This document shows positions 1 through 64,000 of a DNA stretch of 64,000 nucleotides, one piece after another. Position numbers and translations under genes: made by a program. This DNA comes from Pestalotiopsis fici W106-1 (Eukaryota > Ascomycota > Sordariomycetes > Amphisphaeriales > Sporocadaceae), in the NCBI RefSeq assembly GCF_000516985.1, contig NW_006917093.1:682001-746000 (forward strand). The letters run 5' to 3'. The notes beneath the pieces are model-generated. The model did not search any database. It was not told the origin of the DNA and saw only the letters and a list, made by a program, of their open reading frames with translations. The first letter of the stretch is position 1. Each line of letters starts with the position of its first letter.

Positions 1-2443
1 CTCGTAATATTAATTTGACATCTTGAGAGTGTATCCTGGCTTGACAGGGCAGCGGGGTAAATCAACATCCCGCTGACATGCATGCAAAGGCTTCTTTCTC
101 CAGAAAAGATGCATGATCCTTGCTCCAACAATGGGCATACACATGTATGTCAACACGCATGTTTCTCCTGCCTGCATACCAGTCGGACACAGCGGCAAAG
201 TTTTCTGGTGACTTGTCATTGACCGCCATATCCTCGCACGTAGCTTTAGTTCTACAACTGTTTAGATGCGCAAGCCAGTCAGGCCAGTATGCCACGGCAT
301 GTAGAAGACCTGCATGATGTGGCTGTCTGCCACACGACTTCATCATTTCCATGGTTGCACTTGTGGCATAGGCAAAGTTGAAAATAAAATGTGACTTTCA
401 TGTATTTTTTTTTTCCTACAGACATGGTTTGTACATCAATGCCCACCCTGCCCAATGTTACTGTATGTAATTCTCCGGTGATCTATCATATCAGAGGGGC
501 TCTTTCTATCCAGGCCCGAGACAACACATTGTCAGATTTTTTTTTTGGGTTGCAGATGAACCTGTGCGTGCAAAACGGGAACACGTGTGTCTTGTATTTC
601 TACATGTTTGTACCTCGGGCCCATCAATCTGATGAACCTGAGAGCCCAACTTGGCAAATGTTGGTCGGTTAGTTTATCCGTGACGAAAGGCTAATTTTCT
701 TCTTCTTGGATATATATGCAGTATACTGCCTGCCATGTGCGTCAATATGATGAAAAAAAAATTATTCGACTAATGTACGCAGAAGCAAGTATATCTACAC
801 GTCTAGATGGTTCGTGTTGCAAGGCTTTGAGTGAAGATTGTTCACAGGCGAAGTTCCTGCCCATTCGAAGCAGTATACGTTTTCGAAGGGTTAGTGAAAA
901 GGAGCAATATTGCATAAGCATATTACATTGCAGAGATATTGGAGCATATGGATTTTAGCTAGGCAGGTGTCTAAGTAGACTATTATGCGCTTGTTACTCT
1001 CATCACGTTGGATAATGTAAGTAGCAGATGTTTTGATGGCCCCCCCACTACAGTCAGGTACATTGTAGTATGCACGCAGCACTTTGTCAGAGGATAATGC
1101 CTCAAGGGACTGCAAAGTGACTGAATCGTCCCTTGTTACACGCATTTGCATGGAATCAAAGTCAATTGAGAATATAGGCATCTGGGTATGTAGGTATCAA
1201 AGGCAGCAAGAACATGCCACAAAGGGACTCAAAGGCCACAGGCGAAAACTCGGGGCAGTAGTTACCTAATGTATCTAATTTAGCAATCAGACAGGGTAGA
1301 CAGACAGCGCAGCTACCTTGGCTATTGAGATCCACTGGCTCTGCAAAACCACAACCACATTAGCCCGGGCGGGCTGCTTAACCTTCCACCTTCCACCGAA
1401 CTACAGAGTACCTACCTACATACCTCAACCTGGGTGGGTAATGTAGTAGGTATGTGAACAATCCACCCCGCAGCTAGATCCGGCCTCACCCAAATCATTA
1501 AATCCACAACCTTCCTCCAGGGACGAACTGCAGGGTCCCAAGGCAACCGACCGAGTGGCCAGACCTGGCTCGAAACATTTTGAACTCTGAGTGGTCGTCT
1601 ATCTTTCTTTTTCTCTTCTTCTTTTATCCCTCTTCATCTTTGGTCAACCACATCTATTTCCCTGCTTCTTCCCGCCGTTCTCTCCCAACGACAGCACCCG
1701 TCGTCATCTTCGTTGCCCAACGGCTGCACGATCAAACTCAAACGTCCCCCCCAGCCTTGGGCGTCTTGCTGCAAGGGCTCTCGGGGTCTGACCAGGGGCC
1801 GGAATTATCCTCAACCCATATGAGGCAAACCATCCGCCTTGGAACCGGCTCAGCAACACCAGAAGCGGCAGCGGCCATTGATTGAATCTTCTCAGCTGCG
1901 TACATGACAGCACAAGTTGGCCATGTGCTAACCTGACCGGACCGCATACAGCTCCAGCCCTCGTTATCTTCTCCGCAATACCCTGTTTTCAAATTCAATT
2001 CAACCGGGGCCGCCTCTAACGCTTGATATCCTCTCAGTCCTGACAAGTAAATCATGAATTCTATCCTGAAGTGGCTACTCTCTAATCTGTCTGGACGTTC
2101 CTCATTGGCTATCCACGATTTGTCTCTCAGGGTTCGGCACAATAGGTGAACCCTCAGGTAAGTATTCCGTCCAATGTGGCCAGCCTGTTTGGCCAAAGCC
2201 GGTGATACAAATATCACTAACACTGTGGCATAGCCTGTTCAACTGTTGTTTCTGAACTTTTGGCCTCGACCGGCCTCTCTGCGCTGGTTGGTGCATGCAA
2301 CTCTAAATTTGGCTTCCATAACTTCAATTTGTACAACCCTCGACACCTGCTCTCGAAAAGTCTCCTGACGGCACGACCTTGTGGGGTCAGCTTGAAAATT
2401 CCTATCAGGCAGCCCAGCTGCCCAGGCGTCATGAGCAGCAACA
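1..2443. other. Left-end region without a supported gene
   Basis: Only short overlapping reading frames occur here, and none has a recognisable domain, a good start context or consistent splice sites. Bases from about 1580 to 1720 are strongly pyrimidine-rich (ctt/ttc runs), as in fungal core promoters and 5' leaders, and may belong to the leader of the next gene. A 114-bp repeat, listed separately, lies at 2059-2172. The first 1.3 kb shows nothing recognisable. Confidence 0.6.
2059..2172. repeat. Dispersed 114-bp repeat, copy 1
   Basis: This segment matches 11548-11661 in the same orientation with 9 mismatches and no gaps over 114 bases (counted by eye). The mismatches are a mix of 5 transitions and 4 transversions, so pure RIP mutation is not the explanation. 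On the minus strand both copies keep an open frame ending in the same stop, with peptide cores EYL-x-EGSPIVP and PERQIVD. That may be the 3' end of a duplicated gene or element. No terminal inverted repeats or target duplications were seen. Confidence 0.85.
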
Positions 2444-5400
2444 ATGGCTCTTCAAACCAATGTATTCCGGAATGGTGAATGGGTCACCCGCACCGTCAGC
2501 CCGGGAGACTTGTTTGCAGCGGCTTCATCGCAAACCATTAAACAGCCAAAACGGCTGTCCGCTCCACCAACTTACGGCCTTTTGACCAGAACCGTCATTG
2601 AAAGTCCTGTCTTCAATTGGGTCTTGCCAGTACAACTGAGGTCACCCAAATACAATGATGTTGTATTTGTTGGGGTATGTAGTCTACCTTTTCTCGTGTA
2701 TTCTCGAAGAATAATGTACTACTGGCGTAGAACCGAGATGTCCTTGGCCATTTCGGCAATTATGTGTCACTAGGACGCTCCCCAAAGTGACCCTCTTGCA
2801 AGATTTGGGGCATTATGAAACTGACGATTCGGCTAACGTTTTGAACCCAACAGGACAATTTTGTGCAAGTCTCCGAGCTTGGACAGGATATTCAGCTTCA
2901 CGACATTGCCAGAAAGCAAGATTTTGGATCTCGAATTCGCAATGCCTGTGTTATTGGATCTCCAGCGCACTATGGCGAAGATGCTAGTGTGAACGAGATG
3001 AAAGCTGAAGATGATGATGTGGACATGTTGACAGCAACCTCCCATGGCCAGCTTCCACCACAACTGGTTGCATTGGTTCTCGAGCGAGGCGACTTGGTCT
3101 TTCTCTTCCTCGAACAAGATACTTTTGGCCAGTGGCATTTTGTCTCACATGGTGAAAAAATCCCAGATACCCGCCTGATGCTGCCCGGCTATCACCTGGC
3201 AGTGGATCCAAGTTCGCGATATCTGGCTCTGGGTTGTTCAGAGACACATTTCCAAATTTGGAATCTGGAATCAATCGATACTCTTCGGGACCGCCGCGCA
3301 AGAGGGCTGCCCTTTAGACCCGTCACAAAATCGGTCATTCCAAAAGCCGTGACTGGGGTTATACACAAGATTGCCTTTCTCTCACCTGGCGCAGACAATG
3401 AAGAGAACGTTGTCCTGACATTGATACTTGTACACAAGGGTAGTTCCAAATTACATCGGTTCGAGTGGGAACTTACAGATGACGTGGCCTACTCTTTACG
3501 TCAACCAAGTCCAGGGTGGGCACTCGCTCCGGATTACCAGATGCCTCTGTTGATGATCCCCTCGACGATTCGAGAGAGTTTTTTACTGGTCACGGAGACA
3601 AGCCAAGCCCATTGGGCAACACTTAGGAACGGACAGCTCGAAGCACAAGTTGTTGAGATGGAAGAGCGCGATCAGACCGAACTACACATTGGCAATACCA
3701 TGCCTTTGTGGACCGCATGGAGCAGGCCATGGCGCTTGCCAGAATACCACCTTGACAAGGATACCATATGGATGGCGAGGGAGGACGGCATCCTACAATT
3801 CCTCGAGATTGCAGCCGTGGGTGGAATTTCCACCAATGTAATCTTGGGGGAAGTCAAATGCAAGATAGACACAGCCTTTGCTTGTCTGTATGACCGGTTT
3901 GCGGACATTCTCATCACTGGCGGTGACTCGGGTCCTGGTGCAATATGGCGGGTACGCAGAGCCCCGAATCTTGTCATGTTTAGTAGCTGATCATTTTCCT
4001 CCCAAAGGCCGAGGCGAGACAAGCACCAAGTCACATCGGAACTATACCAAACTGGTCCCCAACAGTAGACATTATATCTACCAAGCCTATACAAGTTTCT
4101 CAGTCGGATGGCAAGAAACATCGATCTCGCAATGCTCAAAATGGCGAGTCGTGTTCACGACAGGACCAGCTATTCGCATGTGCTGGTCGAGGCCAGACTG
4201 GATCAATTGTCGAATTCAGGTATGGCTTTGAGGCAAGAGTCGGTTTTGACTTTGACCTCGAAGATCATGTGCAGCAATGCTGGACAATGAGGAGTCCGGC
4301 AAACAGTCCAGACTCTGAACTTTGCCTGCTGCTGGCCTATCCCGACAAATCTACCATTGTCCACATTGATATTGATACCCTCGCAGCCACCTTCAAATCC
4401 CAGGAAGAAGTGCCTTTTGACCTATTTTCAACCACATTAGCAGCAGAAGAGCTCGATGATGGAACAATAATCCAGATTACGACGGATTTTGTCACCATTG
4501 TTGATCCTTTAGATGGGTAAGTTATGCGTCCATTTTAGGCTTTGTGGAAATTGTTTGCTAACCTATTTAGCCATCTGCGACACCCTATGAGCCATGTCGT
4601 GGGTAATTCTGAGGCTGTTGTTACTGATGCGACGGCAAGAACGGATCTGGTAGCCATATCGTATTATTCTGGCCCTGATTTTCGCGTCAGCATAGGACGC
4701 GTAAGTGGCCTCGATTTGAATCTAGGCCCAACATATAACATTAGCGGAGAAGTCACATGCCTTGCGTGGTCCAAATTTGCAGGAGAGAGTGCCTTGTTGG
4801 TCGGTGTCTGGGACCGGGAAGCGGGCAAGCCGCTACTCATGGTATTTTCGACGCAAATCAGCCCAGAAAATCAAACGCCGGAACCAATCCGTCTTGACAT
4901 TGTCCAACGTGAGTATGAATATTCGAAATGACAAAGGTCCCACTAACAACTTCTGGTACTAGTCTTGCGCGCGCAACAGCCTGACAACAATCCCCTCGCC
5001 GGCATGCACCCGACTGAGGCCTTTACCAGCATGGTTTCCATGGAGCATAAGGAGGGATATGCTACGATCTGCATAGGCTCCAGAAGTGGTGAAGTCATAA
5101 CACTAGCACTGGACCCGAATAACATGCAGACCTTTCAAGGCACGTGCGACAAGTTTGGCTCAGCAGGAGCATATGTATTCCCAATGAGTACAGAGTCGGA
5201 ACCGTCGTCTCTCTTCGTCTGCTGTGATTCGAATGTCTTTTTTCTGTCCAGCCGGGCAACGAGGGGGAGACCTAGATTTGAGAAGAAGGACCGCGTCTGG
5301 GTGACTGGTGTCGAGTCTGAGACGAGTACGTCTCCTGACGTGAGCACTGTTGGCAGAATGCGACGAAATCTGTCACAGGTTGCCGGAAAATCAACGCTCA

Positions 5401-6812
5401 CCATGGTGTCTGGGTCCTCTATTTACTTTGCAGAGTTACAAAGTGTTTCCAAGCCCGTCTTGCGTCATCTCCCTGTTCTTGGGACTCCCTACAAAGTCAT
5501 GTATCACCCGAGGCTGGATGTCCTGGTTGTGGCGGTTCTGTATCGTGGCTGCCCGACCCTACGATTCATCGATCCCGTCACTGGCGTGGATCTCTCAATG
5601 CCGACTGATTCCGGGGGCGTTGAAGTCCCATTCATCACTGGTCTCGGAAGACCCGGCTCTCGGATCTTGGCATTGTCAGACTGGAATTATGAAAAGGACG
5701 GCCGCACCTGGAGTTACCTTGTGGTGTCGGTACGACTTCCTGACGGCCAGGGCCAAGTATTGGTTATCACGGCAAGCAAGGATGAGAGCCGGGTATCGGA
5801 TGGCCCTTTGAGAATACGCTTCTTCACCAAACTGAAGAGGACGGGATACGCGGACCCAGTTTGGTCGATCGCGACCGAGGCCCAAGGATTACTTCTCTGC
5901 ACTGGGAACACAATCCAGTACGAAATACTTGACTTGGAAGAGAAGAAACTAAGAAAAGTAAAGGAGCATGTTCTCGCCTCGCCCGCAACTTCAATGGAGG
6001 TTGTCCATGACAGACTTTACGTCACAACTACGCGCCATTCGCTTGAGATTGTGGACTTTAAAAGTTCACCCAATGCAGAAACAATGACACGACTAAATAC
6101 GGATGACAAGGCCAGACCGGCACTGCACTGTCTCGACGGTGTCGACACTTCAAGGAAAGGAAACCACCAGGGCGTGATACTTGTGTCGGATAATTCTTGC
6201 GGAGTATGGGGGATGTGGGCTCCAGCCGAGAGCGACAGGCCTTTCAAATCAATCTTTCTAGCAGAACTGCGGGCATCAGTCAAGCGTTTCGTCCGCGCAA
6301 GAACTAGAATGCCCTGGAGTGGCCCCGAGCAGCAATCATTGTATGGGCATGTGCCAAGCAGCCGTGACGGTGCGGATATCCTTGGACTTGGTATCGATGG
6401 GTCCTTGAGACATTTCACAATACTGGACGCGTCAGCTTGGCGACTTCTCCGGTTCATTCAGAACCTTGCCGTTGCCTCGCCAAACATTTGTCATCCTGCT
6501 GCGTCTTATGCAGAGATTGGCAATGGTGAAGATGGTGAGTTTGAGGCCATGGACACCGATTGGGACCCGGAACCCAAGAGCTCGCCTATAATGAACATGC
6601 ATGTCGACGGGGACATCCTCCAGCGTTGTCTGGACCTTCGGGCTTTGGAAAAGTTGACTATAAACAAGGAGCATGCAGCTCGTCTTTGCAAGCTTCTGGA
6701 AAGTCTGGAAGGTGGAAAATACACACGGGAACTACAAGACGATGGCGAAATGACTGCATACGTTGATCTTGCCTACGAAGTACTTGAGTACTACCTCTCG
6801 CCAGTATTATGA
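2444..6812 (+). CDS. MMS1/DDB1/CPSF-A family beta-propeller protein
   Basis: Five exons are read: 2444-2674, 2854-3951, 4008-4516, 4571-4908 and 4963-6812, all phase-compatible, giving 1341 residues. The N-terminus (MALQTNVF, then GLLTRTVIESPVF) and the stretch CAGRGQTGSIVEFRYG resemble the fungal MMS1_N/CPSF-A group, often labelled thermotolerance protein. Length and lack of membrane segments fit the multi-propeller scaffolds of DDB1, CPSF160 and Rse1, which act in ubiquitin-ligase, mRNA 3'-end or splicing complexes. The exact complex for this paralogue is not known to me. The ATG at 2444 starts the conserved N-terminus. Intron 1 is 179 nt and less certain. Intron 2 is read as 3952-4007 ending AAG with branch gctgat, because that restores an alignable frame; the alternative end at 3986 would leave only 35 nt. 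Confidence 0.82.
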
Positions 6813-7822
6813 TGAGGAGGGTCGAGAACGTTGACTGCAGTCACAGCCATCCTTGATTACTACGATCTCTATGGATTATTACAAGAAGGGATTACAGCAC
6901 AGTGACTAGAGACCAAAACATTGATCAAGGGACAAGAAATGGCGTTGGCAGCATTGGCTAATAGACTAGACAAAAGAAACGAAGAAAAACAATGTTGTCT
7001 TTTTCAAGGATCAAATGGGCAGTGTCTAGCTTTTATGAAATGCTTGCTATGATGCAAAATGTATATGAAAACAGGAAATGAAGATTTTCTATGTCAGCTG
7101 GTGCCTCCATTGAGATGGAGCTCTTTACAGTATATTACATGTGTTGATGTTTCTCTGAAGAAGGACGCTGAAATTAGTGCTTGTTTCGATGCTGGGCCTT
7201 GAACCTTTGCTTGGTGCTGCCTAGAGTATACGCGAGTTGCAAAGAGCTGGGATTCACAATTTGATTGTGTGAGTCATGAAACGAAAACCATCAAAACGTC
7301 CCAAACGGTTAAACGGATCGAGTTCTTGGAGCAAAAAAATATATAATATATGCCCGAGGTCAATGTAGGATTCAAGGTAAGTAGCTGAGAGTCCACTGTA
7401 GAGTGGGGCAAAAGTGCAAGCAAATTCTCCCCACATTTGGAATTTAGTGAGTGGTGACCTAAACTGAGCTTTGCCCACCAAGGTCCACCTTGTACGATAC
7501 CTGCACTATTCGTAGTGGGAAATCAACCCCTCCATCACAGCTTTGAGCCCACCATCTCATCCACATCCGCCACCTGTTTTGGGATTTGCGGCAGATCCAA
7601 GAACTTTTTTCTCTGTTTACCCTTCCCATTCATTTGTTGAAGGAACAGGTTTCTGCTGCCTCCTACAGCTCCTTGTCTGTTTTTTTTCTCTCCCCACGAA
7701 ATAGACGAGTCAAGGTCTATTATTTAGGCTGTCTTGCGAGCCTTTAATTAGTTTTCGTCTGGATTCTTTGAATTTTTTCTTCTTCCCGCTTTTTTAAAGC
7801 ACCACAAGCGACAACTGTCAAC
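6813..7822. other. Intergenic: 3' flank of the CPSF-A-like gene and eIF5B promoter
   Basis: No gene is supported. The last 250 bases are rich in pyrimidine runs (ttttctct, tttttttctct), typical of promoters of highly expressed fungal genes. The region ends with a good start context, gtcaacATGg. Confidence 0.6.
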
Positions 7823-10800
7823 ATGGCGCCCAAAGGCAAGAAGGGAAAGAAGGGCGGCAACGATGACTGGGAAGCCGAACTTGGAGAGTCCATCGCCCCC
7901 GTCAACGGCAGTGAAGCCCCCGCCGACGATGCCGCCAACGGCGACGACAAGCAGGACGAGGATGCCGCCCCCGCTGGCGGTCTCATGGCCATGATGAGCA
8001 GACGTCGCGAGAAGAGGAAGAAGCAGGGACTGGGAGAGGACTTTGAAGTTCCCAAGGAAGAAGAGCCTGCCCAAGACGCGACTCCCGCCCCGGCCCCCGT
8101 CGAGGCCAACATGGACGACGAGTTTGCCCTTCCCGAGAAGAAGGGCAAGGGTGGCAAGGGCGCGGCCGCTGCAAAGGCCGCCGCCGGAGCCGATGACGTT
8201 GGCGAGGACGGCCGCATCTTGACCAAGGCCGAGAAGGAGAAGCTCAAGAAGGAGAGGGAAAAAGCCAGAAAGAAGGAACAGGTGAAACAATACCAGAGCC
8301 ACCTCCAACATTCAAGAAGATGCATATTGACAAGTTCATTCCAAGGCTGCCAAGAAGAAGACTACAACTCCCGCACCAAAAGCCGAGCCCGCCAAGCCTG
8401 CCCCTGAAGAGAAGAAGAAGAAGGAGGCTGAGCCTGTCCCCGAGGCTCCCGCCGCCGGCAAAAAGGGCAAGAAGCTTCCTCCTCACCTGGCAGCTCTCCA
8501 AAAGCAGCAGGAAGAGCTGCGCTTGCGCCGCGAGGCAGAGGAGCGCCAAGCTGCCGAGGAAAAGGCACGCCTTGAGGCAGAGGAGAAGCGAGACGCCGAA
8601 GAGGTGAAGCGCCGCGAAGAGGAAAAGGCCCGCAAGAAGCAAAAGGAAAAGGAGAGGATTGACCAGCTCAAGAAGGAGGGCAAGTTCATGACCAAGGCCC
8701 AGAAGGAGGAGAAGGCTCGCAACGAGCGCAAGCTCCAGCAGATGCTGGCTGCTGGTATCAAGATTGGTCCCCAGGAAGGTGAAGGCGAGGAAAAGAAAAA
8801 GAAGGTTGTTTATGACAACCGGAAGCGTGGCAAGGCAGGCAAGGTGCGTAACAAACAGACCCTTGTGAAATGTTGGGAATCGATTGCAATATTAACCGGG
8901 CTCTAGGTCGACGAGGAAAAGGCCCTGGCCGAGGCTGCCGAGCGAGCAAGACTGGAAGTAGAGCGTGTTGCCAAGGAGGCTGAAGAGAAGGCTGCCAAGG
9001 AGGCTGCCGAAGCTGAAGCCGCTGCAAAGGCCGCCAAGGCAAAGGAAGAAAGCGACATTGAAGATGATTGGGAGGCTGCAGCCGAATCGGACAAGGAAGA
9101 CGTCAAGGACAGCTGGGATGCCGACTCTGACGAGGAGGGTTCAGAAAAGAAGTCGACAGAGCTGCCCTCCAGGCGAAAGGCCACGGAGGACTCAGAGTCC
9201 GAGTCCGAGTCCGAGTCTGAAGAGGAGTCCGAGGAAGATGAGGAGCAGACCGCCGCACAAGCAGCCGAGGCCCAGCGCAAGAGAGAGGCTGCCGAGCGAC
9301 GTGAAAAGGCACACCAGGCTGCTCTGGCAGCTCGATCCGCGGACAACCTCCGATCGCCCATTTGCTGTATTCTTGGTCACGTCGATACCGGAAAGACCAA
9401 GCTTTTGGACAAGATTCGTCAGACAAACGTCCAGGAGGGCGAAGCTGGTGGTATTACGCAGCAGATTGGTGCTACGTACTTTCCTGTCGATGCCATCAAG
9501 CAAAAGACTCAAGTGGTTAACCGTGATGAGTCTTTCGAGTTCAAGGTTCCTGGTCTCTTGATTATCGATACCCCTGGTCACGAGTCCTTTTCCAACCTGC
9601 GATCTCGTGGTTCTTCCCTCTGTAACATTGCCATTCTGGTCGTCGATATCATGCACGGTCTCGAACCCCAGACTCTCGAGTCCATGAAGTTGCTGAGAGA
9701 CAGAAAGACTCCCTTTGTTGTCGCGCTGAACAAGATTGATCGTCTGTACGGCTGGAAGAAGGTGGACAACAACGGCTTCCAGGAGAGTTTGGCTTTGCAA
9801 AACAAGGGTGTTCAGAACGAGTTCAAGAACCGTCTCGAGCAGACCAAGGTTGCTTTCGCCGAGCAGGGTTTCAACTCTGAGCTCTTTTACGAGAACAAAT
9901 CCATGGCCAAGAACGTTTCCTTGATCCCCACCTCGGCACACACTGGTGAGGGTATTCCTGACATGCTCAAGCTGATTGTTCAGCTCACCCAGGAGAGAAT
10001 GGTTGGCTCTCTCATGTACTTGTCCGAGGTCCAAGCTACCGTTCTCGAGGTCAAGGCCATTGAGGGTTTCGGTATGACCATTGACGTTATCTTGTCCAAC
10101 GGTGTCATTCGCGAAGGTGATCGCATCGTGGTATGCGGCACAGAGGGTGCTATAGTCACCAATATTCGTGCACTTCTCACGCCTGCGCCGCTCAAGGAAC
10201 TGCGTGTCAAGTCTCAATATGTCCACAACAAGGAGATCAAGGCTGCCATGGGTGTCAAGATCAGCGCTCCTGGTCTCGATGGTGCTATTGCTGGTTCTCG
10301 ACTTTTGGTTGTCGGTCCTGATGATGATGAGGATGACCTTATCGATGAGCTCGAGGGTGATCTCAACGTGCTCTTTAGCCGTGTCACCAAGACTGGACGT
10401 GGTGTCTCGGTGCAGGCCTCGACTCTGGGTTCGCTGGAAGCCTTGCTCGACTTTTTGAAGGACTGCAAGATCCCCGTGGCAAACGTGGGAATTGGACCCG
10501 TCTTCAAGCGAGATGTCATGCAGTGTGGTACCATGTTGGAGAAGTCGCCCGACTATGCCGTCATGCTGTGCTTCGATGTCAAGGTTGACAAGGAAGCGCA
10601 GCAATATGCCGAGGACCAAGGCATCAAGATCTTTACTGCCGACATCATCTACCATCTCTTTGACAACTTTACCAAGCACATGGAGGAGCAACTCGAGAAG
10701 AAGAAGGAAGAGTCCAAGATGTTGGCCGTCTTCCCTTGCGTTCTCAACACGGTTGCTGTGTTCAACAAGACCAACCCCATTGTCATTGGTGTCGATGTGA

Positions 10801-11185
10801 TTGATGGCAACCTCAAGATCAACACGCCCATTGCCGCTGTTCGACAGGGTCCAAATGGCAAAGAAATTGTTCCCATTGGCAGAGTGTAAGTTTCCCCTCC
10901 ATGGCAGAAATTATTGTCTCATACTAACTTGTTTCCTCTAGTACATCCATTGAGCGTGACCACAAGGCTATTCCCGTCTGCAAAAAGGGAGCACCCTCGG
11001 TCGCCGTGAAGATTGAAATGGGCAGCTCTCAGCCCACATATGGCCGACACCTTGAAGAGACGGACACACTCTACAGTCAAATCTCTCGCAAGAGTATCGA
11101 CACACTCAAGGAGTTTTACCGCAAGGACATGACCAACGATGACTGGCACCTCATTGTCAAGTTGAAGCCTCTGTTTGACATTTAA
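7823..11185 (+). CDS. Eukaryotic translation initiation factor 5B (eIF5B, IF2-like GTPase)
   Basis: Exons 7823-8281, 8346-8843, 8907-10885 and 10942-11185 give 1059 residues, normal for the family. eIF5B is the cytosolic GTPase that joins the 60S subunit to the initiation complex. The first ~490 residues are Lys/Glu/Ala-rich and charged (KKGKKG, KARKKEQ, EEK runs, SESESE). The GTPase follows: G1 [12 protein letters not shown], switch-[12 protein letters not shown]3 DTPGHESF, G4 NKIDR. The C-terminus ends [13 protein letters not shown]. Intron 1 has a weak donor (gtgaaa) and an AAG acceptor but is needed to keep frame. A gene for this essential factor marks the flank as core genome. Confidence 0.96.
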
Positions 11186-11929
11186 AACTATGGGTAGCTA
11201 GGCTACCTACCTGGGAGCTCTATCAATTCGACGCAACGCTGGAACAAGGATTGATCAAAAAGTCGAACAGGGTGATTTCATGTATGATGAACCAAAAAAA
11301 GAGGTAGAGCACATTCCGCATGCATTTACGTTGTCGGCATTGCTCTATGGCCACATGGCAAGAGGGAAATGGTTTCATTTTTATATAGGCGTTTAGGTTG
11401 ATTTGTCTCTGAAAAATATTCCCTTGTTCGTATCTTGCTCGTGAATGTGTGCCCCAGCGGCCAATGACTAGAAAGCATCGACTTTATTTGATCAATCTCT
11501 CGGGTGGGCCCAATCTATAGGGAGTACTTCAATCATCCACTATGGTATTCTATCCTGAAGCGGCTGATCTCTAATCTCTCTGGACGTTCCTCATTGCCTA
11601 TCCACGATTTGCCTCTCAGGGTCCGGCACAATCGGTGAACCCTCAAGTAAGTATTCCGTCCTTGCTCGAGTTAAATGTTTTGGAACAAGATAATACAATG
11701 TCAGATGACGAGGAGGTTAACACACACAATATCGAAGCTCGATTGACTGGCTCCGTGGGGGCGTAAATAAGATCCAATGCATCAAGTGCGGGGTACGACT
11801 CACGAGGCTGTATCCAAAGGCAAGTTGTCCATTACAACCAAGACGATATCGAATTTTCCTACCTGGATCCTCGTACTAGAGACTTACTAATCATACATCT
11901 AAAGAACCATCACATGTGAGGAAACGAGA
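11186..11929. other. Intergenic between eIF5B and the ankyrin-Sec5 gene
   Basis: No reading frame is supported. The stretch holds the eIF5B 3' flank, the second copy of the 114-bp repeat, and the probable promoter of the next gene. It marks the change from housekeeping genes to the accessory island. Confidence 0.6.
11548..11661. repeat. Dispersed 114-bp repeat, copy 2
   Basis: This is a direct-orientation partner of 2059-2172, identical at 105 of 114 positions. Similarity stops abruptly after attccgtcc; upstream only a weak match continues for about 10 bases. It lies about 270 bp upstream of the ankyrin-Sec5 start, at the left edge of the accessory island. Confidence 0.85.
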
Positions 11930-14900
11930 ATGGACAAGTCTAACAAACCACCAGGCGAGCCCGAGCTCGAGGGAGATCATGGGATCATGATGCAGAACTT
12001 CGAGAAGCACCTGGGGGATGAAGTTACCAGCGTGCCAGACGAGAAGAAACGCCTTATCGACGCAGTCGACGGTGCAAGTGTTGACGTGACAGTAGAACCT
12101 ACTGCTCGATCGCTAAGAATATGCAAGAAACTCAACATGTTTGACTCTAGCATCTTCGAAGGGAAAACTCCCTTGATTCTGGGGGCTGCTGAAAACGCTC
12201 CCATTAGGAGCCTACAACTCTTACTGGACCGAGGTGCGAGCCCGCACGTCGCGTGCACTCAAGGAAGAACAACGGCCCTGATGCATGCTGCATGCTCCAA
12301 CTACTCAGAGGTGGTAAAACTGTTACTGAGTCATGACTTCAATCCCGACGCTCGCGATAATGATGGTTGGACAGCCCTATTGCTCGCTGCGAATTCGAAG
12401 CAGGGCAGCAACAATGGCCTCGCTGTCAGAACAGTCCAGCAACTCTTGGATTCTGGTTTCGATCCCAGAGCCGTAGGTTTCGATGGGAGCACCGCCATCC
12501 ACATAGCCGCATTTCAAGGAAACACCGAGCTTATGAATATACTCTTGGAACACGGACTCGACGTGGATGTTAGGAGCCATGACGGCTCCACGGCGTTGAT
12601 GAGAGCAGCTATGGCAGGACATTTGGCAGCTGTCCGCAAGCTGATTCAAGCCAAAGCGGATGTCAATGCCGCCGATGGTGATGGCAGGACAGCGATGATG
12701 TGGGCGATGAGCAGAGTCTGCCACGTGGGGGTCCTGAATCATCTTCTTGGTCGAGGAGCGGACCTCCATATTCAACTTCTGACAGATGGTGACACTTTGT
12801 TGCATGACGCTGCTCGGATGGGCAATCTGAAAGGTGTCCGGTTTCTATTGGATAACCAGCTGAATATTGAGAGCCGCAACAAACTGGGCAAGACCCCGCT
12901 GATGCGCGCAATAAGTGCAAACCAGGTGGAAGTAGTCAAGCTCCTTCTAGACCGTGGATCGGACGTCAACGCACGGGGCGAGCTGGTGAAGGTGTCTGAC
13001 TTTACCGTCTCTACATCCCCCTTAACTGAGGCGATAGAGATCGGAAACCTCGACATATTACAACAGCTTCTGGCCAAGGGGGCCACAATCGGCGTACCCG
13101 AGCACGAGGAAGAGACAGCCCTTCTATTCGCTCTATCACGTGGACGAAGGGAGCAGGACAAGGTCGTTTCTTTGTTTCTGGACCGCGGAGCCAATGCTAA
13201 TTACAACGATTCTAAGACTAAGACGACTCTCTTGCTCTTGGCAATCCGCCACAATCGCTTCGGTTGCACAAATCTCCTCCTGGAGCGTGGCGCAGACGTG
13301 GACTACGAGGAGCGCAACGGCTTTACTGCCTTGTTATATGCCGCGCGGTGGGGTGATGCACAGATTGCAGAGACGCTCTTGAGCCACGGGGCCAATATTG
13401 AACATCAAGACACAAATGGATTTACTGCGTTGGTGCTATCGGCGACCAAGGGGCATTTAGCAGTCGTACGCCTACTTCTAGACCGTGGCGCCAATATCGG
13501 CCACCAAACTATAAAACTTGGAGTGACTGCCTTGATCATGTCCACCATGAATGGGCACATAGAAGTAGTGAAAGTGCTCCTAGACCATGGAGCGGAAGTT
13601 GGCCAGCAAGACGAACAAAGCGAGACTCCCCTGACCATGGCCGCGTCTAGAGGGTGTGCCGAGGTTACCAGGATGCTTTTGGACCGCGGATCGGACCCTG
13701 ACCACCGAAACGCAGCTGATATGAGCGCACTGGCAATATCGACACAGAAGGGACATTTGAGCGTTGTAAAGATCCTCCTTGAGCACGGGGCTGATGTCAA
13801 CATCACTACGGCCAATTGGAATACCCCCTTGATCATTGCATCAAGATTTGGCTATGAGCAGATAGCTGAGGTATTACTCAAACGAGGGCCCAATATTGAG
13901 GCCTGCGATGATGAGGGAGATCCGGCTTTGCTCGTTGCAGCGGCACGTGGGCACACTGAAATCACGAAATTACTTCTGGACTATGGCGCTCAGCTGAGCT
14001 CTGTTTCGCCTTCGAAGAATAATAGAAGCACGCTAGCTTTGGCGTCGCTGGGTGGTCACGAATCAGTAGTCAGGCTTGTGCTTGAACGACAGGCGCAGAT
14101 CGAGGTCTACGACGACAACAGAGACTCTTCCCTGACCTTAGCAGCATTGAATGGGCACGAGGGAGTGGTGAAGATACTTCTGGAAGCGGGGGCAAACGTA
14201 AACACAGCCACACAGCGTGCGGACGGAGCTGTTACTCCTTTGCAGATAGCATCGAGTCGTGGTCACCACGGGGTGGTACAATCACTTCTTGAAGGCGGTG
14301 CCAATCCTGAGGCTCCTGATGGGAAGGGCCTTACGGCATTGATACTTGCTGTCCAAAACGGACATGTCAAAACTGTCAAGGCGCTCGTTGAAGGAGGGGC
14401 CAGTATCGAAGCTCGTAATCAATATGGCAACACGGGACTGCATCTCGCCAGCTTAAGCGGATATGCTGAAGCTGCGAAAGTTCTCCTCGAGGCAGGGGCA
14501 CGCACCGACACCCTCGATCAAAGGGGCCGTACTGCATTGCATTGGGCCAGCTTTTACGGGCATGCTGGAGCCGTCAAGGCGCTTATTGAAGGAGGGGCAC
14601 GCACCGACACCCTCGATCAAAGGGGCTTTACAGCATTGCATTGGGCCAGCTTTTACGGGCATGCTGGAGCTGCGAAGGTCCTCCTCGAGGCAGGGGCACG
14701 CACCGACACCCTCGATCAAAGGGGTAAAACAGCATTGCATTGGGCCAGCTTAAAAGGGCATGCTGAAGCCGTCAAGGCGCTTATTGAAGGAGGGGCAAAT
14801 ATAGAGGCTCCCTTGCATGACGGCAGCACGGCTCTAGTGCGTGCGGTGGCCGATAAGAAGGAGGCAGTTGTAAAAGTTCTAGTCGAGGGGGGCGCATCTA

Positions 14901-17520
14901 CTCAAGTCCGAGATCCTCGCACCAATACACCCTTGATCATTGCGATCACCAAGGACAGTGAGGCGTCATTTGAGGTCCTTGTGCAGGCCGGCGCCGATAT
15001 CAACGCCTCCGGAGAAGGGCACATGTCGGCCCTTAGCTACGCTGCTCTCGAAGGGCGTACCAGAATGACCAAGATGCTCCTTGAAGCAGGTGCCAAAGTC
15101 GAAGGATGTCCCGGAGAAGTCGGTTCACCCTTGATTTGGGCCGTGCGAAAGGGTTTCTTGCCCACGGTTCAGGCCCTTCTAGAGGGTGGAGCTAATGCCG
15201 GAATCGAGGCACACGATCATGATGGTCATACAGCTTTGACTTGTGCGATAGAGCGCAATTCTGCCGACTTGATTCGAGCCCTTCTCAAAGCTGGGGCGAA
15301 TATCGAAGGTCGACATAAGAATGGACGAACCCCTTTGCTTATTGCAGCAGCTGACGGACACCCTGTTGCTGTGAAGACGCTTCTTGAGGCGGAGGCGGAC
15401 GTTGATGCTTCGGATCCGATCAAGGGCTTGACTGCTTTGATGTGGGCCTTACGGATGCGGCATAAAGAGGTGGTTGAAATCATGCTTGAAAAAGCACAGG
15501 AGACTTCCCATCTTGAGGTCGGCGCGGCGGATGAACCAGTATTAGCTTGGATTTTCAATCGCTTCGAGTCCCTGATGGCGAAATTTTTGTCCACAGCAAG
15601 CAAGTCCAGGACAGAGATCGAGGTGATGCGACGCCGCCTTGCGAACTCCGAAAAGCCTAGTCGCCGGACCATTGCATCTTACATGAGATGCGTCGACCAT
15701 CAGGTCATCAGTAAGGAGGATGAGCTGTCCTCTTGTGAACTGCCTGGGTGCTTTCAGTTGTGGAAGAAAATGCTGGGCTTTTTAACAGATCTACTGTCCC
15801 GGCAAGGTGTCTTGGGCGAAGTGCTTGAGCTCTGGCAGAGCGTCGAGAGTTTGATAAATGGTGCGACTCAACATATCGTAGCTGTTGGATACCAGGGCCA
15901 ATTGAAGGAAGATTATCGACTCTCTCAGTCGGAGGCAGCCGGCTTGCAAAACCAGATGATTGAGCTTATTGACATGATCCGCGAGGAAGCTCTGGTGTTC
16001 TTCGAATCGCCTCCCGAAAATATGTCATTGCGTTCATCACCTTTGATTCAATCCTCAGAGTCTTCGAGCACACCTAAGACCCCCGAAAAGTACCCATCGA
16101 GGAAGGACTTGGGGAACAACTTGGATCTAAGCAGCGTGGCCCCTCCTGCTCCTAAGCGTGGAGATGCCTGGGAGAAATTTGCATTCTGGCCACCATGGTC
16201 TAACTCTAGGAGCGGAGCCCACTATCTCCCCAAAATGCTAGCACTCGTCGCCTCTGGTGCGTGTGACATGGCCTCCATCTCTCCCATTTGGCGAGAAGAT
16301 ACAGATGGTTTGGAGAACCTCAAGCGCTTGGTTGGTGTGGCTCGAGAGAGGTGCGTAGTTGCTCTCTGTCAAGCTTGGCACCAGGATGCCGAAACTTTCA
16401 AGTTCGTGGAGGATTGGGTGCAGCCGGACGACGGTGGCGGCATTACCATGATGCCAGCCTCTTTGGCCGCGTTCGAAGGTGCCGTCTTGAGCGGTATGCA
16501 GAAAATACTTTGCATTCCCAGCGCTGTTTCTAAGCCCGAGGCTGCCGATCTCGTACCACCACCACCACCACCGAAGATGTGTCAGATGATACAGAGCCAA
16601 TACATCACGACGATCAATGTTGTTTTGGGTGGCATGGCCGAAAATGCTGAAATGTCTGCGACAAGTGTAGATGAGGATGACGAGGACAGCGATGTAGAGA
16701 GTGATACAGCCGCGAGTGGTCCGGCGAGTGGACAAGCCCCGAAAGCCGAAAGTGGGGGCGCCGCCAGTGCTTGTGATCAGGTATGTCATCCTCCTAGTAG
16801 TGGCTGTGAAATACTACTCCTCTACTAACTGATGCACAGAATACGCATATGCTCTTAACGATTGGGAATATCAAACACCTCCAAACTAAAGTCCTGCCTA
16901 GCCTCAATGACCAGCTTGAGAACGTCATCTCCACCAAGTTCGCCGAAGGGAGGAACCAGCTCTCCGACGTGCTGCAAAACATTGGCGCACGTATCTTCCA
17001 GTCATACACGCGGCTGATGGTCCAGAAATTGGCCGAAGCTATCAGCACCGGCGTGACATTACCCAACTGGATGCCGGCGCCGGGCCGAAAGCCACGCAAC
17101 GCGAGTCCCTTTACGTATCATGTTCTACGAGAGATCGTGGTGGTAAAAAAGGATGTCTTAGCAACGGCGTCGGCGAGTCTGGCGACACATGTGGTTTCGG
17201 TTCTGCTGGAGACAGTGTGCGCCGAGATGATCAAGGCGCTTGGCAGTTATACGTCCTTGAACTTGGAGGGCTTGATGCAGGCCACGATCGACTCCGAATT
17301 CCTCTATCAGGTCCTGTCGCACTACACGACCCCGCGGGCGTCAGATCTGCAGTCGCGGGAATACAAGATGCTCGACGGCCTCATAGACAATAAGATTCGT
17401 GGTGCTTTGGCAATGGAGATGCCTGAAATGCGCAGTGTGCTTAAGCGCAGGAGAAGGGCTTGCATGGGGGAATTCAGTTGCTTGCGAAAGCCTAAGAAAA
17501 ATTATTTCAAGCATGACTAG
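11930..17520 (+). CDS. Ankyrin-repeat array fused to C-terminal half of exocyst subunit Sec5
   Basis: Exons 11930-16780 and 16840-17520 join in phase 0 (donor gtatgt, acceptor gcacag), giving 1843 residues. Residues ~70-1195 are about 33 ankyrin repeats of ~33 residues with TPL/TALxxAxxxGH and VVKLLLxxGAD consensus. From ~1205 onward the sequence is not ankyrin but matches fungal Sec5 (EXOC2) as I know it: a PKRGDAWEKFAFWPPWSNS stretch, HYLPKMLALVASGACDMASI, RERCVVALCQAW, FEGAVLSGMQKIL, then in exon 2 LMQATIDSEF, LSHYTT and a GEFSCLRKP end. Sec5 is part of the octameric exocyst that tethers secretory vesicles to the plasma membrane. The N-terminal half of Sec5 is missing and replaced by the ankyrin array, so this is not an ordinary Sec5. 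A Pro run (VPPPPPPP) lies near residue 1545. No membrane segment or signal peptide. An integrated decoy or guard role is inference. Confidence 0.85.
14465..14800 (+). repeat. Near-identical 99-nt ankyrin units with 198-nt higher-order period
   Basis: Inside the ankyrin array the string cgcaccgacaccctcgat starts at 14501, 14600 and 14699, exactly 99 nt apart. Successive units alternate between an AAKVLLEAGA type and an AVKALIEGGA type, so the recent duplication unit is a 198-nt dimer. Other ankyrin units in the gene are well diverged. Recent exact copies inside an older array suggest ongoing unequal exchange or gene conversion. Confidence 0.9.
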
Positions 17521-18455
17521 AAGTAGCACGGAGTATATATGGTTTATTGAGGAGGACAATCTTTGACAGAGAATTAGATTCTAAGTTGTTTTCCACTTCA
17601 GGTTGTGCGTGTATACATTACCAACCACGTCATTACGCCCATTATAGCAACAGTTTTCTATGGCAACATCGTGGTGCTCATCCCCATGCTAACATTTCTG
17701 CCGCGAAAGATACTGTGAGAACATTCGTGTTCATCCGTATAGACTCCGTCAAATGCACTCTCTTTCTACACAGCGAGTCTAGATAGCCTTCAATAGCGAT
17801 TTGTACCTTGAGGCTACGATTTAGCCACGATGTATAGAATAGTGTTTTTCTTTCTTTTTGGGCATGCCATGGCTGTACTAGCTGTACTGGCTGTTTTTTT
17901 CTTTCCTCGTTTTCTTTCTTTCTTTTTTGTGTTAGAGGCATACTGACTGCTGCAGTCGGGAAAAGGGTGACTGCCGTGGAATACAATAAATCGATGCGTC
18001 GTCGATGAGAGGCCTACCTTATTTTAATACTGCCACCGTACGGAGGTGCTGTATACCCGCTTTAATGCTATATTAATAGCAACAAACATTGGTGTTTGCA
18101 GTGAACAAAGGGGCTATCCCTCCAAATTGCCCTCCAGAATGCCTTCATAGCCCTCTCCGGCAGAGAGAAAACACTCCTGAGACAGCCCTTTTGGGGGCCA
18201 AAATTACCAAAAATGGCAATTTGCCCTCACTGATAGTTGAGCTGCATTGCTCTTCATCCGGCCACAGCCTTGCACAGCACAGCACGTGATGGGACGAGAG
18301 GGGTTTCCTTTCCCCTCACATGTACAACCATGTCAAGATTATTCCCTTTATGCGAGGATACTTGACATCCTCCATTCTTTCGAATTTGGCACTGCTTGGC
18401 ACCTTTTGCGTCTGTGAGTTTTTCTGTAAGCCCGAATTGACATTTTCTATCTTTG
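17521..18455. other. Intergenic between ankyrin-Sec5 and NLR genes
   Basis: No gene is supported. A run rich in ttctttct lies around 17845-17930, and the stretch from 18240 to 18450 is a plausible promoter and 5' leader for the receptor gene. No repeats or mobile-element ends were recognised. Confidence 0.55.
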
Positions 18456-21400
18456 ATGGCGATGGATGCTCGTCCCATTCCCAGCGCAACAGCGGAGACC
18501 CAAAAGATCATGAATATATCTGAAAATACCTTTGGAGACAATACGCATATCCACCATGGCGATATTATCAACAATCTTGCGTTCCGCAAGCCTCTACCCA
18601 CCGCTCGAGATGCAGAGTTCGGTTCTTTTGCCGAACAGCACAACAGAGACTGCCTTCCCGGCACGCGAGTCGACCTCCTTCGCGAAATCATGGAGTGGAC
18701 AGACAATCCATCCACCGAATGCATATTCTGGCTGAACGGAATGGCAGGCACGGGAAAGTCAACCATTTCCCGCACAGTTGCTCGATCGCTCCAGGAAAGG
18801 GGAGCACTCGGTGCTAGCTTCTTCTTCAAGAGAGGCGAGCAGGATCGAGGGCATGCGCGCTTGTTCTTCACAACGATTGCTTCGCAGCTTGTGATTTGGA
18901 AACCCGCCCTCCAGGGCTCTGTCGCGGAAGCCAGGGAGACCTACAAAGGCATTGAGGATAAGAGCATGCGAGAGCAGTTTGAGAAGCTCATCCTACAACC
19001 CTTGAGCAAGATCCAGCGGTTGGACGAGCCAGTCGTGGTCGTTATCGACGCGCTGGATGAATGCGACCAGGATGAAACCATCGGGCTTATCATCCAGTTG
19101 TTGCCACAGGTCAAGGCACTGACTTCGGTACGCATGAAAATATTCATCACCAGCCGGCCCGAGCTGCCGATTCGTCTTGGTTTCAAGTCAATAACGGGCA
19201 CGTACAAGGACATTGCCCTGCACCAGATACCTGAGCCCGTGATTGAACATGACATACTCTTATTCTTTCAGTCTGAATTCGCAAGAATACGAGGAGACTA
19301 CTATGAGGACATCCAACTTCCATCAGGATGGCCTGACAACAACGCTATCCAAACCCTTGTCCAAATGGCCGTTCCTCTATTCATTTTTGCCACGACCATC
19401 TGCCGCTTTGTCGCAGATCCAGTCTGGTCAGACCCCGTCAGTCAGTTGGAGAAAGTGCTAGAATATCGGTCGAACGCCGGTGAATCTGAGCTGGAAAAGC
19501 TCGAATCGACATATCTTCCAATACTCAACCGGCTGATCGATGGAACCGCTGGCCTGAAGAGGAGTCGCTTGGTGGATGAGTTTCGCGCTGTTGTTGGCCC
19601 CATTGTCCTTCTCGCGACGCCTCTCTCCATCGCTGCTCTCGCAAGACTCCTCGACATCCGCCCAGCGGCCATAAACGGCCGGCTCAGAACTCTCCATTCC
19701 CTCATCAGTGTATCTGCCCAGCCAGACACCCCTATTAGGATCTTCCACCTGTCTTTCCGCGATTTTCTCGTCGACCCTATCAGACGGCATGAGTTCTGCG
19801 TGGGCGAGAGAGAGTGCCACGAGAGACTCGCACACCGCTGTCTCCAAGTCCTAGAGGCAAATCTAAAGAGAGACGTATGTAATTTACAAGCTCCTGATGT
19901 GGCTGGCTCAGCAGTCGATCCCAGTGTGGTTAAGATGTACCTACCAGCACATGTCGAGTATGCCTGCCTGTATTGGGCGTATCATATAGAGCAGAGTAAG
20001 GGTCGCGTCACCGAGGTGCAAATCGACCTGTTTCTTCAGCGCCACCTCCTTCATTGGTTGGAAGCCTTATGTCTTCTAAAGAAGATAAGAGCGAGTATCG
20101 CCATACTGGAAACCCTATCTAAATACGTCCAGGTATGTCATCACTTATCAGGCGAGCTTCGGCTCAAGAATTGTTCTAACCTGGCTTAGCCTGGGACCAT
20201 GCTTGAAGGATTCCTCCGGGACGCGAGCCGGTTCACTCTGAATTGTATCCCTGTCATGATTAGGTTTCCTCTGCAGCTCTACAATTCGGCAATCGTTTTT
20301 TCTCCCCAGAACAGCGAAATCCGAAATGCCTTCATCGACGAAATGCCCTCCTGGATATCCCCCTTCCCGGTTGTGGACCCAGAATGGAACACGTTCCTCG
20401 TGCACACGCTCGAGGGTCATGGCGGACCAGTCAACTCTGTGGTCTGGTCACACGATGCAACTAGGCTGGCGACGGCGTCAAGAGATAAAACTGTGAAGAT
20501 CTGGCACGCGGTAACTGGGCAGTGTGAATTGACACTAGAAGGCCACAGCGACTCCATAACCTCCGTTACATGGTCGCAAGATGCAGCTTGGCTTGCAACA
20601 GCGTCAAATGATTATACTATCAAGGTTTGGGACCCAGTGACCAGTCAGTGTGTATCGACCCTCGAGGACGACACCACGTTCGGATTTGTTGGATGGTCGC
20701 ATGATGCCCAATGGCTTGCGTCTATCTCATCCCACGGCGGTACCATTAAGATCTGGGAGCGAGCGACTGGCCGTTGTAAAACGACAATTAGAGGCCACGA
20801 AAAGGATTTCTACTTTCTTTCTTGGTCGCATACTGCGGCCTTGTTCGCATATGGATCGCATTATGACGTTGCTATCAAGATCTGGGACTCGGCAACTAAT
20901 AAGTGCATAACGACTCTTCAAAGTGGAGACACTTCTGTTCGATCTATAACTTGGCTGCGCAGCGGTACGAACCAAATCATGTCCGCTGCGGTCAATGGAA
21001 CTGTGAAGACCTGGGACGTGACAACCAACCAGTGTACATCAACTGTGAAGGTCGAGGGTCGTCTTCATAACATAACCTGGTCGCATGACGCAACCCGGCT
21101 TGCATCGGCATTCGACTATAATATCAAGATCTATGATCTAGCGACTGGCCAGATAATATCGACGTTCGGAGGCCCTGACCACAACATCAACGCCATATCC
21201 TGGTCAAGCAACATAGCTAGACTTGCATCAGCCTCGCATGATCGTACCATCAAGATCTGGGACCCGGCGGATGGTCAATATGTTTCAACACTCGAGAGCC
21301 ACAGCGCAAGGGTCACCTCTGTAGCCTTTTCATACAACGCGGTCTACCTCGCATCAGCATCAGCCGACCATGTCATCAAAATCTGGGAACCAGAAACTGG

Positions 21401-22367
21401 TCAATATTTATCGACGCTCGAGGGTCTCGGCAAGGAGACAAGACTTATGTCCTGGTCGTACGACACAAGCCATCTTGCAGTACTATCTGACGACTGCACC
21501 ATCAGTATCTGGGATATACAGACTGGCGACCATGTATCAATACCCGTAGCCCATAACGGTGTCATAAACTCCATATCGTGGTCATATACCGCCGCCCGTC
21601 TTGCCTCCGCATCAGATGATGATACCATTAGGATCTGGGATCCAGCGACTGGCGAGTGTATATTTACGCTCAAGGGGCATAAAGATTTTGTGAACTCTGT
21701 TACCTGGTCAAATGATTCAACTCGACTTATTTCCGCATCAGAAGACTGCACTATCAAGATATGGGACGTTGCAACGGGCCAGTGCGTGTCAACGCTCAAG
21801 GAACCCAGTGGCTGGGCAAGTGCTGTAGCTGTGTCGCAAGATATGACCCGGTTGGCATTAGCAACGCCTAGTTTCGCTATCAAGATCTGGGACCCTGTGA
21901 ACGGTCAGCATAGATCAACACTTGGGGGTCATGGCAATTATGTGAGGTCCCTGGCCTGGTCGCACAACGCGGCACGCCTTGCATCGGCCGCGGATGATAA
22001 GACCATCAAGATCTGGGATCTGGCGACTGGCCAATGCATGTCGTCACTTGCGATTGACGACCCGTTCTGTAGAAAGGACTTCCAGTTTCAGAAGACTGAG
22101 TTGTACCATTTACAAACCACGCTCGGCGCTTTTGAAGTACAAATTGCTACAGAACCTCTGAAACAATCCGATTCCCCGCCTCTACTTGCATCATACGGTT
22201 TCGACACTGAGTATACCTGGCTCTCATACAAAGATCAGAATCTTCTCTGGCTACCATCAGAGTATCGACCATCAACATCGACTTTCCATGGAAGAGTGGC
22301 CGCCATTGGGTGCAGATCAGGTCGTGTCTTCTTCTTCAACTTCGCCAAACCAAATCCCCTTTCATAA
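18456..22367 (+). CDS. NACHT-WD40 NLR-like receptor with N-terminal amyloid-like motif
   Basis: Exons 18456-20132 and 20190-22367 (donor gtatgt, branch ctaac, acceptor cttag) give 1284 residues. Order of parts: short N-terminal motif (residues 20-40); linker with LPGTRVDLL; NACHT NTPase with Walker A GMAGTGKST at 95-103 and Walker B VVVVIDALDECD at ~193-204, then TSRPELPIR; a helical section; and 13 clear WD40 repeats at ~630-1180, each with a KIWD-like end. The C-terminal segment (LLWLPSEYRP, GCRSGRVFFF) could close a fourteenth blade. This is the HET-E/NWD class of fungal STAND receptors, known for non-self recognition and cell death. WD repeats here are diverged from each other, unlike the near-identical ones of HET-E. 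Start chosen at the first in-frame ATG; ATG 18462 is also possible. Confidence 0.92.
18513..18575 (+). other. Putative amyloid signalling motif at receptor N-terminus
   Basis: Residues 20-40 of the receptor contain NISENTFGDNTHIHHGD. It lies before the NACHT domain, where fungal receptors such as NWD2 carry short amyloid templates. Eleven of 19 residues align without gaps with the C-terminal tail of the phosphorylase-like protein encoded about 0.7 kb downstream. The Asn/Gly/Thr-rich, alternating pattern resembles sigma-type or related beta-arch motifs; amyloid formation is inferred. Confidence 0.65.
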
Positions 22368-23038
22368 CGGTACTCTCCATCCTTGACAACCGTATTTGAG
22401 ATTTCAGGATAACGTGTTCAGAAATGGGAGGGAAGTAAAGGAGCTCAAGGCTTGAGAAGAATACAATCATGTTTGAAGTGCCCTGCTGCTTGTCTACTTC
22501 ATGGTTACTGTATGTTCACCTTAACAACAAACCTTGACATAGCGCTGCTTGAGATACGGTAAGATTACAGACTAATAAATGATGATGCGAAATGACTACT
22601 AAGTTATCTGTTCTTCTCTCGTCCCTGGACGTAGTTGGTACCTTGACTGCGATAATCCAGGCAACCAAGGTACTTAGGACTTCGTTTCTAGCTTGTGGGA
22701 ACTATTGTTTTTGTCGCCTGCTAACCGCTACCGTTCTTGGCAAAGTGTTGCGTGTGCAATCAGTTTCGAAAATAAGGAAAGTATACACAAGGATTATAAT
22801 CACAACGCTCTGCAATTAATTTCATTATCAAGGTAGGTCCCGACGATATAGTCTAGATTGATTTTCGTAAACACATAATTTATTTTCCGTAGTTCAGCCG
22901 TAAAGTAGGAGTTCTTTGGGTACCTATGCATGACGTGGATTACGTTATCGAGCCGGGGGGGCCAGAAATGATGCCTCTGAAGTTCAACAGCCTTGTCAGT
23001 GACCATTTCAGGCACACCACAAGTCCTCATTCCACATC
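22368..23038. other. Intergenic between receptor and phosphorylase-like gene
   Basis: No gene is supported in these ~670 bases. Both neighbours are on the plus strand, so this holds the receptor's 3' flank and the promoter of the downstream gene. AT content is higher than in the genes on either side. Confidence 0.55.
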
Positions 23039-24226
23039 ATGGCTGGCGAAAAACAACCCGCCTGTCGCGAGGACTTTCGTGTCGGTATCCTCTGCGCCTT
23101 GAGTCTTGAGTTCGATGCCGTGTCCCTTCTCTTCGATCGATTCTGGGACGAAGACGGCGATCCCTATGGGAAGGCGCCGGGGGACCCCAACCAGTACACG
23201 ACGGGTACCATCGGGAAGCACGATGTCGTGCTAGTACTACTCCCTGGTATGGGTAAGGCATCGGCGGCTGGAGCGGCGGCCAGCTTTCGCTCGAGCTACA
23301 GCAGGCTGGAGCTTGTGTTCCTCGTGGGCATATGCGGGGGCGTTCCAGGTGCTGGGACGAGCGAGGTTATTTTAGGAGACGTCGTAATCAGCAAACGCAT
23401 CGTCCAGTACGACTTTGGCCGGCAATACCCAACCGAGTTCAAAACCAAAGACACGATCGAAGATGGTTCCCGTAAGCCGGGTCGCGCAATCCATAATCTA
23501 GTCGCTGTCTTTGAGACGGAGCTCGGGCGCGGGCGTTTGCGAGGAAAAGCCTCCGGGCATCTAAAGGATATACAGGCCGCCGCCGTCCGTGATGGACGGC
23601 AGGCTGACTATCTCTACCCGGGCTCTGCCGAAGACAAGCTCTTCGCGCCGACATATGTACACCGACATTACAAGGAATGCAATCTGTGCGGCGAGGGCCC
23701 CTGCCCTGAAGCGATTCAAAGCTGCTGCGCAGAGCTAGGTTGCAAAGAGGATCATCTGGTGGTGCGGGCGCGTTTGGACAAGAAGCGAGATATGGCACCC
23801 GAGCAGGCGCAGGCTCCAGCCATCTTCGTCGGACGCATTGGGTCGGGTGATGCAGTCATGAAGTCTGGCGCCCACCGCGATGCGCTCGCTAAACAACATC
23901 AGCTTATTGCATTTGAAATGGAAGCTGCCGGCGCGTGGGAAGAGGTCCCGTGCATCGTCATCAAGGGTATCTGTGACTACGCTGACAGCCACAAGAACAA
24001 GCGCTGGCAGGATTTTGCTGCTATCACGGCAGCAGCAGTTACGAAGGCCGTGCTGGGCCGGTACGACCCGTCAGATAGTGGTATACTTGCTGAGAATGTT
24101 CTCAGTCAGGCTCTTTCAGCGCCGCAGAATCACAACACCATATCGAACAATAATTTCGGGAACGGGACCCGAATTCATTTTGGAGATGTGCACAGCGTTG
24201 GTTCTACATGGAGCGGGTTTGCTTGA
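23039..24226 (+). CDS. PNP_UDP (nucleoside phosphorylase-like) protein, candidate NLR effector
   Basis: A single exon of 395 residues starts at atg in cacatcATGgct. Residues ~14-355 match the fungal nucleoside phosphorylase/nucleosidase fold: VGILCALSLEFDAV, GMGKASAA, VGICGGVPG, GDVVISKRIVQYDFG, a Cys-rich insert (CNLCGEGPC...CC...C), and the substrate-binding MEAAG followed by IKGICDYADSHKNKRWQDFAA. Family enzymes cleave or phosphorolyse purine nucleosides. In fungi this domain is usually the N-terminal effector of NACHT or ankyrin receptors; here it stands alone. Its last ~30 residues are an unrelated Asn-rich tail carrying the same motif as the adjacent receptor's N-terminus. Position, strand and motif suggest it is the effector partner of that receptor (inference). 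Confidence 0.9.
   Translation: MAGEKQPACREDFRVGILCALSLEFDAVSLLFDRFWDEDGDPYGKAPGDPNQYTTGTIGKHDVVLVLLPGMGKASAAGAAASFRSSYSRLELVFLVGICGGVPGAGTSEVILGDVVISKRIVQYDFGRQYPTEFKTKDTIEDGSRKPGRAIHNLVAVFETELGRGRLRGKASGHLKDIQAAAVRDGRQADYLYPGSAEDKLFAPTYVHRHYKECNLCGEGPCPEAIQSCCAELGCKEDHLVVRARLDKKRDMAPEQAQAPAIFVGRIGSGDAVMKSGAHRDALAKQHQLIAFEMEAAGAWEEVPCIVIKGICDYADSHKNKRWQDFAAITAAAVTKAVLGRYDPSDSGILAENVLSQALSAPQNHNTISNNNFGNGTRIHFGDVHSVGSTWSGFA
24134..24190 (+). other. Putative amyloid signalling motif at effector C-terminus
   Basis: Residues 366-384, NTISNNNFGNGTRIHFGD plus a hydrophobic residue, follow the catalytic domain. It shares N, I, S, N, F-G, T, I-H and G-D in register with the receptor motif at 18513-18575. 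Placement at the C-terminus of the effector and N-terminus of the receptor mirrors HET-S/NWD2. Confidence 0.65.
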
Positions 24227-24458
24227 ATGGCATAGATGTTGCATATAAGCATGGATTTTGATACTTGATGCACTGCATAATACCACTAGAGCCCAGATGG
24301 GCCGAAACCCTAGCGCGGCTGGTCCCGCTTAATCCAAACCCCGTCTCATAGTATCAGGATGAGGGATTTTCTGTCTTGCAACATACACAAGTACGACATG
24401 GACATTGTTAACTTCAAATTCAGCATCCAATCATCAAATCATGATGATTCTAACCTCC

Positions 24459-24543
24459 GGGGATGTGGTCTAGTGGTATGACGTTTCCTTAGCATGCGAT
24501 AAAAGCATGGAAAAGGTTCTGGGTTCGATTCCCAGCTTCTCCA
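24459..24543 (+). tRNA. tRNA-Ala (anticodon AGC) with a short intron
   Basis: Cloverleaf parts are visible: acceptor ggggatg/cttctcc, D arm with gtctagtggtatgac, anticodon AGC at 24491-24493 in loop ttAGCa, T arm ctggg-ttcgatt-cccag, and discriminator A at 24543. A 13-nt intron (about 24495-24507) sits one base 3' of the anticodon, the canonical place. The third acceptor pair is G-U (24461-24540), the alanine identity element. One U-U mismatch occurs at the sixth acceptor pair. A and B box promoters are internal. Confidence 0.93.
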
Positions 24544-24835
24544 CATTTTTGTCTTTTTCGACATTTCTTTGGGTTGTGAGCAAAAGTCAATTCACTTTTG
24601 CTTTTTGCGAAGATATTATATTTTTTGTCGTTTCTTTGTAACTTGATCAATTTGATTGCGAGTGTACAAGCAGATATGACTTGTCAAACTTTGTTATTAT
24701 GATTCAATAAACTCGACAGCGCTCATCCGCGGGTCATGGCGAAAAGGGACGATAAACGAGCAAGAAAAGAACATTTATAATTTCAATCTTATCAAGTCTT
24801 CGCACCGAGTCATGAACATATTCTGCAAATAGGTA

Positions 24836-25359
24836 CTACAGCTTGCCAGCAGCCTTGAGTCCCCTCTCCCCATCGACGAGAACACACCATCCCTCGGATC
24901 CTCGGCCGCCATCTCCCGCAATAACATGACCTCCATATCCGTCGTCACCCGTGGCTCGAGCATACTTTAGCACTTCATCGTCAAAGGTACCAGGTTGCAG
25001 CCAGACAGCTGGGATACCAAGTTCCTTGGCCTCCTTGAGAACCTTGAGGGTAGCAAAGGGAGGCGTAATAATGGACACTGACGTCTCCTTGGGATTCGGC
25101 AGGGCCGAGAGAGACGGCTTGGTTGCGTACGATTGTGAGCCCACGTCGATGCTGGCACTGCCCGGGTTGATGGGAACAGCTGCAATGGAGTGCTGGGTAT
25201 ACCAGGCAAAGACTTGAAAGGTGAGCAAAGGTGTATTGTCAAGGTCGCAAGTTCACTAAACTTACTCTTGTGGCCAAACTTGGCTGGGTTGGTACTGGCA
25301 CCCACGACGGCAAAGTTGGGCGATGAAAAGAAGGCGCGGACAGTAGCCTCGGTCGACAT
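24836..25359 (-). CDS. CoA-binding domain protein (Rossmann fold)
   Basis: Minus-strand exons 25359-25266 and 25212-24836 join in phase 1 across a 53-nt intron (donor gtaagt, acceptor caag), giving 156 residues. The N-terminus FAVVGASTNPAKFGHK and later VPINPGSASI, IITPPFATL and PAVWLQPGTFD are typical of the small CoA_binding family (YccU-like and succinyl-CoA ligase alpha N-terminal fold). It probably binds CoA or a nucleotide in the cytosol; the reaction is unknown. No signal peptide or membrane segment. Confidence 0.88.
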
Positions 25360-25827
25360 GTTGAGTTATATGTTTGCAGCAGCAGATTATGGATAATGCA
25401 CAGAAGTATTCAGACGTATTGATGAAATGTGATTTATATATGTAGTAGTTGTTGTCCCTGAGAAATTGCCAAGACTATCATCACGCAATATGTTGTATGG
25501 ATGCAACCTATTCCCGTTATTTGTCATTCACTCTGCGGGTATGTCCTGTCCACATTTGATTATGTAGTGCCATGCATGTGAGTGAGTTGCCCGTCGTGTC
25601 TGGCGTCATGTCATGTGGGGGCTGCGTGCAAATAGTAGGCGATTTTCAGGGACCTGCCTACCCGTGATAGGCAATGTATCTCCTCGGCACAGTTTCGGAC
25701 GACCGGCCGTCTTACCACCTACCTCTAGAGTCAGCAGTGTCACTCTTTTTGGTAGTAAAAAGTCTCATTTGTACATTATGCTTAAAACCTTGAATATCCG
25801 AATCATCCATTACAAAACTGTAGCACC
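25360..25827. other. Intergenic, divergent promoter region
   Basis: This stretch separates the divergently transcribed CoA-binding and methyltransferase genes and should hold both promoters. No coding frame is supported; the open frame across 25613-25849 has no recognisable content. Confidence 0.55.
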
Positions 25828-26800
25828 ATGTCGGCTTTTGCGCAAGTAACACACATTTATTCGAGGGAACATCTCGTCCATACCGGGTTTTGCACTAACA
25901 AGAGCTGACAGTCGTACCTCGTTCTCAGCCAAATCCTATGCGGCCTTTAGGCCATCATACCCACCGGTCCTCTACAAGACTTTACTCGCCTATCACAAGT
26001 TGCCTACGCCTTCAGGTAAGCTGCTCGACTTGGGATGCGGCCATGGGCTCATCTCGCGCGAGTTGAGCCCGCACTTCAAGTCCACCTTGGCGATTGACCC
26101 TTCCGCGGGCATGGTGAATCAAGCCAAGGACATGACCAAAGACCCCAAGATTGAATTCAAGCATGGCTCTGCCGAGGATCTCGACTTTGTTCCCGACTCG
26201 TCCTTGGACATGGCAGTCGCCGGCCAGGCGGCTCACTGGTTTGATTACACCAAGGTATGGCCTAATCTAGCGCGTGTGGTTAAGTCAGGAGGCACCATGG
26301 CCTTTTGGGGCTACAAGGACAACATTTTGCTTGGTTACGAAGAGGCCACAACCATCATGGAGCACTTTGTGTACGGATTCGGCGAGGTGGCGCCCGGCGT
26401 CGAGGGCATGGGCAAATACTGGGAGCAGCCGGGGAGGAATATACTCCGAAACTTGCTGCGGAGCGTAACACCGCCAGAGAGCGACTGGGAGGGCGTGGAG
26501 AGGCTGGAGCACGAGCCGGGACAAAAGGGCCAGGAGGAGCGGATCGCCTGGCAGACCAAGAAGATGAAGCTCGGCGAAGTCGAGGCGTATACCCGAACAT
26601 TTAGCTGCTTTACAGGTTGGAAGGAGGCCTACCCGGAGAGTAGGAGCAGGGCCGAAGGAGGAGAGGGAGATGTCGTCGATATCATGTGGGATCACATGAT
26701 TGACGCGGTGCCAGAGTGGAAGGCCATGGGAGACAAGTGGAAAGAGGCCGACGTTGTGTCGGATTGGGGGACTTATATCCTAATGGCTAGGCGGAGGTGA
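25828..26800 (+). CDS. SAM-dependent methyltransferase (class I, type-11 like)
   Basis: Exons 25828-25841 and 25912-26800 give 300 residues. The SAM-binding motif LLDLGCGHG is followed by LAIDPSAGMVNQA and a post-I acidic segment. The N-terminal SFSAKSYAAFRPSYPP is typical of fungal trans-aconitate/UbiE-like methyltransferases. The 14-nt first exon (MSAFA) is accepted because it begins at a strong start (caccATGt). It joins in phase only if the intron starts at GC (GCAAGT), making a GC-AG intron of 70 nt. A GT donor four bases later breaks the frame. An alternative is a start at ATG 25778 with that GT donor. The substrate is unknown. Confidence 0.82.
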
Positions 26801-27988
26801 GGAAACTTTGCTACCCTTGAAAAGAAACTATTAGACGATCCATCAGCGATTGAATTGCACTTGAGAACACCATGCAGCTATTTATCTGAATGCAGCTTCT
26901 CAGACTTGGCGGAATAAAGTCGTGGAAGATGGTCAAACCCCCTTCTCTTTTGTGCATTACCGGAACAACGTCAGATAGCATTTTAGCCATTAATGCACCG
27001 ATTCAAAGGCAAGGAATCCCAGCAACAAGGCGATGGATGACTACATAGTTTATCCTCTATTAAAGCCACTCAAACCATGAAGTTTGACCCTCGTCCTGCT
27101 TTGTGTCTGTTTCCAGGCACGTTGCCCTGACAATGGGCTTCCCCACCACGCGAGCTGGGCCGCGATCAAGGCACAGACCAAGCGCCTGGTGAAATTGGTC
27201 CCTGTCAATGTGTTCGTTCAACAGTCTGGCTCCCTAAATAATACTAATAATAGGGGAAAGACACACAGTCCAGCTGCCCAACTCCTTTCATCAACTGTTT
27301 CAGCAACATTTCTCCTCCGAAAAACATCACCGCTGCTCTTTGATCCACCTGTTTTCGAACCTCATTCAAATACTATCGACCACATACCGCCATAATGGTG
27401 AGTCTTTTGCTGTTTGCCTCGATTTCGCCCTACGTTATTGGTTTACTGCCAATGCTGTAAACAAAAAAAGGAGAGATCCCCGCGAGTTGCATGCGTGCGT
27501 GGTACAATTTTACCCCTCAGAAGCCGAGAGGAAAGGAAAAACAAGGGAGCAACAGCCCCAAAAGCAAGTGCTGGCAGGATCCTTGTTTTAGCGCATCGGC
27601 AGCACTCAAAAGTAATGTTGCAACCAGCAACCAGCCCGGCCAGTGGCAGGCCGGCAGCAAACTTTACCTGATGCGATGTGTTGCCTGCGCCAAATCGGGC
27701 TGACTGATGGTTTGGTTGGTTTGGTTGGCTGGCTGACTTGCAGCGGCCGAAACTGCAACAACTCAATCCCCAAAGTTTTGTTTCTCCAAAGTCAACTCAT
27801 GCCCAGCCCCCGACTTCGCATCAACAATTCATCTCTTGCATTCGACCAACACCATCAAGGCGCATTCGCCCAGCAACAACCATACCCATTTCTCGAGCAC
27901 TTGCTGCCTTCTATAACTTGATTCCCTTCCTGCGCATAATTCTCCCACTATCATCGCAATCTGCGGGCATCTCGAAAGCCAATCAACA
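26801..27988. other. Intergenic and probable spliced 5' leader of the Cdc4-type gene
   Basis: No independent gene is supported. From about 27270 the sequence resembles a transcribed leader: pyrimidine-rich, ending at a strong donor (ATGgtgagt, donor at 27398). A plausible acceptor is ttgcag at 27743, giving a 346-nt leader intron. The segment 27744-27988 would be the second leader exon. Confidence 0.45.
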
Positions 27989-28593
27989 ATGGCCGCTAAT
28001 TACGAATCTCAGGCTTCTACCAACTACAAGGAGGCTTTCTCTCTGTTTGACAAGCGAGGCAATGGCCGCGTCACTCTGGATAGCTTAGGAGACCTCCTGC
28101 GCGCATGTGGACAGAACCCGACATTGGCAGAAATTAGGGACCTGGAGAAGAATGTCGGTGGCGAATGTGAGTTGACTGCCCTTTGTTTACATGCGGCGCA
28201 TCATCTTCTTGAGACTGGCAATGGATAGAGCGGCTAGCACTCACCATGAACAAGCCCGAGCCCATGCTTGGAGGAGGTTGAGAGCAAACTCAACTCAACC
28301 GACACTGACTAACGTATGCTGCCAATATAGTCGACTTTGAGACATTCCAGCGCGTACTGAACCGACCTGGCGGTTTCCGCGACCCGGGCGAGCCTGACGA
28401 GTACTGCCGAGGATTCCAAGTTTTCGACAAGGACATGACGGGCTTCATTGGAGTCGGACAGCTCAAGTACATCTTGACGAATCTCGGCGAGAAGATGACG
28501 GACGAGGAGGTGGACGAGCTTCTCAAGGCAGTCGACACGAGTTCCGGACAGGTCAACTACACTGAGCTTGTCCGAACCATCTTGGCTAACTAG
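27989..28593 (+). CDS. cdc4: EF-hand myosin essential light chain (Cdc4-like)
   Basis: Exons 27989-28166 and 28331-28593 join in phase 1 (donor gtgagt, acceptor tatag), giving 146 residues. FSLFDKRGNGRVTLDSLGDLLRACGQNPT and FQVFDKDMTGFIG are EF-hand-like units with degenerate calcium loops. The end DEEVDELLKAVDT...VNYTELVRTILAN matches fungal Cdc4 as I know it. Cdc4 is the essential light chain of type II myosin in the cytokinetic ring and septum. Calmodulin is unlikely because most loop acidic positions are lost. A long leader with a probable intron precedes it. Confidence 0.92.
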
Positions 28594-29797
28594 ATGGACG
28601 AGGTGTAAAGAAGGGGTCATCTGTTTGTAGGCGACGACACGGACCATGATAATCATCATGGCGACGCGATGCGACGAGGAATTTGCATGATACGGCACGG
28701 CGTTTATGTATTGATTGATGGGACACTTGTATGACCTTGGGTAGCCGTGGATTGGCTCTACTCCTAGATGAATATACCAAGTAATGAGGCTCTTTCTTGT
28801 TGGACAGATTAGGCTCAAATGATTTTTGGTTGCCAATTTTCGGCAAATGCAGTTGACGGCCCTGTCCTGCTGAATACAGTGTTGGTCTTAAATGTTTATA
28901 CGTAAACAGTGTAAGACTACGGCTACGACCACATCAACAGAAACAGAGACAAATACCGGCATTACCGGCCTTGCTTTAATGCCAAGATGATGCCTTGGGT
29001 CCACCGAAAGCCTCACCATCAGCTATAGGTAGTATTCACCTTGACCTAGCAAGGATGTGGGTAAAGACGATCAGGTTGGGAAGCTCTACACTATGCCCGC
29101 CTCCGCACTACGGAATATACCATGTACACGGGCAACATTTCATATGATGCATTGTTGGGTTGGCCATTCCTCACTAGGTATGTCGGCATATATCGTCCAT
29201 CTTTGTACTGTACATGTTCAAATGGTGGTACTTTTTACATTTACCCCGCGTTTCGCCGGCCCCGTCTAATCCATCCCTCCCAAAAAGACCAAACATTCAA
29301 TCAGGGTCAGGGTAGTGGCGTCCACACCCGACTTGTTTGCCGCACCTAGGCGCCCGGCTCACACCTAGCCAACGCCCTGTCCATTCAGTTCACTGCACCC
29401 CGCGGCTGGCTTTGAGTGCTGCCCCGCCAAAGGTCCTTGCAGTGTCTCCCTTGCAGCACCTTGCAGCTATCGTCTACGTAACCCATTCAGCTACTATTGA
29501 ATCTTTCCAGACCAAGCAACAAAGACCGAAACCAAACGTAAAACGAAAGTGCCAACCTCTCCATTCTTGAGTAACGTGGCTTCCTCAATTATACACAGTA
29601 CAAGAAGCAAGAGATCCCTCTTGTTCGTCTTTATTCTCATCCCCTCCTTCGTACTCCTCCTCGCCATCACCCTGGCTTCCACTCGCGCCCTTCCTCGTCT
29701 CTCCTCCTACCTCAACCACCTACGTCCGAGGTCGCTCATTTCTGCTGCCCCCTTGCGAACTTCTATTCACCAGACAAGGACCATAATATCTGCTACC
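28594..29797. other. Intergenic and 5' region of the oligopeptidase gene
   Basis: No gene is supported from 28594 to about 29500. From 29501 a frame without ATG stays open into the oligopeptidase start at 29798 and encodes a hydrophobic, Arg-rich stretch (see findings). The remainder is AT-rich with no repeats recognised. Confidence 0.5.
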
Positions 29798-31900
29798 ATG
29801 GCTCCCGACAAATACAAGAACCCGCCGCAAGCTCCGCCGACATTCACTGGCACCAAGGAGTCCATCGTCAGCGATGCCAAAGCCCTTTGCGACTCGACAC
29901 GCTCCCTTTTGGACAAGCTCGCCGCCGATGTCCCCGTCGACCAAGCCTCGTTCACCAAGGTTCTCAAGCCCATTGCCGAGGACGAGGACCACGCGGGCTT
30001 GTCTGCCCACATTCTTGGCTTCTATCAGTATGTCTCGGGCGACGCCGAGCTTCGTAATGCATCATCCGAGGCCGAGAAGATCATGGACGAGTTTGGAATT
30101 GAATGCAACATGAGAGAGGACATCTTTCAGCTCGTGGACTCTATTGCCAAGCGCCAAAAGGAACACGAAGCCGACCTAGACTCGGAAAGCCTGCGACTAC
30201 TTGACAAGGAGCGCAAGAATTACATCAAGAATGGCCTCGGCCTTCCCAAGGGCCCTCAGAGAGACCGCTTCAAAGAGATCAAGACTCGTCTAAGTCAAAT
30301 TGGCATACAATTCCAAAAGAACCTAAACGAGGAGGACGAGGGACTTTGGTTCACCAAGGAAGAGCTGGATGGTGTACCAGACGATGTGCTTGAGGGATTG
30401 GCCAAGGGCAAGGATGAAAATGAGGGCAAGATCAGATTGACCTTCAAATACCCGGATCTATTTCCAGCGCTCAAGTTTGCAAAGAACCCAGAGACCAGAA
30501 GGAAGATCTTTATCGCCAATGAGAACAAGATCCCCGACAACATCCCGCTATTCAGGGAGGCGATTCTGCTTAGAGATGAGGCTGCGCGTATGCTGGGCTA
30601 TCCCAACCATGCCGCCCTCCGCATCGAAGACAAGATGGCCAAGGAACCAGCCACTGTAAACACATTCCTCTCCGACCTGCGCAAACGATTGGCCGCCGGC
30701 GGTGTCAAGGAGAAGGAGCACCTTTTGCAACTCAAGAAGAAGGACGAAGAGTCTAGAGGCATCAAGCCAGACGGTAAATACTACCTCTGGGACCACCGCT
30801 TCTACGACCGCTTGATGGTCGAGGAGGAGTACAGCATTGACGAGACCAAGATTGCCGAGTACTTTCCTCTTTCCTCCACGATTCGAGGCATGCTACAGAT
30901 TTTCGAAGAAATCTTTGGTCTTGTCTTTATTGAACTAGACAAGGAGGAGCGGGCAAGACTATCTCCTACCAACAAGGCAGAAGACATTGCGTGGCATGAG
31001 GATGTCATCATATTTTCCGTGTGGGACGACAGCCTTGAGGGCGACTCCTTTGTCGGTTACCTGTACCTGGATCTCCATCCTCGTCCTGGCAAGTATGGCC
31101 ATGCAGCAAACTTCAACCTCCAGCCAGGCTACCTCAAGGCTGATGGCTCGAGGCGATACCCCGCAACTGCTCTTGTGTGCAACTTTTCCAAGCCAACGGA
31201 GAAGAAGCCTTCATTGCTCAAGCATAATGAAGTAGTCACGCTCTTCCATGAGCTCGGCCATGGTATTCACGACTTGGCTGGACGCTGCAAATACAGCCGA
31301 TTCCATGGAACGAATACAGTTCGGGATTTCGTGGAAGCACCTTCGCAAATGCTTGAGAACTGGTGCTGGACTCCAAGCCAGATCAAAGCCTTGTCGAAAC
31401 ATTACAAGACGGGAGAGCCCATTCCTGATGATCTGATTGAGAAGCAAATCTCTACAAAGCATGTCAATGATGCCCTATCCAACCTGAGACAGCTTCACTT
31501 TGGCATTTTTGACATGACTGTCCACTCACCAGCCAGTCATGAGGATCTTGAAAAGATGGAGCTCAGCAAATTGTACAATGATCTTCGAAGCGAAATTGCT
31601 GGTCTAGATGGTCCCGACGGGGAGACTAGCACCTGGGGCCACGGCCAGGCTACCTTTGGACATTTGATTGGTGGCTACGATGCTGGCTACTATGGTTATC
31701 TTTCCTCTCTAGTATATAGTTCCGACATGTTCTACAGCCACTTTGAAAAGAACCCCATGGACAACAAGGAGGGCCGTAGATACCGCCACACTGTATTGGA
31801 GCGTGGTGGTAGTCAAGACGAGATGACTACTTTGGAACAGTTCCTGGGACGCCAGCCAAATAGCGAGGCCTTTTACCGGGAGATGGGTGTTGGAGCTTAG
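29798..31900 (+). CDS. Thimet-type oligopeptidase / saccharolysin (M3 metallopeptidase)
   Basis: A single exon of 700 residues starts at the first in-frame ATG (gctaccATGgct). Zinc site HELGHGIHDLAG at ~residues 484-495 gives the HExxH motif of family M3. Other family stretches are NHAALRIEDKMA, YYLWDHRFYDRLM, DLHPRPGKYGHAANF and YGYLSSLVYSSDMF. It degrades short peptides in cytosol and, in yeast (Prd1), also the mitochondrial intermembrane space. The frame is open for 99 codons upstream with a hydrophobic segment but no ATG, so an alternative form is possible. Confidence 0.95.
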   Translation: MAPDKYKNPPQAPPTFTGTKESIVSDAKALCDSTRSLLDKLAADVPVDQASFTKVLKPIAEDEDHAGLSAHILGFYQYVSGDAELRNASSEAEKIMDEFGIECNMREDIFQLVDSIAKRQKEHEADLDSESLRLLDKERKNYIKNGLGLPKGPQRDRFKEIKTRLSQIGIQFQKNLNEEDEGLWFTKEELDGVPDDVLEGLAKGKDENEGKIRLTFKYPDLFPALKFAKNPETRRKIFIANENKIPDNIPLFREAILLRDEAARMLGYPNHAALRIEDKMAKEPATVNTFLSDLRKRLAAGGVKEKEHLLQLKKKDEESRGIKPDGKYYLWDHRFYDRLMVEEEYSIDETKIAEYFPLSSTIRGMLQIFEEIFGLVFIELDKEERARLSPTNKAEDIAWHEDVIIFSVWDDSLEGDSFVGYLYLDLHPRPGKYGHAANFNLQPGYLKADGSRRYPATALVCNFSKPTEKKPSLLKHNEVVTLFHELGHGIHDLAGRCKYSRFHGTNTVRDFVEAPSQMLENWCWTPSQIKALSKHYKTGEPIPDDLIEKQISTKHVNDALSNLRQLHFGIFDMTVHSPASHEDLEKMELSKLYNDLRSEIAGLDGPDGETSTWGHGQATFGHLIGGYDAGYYGYLSSLVYSSDMFYSHFEKNPMDNKEGRRYRHTVLERGGSQDEMTTLEQFLGRQPNSEAFYREMGVGA

Positions 31901-32173
31901 ATGTAGCTATTGGTACATACAGTGCACTACCTCTTCACCTAATAAAAAACAAAAGGATTCATGGGGCATATGTGTTACCAGGCAGCCGTGACTTGTCCGA
32001 ATAGACTGCTGTTTCTTTAGTCTTTTGCTCTAATCGTCACACACAAGCAGGCACTGCCACAGTATTAGTCGTGTGTCAATATCTTTGTCCATTCCCCCCT
32101 CCCATCCCCCTTTTTGAGCTTCTAGGCCATGACGGCGGAACTAACGGTCTCTTTAGAGGTAGGTAGTCAACGC

Positions 32174-34195
32174 TCACGCTCTTGGTTCAAGCACAACTAA
32201 CAATTTTTCGGTAGGCACAGCTGCTACCCACTCTCTTCGACTGGGCAAATGAACGCGCCGAAAGTAACCTTGACCTGATTGTCCTTGCTCCTCCCAATAT
32301 AGCTGGGACTGGAGCGATGGATGGACATGAAGACGGAAATTGCGAATTACCTGTGATACCGACAAGTACAATTCTAGATATGCAAAGCTGGATCATGAGA
32401 CTGTGTTAGTTCACGCGCGAGGTCCGCAATTAGTATGATAAAAAGGCTTACTGTGCGCCCATGCAAACATTGGCACCTTTGGAGAAAGGCAGGTAAAACT
32501 TGTCGCGTAACAAGTCATTTTTGATTTCGCGACCATCTGATGTGAGCCAGCGGTAAGGGTCATACTTTTTCGGGTCTGGAAAGGCTACCGAATCGTGGAG
32601 ATACCATATTGGTGACGAGCTGACTACAGTCTGAGTCGGTTGGTATTAGCACTCAAGGCTGAATGGGAAGTAAGGAAGGCTGGCGGGAATGAATGTACTT
32701 ACGCCTGCCGGGAGAAAGTGGCCAAATAGATCAGCTCCGCCTTCCGGTACGATACGGGGAAGCATGGCGGCGGCGGCACCAGTCCACCGGATGCCTTCCT
32801 TGACGCAGGCCCGCAGCCTGGGTGTGGCCTCCAAGGTCGTCATGTCGGTGGAAAAGGACACGGCGGCCAGGTCGGCAAAGAGATCGTCCTGGTAGCTCAG
32901 ATTGTGTGCCAAGGCCCAGAGTATATGCGCCAGCGATGCCGAAGTCGTGTCTGTGCCGGGACCCAGGTTCTCGGTCGCCTCGGACAATGCGGTCAGCGGG
33001 GGCAGCCCTGAATCGACCATGGTTTGGACGAGATTAGGATGTAGAGAGAGTGGCTTCTTGTTGTTTGCGCCCCCGGAGAGAGTACTGCGCCAACTTTTCT
33101 CTGCCCACTATACGTTGACAAATTTAGTATACTCTGGCGAAGAAAGAAAGCCAGGAGATGGAGAGGACATACCTCATGAAAAGCAGTCATGGCCTCGCTA
33201 TATATTGTCCGGTAGCCTGTTATTGAGAACACGAGTGCTTCAAGCCGCTCCCACGTTTCGCAAAAAGTAGGAAAGCTTGTCAACTGTGGATAAATATAAG
33301 TTGTGGAATCATTATATATAATTGATTCGAGCTACGCACCAAGGGCATCCAAGTAGCCTTTTCATCGTTTTTGGCTACCATTGCAAGCTCGGCTCCTCGA
33401 GAGTACGCATCGATGGCCCCAATAGGGTGACCAAATGAAAAGTCGGCTGCTTTATTCATTAGTAGGAACATTGAGACGGGCAAATAACCACAATTGCATA
33501 CAAATGATATCAGCTTCCAGGGCACGGCACGCAGGTGTTAGGTTGGTTTTGTGACTCGTGGTCGCTAGGAGCTGCACAAAGGCATTGATATGATGCATCA
33601 TGAGGCCTTCGAGCTTGTGCATTTGACTTCGATTAAAGAGTTGACCCATGAGTCTTCTTCGCTTTGAATGTTCCGTTGGGTCGCTAGTATCAATCAGCCT
33701 GAGCTTTAGATCTAGATGGGATTTTTGCTTACGTGATGGAGAATAGAGCTGGATTGCCTCCCTGAACAAACTCGCCATAGACTCGCGGGTCTTTTTTGAA
33801 CTTGCTTCCAACCTTGTGAACGGCATCGTACATGTCTACCGAATAAAAGGAGACTTCATTTGGGCCGATGCGAACCAAGGGGCCTGGAAAATATTAGCAC
33901 ATCTTACACTTGTTATGGTTTACTTTTTACCGCACCAAGTTTTTCATGTAGCTTGGGTAGATTGACTGTAATGAGCCCTCGAAACTCGGTTGGAAAGGCC
34001 CATAGCAAGCGGGAATGGGGTGCCCAAAAGGTCGCAGTCGGAATCGAAGATAATGGCGAGAGGTATGCGCGGATGAAACTCTGAGTGATGAAGTCTTAAG
34101 TCAGCAAGACATTTTACACATGGCAGACGACTTACAGCTATGCAGCAAGCTACAAGAGCAAACAACGCCAGTGCAGCACAAGGCCCAAACGCCAT
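32174..34195 (-). CDS. Cytochrome P450 monooxygenase
   Basis: Nine minus-strand exons: 34195-34136, 34080-33936, 33883-33733, 33683-33502, 33446-33340, 33283-33173, 33107-32703, 32630-32452 and 32387-32174. All joins are phase-consistent, giving 517 residues. The N-terminal anchor MAFGPCAALALFALVACCIA is followed by LSPLSSIP. Mid-region PTEHSKRRRLMGQLFN; I-helix GPGTDTTSASLAHILWAL; KEGIRW with the ExxR helix replaced by ACVKEGIR; PERF-like region PDPKKYDPYRW; and heme loop FSKGANVCMG with the cysteine ligand. It is an ER-bound heme-thiolate oxygenase; substrate unknown. A coding-like stretch upstream can splice onto this start in phase (see findings). Confidence 0.9.
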
Positions 34196-34302
34196 GATAT
34201 AATTTCTATATCTTTTCCCTCCTTGATCTCCAGACTTCAAGGTTCGACGGGCCAAAGTATTGCTAGACTGACGAGAGCATCGCGAGTGCGGGCAAAGTTA
34301 TA

Positions 34303-34608
34303 CTAGGGGTTAGGTCTTACTTGAGCAAAGACCATCCATACTACTTGCCCATGATGTGTGGGAAAATGGTCCGCAACACCGAGGCCAGAACCCCCTCGGT
34401 TCGTGAGTTGCGCCATCGATAATGCTTCGGATGATTGTATTCTTTCAGCTAGACTGCGAGAGAGATCCATATTTTTAATGCCAGGGGGGAGCTTTTCCTG
34501 TATTTCCCAGGGGGTATAGTGACCCAGAGTCTGATTGGCTCCCTCGATGGCAGTATAGTATTGAGTCCACTCGCCTGATATCGAGTCTCCAACAAGGTGA
34601 TGCATCAT
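34303..34608 (-). CDS. Unidentified coding-like stretch upstream of the P450
   Basis: An open frame on the minus strand begins MMHHLVGDSISGEWTQYYTA and continues for 102 residues with protein-like composition (LPPGIKNMDLSRSLAERIQ). It ends just past a good donor, caa|gtaaga. I do not recognise the family. The donor can join the P450 frame in phase 0 through an acceptor ctcgtcag at 34267-34274, adding SSNTLARRTLKSG before the P450 membrane anchor. Further upstream (34771-34640) another frame, NVGWISGTFNLYLAHKLDY, also looks coding. It could be an N-terminal domain fused to the P450, a separate small gene or a decayed remnant. Confidence 0.3.
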   Translation of the reverse strand: MMHHLVGDSISGEWTQYYTAIEGANQTLGHYTPWEIQEKLPPGIKNMDLSRSLAERIQSSEALSMAQLTNRGGSGLGVADHFPTHHGQVVWMVFAQVRPNP

Positions 34609-35104
34609 ATTTGCAAAGGCAGCATCAAGGTAGGGAAGGTATATTACGACCGAGGGACTTTTCGCCGGATTTTATTTCCATCTTCGTTGCCGCATACTCA
34701 AACTTTGTAATAATATAGTCCAACTTGTGTGCAAGATAAAGGTTAAAAGTCCCAGAAATCCAACCGACGTTGTGCGTTTATGATCAGACCCCACCAATCA
34801 TCTGATGTGGGATTTATTTGCTGGACTGGAATTAACAATGACCTGGGCACCATGACGTGCTGGTTTGAGGCTTACTGGATGCGGCTAAGAGGTTTTAGCC
34901 CTCCAGCCCGCCGACCACGGGGGACATACAAGGCCTAAGTCTAGTCTACCTTAGGTAACCTAGAAGGTATTGTATGGTCGCACAGGTTCTTGCGACCCTA
35001 CTTGCCTGCTGCTGCTGCTGCCGACCTACTTAATCACCACACCGACCGCCTCTCTCTCTTTCTTTCTTTTCTTGGCTGATGTTTCCCTGACGAGTCAGAT
35101 TCAA

Positions 35105-37261
35105 ATGGTCCACAAACGTCCAAACGAAACAACGGCACTGATATCAGCCGGGCAACGAGGCTCGTCGACACAGCGGCATCCGGAAATCAGCCGCGTGACC
35201 TCTGCCACAATGGTTCAACATGGAGTGGTTGAGGATTCCACCGACAAAACGCCGCTGGAAAGCTCAGTCGAGCCCACTGGCAACACTCAAGATGCCAAAA
35301 TCCTGGTAAGTTTACGACAATGTAATGCTTTTTTTTTTCTTAAGTGTATCATACTCATGTCGCGATAGGAAAATCTAGGCTATAAACCTGTAAGCAGTCA
35401 CCATATGTGTAAAACTTGCTAGTCGGTCGTCCTAATAAATTTCTGCCTCAGGTCCTGCACCGATCGTTTAATCTGTTTCACAACTTTGCAACCACCTTTG
35501 GTACGCCGTCTTTTACTCTAATCTTGGATGATGGACTAACGAGACGGTATAGCTGCCCTCTATTTTATCGGTGGTGTTCGAGTCACTTTCGCAACCGGAA
35601 TAGCGGCTGGCGGTAATCTAGCCTACTGGTACTACAACTTGACAAACCTCTCTCACTTGTGCACCACTGACCGCCAATACAGGACGAGTTTCATTATCAC
35701 ATGTGTATTCACATTCATAACCGCTGCCGTCATAGCCGAAATATGCTCGTCTCTTCCGCTGGCTGGATCCATCTACCTCTGGGCTGCCGAGGCTGGCGGA
35801 CCTCGATACGGCAGACTGTTTGGTTTTGTCGTCGCATGGTGGAGCACAACAGCATGGACGACATTCTGCGCGAGTGAGTGCTATAAGCAACCTTCATACT
35901 TTGTATCTACTAACCATCTGCTATAGGTAATACTCAGGGCGCCGTCAACTATATGCTATCGGTAAGTGTACACACGTGTTGAGCCATTGCCAAGACTAAA
36001 TCTCACACAAAATTTGCTAGGAAATTGTTGTTTTTGACATAGATTTCCCCACGGACACGACCGATGTCAAGTTTCGTGCTGTCCAATGGATCTTGACCGA
36101 AGTCATGCTGGCTTTGGCCGCTATATGGAATCTACTACCTCGTAAGTATCACGTTTAGCAGCAGATATTGCTTGTATTCTAGCTGACCATTCTAGCACGA
36201 TATTTCAAATGGATATTCTACCTGTCGACCTCTTTCGTTGTTCTCGACTTTCTCTTGAACATGATTTGGCTGCCGGTGGCTACTAGCCGGACTATTGGGT
36301 TCAGATCGGCCCATGATGCCTTTTTGACTACATACAATGGAACTGGTGCCCCCGATGCCTGGAATTGGTGTCTCTCATTCTTGGCCACTGCTGGAATCCT
36401 AATTGGGTTTGATGCTTCTGGACACGTGGCGGAAGAAACAAAGAACGCAGCAGTAACAGCAGCTCGCGGTATCTTTTGGAGCACAATTGTCAGTGGTATT
36501 GGCGGATTCATCGTAGTCATTCTCTTCTTGTTCTGTGTGGTATGGACATTCCCCGTTCCCCTGCTTGTCGATCCATCTGACCTTTTCAGCCTGATGCCGA
36601 CACGTTCTTCTCCTTTGGCTCACCGCAACCGTTTGTGCCACTTTATGCCGCTATTCTAGGAGATGGCGGCCACATTTTCATGAACATTATCTGCATTGCA
36701 GCACTTTGGTTCAATACCGCCATCGCTGTCCTTGCAGCGTCTCGTCTAGTCTTTGCCGTCGCCCGTGATGGTGTTTTACCCTGGTCTAGTTGGGTTTCCA
36801 AGGTCGTTGACGGGCAGCCTCGAAATGCAGTCCTTGTGGTTTGGGGGGTGGCATCCGTCATAACATGCACAATTCTGCCGTCCTCTGTAGCATTCACGTC
36901 TTTGGTTTCCGCCGCCGGTGTGCCATCTGCAGCAGCATATGGCCTCATTTGTCTTGGACGCCTCCTTCTCACGCCAAAAACGTTTCCCAAGCCGGCTTGG
37001 AGCCTTGGCAGGCTCAGCAAACCATTTCAAGCAATTGCAGTGGTCTGGAACGCTTGGGTCGTGGCTGTCTTATTCTCGCCGTACGCCTGGCCGGTCGCAG
37101 CGGACACGTTCAACTATGCTCCAGTCATCATGGGCGCGACAACAATCTTGGCACTGATCTCGTGGTGGATCATTCCCGCTGAACAATGGCTTCCAAGTCA
37201 GCGTATTCAGCAAACCTTGGAAGCTCGTGGTTCCGGAGAGACCACTGATGCGGTTCAGTAA
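35105..37261 (+). CDS. APC-family amino acid/choline/GABA-type permease
   Basis: Nine exons: 35105-35305, 35369-35389, 35452-35500, 35553-35628, 35683-35873, 35927-35961, 36021-36141, 36196-36539 and 36590-37261, in phase throughout, giving 569 residues. A hydrophilic N-terminus is followed by about 12 membrane segments. Family stretches include LHRSFNLFHNFATTF, AEICSSLPLAGSIYLWAAEAGGP, AWWSTTAWTTF, DASGHVAEETKNA and ASRLVFAVARDGVLP. Fungal relatives are annotated as choline (Hnm1-like) or GABA permeases of the plasma membrane; substrate cannot be fixed here. Exon 2 is only 21 nt (ENLGYKP). The start ATG is the first in frame. Confidence 0.9.
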
Positions 37262-37474
37262 ACAAAGTTGGTCGATGTTGGTCCAAAGATCAAGGCGGCC
37301 ATACAGACGAATACAGTCAATCTTCGATACTTCTCGAGTCTCCCATGATAGTAAAAGGATCAAGCCTCCTAGTGCAACGAGTATCCTGCCTGTCATTGTC
37401 GGAGATGCATTCTAGCTTTAGCCTTGATAACCAATAGAAAGAATCTTAGTATTACTCTGACTGTCAAATGTGCA

Positions 37475-38650
37475 CTATTGCAACGTCTTGAGAAAGTCAC
37501 CAATTGCCTGTACGACTTTTTCTGGCTGTTCCTGCTGAACCCAATGACCAGCTCTATCAATCAACACGGAGCCTCTGTAGCACCCCGTCTTTACAGTTTT
37601 TGGGTCTTTGTAACCCTCAAATGCCCCGGGCTGCTGGTAATTGCCCCAGTCTTGCTTACCACTAATGAATGTGCATGGAACCTCGATACGCCGTCCTGCA
37701 TAAAGAAGCATGTCTTTTGCGGATTGTGGCGTTGATGCAGTCTGCGCTCGGTACCAGTTGAGTGCTCCTTGAAAGCCGGTTCGCCTCCATTCGTCACAAT
37801 AGACGCGCAAGTCCGCCTCGGAAAGCCATTTCTCCGTCTTGGAATAGTCCTCGCCCTCCATGTTCTCCGCAATCGAGGCTGGCAGTGTGTGATCTTTTTG
37901 CATGATATAGTACTCTGGCATCACTTCGAGGTCTTTGGCTCCCCACTTGCTGAGCGGGTGAGGATCATTCTTGTCCCAATCCGCCGACTTGAGGTGGAAG
38001 TAACCTCGTAGATACTTTTCCAGCCCTTGGGGTGGATTGTTCCAGTCATCTGCTGCGCTGGGATTTGAGTTGTACCACTTGTAATGCTTGCGCGGCGGAT
38101 CGAGCTTGGCCAGCTCGGCTTGGATATCAACCTTTTTCTTTGGAGGTTCGTTTCCGAGACTAGGGACTGGCGGTGCATGATGAGGGTGACTGAGTTGAAC
38201 TGTCGATTTGAAAACATCAGGACGCATCAGCGCAGCCATGGCCGAGCTCACGGCGCCGAAATCGTGGCCGATGATGCTGTGCACCTCGGTGTATCCGAGG
38301 CCGTAGACGAGGCAAACCAGATCCCTCACGAGGTTGGTCAAGACATAGTCATTGAGATCAACGTCGTGGTATTTGCTGTTTGGCCAGCCCGTGGTTCGGC
38401 CGTACCCTCGCTGGTCCATGGCGACGCAATAGTAGCCGCCCTTGGCGACCTCGGGCAAGACTTTGCGCCATGAAAAGGCCAGCTCTGGATACCCGTGGCA
38501 AAAGAGGACCAAGGGCTTTGTGGGGTCTCCGGCCTGCAAAACGTGAAAGTTGAGACCGCAGGACGACGTACAGTCAATGTAAGCCTCCGATACCCCCGCG
38601 GGGAGAGGTAGAGGCGGCAACACTTTGGCCTCGTGATTCCCGTCGTTCAT
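37475..38650 (-). CDS. Epoxide hydrolase (alpha/beta hydrolase fold)
   Basis: A single minus-strand exon of 391 residues starts at ATG 38650 (MNDGNHEAK). The oxyanion loop HGYPELAFSW (HGxP) precedes MDQRGYGRT, and the nucleophile elbow GHDFGA supplies the Asp. The cap region is long with paired tyrosines, and the C-terminal LIDRAGHWVQQEQPE holds the catalytic His. Family members open epoxides to diols in the cytosol, in detoxification or metabolism. No signal peptide. The longer open frame upstream has no ATG. Confidence 0.92.
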   Translation of the reverse strand: MNDGNHEAKVLPPLPLPAGVSEAYIDCTSSCGLNFHVLQAGDPTKPLVLFCHGYPELAFSWRKVLPEVAKGGYYCVAMDQRGYGRTTGWPNSKYHDVDLNDYVLTNLVRDLVCLVYGLGYTEVHSIIGHDFGAVSSAMAALMRPDVFKSTVQLSHPHHAPPVPSLGNEPPKKKVDIQAELAKLDPPRKHYKWYNSNPSAADDWNNPPQGLEKYLRGYFHLKSADWDKNDPHPLSKWGAKDLEVMPEYYIMQKDHTLPASIAENMEGEDYSKTEKWLSEADLRVYCDEWRRTGFQGALNWYRAQTASTPQSAKDMLLYAGRRIEVPCTFISGKQDWGNYQQPGAFEGYKDPKTVKTGCYRGSVLIDRAGHWVQQEQPEKVVQAIGDFLKTLQ

Positions 38651-39058
38651 GATGAAACAGAGACTCGTACTCGCGGCAGTATCTCGAGACACGGACAAAG
38701 TTTGATATGATGGGAAAAATCCAAAGAAAACCAATCACGCGGAAAAGGGCAAGTCTTACTTTAATAATGATGACCTGTAGAAGCCTCGGTTGACAATCAG
38801 ACATGGTACTCAGAAGGGCGGCCAATCAGAGGGCTTTGTGCCGCCGCCCACTTGAGCATACTCTCCAACCTAGGAGAATGACGTGGGGGCTCGTCTCGCT
38901 TTAGCCCAGTTTGACCCAATTCAGCTCATTGCAGATCCATTCATCAATGAACAACACTCTTTTTTTTTTTTTGGTGTACTCTCTCTCTCTCTCTCTTTGA
39001 AGTTTTGATAATCTCACGGGAGTTCTCTCTGTATTACAGAATTCTGTCAAGTCGTGTC
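38651..39058. other. Divergent promoter region with poly(T) and (CT)n tract
   Basis: This lies between the epoxide hydrolase and the beta-helix/GH128 gene, which are transcribed divergently. It contains a T run at 38960-38972 and a CT repeat of about 9 units at 38979-38997. These are common in fungal core promoters and probably belong to the plus-strand gene. Confidence 0.6.
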
Positions 39059-41672
39059 ATGACACGGCGCTACCTTACCATGGCTTCCCACGAGCCGACA
39101 GATCACTCCAATGGTACCATCTTTGGGCCGTACGTCCACGTCTTTGACGATACCATGCCTGCAGAGGCCATACAAGCCAAGGCAAATTCCATCTTCAAGC
39201 AGATGGAGGCAAACGAGTTTTGCGCCGAGGGCTACGCTCTACTATTCAAGCCGGGCACCTACAGGGTACTCTTTGACGTTGGTTTCTATACTCACGTGGC
39301 CGGACTGGGCCAGAATCCCGACGATGTACTCATCGAGGGCGGTGCCAATGTGCCTGCCTACTGGATGCCAAACCGTAATGCTACGTGCAACTTTTGGCGC
39401 TCATTTGAGAACCTGGCTATAAATGCCTCAGAGGCTACCAACTGCACCACCACGATAGCCGTGTCACAGGTCAGTCATAAATGCCAGAGTCGGTCGGTTT
39501 TTGTTGCATACTGACCTGAGTATTGCACGGATGTAGGCAGCGCCTCTGCGAAGGCTGCATATCAAAAGCCGTAACGGTTTGTGGTTATTCCAGGTCGATC
39601 CCGCCACCGGCGCTGGCGGTTGGGCCAGTGGCGGTTACATGGCCGACTCGGTCATTGATGGCCAAGTGCTACCTGGATCTCAGCAGCAATGGTTCTCTCG
39701 AAACAGTCGATGGGGCTCCTGGGCCAACGGCGTCTGGAATATGGTATTTGTGGGTAACCACAACGCACCCAGTGAAGCCAATTATCCCAAAGAGCCGTAT
39801 ACTACCATAGACCGCACTCCCGTCGTTCGCGAAAAGCCCTATCTTTATATCATGCCAGATGGCCAATACGCCGTCTTTGTACCTGCCCTTCAGATGGACA
39901 CGCAGGGACCGAGCTGGGAACGCGGCGCCACTCCCGGACAGTCCATACCCATTTCCAACTTTTACATTGCACAACCGCCAACGGCAAATGCTTCTAGCGT
40001 AAACTCGGCGCTACAATCAGGAAAACATGTCATCTTCACTCCTGGCGTGTATCATTTGGACAGGGCGATTGAGGTTACGAGGCCAGATACCATAATTCTA
40101 GGCCTCGGTCTACCTTCACTTATTCCTACTCATGGCAACGCAGCCATTCGCGTAGCAGATGTCGACGGTGTCACCATTGCTGGCCTCATCATTGACGCAG
40201 GAACTGTGAATAGCCCGGCACTACTAGAGATCGGCCACCCAGGTTCATCTACGAGACACGCTTCCAACCCAACATTCTTGCATGACTTGACTGTCCGTAC
40301 GGCTGGACGGCAGGCGGGTAGAAACGACGTTGGGATAATGATCCATAGTCACGATACTGTTTGTGACCAACTCTGGCTCTGGCGTGCAGATCATGGGCCT
40401 GGCGCAGGATGGGACTCGAATCCTTCAAAGAATGGTATCGTGGTCAATGGAGACGATGTGACGATATACGGGTTGTTCAATGAGCATCACAAGGAATATC
40501 AGACCTTGTGGAATGGCAACGGCGGGAGGGTATACTTTTACCAGTCCGAAATTCCTTACGATCCACCAAATCAAGAGTGCTGGAAGTCAAATGGTGGGCA
40601 GAGAAACGGATACGCATCGTACAAGGTTGCAGACCACGTGACAACCCACGAGGCTTGGGGCTTGGGTGTCTATTCGTACTTTCGCGACGCTCCCGTCAAG
40701 GTCGAGAATGCGATTGAAACACCAAAGACTGATGGCGTGAAGCTGCATCATTTGACGACCGTCTGGCTGAATGGTACACCTGGAAGCGAAATCACCCATG
40801 TTGTCAATGGCACGGGTGGCTGTGTAAGCACGAACAACCCTCCAGAGGCCATGCGACAAGTTGTCAATGAGTTTCCAAGCCGAGCCCCGGTTGCACCAAG
40901 GCCGCGTCCTCCGCCACCACCAGCTCCTGGAATGTCAAAACGCGGTCTCTGCTGGCCCATTGATAACAAGGACCCAGTCTTTCCTTTTACGAAACCTGGC
41001 TCCAAGATCACTTGGCTGTACAACTGGAGCCCCAACCCTCAGCCCAATACCACATCCGGCATGCTCGAGTTTGTTCCCATGCAGTGGAATCATGTCTATA
41101 TCGATCAGCTCGCCGACAAGATAGCTCAAGCTGGTGCACATACCGTACTAGGCTTCAACGAACCAGAACTTCCGGACCAGTCGAACATGCCAGTAGAACT
41201 AGCTGCCAGTGTCTGGGTGCAATACATTGAGCCCTTGCGACAAGCCGGCATACGAGCTGGAAGTCCAGCCATATCTTCTGCTCCGCAGGGCGTTGTCTGG
41301 CTCCAACAGTTCATTGCAAACATTCAGGCGCAGGGAAGCGATGTCGACTTTTACTGTCTTCACTGGTACGGCGAGACGCTGGGACAATTCTACGACTATA
41401 TTTGGAGCACCTATCACCAACTCGGTCCGACCAAGCCCGTATGGATCACCGAGTTTGCCTGCACAAACTGGAATGTAGACAATCCCCTACCAGAGGATTA
41501 TGTTGAAGGTTTCGCCAGGGACAGCGTCGCATATCTTGATACGCTCGACTGGGTGGAGCGATATGCGTGGTTTGCCCCTACGCCTGACACGGGTACTGTA
41601 GGAAAGTGGGCGGCAATGCTGGACAGTGATGGGAACCTCACACCATTGGGGATATCTTATAGGGATGTCTAA
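39059..41672 (+). CDS. Beta-helix (pectate-lyase-like) protein fused to GH128 glucanase domain
   Basis: Exons 39059-39469 and 39537-41672 join in phase 0, giving 848 residues. The first ~600 residues form a right-handed beta-helix type domain (IFGPYVHVFDD, VAGLGQNPDDV, GVYHLDRAIEV, NGDDVTIYGLFNEHH), similar to bacterial proteins often called adenylyl-cyclase-like or factor 5/8-like. A proline-rich linker (PRPRPPPPPAPG) leads to ~240 residues of GH128 beta-1,3-glucanase (Asl1-like): LGFNEPE with the acid/base Glu, FYCLHWYG, and WITEFACTNW with the nucleophile Glu. No signal peptide is visible from ATG 39059 or the stronger-context ATG 39080. A cell-wall or polysaccharide role is likely. Confidence 0.85.
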
Positions 41673-41725
41673 GACGCCATGATTATGTACTTTTTATTCT
41701 ATCTACTTCTAGACGGCCTGATACA

Positions 41726-43484
41726 TTAATCTAGATCTCTGACTTCATGCTGGTCAATCTCAAGCTTGGTATTATACATGCTTGAAGGCCACCAGCCACA
41801 CAGATACTGAGAACCATCAAGGCGGTTCAAGATGGCCATTGCTGATATAGCTTGCTTGAGTTCCCAGGTGCCAATCTCGCCAATCCACCAGATGCCGTCG
41901 AGCAACATGACGAGCACGAGCCAGTGGGCAAATATATCAACTGCCAGCCTCTGTAAACTGAGCCTTTCAATGCTGCATTGGTCATCGTCCGTCGCGTCAT
42001 CTTGGCCGTCGGGGCTCCGCGAGGTGACGTCAATGGCATTTTGCACAAGCTCCGTGTATCCGCTGGGCAGCCGATGCACAAACGCCATGATGGCCCGCCT
42101 CAGAGGTTGACGGGGTGCCTTGGAAGTGACGCGCGCCAGGTAGTCGCGCAGCCAAGGCTCGAGTTTTGCAATCTCATCGGCCTTGGAGGGCCCCTCGGAG
42201 CTGCTGCTGGCGCCTTCGCTCGACGACGAGTCGGGAGATGAGGCTTGTGACGAGGGCTTGGCCGTAAAGACCTCTAGGAATATGTCGCGCAGGAGACGCA
42301 TGGCGCTGGTGCACATTTGATATTCGGAAACGGACGCGGTCTCCCGCAGCTCGCTGATGCGGCTGCGCTCGACGGCGGCGTCGAGTCTGTCGAGCGCCCC
42401 GTTCCAAGTCGCTGCCACTATGGGGAGAAATAACCGCCGAGTCCTCATGATTGGACCCGACACCCCGCAAAGGTCGAGTTCATCAAACAGACTGCGAGGC
42501 ATATCCATGCAGTAGTAGGGTTGCTCATCTGACGGGCTGTGGAAATTGTTTTCGTCCAAACACGCCGCTCTCGAATTTGACAATCCAGAATATGCCGACT
42601 GAATGGCACGAATCATGGACATCCACTGCAAATCCCCGGGCCGAAAACTCCCAGGCATGCTGCAGGCGTCGTCGGCTCCTCCCGCCGTCTCCGTCATCAG
42701 GCTGATGCGGACGCTGTGGTTGGCGCAGCTGTAGAGGACCATGAGCGCAGCATTCACCATGACGTGATCATAACGCCGCATGTGCTTGACGTCGCCCCGG
42801 GCCTGGTGGAGGACCTGGCGGTGGTACTGTTCGGCGGCGTGCAGGAGATGGGTGACGCCGGCGTGCTTGTCCCGCCGTCCCCGTCCAGATGCAGCAAGCT
42901 GCTTCTGGACGGGGTCCGAAAGCATGGTGGAGCACTTGTGGATGGCGGCGAGGGCCAGGACCGAGTGCATGATGATCTTGCTGTCGGAAACCAGCCTCTT
43001 GATGCCAGTGGTGAGCGCGTACAGGTCTGCGCTGTCGGCGGCAACGCTCCGGGCGGTGTGTTCTAGGTAATGGTTGAACAGCTCCGATTCTACCGGGTCC
43101 AACAACAACAAGTCCTTCCTCGGTTCGGACTGCGTGTCGATATCATCATGGCTGCTGCTGCTGTTGTTGTTGTTGTTGTTGTTGCATTGTTGTATAAGAT
43201 GCGACAGTGTCGCATAACGCTTTTCACACTCCTTGACGTGTTTCTCTTTGCCCTCTGGCTTCACACACGTAACATTTCGCTTCTCACATCGCGAACATCG
43301 GGGCTGGAGCTCGTCACACTAAAGCGCCAATGCATTATATCAGCATCAAGCTGTACCAAACTAGCCCAAGTCGTCCACGTACCTTGCGCTTCTCCTTTTT
43401 GCATCTTAGACAACCATTCCTCGACTTTTTGTGCGGTCGACGCGGTCTAAATGTTGATTTTTGCTTTGCTTCAGTGTTGTTCAT
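41726..43484 (-). CDS. Zn2Cys6 fungal-specific transcription factor
   Basis: Minus-strand exons 43484-43383 and 43318-41726 join in phase 0 and give 564 residues. The join restores the zinc cluster: CLRCKKEKRK from exon 1 and CDELQPRCSRCEKRNVTC from exon 2, six cysteines in CxxCx6C...CxxCx6C spacing, preceded by SRNG as in Upc2-like factors. An Asn/Ser run (NNNNNNN SSSS) from a gtt/gct microsatellite lies near residue 80. The rest matches the helical middle-homology region of such regulators. It is a nuclear DNA-binding regulator; targets may include the adjacent GH128 or hydrolase genes (inference). Confidence 0.9.
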
Positions 43485-45427
43485 GTCCAGTTTCTTTTAG
43501 TCAAAGCGAATGAGTGATGTTATATGAACTCCAGAAGTTTGCCTGTTCTCATATATGTGGAGGTTACACTCGCCTAATAAATGCAAGACTTGGTTGGGAA
43601 GTGATTGTCTCCAGTATCCACGGCACAATGTTATGAATAAGTATGTAGGTAGGTACCTACTTATAACTCTACTCTACGATTCCCCTGCCCCACCTTGGAC
43701 TTTGGAGCTGAAGGCCGATGCCGACACTGACACGAACACCGACGAGAAGCATCACGTCAGCTTTTGGAGTCTGGGCATAGGCACAGCAGGCACAGCGAAA
43801 ACCAAACCGAGTGCCTCTCAGCCACATTCTTAGTGGAATGGAATTCCAAATCTCCCAAAGGACCGGGAATTATTTGTCACGCTACCCAGATAAGCGATAA
43901 TTTAGAGTTAATTCATACGTTTTTCCAAGAGACCCTGTGAGTAAAGTGACGTAAGCGCATTTCTTTTGTTGCTGTTGAATTCAACCACTCACGAGGACTG
44001 CTCCCGCTCAATCATTGGTTACACATTGAAAGCAACAAGCCAGGTAATTTCTTACAGGACACGAGGGCCAAACAGTGACAGCTCTTTCAAGTGTCTTGAA
44101 CCCGCAGATCCTTTTTCAGAAGTGATGTGCGAAACAGGACCTTTTGATCCTCTCTACCAGTAAAAGAGTTGCACCAACGAGGCGCCAACGGTCAACGGAA
44201 ATAAACCATCAAGGTTACTAGGTTACCTTGCAAGACCCTGTAACTCCGCTCCACATTGGCTTTAGGCTTCCAGGGGGGCTGTGCAATATTTACCAGGAAC
44301 CAGGTAATTGATCCATTCTCTCCCGCAATTTGGAATGAAACAGATTGTCTATCTTTGGGTTCTTGGGTTCTTGTCCTGGGAATTGGCTTTTACAAGGCCG
44401 GATTATATATATCGTCTTCTTCCCATCTTGCCATGGGCCTTTTGCGCTATCGCCTTTGGTTTTCTGCCTTGCTGGTCCTATTAGAGTGGTCCAGGTATCC
44501 GCAGGGTAACCTTGTGGAAAAAAATAAAATAAATAAATACAGTGCGGGAGGATTTCAGCATTCATATGACTTGTAGAAAAGCCCCATCTCGTGACAATGG
44601 TTGTCCGAATCGCTATGGGAAAACATGACTGACTGTCTGCCGTCTATCATATCTCGCGGCCTTTTATTTCTTTGCATAATCATGCAAGTCCGACTCCAAT
44701 GAAACTCCAATGAAAAACGGTCATGATCTCAACACAGACAACAAGTTGGGTAGATGCTGGGGAGATTAAACTATTAGTACTAGGTATGCAATCCTTCATC
44801 ATTGCGGACATCTGCAATTGGTTGGCGGCTACCATCACGGCCGTTCAGTGGAATAAAATGCAATGACAGGCCCTTCTGGCGCTCCACTATCATCGCTAGC
44901 AGGTGAAGTGCAAGTATTGTAAGCGGGTAGGCAAGCTATTACCTAGGCCATTGGAGTATGCCAAGTGATGGATTCAAGTACAAAAATAAAATAATTGGTC
45001 GTCGTCTTGCGATTTATGTACTTGGTGGTGACTGACAATCTTTTTTCTTTTTTTTCATCGAAAGCGGCCAAGTATCCACTGCAAGTAACAGGCCTGCGAT
45101 GCCTGCAAAGGCCCGCTGCTACCTCATTTGCACGCAGTACATAGTATAGCCCCCAACGCTACCCACTTGCAGTGCTTACCAGTCATGTTTACATTCGAGG
45201 CACGAGGATTTGCCAAGCAGATAAGGATGCAAAAGATACCCATTGGGAATGCCAAGATCGGGAGCATGGCATCAAGGCGGCCGCCATGTCAATGCAATAA
45301 AGGGGCGGGAAAGTAGCCTTGCATGTGGATATATCGTCGACTTTCCTCTACCTTGAGAGTATTCTCTACTCATAGCCAGTCCAGTCGACCTGACCTCGGA
45401 GGGTCCGTTGCATGAAGCGGGATCATC
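43485..45427. other. 1.9-kb intergenic region without a supported gene
   Basis: Both strands carry only short frames without recognisable content. Short palindromic steps such as aggtaggtacctac near 43646 are present. No tRNA, repeat array or element end was recognised. It probably includes the divergent promoters of the Zn2Cys6 gene and the DUF3433 gene. Confidence 0.55.
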
Positions 45428-48400
45428 ATGCCAACGCCAACAGAAGATCGAGCCCTAAGCCGCACGCTTCTACCTCCCGACTCAGTCTCTCCAGTCTCGA
45501 CTATAAGTCCTACTCGACTTGGGCGCTCAGAAACCAGCTTTGAACAGTATTGTGATCAACAATTTTACACAGAGGAGACAATAGAATCCAGTCCAAGATA
45601 TGATGGGAATGGGCACAATCTTTCCTACACTGTGCGTATGAGGTGTCTTTCTGCCCCGTAGATCTGAATGGATGCTCACCATCACATGACTGAACAGGAT
45701 ATCGACAATACAGAATATGTCGAGGCACCAAGACGTGGGCCAACTGGGCCACCGAAAGCTGCGTCGCTGCATCAGAACGGCTATCAGGACTCACAAATAA
45801 ATGGAACAGACATCACCGATTCCACTCGGGGCACCAAAAGTCAGGCTTTGGCACAACAATCATCCCTTGATGCTTCACCAAACGGAAAGGAAGAGACATG
45901 GATAGCAGAACCATGGCAACCCCTTTGTCTTCAACCACCAGTGCTGCTGTCACTGTCAGCAACATTTTTAATATGTATGCTTGTAACTGCACTATTATAC
46001 CATACATCGGTTCAAAATAATGGTCTAAGTGCGGAAGATGAGACAAGACATTATGGCTGGAAATACGGTCCAACAGCAGGTGAGTCATGATGAGTCTGGC
46101 CACACGTATACATTGTTTGCTAATGCAACTTGACCTAAAAAGTTCTGACTGTAATTCTCTATCTGTGGTATAGCATCGACCTTTCCGTCAGATCTCTGGT
46201 ACCTTGGCAAGAACTTCGGCAGGGGCCCAAACCTGCAGAGGTTACGCTCCTACTGGATTACATTTCCCCATTATCTACCACCATTATTTGGCGTGGTTTG
46301 CGGAACCGCCACTGGGCCGTAGTCATGACCGTCGCCGGTCGTTTTCTCATCTTACTCACTACCGCATTTTCCACTGCCCTCTTTGTCCTAAGCCCGACCG
46401 AGATGGAGTTTATCAATGTCCCAATGTCAGTTCCTACCTTCGACACGGAATCCTTCAAACTGGACAGTGTTGGCCCGTTCGCAACAAACATGTACTATGC
46501 TGTCAATTTTGGCAATCTTGCAGAGCCTTTGGGGGCTTTCTCAGACGCTTGTGTACCATCACCGACAATACAAGCTGATACCCAAAGTATCCCCTCAAAC
46601 GCCAAGATATGGGCCACAGTCGCCGGACTGGGCTTCGACACGAGATGCGAGATCCTTGACATCGACACTTCTACACAAGCTCCAAAAAGACCACCGCCCA
46701 GCACTCTTGGTTATGCAAATTACTCTCAAGATCGCTACTTTACGATAAATGTCATCACTCCGGACTGTCTTATCACGGAGGCCATTGTGGCTGATATTGC
46801 CTTTTATGATGGCGACGATTCAATATCTGATTATCAAGCCAGGATTGACTCTTATGCGTGCAATCTTCCATACAACTATCGCGACATCAATTCGGCCGGG
46901 TCTGGCTATGGGCCGCTTGTCAATGTCTCAAGTACCGCATGGTACAACACAACCAATGATAATCGTGTCTTATCAACGGTATCAGAGGTCAATTCTGCGG
47001 ACAATGGGACATTTGTTCTGAAAAACATAACAGCTATGCTCTGTAAACCGTCATATACTTGGGGCAACTACTCAACCTTCTATGATGGCGCCTCCAAAAC
47101 AGCACGTGTAGAGAGTCTCCAGACCGCCAGGCACCCCACGCAAGATGATTTGGGTTTCTCGCAGGGTGCTATCGCGCATGCCGTCATGAGAACTGCTGAA
47201 CAAGTCAACACTGTGGTTCCTAACAGCGAAGAATATTTTCTTACTCCGCTTTTCTTCGGGCTTATGAAGCTGCACTCCAACGTGTCGTCCATGCATCAAT
47301 TCATGGACGCCGAATTACTGCAAGATAGCTTCTTGCAAGTTTTTAATGGAATAGCAGCCAAGCTTGCTTATGAAATGATTTCAAACAAATCGGATAAGAA
47401 ACAAGAAATCAGAGGAGCGGTTATGTTCACGCAAAACAGATTACATGTCACAATGCTCTCAACGGCAATAATGTGCTCTGCATTTGGAATTTTGGCTGCC
47501 ATCAGTTTTGGCTTGGTATTTTTGGCCCCAAGGAGTGTTGTAGCTTCAAAACCTGGCTCTGTACTCGCAATGGTCAACTCATTAGATCTGACATCGGACG
47601 CCGCAGAGATCCTTCAAAATCTCGGACATGTTCCCGACGAGACCATCCGAGGGGCGATTGCACCTTATCTCTTCACCAGTACTGGCTCTCGGGAAGGAAA
47701 AGCAGGAAAGCTCACAATCAACACAGCCACAGAAAAATATACAGCACTTGTGAATTCGAGGACAGTTATGAAAACTGAACTTCAATGGTGGAAACCTTTG
47801 GGGATCCAGGACTGGTTTTTATTCGCCTCTTTTATCCTACCTCTACTGTTTATTTTACTTCTCGAGCTGTACCAAAGACAGTCTGATGAGAAAAACGGAT
47901 TTGTGGAGATTGGATCTCGATGGGGTGAGGCAATGGCAAATTATATCCCGTCCATCATCTCTCTATTAGTCGGAGCCATGTTTGCAAGCATGGTATCGGC
48001 GTGTGCTGTATTCGCACCGTACGTCGGCTTGGCCAAACGACCATCACACTTTTCGAGCTCAGTCGCCGTTACCTATATAAACCAGACTGGCCCGCAGCTG
48101 GGATACTCGTCACTCAAGAACAAGCACTTTGGTCTGTCGATCATTACTTTGGCACAGCTTATTGCGTCTGTTCTTACGATAGTGCTGTCTGGCCTCTATA
48201 GCACGGTAGAGGCCCCAGTTCATGCTGGCATTACGCTGCGGAGGCTGGATAGGTTCAACATTAGTGACGCGTTATCGTTCGCAAACCCAAATACGGGCCT
48301 ATTAACCAAGTTGACGACATATTATGAGCTAAAGTATCCCAGCTGGACCTACGAATCTATTGCTCTGCCACGTCTCCAGGTAAAGGATCGTTCTTCCCTT

Positions 48401-49780
48401 GGCGAGGTGAATAACGGCACCATCAGAAGCGGACTACCGGGAATTCGCGGTGATCTCAACTGTACTGCGGTACCGCCGTCACACCTGAACATCTCAATCA
48501 CCGGATATACGGAAAGTAATGTACCCATAGGCATGGGACCAATCCTCAGTATTCGTGGGAGCCTACCTGACGACCGCTTATGTGATCAAGCCAGCGTCAA
48601 CAGCAGCAGCAGCATCACACAGATGCCTTGGATGCTGAATTTCTTGTTAAAGAATGACTCAACGCCAAGCTCATTCGGAAAAGCGGCCGCCATCCCCTCG
48701 TTTGGCAGCGTCGCGACCGAGAACTTGCGCCCCTCACTTGAATGCCCATCAATTGCTATAGTTCTTGGTCAAGCCACTGCAATGCATGTGGGCACTGAAG
48801 ATGGGTGGGAAAGAGAATCAGAATGGGGGTCAGACTCGGGGTGGGTTCCAACAGATGTTGATATTGGAGTGTTGCTCTGCCGATCCAAGTTCGAACAATT
48901 ATCTGTGGATGCGACCTTTGCTTGGCCCGAAATGGAGCTTTCCGATCAAGAACCTCCCATCATACATGAAAACTCGTCTAGATGGCTGAATAATCCCACT
49001 ACGGGAAATCCAGCCTGGGGATGGGACTATTCGGACCCTTACGCGGACCCTGGTAACTGGGGCAGTCTGACCAACACTAATGACTCTTACACAAGGTACG
49101 GTTACTGTCAAAACGACACGTGCTTCGATCCGTTCATCCTGGCTCTCTTGGATGGAAAGTACAAGGTTCCACTGGAACAGATTTCGGGCGAGAATAAGAC
49201 TGGGGCACTGATGCAACAAGCTCGAGGACTCTGGGGGAGATTGCTAGCACAATCATTATCTCAGAATATGCGATCTGAGCAGGGTTTCACCGCCTCGACA
49301 CCAGTTTCAAATTCCACCACGGCCCCTGGGAGCCGCCCTAGAGCCAGAGCAGAGAATACAGACTCAGTATCAGTATTTTACAATGCCGATTTCGAAGCAA
49401 TAGACTCGGCATCACCTCAGAGATTGAAGCAAAACGCTTTGTCCAAGGTGATATTGCAAATTATGCTAGGCTTGATGTCACTTGGAGTTGTTTTGATGCG
49501 CTCATTGATGGACTTTGGCAAAGTACTACCTCATAACCCGTGTTCGATTGCCGGGACAATGACTCTTGTTGTGGATGGGAACCTGAGCAGAAATACGACT
49601 GCAGCCATGGTCAACAAGCAGGTGGGAAAGAAGAAAAAGCACAAGCAATACACGGCGCTTCATGCTTCTGATGAAAATGGTCAAGAGACTCAGAGTACGG
49701 AGCCAAAGTTTATCATGGGTTGGTGGAATGATGGCGACACTCGCAAATTTGGGATCAGGTGTATAAAAGACGGGGATTGA
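45428..49780 (+). CDS. DUF3433 multi-pass membrane protein
   Basis: Exons 45428-45631, 45698-46079 and 46143-49780 are in phase and give 1407 residues. A disordered N-terminus is followed by WQPLCLQPPVLLSLSATFLICMLVTALLY, YGWKYGPTAVLTVILYLWY (across the second intron), and LLDYISPL...RNRHW, the typical start of fungal DUF3433 proteins. A large, probably extracytoplasmic loop rich in N-glycosylation sequons follows. Then comes a second set of membrane segments (LFASFILPLLFILLLELY, SIISLLVGAMFASM) and a second loop, with a last membrane segment near LMSLGVVLM. Function of this ascomycete family is unknown; plasma-membrane location is likely. The second intron ends AAG. Confidence 0.88.
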
Positions 49781-49954
49781 TCTTGATACAAGGTAGTCCG
49801 TATCTACATCATTTCCACAAATACTGAAAAATCGAGCCACACAGCCTATAATCCCAACGGCGGCCAAAAGGACCCTGGGTCTATCTATACTGCAGATAGA
49901 TATATCCTTGTGAAAGCCATTGAGGACTGGCACCCGCACTGCCAGATGATACGA

Positions 49955-50998
49955 CTAAACAGGGACACTTTTGATTGCCTGGACCATGGCTCCAAGGAAC
50001 ATTGGGGTCGTCTGAACAGAAGGCTTCTTGTATCCCAGCAGGTATGGAATGCGTTCAAATTCTGGGTCACGAGTTAGCGCGAATACCTAATACTCGAGCA
50101 TCCGGGTTTGCCCTTTATTTTAAAAAGCAGGGAAAAAAAAAGGAAAGAAAAAGAGGAAAGAAAAAGAGGAAAGAAAAAGAGGAAAGAAAAAGAGGAAAGA
50201 AAAAGAGGAAAGAAAAAGAGGAAAGAAAAAAGAGGAAAGAAAAAGGAGGAAAGAAAAAGGAGGAAAAAAGAAAAAGAAAAGAAAACTTACCAAACCACGA
50301 GCTTGTCCAGTCCTTGTGCGTCTTATTTAAAGAATGATCCCACAGCGTGGTCAACCAGAGAGCAGTGGTGCCCGGGGATCCCTGTTGCTCATTTTCCGAA
50401 GCATTAAACGTCGGGTTGGCCTTGATGGCATCAGCGACACGGGCGGCGCGGGCGCGGGCGGCCATTTCCACGGTGATATACAGGCCGCCCTCGCCCGAGA
50501 GGTTGTAGAGGCTGAGGCTCTTGGCCACGGTGGCCCAGATGAGGGGGTCAAAGTGCAAGTCGTCGCCAAAGTAGAAGTCGTTGCGCGACAGGGACCCGTC
50601 AATCTCGATGGTGTCGTGCTTCTTGAGGTCCTCGAGGTTGATGGTCGAGTAGTTGCCCGTCGTCGAGAGCTTAAAGTCGACGGCTTGCTGAAAGGCCGTG
50701 GTCAAGACGTCGGTTCGGAAATTGTGCGCCTCAGCCGCGGCCGTCTGGACCATGATCAGATCAATGTTTTTGCCGGATCGCGGAAGGAAGCCATGGTTTG
50801 CGAGTGCGTTGAGCCCGGGACAGGGTGAGCGGCCTAAACCAGGTGAGTATGTGGATATTATCAAAAGGTTCTGGGTTCCAACTCACTATCGTCGGCCTTG
50901 GGTGCCACAAAGTGATGGCCCTTTGGTTCGCTTGCTGGGTAAGAAGCTTTGCCCAGTGCAGAGAACAATGCTAGACTAAGGATATGCGTCGTCTTCAT
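49955..50998 (-). CDS. Secreted heme-thiolate peroxidase (unspecific peroxygenase / chloroperoxidase family)
   Basis: Minus-strand exons 50998-50887, 50833-50291 and 50061-49955 give 253 residues, usual for short peroxygenases. MKTTHILSLALFSALGKASY is a signal peptide. The heme-thiolate motif is SPCPGLNALANHGFLP with Cys ligand; IDGSLSRND corresponds to the family's E-H/D-x-SLSR-x-D acid-base region, here with Asp/Gly after Glu-Ile. The last exon (FERIPYLLGYKKP...MVQAI) restores the normal C-terminus. Such enzymes use hydrogen peroxide to oxygenate or halogenate organic compounds outside the cell. The second intron, 229 nt, contains a polypurine minisatellite. Confidence 0.88.
50132..50283. 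repeat. Polypurine minisatellite, about 13-bp unit
   Basis: The plus strand is almost purely A and G: at least six uninterrupted copies of a 13-mer (gaggaaagaaaaa), then length variants. It lies within the second intron of the peroxygenase gene, where the transcript would be a polypyrimidine run. The unit is not a multiple of three and no stop interrupts the read-through frame, so intron retention would give a long Phe/Ser/Leu-rich tail. Confidence 0.9.
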
Positions 50999-52325
50999 CG
51001 TTTCTTGTGTTTTGTAATAACTTTGAAGTCAATGTTGTGATGTTTCAAGTCTTGATCTGAATATGAGTCTCGAGTGCTTGTTGCTTGGAAGTAGTCACAA
51101 ATCTATTGGCACGTTGTAAGTAGCTATATATAAGGAAAACTATATATGTTGTCTATTCGGCCAGGAGAGAGGTCATCTCCAAAAGTTGCGTATTCGCCAG
51201 ATATCTGTTCCTTGGAGTATGCCTAGCGACATTCCGCTCAATGAATAGCTAAAGAATAATTTGTCATGAATAATGGTAGGATGCTATACGCAAATGTGGA
51301 TGATTACTATAAACAAATACAATGCCAAAAGCAGCACACACGCGTATTCAGAGTCATCTAGCGTGAGATTGCCGAGAATCATGGCCCAGTCAGGTAATAA
51401 GCAGTGACAGATGTCAAATACGCCGGGGAATTTAGTACCTAGACAAGCGAATACGCACCTGCAGATACCCACCCACTGCGGCTGTACAGAGTGTATACTA
51501 GGCTAGCAAGCTAGATTTACATGGTACAAGGGCTTACACTGAGCTGCTGAGCGCCACAGCATAATGACGGTTATTTCCAGCGACCATGAATCAAGAGGAC
51601 ATCGAATCACAACGCAGGCTTTGGTATTTTGGGTCATGAAAACCTGTCGAAAAAGGATCAAATGAATTGTCAATGGCCTGGTTGGCTGGCTTTTGGGTCA
51701 GGATCCTAGAATTAGTGCATATATGATCTACCTCGGTGGGCCTTCAGCGCCTTATTTTGCGCTCCATCCAACCCATATACTATACTAGGTTAGGTAGTCA
51801 TCTGCCAACCATTCTTCTTTCTTCCACTTGACAAATAAGAGAATTGCCATTACACAACAAAGATTGATCAAGCTACAGGCATCACGTCCATGGTTCAAAT
51901 CATGCCTCTGGCAGTGAGGTCAGATCCAAGGCTGACGAGTCCAGCAAAGATGCCGCTTGGCAACATTGTGGCGCATTCATGACACTTGTTGTCGGCAGTG
52001 GATACACATGCCGATCAACCTAGTTTATGAAATCGGCTGCGCCCAAGCCCAAAAGACTCCACAATGCAAGATCGGTTCATCGCCAGATACCTATCGCAGG
52101 TGACCATATTCCAAGACAAGGTATCATTCTACTACGTATCTGTCCTTATCCCTCCGCAATGCTTCCGAAACCGATCAAGTACGTGGGTCAAGATTATACT
52201 CTTGGCATTGGCCGTATCCATGTAAACAGGCCCGGCATGTCTCGGCTGAATACACTCCCTCACAGTATGAAGAGAGTCTGATTACCGTTTTACCATGGTC
52301 CACGTTGGAAATTCTCTGCAAGGAC
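50999..52325. other. Intergenic without a supported gene
   Basis: No frame longer than about 85 codons exists and none is recognisable. The first 200 bases should be the promoter of the peroxygenase gene, which reads leftwards. The right part is 3' flank of the MFS transporter gene, also minus strand. Confidence 0.55.
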
Positions 52326-54212
52326 TACATTGTGTAGCGAAACTGGAATCGTGTCAGTGTTGGAACCCATGGCCATTCTGCCTACCCTTGTCAAGACAAC
52401 TTACGTAGGGATTTTCAAAATCAGTACAATCCTGCTCTCCCAAAACCTGTCCTCTCTTGACTCTTTCCTCCTCCGAGATACCTTCTTCTTGTAGCTTGCG
52501 GTCGCGACGCTTGTTTCTGACAACATACAGTGTGCGCCAACTAGCAATGAGAAGAAATTCGAGACCAAAACACACGGCGCAAGCAGTGGTGCCCGAAATA
52601 TACCTTGGCTAAATGAAATTGTCAGTTTTGCCATGCCTTGGACATGATCAAGGCTATTTTACTTACGGCATCTTGCGACTTGAAGATTTGGCTTCCCGTC
52701 ATGTTGCCCACACAGTACCCGACAAACGTAAAGGATGAGGTCAGCGTTCGCTTGGTTCGTCCGGCAGTGTTGGACGGGATCAACGTCCAGGCCAAGAAGA
52801 GGGATACGACAAACGGGACAGTCACTGAGAAACAAGAGGTTAGCAGCTAATTTTCGAAAATTGGGAGTGTCGGAATCTTCTTACTAAAATAGCCACCCCA
52901 TTTCACCCACTTGTAATGTGCCTCGTTGGGTAGCAGGGCCATCATGAGAAATCCGCAAAAAGGCGGAAGCGTCGAAAACATCATGAACCACCTAATCCAT
53001 GGTTAGTATATTTCTTTTGGAAGGAGTGTCGTAAGACATACATGCGAAGGTCCTTTTTGCGGCTCGTCATGACACCAATAAACACAAACCAGAGCACGGA
53101 AAAGGTGCTTCGGGGAATGTCGAGCAAAATGACCTGCAGGTTGGTAAAGCCAAATGTCGTGTTGATAATGGATCCAAACGTGGTAAGCCCTCCATTGGGA
53201 ACCGAGCTGAGAAAAGCATTGACTCCAGCAAACCAGAAGCACGGGTCGACTAGACATTCGCGGGCTTGCTTCCACTGCCACTTTCTGATGCCGGTGCGAT
53301 CATGTCCCGTGTTGTTGCTCAGAATCCGAGCATTGGCCATTTTCCTCTCCTCTTCCGACAGCCAGCGAACCTCGGAGGGCGTGCCGAGCAGGAACAGACA
53401 GAGGACGCCGACGATGATGGTCAGGCTGCCCAAAAAGTAAGACATGTACCGCCACGACTCGGACTCGGGATCGCGGAACTCGACCGTGCCGATGCCGTAG
53501 AGGACCAGGCTGGAGATGATGCCGAACCCGGCGTTGGCGCTCTGGAAGACCAAGGCGCGCGATGCATGCTCGCGCGTCGTGTACCAGCTGCCCACGACCA
53601 GAATGAAGCCGGGGCTGATGCAGCACTCAAACATGCCCTGGAGAGCGCGCAGAGTAATGAGCTGGGTAAAGTTCTTGGCAAAGCCAATGCAGAGAACCAC
53701 GACGCCCCAGCAGAGCATGTAAATGGAAAGCGTCCGCCCCATCTTGTAGCGCTGCAGAATGATATTGGAGGGGAACTCGAAGCACATGTAAGTAATGTAA
53801 AAGATGGTGGTGAGCCAGGCATATTGCTGGCCAACGAGTCCGGTGTCATCTCGAAGTCCAAACGTGGCCTGCGTGCCGAGAGATGTCTTGTCGGTTTGTT
53901 GGATACCATAGCAGAGCCACATCAAGGGCAGCAAATATCTATCAATCTTTCTCTTAAGCTTCTTGTACTCCTCGTCGGTATACGTGGGCGCTGTTCACTT
54001 TTTTGTCAGTTATTCCCCCAGCTGGTCCCCTTGCTCGGGGTGGTGCAACACAAAGACTACTGACGTTCATCGTTGCTAGATACCTGCCCTGCTCCTACGC
54101 TTTCAACATCCTGCTTCTCATTGTATCCTTCCTTTTTGTCAATATCGTGACCCAGAGCCAAGGTGGACTTGAGCTCTGCAGGAAGCGTCGCAACCTCGGA
54201 CACTGTCGCCAT
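52326..54212 (-). CDS. MFS transporter, Dal5/allantoate-permease type
   Basis: Minus-strand exons 54212-54065, 53990-53042, 52991-52885, 52824-52667, 52608-52405 and 52343-52326 are in phase and give 527 residues. Acidic N-terminus; DRYLLPLMWLCYGIQQTDK, TYMCFEFPSNIILQRYK, LRALQGMFECCISPGF and RWLSEEERKMA are hallmarks of the anion:cation symporter group. Twelve membrane segments fit. The last exon has 18 nt and encodes FRYTM plus stop, completing a typical NPYFRY-type end. Relatives import allantoate, nicotinate, pantothenate or similar organic anions at the plasma membrane; substrate unknown. Confidence 0.92.
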
Positions 54213-56122
54213 GGTGTATCAAAATTGTCGAAGGGGGCTACAATGTCCAGCAAAGTCACGGCGCTGGCCTTGTACAATATCGCTAGGATGGATTTGCCAC
54301 CTTGGCGACTCTTGGTATAAATATATATATTCGTTTCCATGTCGTCTGTCCCACGTTACATTCGTCTATCTTGTAACGGACGTCCCGACTGATAACATGC
54401 ACGCGGTAGTTGGTCGATCTTTGGGGGAGAACAGAGGTGTTTGCAAGCTACATCATTGCGTAACCCTCAGCATGCCAAGGCGACATGCATCGTACCATGT
54501 AGGGGGGGGGACCTGAGCTTGCCTTGCTTGCTGAGGGTTCTTATCAATGTTATCATGGGCAAAAATGTCCCTATCTGGAGTATGGCGCATATCGCAATCC
54601 TGGTTGACCCGCCCCAGTCTATCCCCCTCCCCGCAGATATTCGATCTCATTTGATCATCCGCAATCACCCGTTTAAAGATTCGAGTGCCGGACAAAATAC
54701 CTAGCAAGATAAAGACCGAGATGGTTGCCCGAGGATTTGGTCGGATTGTTTGCAACCTCCTAGATAAAAACGGAGGTATCATTGTATTCGGGGCAGGCCG
54801 AAGAAGGGCTGGAACAGAGACCAAGGAGGGCTCGCGAATATAACTACTCAAGTAGCCAATGTCTGTTTTGTTTTCTCTCGAGTCACCTGTTCTACTCGTT
54901 CGCGCTTTCGTCTCCAGACTTGGCGCTGGATTAGTCGTGTGCCTTCCTTGGCTCTAGTCTCGATAATGTCTTTTTTATTTCAATGCGACAAACGTCAAGC
55001 CATGCTTATTTCCATTTCCCCCAACTTGGCCGATTCGATAAGGCTTGGATGGATAGGGCTTGGTGGCGATCCCCTCCAAGTGAGATCTTGGGCGTTGGGG
55101 TGTGTTCCCCTTTCCACTAAGACTTGATTCGGCCGCTCAGCTGTTGGCGCCGTCGTTGCTTGTCAAAATGGTTGACAACGCCACACAACCTGCCAAATTC
55201 CATCTCGGTCTCATCAAACAAAAACAGATGCCGACTATTTGGTGAACAAGGGAGAAACTATTGTATTGTGGCGGCTGCGAATCTAAAAGATTGGCCTGGA
55301 CATTTTTCTTGTATTCGCGCATCTATAAACATGCAAAGCGGGTAGAGAATGTAGCATGCCCAGGGAACCGAAGCGCTTGTTGTACTTGTGTCGTTGCGCA
55401 CCGGATATACTTGCTATAAGCTTAAGTCGTAGGCCGGATAAAGTTGCATCGTGATGGCATCGTCTCCAGCCCTTCCACTGTCTGTGCGACAAGAGTCCCA
55501 TCATACTATGGTCCTAGTTGCAAATCATCCCCTCTACTTTATATTCTTGGTCCACTTGCGCTCGAGTAATATGAACGATTATCGCGCCAAAGGGGGTTGA
55601 TAAGGCCTAGCCGGACCTGGGGTGCATAATAATGACTAGCTGCACAAGTGGATGCCAGCTGAGACTTTGCCGCGATGATTGATGAGCTATCGCAGCCACA
55701 AACCCTCAAGGCCAAGTCATGGCCTCGTGGAAAACCACCAGAATCATGCAATGGCGTTTAGTAGTTGATGGCAAGCGGTGAAGCCATCACTTGTCTGGTT
55801 GGGAAATAGCAAATCATATCGACAAAGTTGACAAACATCCAGACAAGTCGGTAATGAGAATGAGGCTTGCCTAGCAGTCCGTTTAGGGACACATGAGAAT
55901 ATTCTGGTTAGAAGACAAGACGATGGCGTTCTCGAGTCGTCTCTTAGTGTCAAGATGGGAAAACGAAAACGAAGTAAAGAGGCATTATAAAGATGCCATG
56001 TGAGCATTGCCGAGTCTTACAATGAGGACGAGTCACTGGTCATTTCTCGCCGAGGAAAGCCATTCGTAAAGCTGGTGTGAGCCTTGATTTTCTTTTCCCA
56101 AGGTTTTAGTACATCCAACAAG
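54213..56122. other. 1.9-kb intergenic region without a supported gene
   Basis: The region lies between divergently transcribed genes and holds their promoters. No coding frame has recognisable content or reliable splice sites. A run of about 9 G at 54510 is present. Nothing repetitive was recognised against the rest of the window. Confidence 0.55.
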
Positions 56123-59100
56123 ATGAAATCGGCTTCTCTCTTGGTTGCCTTGGGCTCCTTGTCGCAGCTTGTGGCATCGTCGGCTGTGGTGTCAAGTTAC
56201 CTGGAGATATGCCCCTACGTATGTTTTCATCTAGAACTTTGTCTTCATGATACTTATTATTTTCTAGAACTTTTGCAATATTGGTGTAATTGTTGCATCC
56301 CTTTCGGCTTCGGGTCCCTACACCGACTGTAGTTCTTTCCAGGTATATATTGCACTCCTTGAATTCGCTTGATATACAACTTACACATGAATCTTGATAG
56401 GCTTGTACAGTCACTCCTGCTCTCGTCACTGTTACAGTGACAGGATCGGATGCAACGACTACCGGCACAGCCAGTGGAATCATTGAGCGTCGAGTCACAA
56501 CCCCTGTGTCAAGCGCGGCAGCGGCTTTGACAACCGCAGTAACATCATGCCCGACCGTGGTTCCTTCATATGCAACCGCATGTGGCTCACCCGCAGGCTT
56601 TGCTTCAGCCTGCGGTTGCATGGGCTATGATGCCACAACCATCACTCTCTCGGCAGACACCACGACTGTAACGGTGCCAGCGACTCTGTCGACTAGTGCT
56701 TCCTTGACCTCCTCGACATCGTCAATGTCAAGCACCCAAACAGACTCATCATCGTCGAGCACTCTGACGGAATCCACATCAAGCTCCTCAACAGACTCTG
56801 CATCGAGCTCTTCAACAGACTCCACGTCTAGCTCTACGTCGACTAGCTCGTCCGTGACAGACTCTTCATCCTCGTCGATCTCATCAGCGACCTCTTCATC
56901 AAGTGTCTCCGAGACGGACTCGAGCTCGTCGACTAGTAGTTCCACAGCCACAGACTCTACTACAAGTTCTTCGACCATTTCCTCCACAGCAACGGAATCA
57001 ACCACCGCTTCCTCCTCGACCGACTCGTCTTCGTCCACAAGTTCAACTTTGACCGACTCAACTTCGTCGAGCTCGTCGACTGACTCTTCTACATCAACGG
57101 AGTCGGCAACAAGCTCTTCGACAGACTCGTCGTCGTCCACCAGTGCTACAATCACGGACTCTTCAAGTTCAACGACTGTTTCATCTACAATAACTGATTC
57201 AACAACGAGTTCCTCTTCTACAGCAACAGATTCGATCACGAGCTCCTCTTTAACAGACTCTTCATCGAGTGTCTCTTCTACAGCCACCGAGTCAACCACA
57301 AGCTCTTCGACAGACTCGACCAGTGCTGCAATTACGGACTCTTCGAGTTCATCAGTTATCTCGTCTACAGCAACTGATTCAACAAGCTCCTCTTCCACAG
57401 CCACAGAGTCGGCCACGAGCTCCTCTTTGACTGATTCTTCGTCATCTACAGCCTCATTGACAACTTCATCAAGTGCTTCTGAAACTGTGTCGGCAACTAC
57501 TACAGACTCTTCAACAGTCTCAGCGTCAATCACTTCAAGCGCTTCAGAGACACAATCTTCTACCTTCACAGACTCTTCGAGCATCTCCACTGTGACGGAT
57601 TCTTCGTCTTCTAGCAGTTCCTTGACAATATCGTCAACTGTCTCGTCCACGGACTCGTCGTCAGTCTCTTCTTCAACCACCTCGTCGGATTCTTCCAGCT
57701 CTACCTCGTCATCTACTTCATCCACAGTCACGGACTCTACTACGAGCTCTAGTACCTCCACCGGCTCGGCCTCCGATACCAACTCTGCATCCGCCACCAA
57801 CTCAGATTCTTCCACCTCCTCAAGCCTATCCACAGTCACCTCGACGAGTACTTCGTCAAGCGTCATTTCAACGTCCACAAGTTCCAGTGCAACATCAACC
57901 TCTGCCTCTGCTACGTCGTCCACCGTTGGCTCCAACACTGCTTCCCCGACAATCATTGTGCCGCTGTATCAATACCCTCTCTCTGGAGCCTATGACGCAT
58001 TGTACACTGGGTAAGTGACCGCGGCTACTTGTCTTGCTAGTCCAAGTTGTGAATCATCACTGACAATAACGTTATAGAATTGAATCTCGTCCGGACCTGA
58101 CCTTTGTTGTCATCATCAACCCAAACAGTGGCCCGGGCAGTGGCACGTACCCAGATGACAACTACACACCCGCTATTCAGAAGCTCAACGCCTACAGCAA
58201 CGTGGTGACAGTCGGATATGTCAAGATTGGCTACACGACCAATGATATGTCAAGTGTGCTTAGCCAGATTAATACATATGCTGGGTGGTCGGCCAAGTCT
58301 TCCACGCTTGCAATGCATGGTATCTTTGTTGATGAGTCGCCACATGCCTGGTCGAGTGCTGCCTTTGCTTACTCGGAGACTGTCGACTTGGCCATTAAGA
58401 ATGCAGCTGGCCTCGCCGGACCAAGACTTGTAAGTCAAATGTAGTTTCGGGTGTCAAGTCCCATGTTGCTAACAAATATTAGGTCATACATAATGCTGGA
58501 ATCGTTCCCGACACGAGATTTCTCGCGGGTGCCAATATCGATGCCAGCATCGTATCGTCGCAAACCTATGCCGACTGGCAGTCTTCTGGGCCTGCGAGCG
58601 TTGCAGCACTTGGAACCAGCCACCTTGGTGTGATGCTCAACTCGGTCCCAATCATGACCAAGACGGCTCTGGCATCATTTGTCAGCTCGGTCAACAATGT
58701 TGCACAGTACATTTACATTACCAACCTCTCTAGCAACATTTATGGATCGTTTGGGTCCGACTGGTTTGATTTTGTTGTAGTGACTGGAACGAGCACGTCA
58801 ACCACGGCTTCTGCCAGCTCCTTGACAAGCACTTCAGCCATGGCGTCCATGACGATTGTGGTCCCGCTGTACATTTACCCCATTGCCGATATATCGTGGG
58901 CCAAACTTTTTACAGCGTAAGTTATTTTGACTTGCATTTGGATGATATACAAAGACTAACTTGCTACAGCATCGAACTTCGCCTAGACGTGTCATTTATT
59001 GTCGTAATCAACCCGAACAGCGGTCCCGGAAGTGGAACAGCTCCGGACTACTACTATGGACCGGCGATAGCCAAGCTGAACACCTATGCCAATGTACAGA

Positions 59101-59695
59101 CCGTTGGATACGTTAGAACAGACTACACTCGAAGGGATATCGACGCCGTTATTGCGGATGTCGAGACATATGCTGGATGGTCCTCTATTTCAAGCACGTA
59201 TACCATGCATGGAATCTTTTTTGACGAGGCTCCGTACGAGTTTAATCAAGATTCCGTGACTTATATGGAAACTATCGACGCGCTAGTCAAGAGCTCTACG
59301 GGCTTGAAGGGCGCAAAGACGGTACGTTGTTCACTTGTCCGGCGATTTACGCAACATTCATTCTAACATTTTGTCAGGTTATTCACAACCCAGGAACCAT
59401 TGTCGACCCCGCCTACCTCGTGGATACCAATCTCGACTTTACCTTTGTCTTTGAGCACGACTATGACACCTGGATGAATTCCCAGGCGGCTGCAGTGGCG
59501 GCACTTCCGGCAGCCAGAGGAAAGTATGCTCTCATGGTGAATTCGGTGCCGACCATGACCACGACCCAGCTGCGATCTTTCGTCGCCTCGCTTTCAACCG
59601 TATCGCAGTACATTTTCTTGACGGATCTCGAGGTCGACATTTATGAGTCTTGGGGTACCGACTGGCTTAGCTTTGTCGCAGTTGCAAACACTTAG
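56123..59695 (+). CDS. Secreted Ser/Thr-rich protein with two spherulin-4-like domains
   Basis: Exons 56123-56218, 56268-56342, 56401-58010, 58078-58429, 58483-58916, 58970-59321 and 59378-59695 are in phase and give 1078 residues. Signal peptide MKSASLLVALGSLSQLVASS; then a Cys-containing segment; then ~430 residues of Ser/Thr repeats (SSSSTDSTS type), expected to be heavily O-glycosylated. Two copies of a spherulation-specific family 4 domain follow, each with IVPLYxYP, VVIINPNSGPGSGT, YAGWS, HGIFxDE and VIHNxG. The fold is TIM-barrel-like and relatives act on galactosaminoglycan-type polysaccharides. The protein is probably in the wall or extracellular matrix. No GPI signal is visible. Confidence 0.9.
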
Positions 59696-60025
59696 GATAC
59701 CCAATGTGCTTATGCCAATTCATGTCCAATTAGTCTTCTGTCAGCAAGAGTCCAAATGTGCTCTGCTACTGCTGCGTTAAATATACCAGCCCTTTGAGGG
59801 CATGTTGCAACGAAATATTTAAGAAATTGAATGTAGCTCCCCACGTGAAAATCAGACTCGGGGTATGCAAAGTCGTCCCACACTGGTTGTATGACGTACA
59901 AATCTTGCTCTTGTGAACCTTATCAATGCCACTTGTTCTTGTTTGATGAACGATGGCCAAGAGCTTTCGCATTTCATTTCATATACGTCTCCTGGTCCAG
60001 CTTTGAATGACTTCGAGTCCTGATC
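59696..60025. other. Short intergenic region
   Basis: These 330 bases separate two plus-strand genes. They contain the 3' flank of the spherulin-4 gene and the promoter of the following gene. No coding content was recognised. Confidence 0.55.
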
Positions 60026-60772
60026 ATGGCTTCAACATTACCGGAAGGAGCTCTAAACAAGATTGTAGACTCGGTGAAAAGCCTCATTACTCCGGCTAAA
60101 GGCACTGACACCACCAAATCGGCGCAAAGTACGTCACCGGCGGGAACGGAAAAGGTTCCAATGACAAATACCGAGCAAACCTTGCACATGGAGGAAGCAG
60201 CGCCGGTTGAGCACGAGACTGTGAAGCGCGTCGAACACGAAGTGGTGGAGACTATTGTCAACAAAGATGTTCACCAGGATCATTACCACCGCACCGTTCA
60301 GCCCATCAAGGAAAGGGTAGTCCTTCCTACTAAACACATCTACATCGAAACCGGGTCTGACCGCGAGTATGACCACCGAGATGTAGCGGCGACTGCCGAG
60401 GGGTCGCAGAGGGATGCCCACAGGTATCCAGATGAGGGCAGAGTCGAGGAGCCTCGGCGCGCCGGGATGGTTGCCCCTAACCAGGATGCAGAAGGGTAAG
60501 TGAAAAGCTCAATGTGGCAGCTCACCCGAATCCATCTTACCTCTGAATCAATACTCACATTGTCTACTAGCTATGTTGAGGAAAGGGTCAGGCATGTGGT
60601 GACAAATGAAACCATTATACCGCCACCCATCGAGACAACTCAACACGTCCACAAAACTCGCCACTTGGCCCCAGGGCAACAGTCTGCTACTAATACGTCC
60701 AAGCCCGGTTTGGATAGATCCCAAGAAAAGTCGGCATCTCCAAAAGACGTTGATGCAAGCGAAGCACATTGA
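60026..60772 (+). CDS. Hydrophilic stress-type (LEA/allergen-like) protein
   Basis: Exons 60026-60495 and 60571-60772 join in phase 2 and give 223 residues. The protein is hydrophilic, lacks membrane segments and is rich in Glu, His, Thr and Lys. Repeated short patterns such as VEHETVKRVEHEVVETI, VHQDHYHRTVQPIKERV and YVEERVRHVVTNETI resemble fungal proteins labelled LEA-domain or allergen-like, found in conidia or under stress. Exact function is unknown and the assignment rests on composition and the VQPIK-type repeat. Disorder is likely over most of its length. Confidence 0.7.
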
Positions 60773-62060
60773 GGGCCATGACCATAATTACAACCCAAAA
60801 GAGTGACGCAGACATGAAAGTGAGGGAATAAAAAGAAAAGCAGTGACAGCCGAAAGCTTTGTTCGTATGGTGATATTCGAGGCCCGGTATAGCTGGCTGG
60901 CTGCGTTCGGTCACGTTGCACACCGCCTACATGATGGCCAATAGGCCTCTGAGCAGCAAAAGTGGTGCCATGGCGATTTTTGATGATACTCATAGAGGTA
61001 CAAATTTTGGCGACAGGAAATTAAAATGCGCAGGAACGGATATCTAATTGGCAGGAATTCCCACAACATATACACCTACCTTGGCCTTGCTCCTACTAAA
61101 GGGCAGCCCCAAATTGAATGCGTGGCGGTACTGGAAGATACTATGACAAGAATAAATGGATTGGCCTTCCTACAAATCTGCTTGGTGACAGCAAACCGAT
61201 CCTCTCCGGAATAAAACACTGTGCGAGATGATTCCAGTAACCTACTCTTCCCAAAGTGTTCAAGAACACTCGGTGGACTAGGACACATTGATTCAAGTAA
61301 ATATTACCTACTCGACTGCCCTTTGCATCCATATGGCCATTGCATGTGCCTGCAACCTCGGGTTATTGGTTCCACTGGGGCGTCCCGTCCTAATTGTCAG
61401 GGTTTTCTTCATGTTCTCGTGCCGAGCCCGGGTCATTTCATTCAGCGGGTCTCTTAACCAATCTATTTATTGCCTTCTACAGATCCGACTCGGACCAGCT
61501 GAGTAGCGTGGCTCGGAGGGCGTGACTCTTCTCCATCGGGGATCCATCCGTATTGTTTTTATTCTATCAAGGGCGCAGATAGGGGGGGGGGAAGCCATGT
61601 GCTTGGGATCATGCACGGGTTCCTTTGACGGGATAGTGACTCGAAAATGTAGCACTCACATGGCCTCGTGTACTGACAAAGGGAAATATGGAGACGCTTG
61701 AGCTGACATTACATTGAACAAAAATATGCGTCTGGTAAGATGTGACCGAGAGCACAGGCAGAAGATTAGACGTGATGTTGGCGGGTAACTCATGAATGCT
61801 GTGCTCATGGAATATTCACATTTTTGGGGTTTCTGAAATAGAATATTCAAAGTTTATTGAGAAAATACTGTATTATCAAGATTGTAAGTTGATTGGATAT
61901 CATTTGAAAACAAATGCCTGCGCCAAACTATTGTCCCGCATCAAAACAAAACAAAACACTATTCTGCAAAACTCCATATCTTGATCTGAAATTGATGACA
62001 AACCCCATTTCCCCGTTTTCAATATTTTCATATTTCTCATAAGAAACTCCTCCTTCACCG
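60773..62060. other. Intergenic between convergent genes
   Basis: No coding frame is supported. The region contains a run of 10 G at 61582-61591 and an AT-rich stretch near 61800-62000 close to the end of the arrestin-like gene. No repeats shared with other parts of the window were seen. Confidence 0.55.
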
Positions 62061-63572
62061 TCAGTTGACCGCGACCATGCGCCCAGACATGAGATCCGCG
62101 TATCCAGGAAGTCCGTGACGCTCAAAGACGACATCTGGCATGACGAGCGACCGCGGCCTCAGGAAGTCGTCAATCTCGGCTTCTTGTACGGCGGTTTCAA
62201 AGCTCGGCGGTTCGAGCGACTCGAGCACCGCGTCGCTAGACTCGACGCCGACCTGCAGCGGCACGCCGACCATGATGCTGTAGCTGTTGCCGCTGCACGA
62301 CAGGGACACGGTCATCCAGAGGACATAGGCTCGAGATGCAATGCACGAGTGGAATGAGGGGATAAACGTTTTCTTGTGCGTCGGCAACTCGATGGGGATT
62401 TTCAAGCTCGCCGTGTGGTAAACGGGAGATGCGTATTTGGTAGAGTCTTTGCTGCCTCGACGGCTTCTGGATTCGTCATGATTCGAACGGTCCGTGTCGG
62501 AAAGAATATCGCTGCCGTTGGTGCTCGCCGTGTCTGCCGAATAGGTCGATCCTCTTCGCGTCTCGCCCTTGAGGCTTTGCTGCCAGTTGCAATTGTCAAT
62601 CGGGATGGCTGAGATGGATGTGGCCGTCGGATACGATCCGCGGCTGTCGGCACCGTAGACTCGTGTCCAGTCTCCCATGTTGGGGAAGCTTCTGATGGCT
62701 CCATTGCAGTAGTAGGTCAATGCCGTGACCTTGGACGATACACCAATCACTCTGGGTGGTAGAGATTGGGCCGAGGCTGGATCAAAGACGAGGTCTACAT
62801 GAGCTACTGTTTTGGAAGCTGTAGCGCCGTCTGGACTCAGCATGATAGCCCCTGGTTGCTTGGCCGAGACTGTGACTTTGCCAACCTTTCCAGAGAGTAG
62901 TGATTTCCTCATTGTCTTGCTCTTGGACATTTTGTACACTGCATCTTTGGGACCAATTGCCAGTGGTGCATGTTCGGCGTGTGCAGGCAAGACTCGAATC
63001 TGTTGAGAAGCCTCGAGGATCCTTGCCCTCTTTCCGTGCCTGTCCTCCTCGGCAAGTACCCTGGCAACTATGCAGTACTCGACTCGTGCCATCTCGGGAG
63101 ACATGTCATCCTGACCGCTCCACGGCCCCATGGATGGAGGCAAGTTGAGATGGGTGTCATGTACGGCAGAGGTGTCAACCTTGTGGTTGCAGGCATTGAT
63201 TGTAAGTTGGTTGGGAACGACAAAATTGAATGGAATATCATAGGTTTGACCAGCGCGGTAAATCCTCGAGCCAGGATACGACGAGTCTGGAATCGGCATT
63301 TCGAGCTTCAAGAATGTGTGTGATGTCGTGTGAGGGGCACGAACGCCATCCATGCGTGTCTTTGTCGTTCCCAGCAAAAGTATCTGGACCTTGTCGAAAG
63401 GGGTGTCCTTGGCGACCTGGATCTTGGTGTGACCAGAGATGGAGGACGCTGATGTATATACCCGGGTCGCATAATGATTGTCGAGTTGAATTGTCATGTT
63501 GGACTTGATGCCAGCAAACATTTGTGTGACGTTGCCGACTGCGGCCGTCTCCTGTCCAGATGAGGAGAACAT
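62061..63572 (-). CDS. Arrestin-like protein
   Basis: A single minus-strand exon of 503 residues starts at ATG 63572 (MFSSSGQETAAV). An N-terminal arrestin-type beta-sandwich is suggested by NMTIQLDNHYATRVYTSASSISG, FDKVQILLLGTT, TFLKLEMPIPDSSYPGSRIYRAGQTYDIPFNF and VEYCIVARV. A second sandwich follows with HTASLKIPIELP. A Ser/Arg-rich linker (DESRSRRGSKDS) lies between them. Fungal arrestin-like adaptors recruit ubiquitin ligase to plasma-membrane transporters; no clear PPxY motif is seen, so that role is uncertain. Confidence 0.85.
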   Translation of the reverse strand: MFSSSGQETAAVGNVTQMFAGIKSNMTIQLDNHYATRVYTSASSISGHTKIQVAKDTPFDKVQILLLGTTKTRMDGVRAPHTTSHTFLKLEMPIPDSSYPGSRIYRAGQTYDIPFNFVVPNQLTINACNHKVDTSAVHDTHLNLPPSMGPWSGQDDMSPEMARVEYCIVARVLAEEDRHGKRARILEASQQIRVLPAHAEHAPLAIGPKDAVYKMSKSKTMRKSLLSGKVGKVTVSAKQPGAIMLSPDGATASKTVAHVDLVFDPASAQSLPPRVIGVSSKVTALTYYCNGAIRSFPNMGDWTRVYGADSRGSYPTATSISAIPIDNCNWQQSLKGETRRGSTYSADTASTNGSDILSDTDRSNHDESRSRRGSKDSTKYASPVYHTASLKIPIELPTHKKTFIPSFHSCIASRAYVLWMTVSLSCSGNSYSIMVGVPLQVGVESSDAVLESLEPPSFETAVQEAEIDDFLRPRSLVMPDVVFERHGLPGYADLMSGRMVAVN

Positions 63573-64000
63573 GGTCGCAGTGTGTTGATCAACGGTTTGG
63601 CAATCAAAAAAAAAAAAAAAAAAAAAAAGGTCTTGTTATTCAAGAACTCGTTTTCCTCAGGTAATTATGGGCCTGTTGGATATGGACGTGTTATCATGTA
63701 TGATATATCGTGAGCGGCGTGATGACTGATGGTTGTCCCAAGGTGGTCGTAGGTCTTTGAAGTGCCGTGTCTGTGTCACTGCTTCGTCATGTTCCAATGT
63801 TGCATGCGGGCAAGATGATGCAGTGTGTGTGGAGTGACCAGATGTTGTTCCCTACATGTTGACAAGAGAGTTTTCTGGGCGCTGCCTTATATTTGACAGC
63901 CGTGGGAATGATTGCCAACACGAACTAACAACAGTTTGCTATGTTTTAGGCCCAAAGTTGGTGCTAAGAGTCACCGTGATGGAGAACAGAAGGAGAAAAA
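63573..64000. other. Upstream region of the arrestin-like gene
   Basis: This is the promoter and 5' leader side of the minus-strand arrestin gene. A run of 23 A at 63606-63628, poly(T) in the transcribed direction, sits 34 bases upstream of the start codon, a common core-promoter feature in fungi. No further gene is visible to the window end. Confidence 0.6.

Follow-up and report, generated by a model that had tools for sequence, protein, structure and literature searches.

A NACHT-WD40 receptor gene and an adjacent PNP_UDP effector gene of Pestalotiopsis fici share a short motif, a candidate amyloid-type connection

Two neighbouring genes of the plant-associated fungus Pestalotiopsis fici W106-1 encode a NACHT-WD40 receptor and a PNP_UDP enzyme that carry similar short motifs at opposite termini. 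The locus raises the question of whether the receptor could signal to the enzyme through this motif. We consider it probable, at roughly 0.72, that the two genes are a fungal NLR/effector pair whose members communicate through a short motif of amyloid type. The 64,000-nucleotide stretch of DNA that was analysed is referred to as the window.

Receptor and effector genes

The receptor gene is composed of two exons separated by a short intron (Table 1). A first-pass annotation of the window had described a NACHT-WD40 receptor and an adjacent phosphorylase-like protein. Both open reading frames lie at the positions claimed, with the correction that the receptor is a single spliced gene whose NACHT and WD40 frames are separated by an intron. 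The spliced translation of the NACHT and WD40 frames is identical to the public protein P0143 (PFICI_04417). The receptor belongs to the STAND type, with NACHT/NPHP3_N and WD40 domains in one spliced protein. Homogenisation of the WD40 repeats was considered and rejected, as positions 18000–24500 contain only two short tandem arrays, both outside the WD40 region.

The effector gene is the next gene downstream on the same strand, 671 bp from the receptor gene. The effector resembles MTA/SAH nucleosidases in sequence and in predicted fold, and its model matches 4x24_A in Foldseek with an E-value of 9.2e-15 (TM score 0.69 by target and 0.43 by query). Residues E293, E295 and D313, which we take to be the putative catalytic residues by analogy with MTAN, are invariant across an alignment of 36 chosen sequences. 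The predicted fold and the putative catalytic residues agree that the effector is a member of the PNP_UDP_1/MTAN superfamily, and it is a probable nucleoside-cleaving enzyme. The model reaches a pLDDT of at least 90 for 259 of 395 residues. The 35-residue tail (361–395) has values below 50 and is predicted to be disordered.

Table 1 Features of the receptor-effector locus, in window coordinates
Feature	Position	Strand	Details
NACHT-WD40 receptor gene PFICI_04417	18462..22367	+	1282 aa; Pfam NPHP3_N/NACHT and WD40
Receptor exon 1	18462-20132	+	
Receptor-side motif KIMNISENTFGDNTHIHHGDIINN	18504..18575	+	Residues 15-38 of 1282-aa protein; conserved in orthologue P0121
Receptor intron	20133..20189	+	57 nt, GTATGT...TTCTAAC...TTAG; its removal yields P0143 exactly
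Receptor exon 2	20190-22367	+	Stop included
PNP_UDP_1 effector gene, MTAN-like	23039..24226	+	395 aa; Pfam PF01048, E 1.3e-14
Effector-side motif QNHNTISNNNFGNGTRIHFGDVHS	24125..24196	+	C-terminal tail, PNP residues 363-386; pLDDT <50 from residue 361

The shared motif and its occurrence in homologues

The motif common to the receptor N-terminus and the effector C-terminus is present where the first-pass annotation had placed it, and the two copies align without gaps. The identity of 11 out of 19 positions given there is corrected to 10 of 19 over PNP residues 366–384 in the ungapped register. Across all six frames of the window, a strict regular expression of the motif hits these two sites and no other, which is not a measure of rarity. 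Local alignment of the 60-residue PNP tail with the 90-residue receptor N-terminus gives a score of 61. This score was reached by none of 20,000 composition-preserving shuffles (maximum 48) and by none of 500 full-length shuffles (maximum 54). When the PNP tail is compared with all six-frame ORFs of the window that are 25 aa or longer (96,053 residues), the receptor scores highest once the PNP itself is set aside (next score 41); in the reverse comparison, the receptor N-terminus matches the PNP best (next score 43).

An independent HMM was built on five other PNP tails, with the window sequence left out, and searched against a total of 530,481 residues in 8,349 ORFs and proteins. The window PNP ranks at the top with an E-value of 5e-6, followed by P0002 (0.0013) and the window receptor (0.013), which is thus the highest-ranking sequence other than a PNP. 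The public copy of the receptor (0.014) and the receptor orthologue P0121 (0.23) come next, and the following background sequence has an E-value of 1.1. Since the E-value of the window receptor falls just outside the default inclusion threshold of HMMER, our argument relies on the rank and not on the E-value. The two stretches could also be unrelated look-alikes: N, G and H are abundant in each of them, and taken by itself the receptor hit is weak. However, chance similarity of the sequences is unlikely, because no composition-preserving shuffle reaches the observed score and the receptor outranks every background ORF in the PNP-tail HMM. The mutual best matches in the window and the conservation of the motif in P0121 and in six other PNPs further argue against coincidence, a reading that is already disfavoured and that we regard as very improbable.

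The motif ends seven of the 120 PNPs among the matches listed, the protein from the window included. These are P0001, P0002 (Daldinia caldariorum), P0006 (Ilyonectria destructans), P0007, P0008, P0009 and P0014 (Verticillium albo-atrum). The remaining 113 listed PNPs lack the motif at their C-terminus; two of them resemble decayed copies, some have other patterns, and some may be mis-modelled. In six motif-bearing PNPs (P0002 left out), the mean pairwise identity is 53% for the motif, 59% for the PNP domain and 25% for the linker between them, compared with 23% for shuffled linkers. The motif is therefore conserved almost like the enzyme domain, and the linker is not. On a 54-row PNP tree, which includes the window and has no PUASM and fusion rows, three state changes are required to account for the motif, whose distribution is therefore patchy. 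A 107-row PNP tree was computed without the window row, the PUASM row, the C8 fusion row, P0002 and three others.

On the receptor side, the motif is present in one of the 22 matches listed, the orthologue P0121. A composite query for additional motif-bearing NLRs, which has low sensitivity for such a short motif, identified three of 5,789 candidates at E ≤10: P0009, P0121 and P0143. Because it returned only these three, it provides no further NLR partner. Searches of the P. fici genome with single motif peptides returned the query itself or nothing, at a sensitivity at which the tail query missed even the receptor. The P. fici pair is the only case in which the motif was seen in both partners of one genome; the PNP tails of other species and the single receptor orthologue were found separately, as sequences without genome context.

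The P. fici genome also contains an apparent PNP-NACHT-WD40 gene (L028), in which a PNP_UDP_1 ORF is followed directly by NACHT and then by WD40 repeats. A Fusarium solani protein (P0122) has PNP and NACHT domains in one chain. PNP and NACHT domains thus go together. The NACHT domain of L028 is 46% identical to that of the window receptor, and the receptor could be imagined to derive by fission from such a fusion, with the motif as a leftover of the linker and no working signal. Nevertheless, the eight best matches of the window PNP within its own genome do not include the PNP domain of L028. Moreover, the motif occupies the receptor N-terminus and the enzyme C-terminus, is conserved while the linker is not, and occurs on PNPs from other genera without an attached NACHT domain. 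We therefore judge gene fission to be improbable.

Comparison with described amyloid-signalling motifs

The arrangement of an effector C-terminal motif, a receptor N-terminal motif and adjacent genes is, as first annotated, that of published fungal amyloid-signalling pairs. The accompanying claim that a PNP_UDP effector acting in trans would be unusual is not supported: a 2022 paper describes such effectors, acting in trans via amyloid motifs and encoded next to NACHT or NACHT-WD40 genes (PMC9815663). The C-terminal motifs that it describes for PNP_UDP effectors beside NLR genes include PUASM, the HRAM3-like NLR12 and PF01048_015. For one PUASM pair, fibril data cover the two peptides, and the effector side also has prion data in vivo (PMC9815663). 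The layout is therefore already known, and the P. fici pair is an additional example with a motif that we could not place in any named family, PF01048_015 being compared by description only.

PUASM pairs, such as EQB50682.1/EQB50683.1 of Colletotrichum gloeosporioides, likewise combine a C-terminal motif of a PNP_UDP protein with an N-terminal motif of a NACHT or NACHT-WD40 protein (PMC9815663). The receptor motif of PUASM pairs is mostly located at residues 20–49, and that of P. fici at 15–38. The PUASM pattern, FxGxGxQxxGxGxF, differs from the P. fici motif, TISNNxFGxGTxIxxGD. PUASM was rejected, as its pattern, run on loci including the effector gene (L001) and the first receptor exon (L017), matched only locus L013 elsewhere in the genome, a PNP with a PUASM-matching tail. 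PP was rejected by inspection, since both motifs lack the G-hydrophobic-Q-hydrophobic-G core described for it (PMC9815663).

With HRAM, the motif shares a register of about 21 residues, with hydrophobic residues at positions 5, 10 and 16 and glycine at 19. The Q described at position 18 of HRAM4 recurs in five PNP homologues, and for HRAM3-like NLR12, too, PNP_UDP effectors are reported to carry one copy (PMC9815663). In contrast, position 8, hydrophobic in HRAM, is N in all nine P. fici-type copies compared. Position 3 varies among N, R, M and L, and position 18, where HRAM is hydrophobic, is F, Q or H. HeLo-type HRAM effectors contain two repeats, whereas the P. fici effector has a single copy. 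Canonical HRAM (hydrophobic 5, 8, 10, 16 and 18, and G19) was rejected because position 8 and the copy number do not fit.

A Pfam scan of the isolated motif peptides detected no HET-s, NACHT_sigma or other amyloid-motif family. The scan is uninformative, because the sigma-like tail of locus L009 and PUASM tails also have no match. PF11558 had no match across the P. fici genome in a search run without a positive control. PF01048_015 is a minor PNP_UDP-associated motif with four pairs, in which PNP_UDP effectors likewise adjoin NLRs (PMC9815663); compared by description only, it may be the same as the P. fici motif. It is probably identical to 'PUASM 2' of PMC12261475.

Possible signalling from receptor to enzyme

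Amyloid templating from the receptor to the enzyme is, we infer, the best reading of the locus. The WD40 part would bind a ligand and the NACHT domain would oligomerise, so that clustered N-terminal motifs could fold into a β-arch or β-solenoid seed. The same motif lies in the tail, predicted to be disordered, of the PNP enzyme encoded next door, and the seed would template it there. Once clustered, the MTAN-type nucleosidase would become active and cleave a nucleoside or nucleotide of adenine, with ATP as the leading candidate if bacterial PNP effectors are a guide. The outcome may be growth arrest or death of a challenged or incompatible hypha. Bacterial Detocs-type effectors are likewise PNP-domain enzymes in immunity; Detocs is a three-gene defence system whose glossary description mentions no amyloid motif (PMC11249213).

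The motif could instead mediate non-amyloid docking or homotypic interaction, in which short β-structured peptides bind directly and no templated polymer grows. The sequence similarity, predicted disorder and conservation do not separate docking from amyloid, and the motif is short, single-copy and without the hydrophobic position 8 of HRAM. Nevertheless, the layout and enzyme type match those of published amyloid pairs (PMC9815663), and hydrophobic positions broken by glycines would be compatible with a β-arch. We therefore consider docking unlikely and retain amyloid templating.

The P. fici genome contains two further PNP/NLR-like pairs with different motifs, plus apparent cis fusions. We tentatively speculate that TISNNxFGxGTxI[NH]xGD defines a separate, unnamed single-copy amyloid-signalling family of PNP_UDP effectors, with PF01048_015 compared by description only. 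P. fici might then operate at least three parallel PNP/NLR channels (TISNN-type, sigma-like and PUASM), all delivering related nucleosidases, the same enzyme being re-plugged onto different amyloid connectors against cross-firing. The pair adds a testable case to those where an amyloid-type motif acts on an enzyme instead of a pore-former. With its related nucleosidases attached to different motifs and its apparent cis fusions, this single genome offers a natural test of amyloid-motif insulation, and of whether clustering alone suffices for PNP activation.

At another locus of the genome (L059), two repeats close the apparent second exon of a PigL_N ORF, which lies beside a TPR-containing gene with one copy. 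FG is located at positions 5–6, not 10–11, in the receptor copy and in the second effector repeat. We read this pair as HRAM4-like from the description of that motif in PMC4518210.

Receptor and effector genes and their shared motif

The assembly containing the window comprises 51.7 Mb in 20 contigs. The window receptor has the same sequence as PFICI_04417 from Pestalotiopsis fici W106-1, a member of the Amphisphaeriales (Xylariomycetidae). Its NACHT and WD40 ORFs form a single gene, as removal of a 57-nt intron at 20133–20189 yields exactly the public 1282-aa protein. The PNP_UDP_1 effector (PNP) is encoded by a 395-codon ORF located 671 bp downstream of the receptor gene on the same strand. 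The first-pass annotation had proposed that these adjacent genes carry a common motif at the receptor N-terminus and the effector C-terminus, and this layout is what we find (see table). The shared motif is likewise borne out, with an identity of 10/19 over the stretch originally compared, not the claimed 11/19. Upstream of the receptor, a very long ankyrin protein (1632 aa, window 11930–16828) shows an odd combination of domains, since its C-terminal part matches the exocyst family Sec5 of Pfam (E 6e-35).

The receptor N-terminus and the PNP tail align with a score of 61. None of 20,000 composition-preserving shuffles scored as high (their maximum was 48), and the two partners are mutual best non-self matches in the six-frame window. 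The strongest of the chance tests is a leave-out profile, built from five other PNP tails with the window excluded and run on 8,349 ORFs and proteins. Its top ranks are the window PNP, a Daldinia tail, the window receptor (as ORF and public protein), and the receptor orthologue. The receptor has an E of 0.013, narrowly outside the HMMER inclusion threshold, and the fair reading of the profile is the rank among background ORFs (the first at E 1.1), because the searched set includes proteins fetched for resembling the queries.

Distribution of the motif

A homologue search with PNP residues 300–395 returned 1,139 proteins from 1,171 candidates, of which the 120 listed were classified by eye, apart from the motif, which was matched by regular expression. 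Motif-ended tails are present in seven of the 120 listed matches, the window PNP included. Among the same matches, two Fusarium tails (P0010 and P0058) resemble, by eye, decayed versions of the motif, and four related PNP tails, one named Trichoderma gamsii, appear to share another repeated pattern. The remaining proteins have tails that by eye are short or unrecognised, or continue into further sequence. Identity among six motif-bearing PNPs is 53% in the motif, 59% in the enzyme, and 25% in the linker (23% for shuffled linkers). On the receptor side, the motif is retained in one of 22 listed matches, the orthologue P0121, which is 82% identical to the receptor N-terminal 95 residues over 98% of their length.

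The distribution of the motif is patchy, since its label requires three changes on a 54-row PNP tree, starred branches forcing at least two. Either the motif has been gained or lost more than once, or some gene models omit the tail. Own-genome searches with single motif peptides returned the query alone or nothing, at a sensitivity too low for the PNP tail to find the receptor, so that other P. fici proteins may or may not share the motif. In P0002 of Daldinia caldariorum, a kinase-like domain precedes a motif-tailed C-terminal PNP half; the gene is chimeric, or two genes were merged in the model. P0084 of Dothideomycetes sp. NU459 combines a PNP-like part and an NB-ARC domain in one protein, and the motif-like stretch that separates them, FQLGYNHGSIGNIYIG, is possibly the internal amyloid motif of a cis fusion.

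Predicted activity of the effector

The AlphaFold model of the PNP has a confident core, in which 259 of the 395 residues reach a pLDDT of at least 90, and a tail (361–395) below 50. Sequence and fold searches point to MTA/SAH and aminodeoxyfutalosine nucleosidases. Residues E293, E295, and D313, which we take to be catalytic, are invariant in an alignment of 36 chosen sequences, and the stretches around E295 and D313 align with MTAN. Together, these matches and residues suggest that the effector is probably an adenine-releasing nucleosidase. By analogy, its substrate may be ATP, which is cleaved by the Detocs PNP effector according to a glossary entry (PMC11249213) and hydrolysed by the PNP_UDP module according to a 2025 review (PMC12881547). 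As in published systems, the receptor would bind a ligand, oligomerise, and seed the effector tail, and the effector enzymes would cluster.

Relation to known and other candidate pairs

The first-pass annotation regarded a PNP_UDP effector acting in trans as unusual; PMC9815663 already reports such effectors with amyloid motifs. The layout of the window pair is therefore known. The same paper describes PUASM as a new motif family with 11 neighbour hits and NACHT or NACHT-WD40 NLRs, PNP_UDP effectors that carry a single HRAM3-like motif, and four pairs with PF01048_015. In one PUASM pair both peptides form fibrils, and an effector-side GFP fusion shows prion behaviour. Two PNP_UDP motifs, PUASM 1–2, appear in PMC12261475, and PMC4518210 defines HRAM positions and gives two HRAM4 proteins and one HRAM5 protein for P. 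fici. The window motif fits the HRAM register at positions 5, 10, 16, and G19; it departs from that register at position 8, which is N in 9/9 copies, and in being single-copy. The window gene pair is not mentioned in the texts consulted on P. fici and amyloid, or on amyloid signalling with PNP_UDP or HRAM4. We file the pair as a further example of the known layout, with a motif not assigned to one class.

Motif positions in the window pair and candidate pairs elsewhere in the P. fici genome (G000)
Feature	Location	Strand	Description
Motif, receptor side	receptor residues 15–38		
Motif, effector side	PNP residues 363–386		
L009 PNP	C12, 6224–7600	minus	52% identical to window PNP; sigma-like motif at end
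L009 NLR exon	C12, about 7858–7941	plus	divergent; starting stretch 54% identical to sigma-like motif of PNP
L013 PNP	C4, 2980–4179	plus	tail matches published PUASM pattern
L013 NACHT gene	C4, 1–2676	minus	divergent; N-terminus partial PUASM match by eye
L028	C8, 1123–6133		closely spaced consecutive PNP_UDP_1, NACHT, WD40 ORFs
L029	C8, 4299–7235		second PNP and NACHT in like arrangement
L059 effector	C7, 3408–4399	minus	PigL_N ORF; two HRAM4-like repeats at the end of an apparent second exon
L059 partner	C7, about 4738–6931	plus	TPR-containing gene, divergent, one HRAM4-like copy
L032	C9, 3287–7498		NACHT-WD40 receptor with motif of L059 pair

Loci on contigs C12, C4, C8, and C7/C9 resemble the window pair, which is therefore one of several apparent amyloid-type channels in the genome. 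The NACHT of L028 is 46% identical to that of the window receptor, and the domains of L028 and L029 are apparently fused in cis, as one gene with introns. PigL_N, the domain of the L059 effector, is a HeLo relative; the long ORFs listed for L032 showed no PigL_N-type effector with HRAM4-like repeats. The divergent gene of L009 has a weak P-loop match (AAA_22, under its cut-off) and is NB-ARC/TPR-like by eye; the tail motif of its PNP is one that we take to be sigma-like. A PNP fragment at G000:C13:801195–801586, which has an in-frame stop and then a sigma-like tail remnant, is possibly a decayed effector copy.
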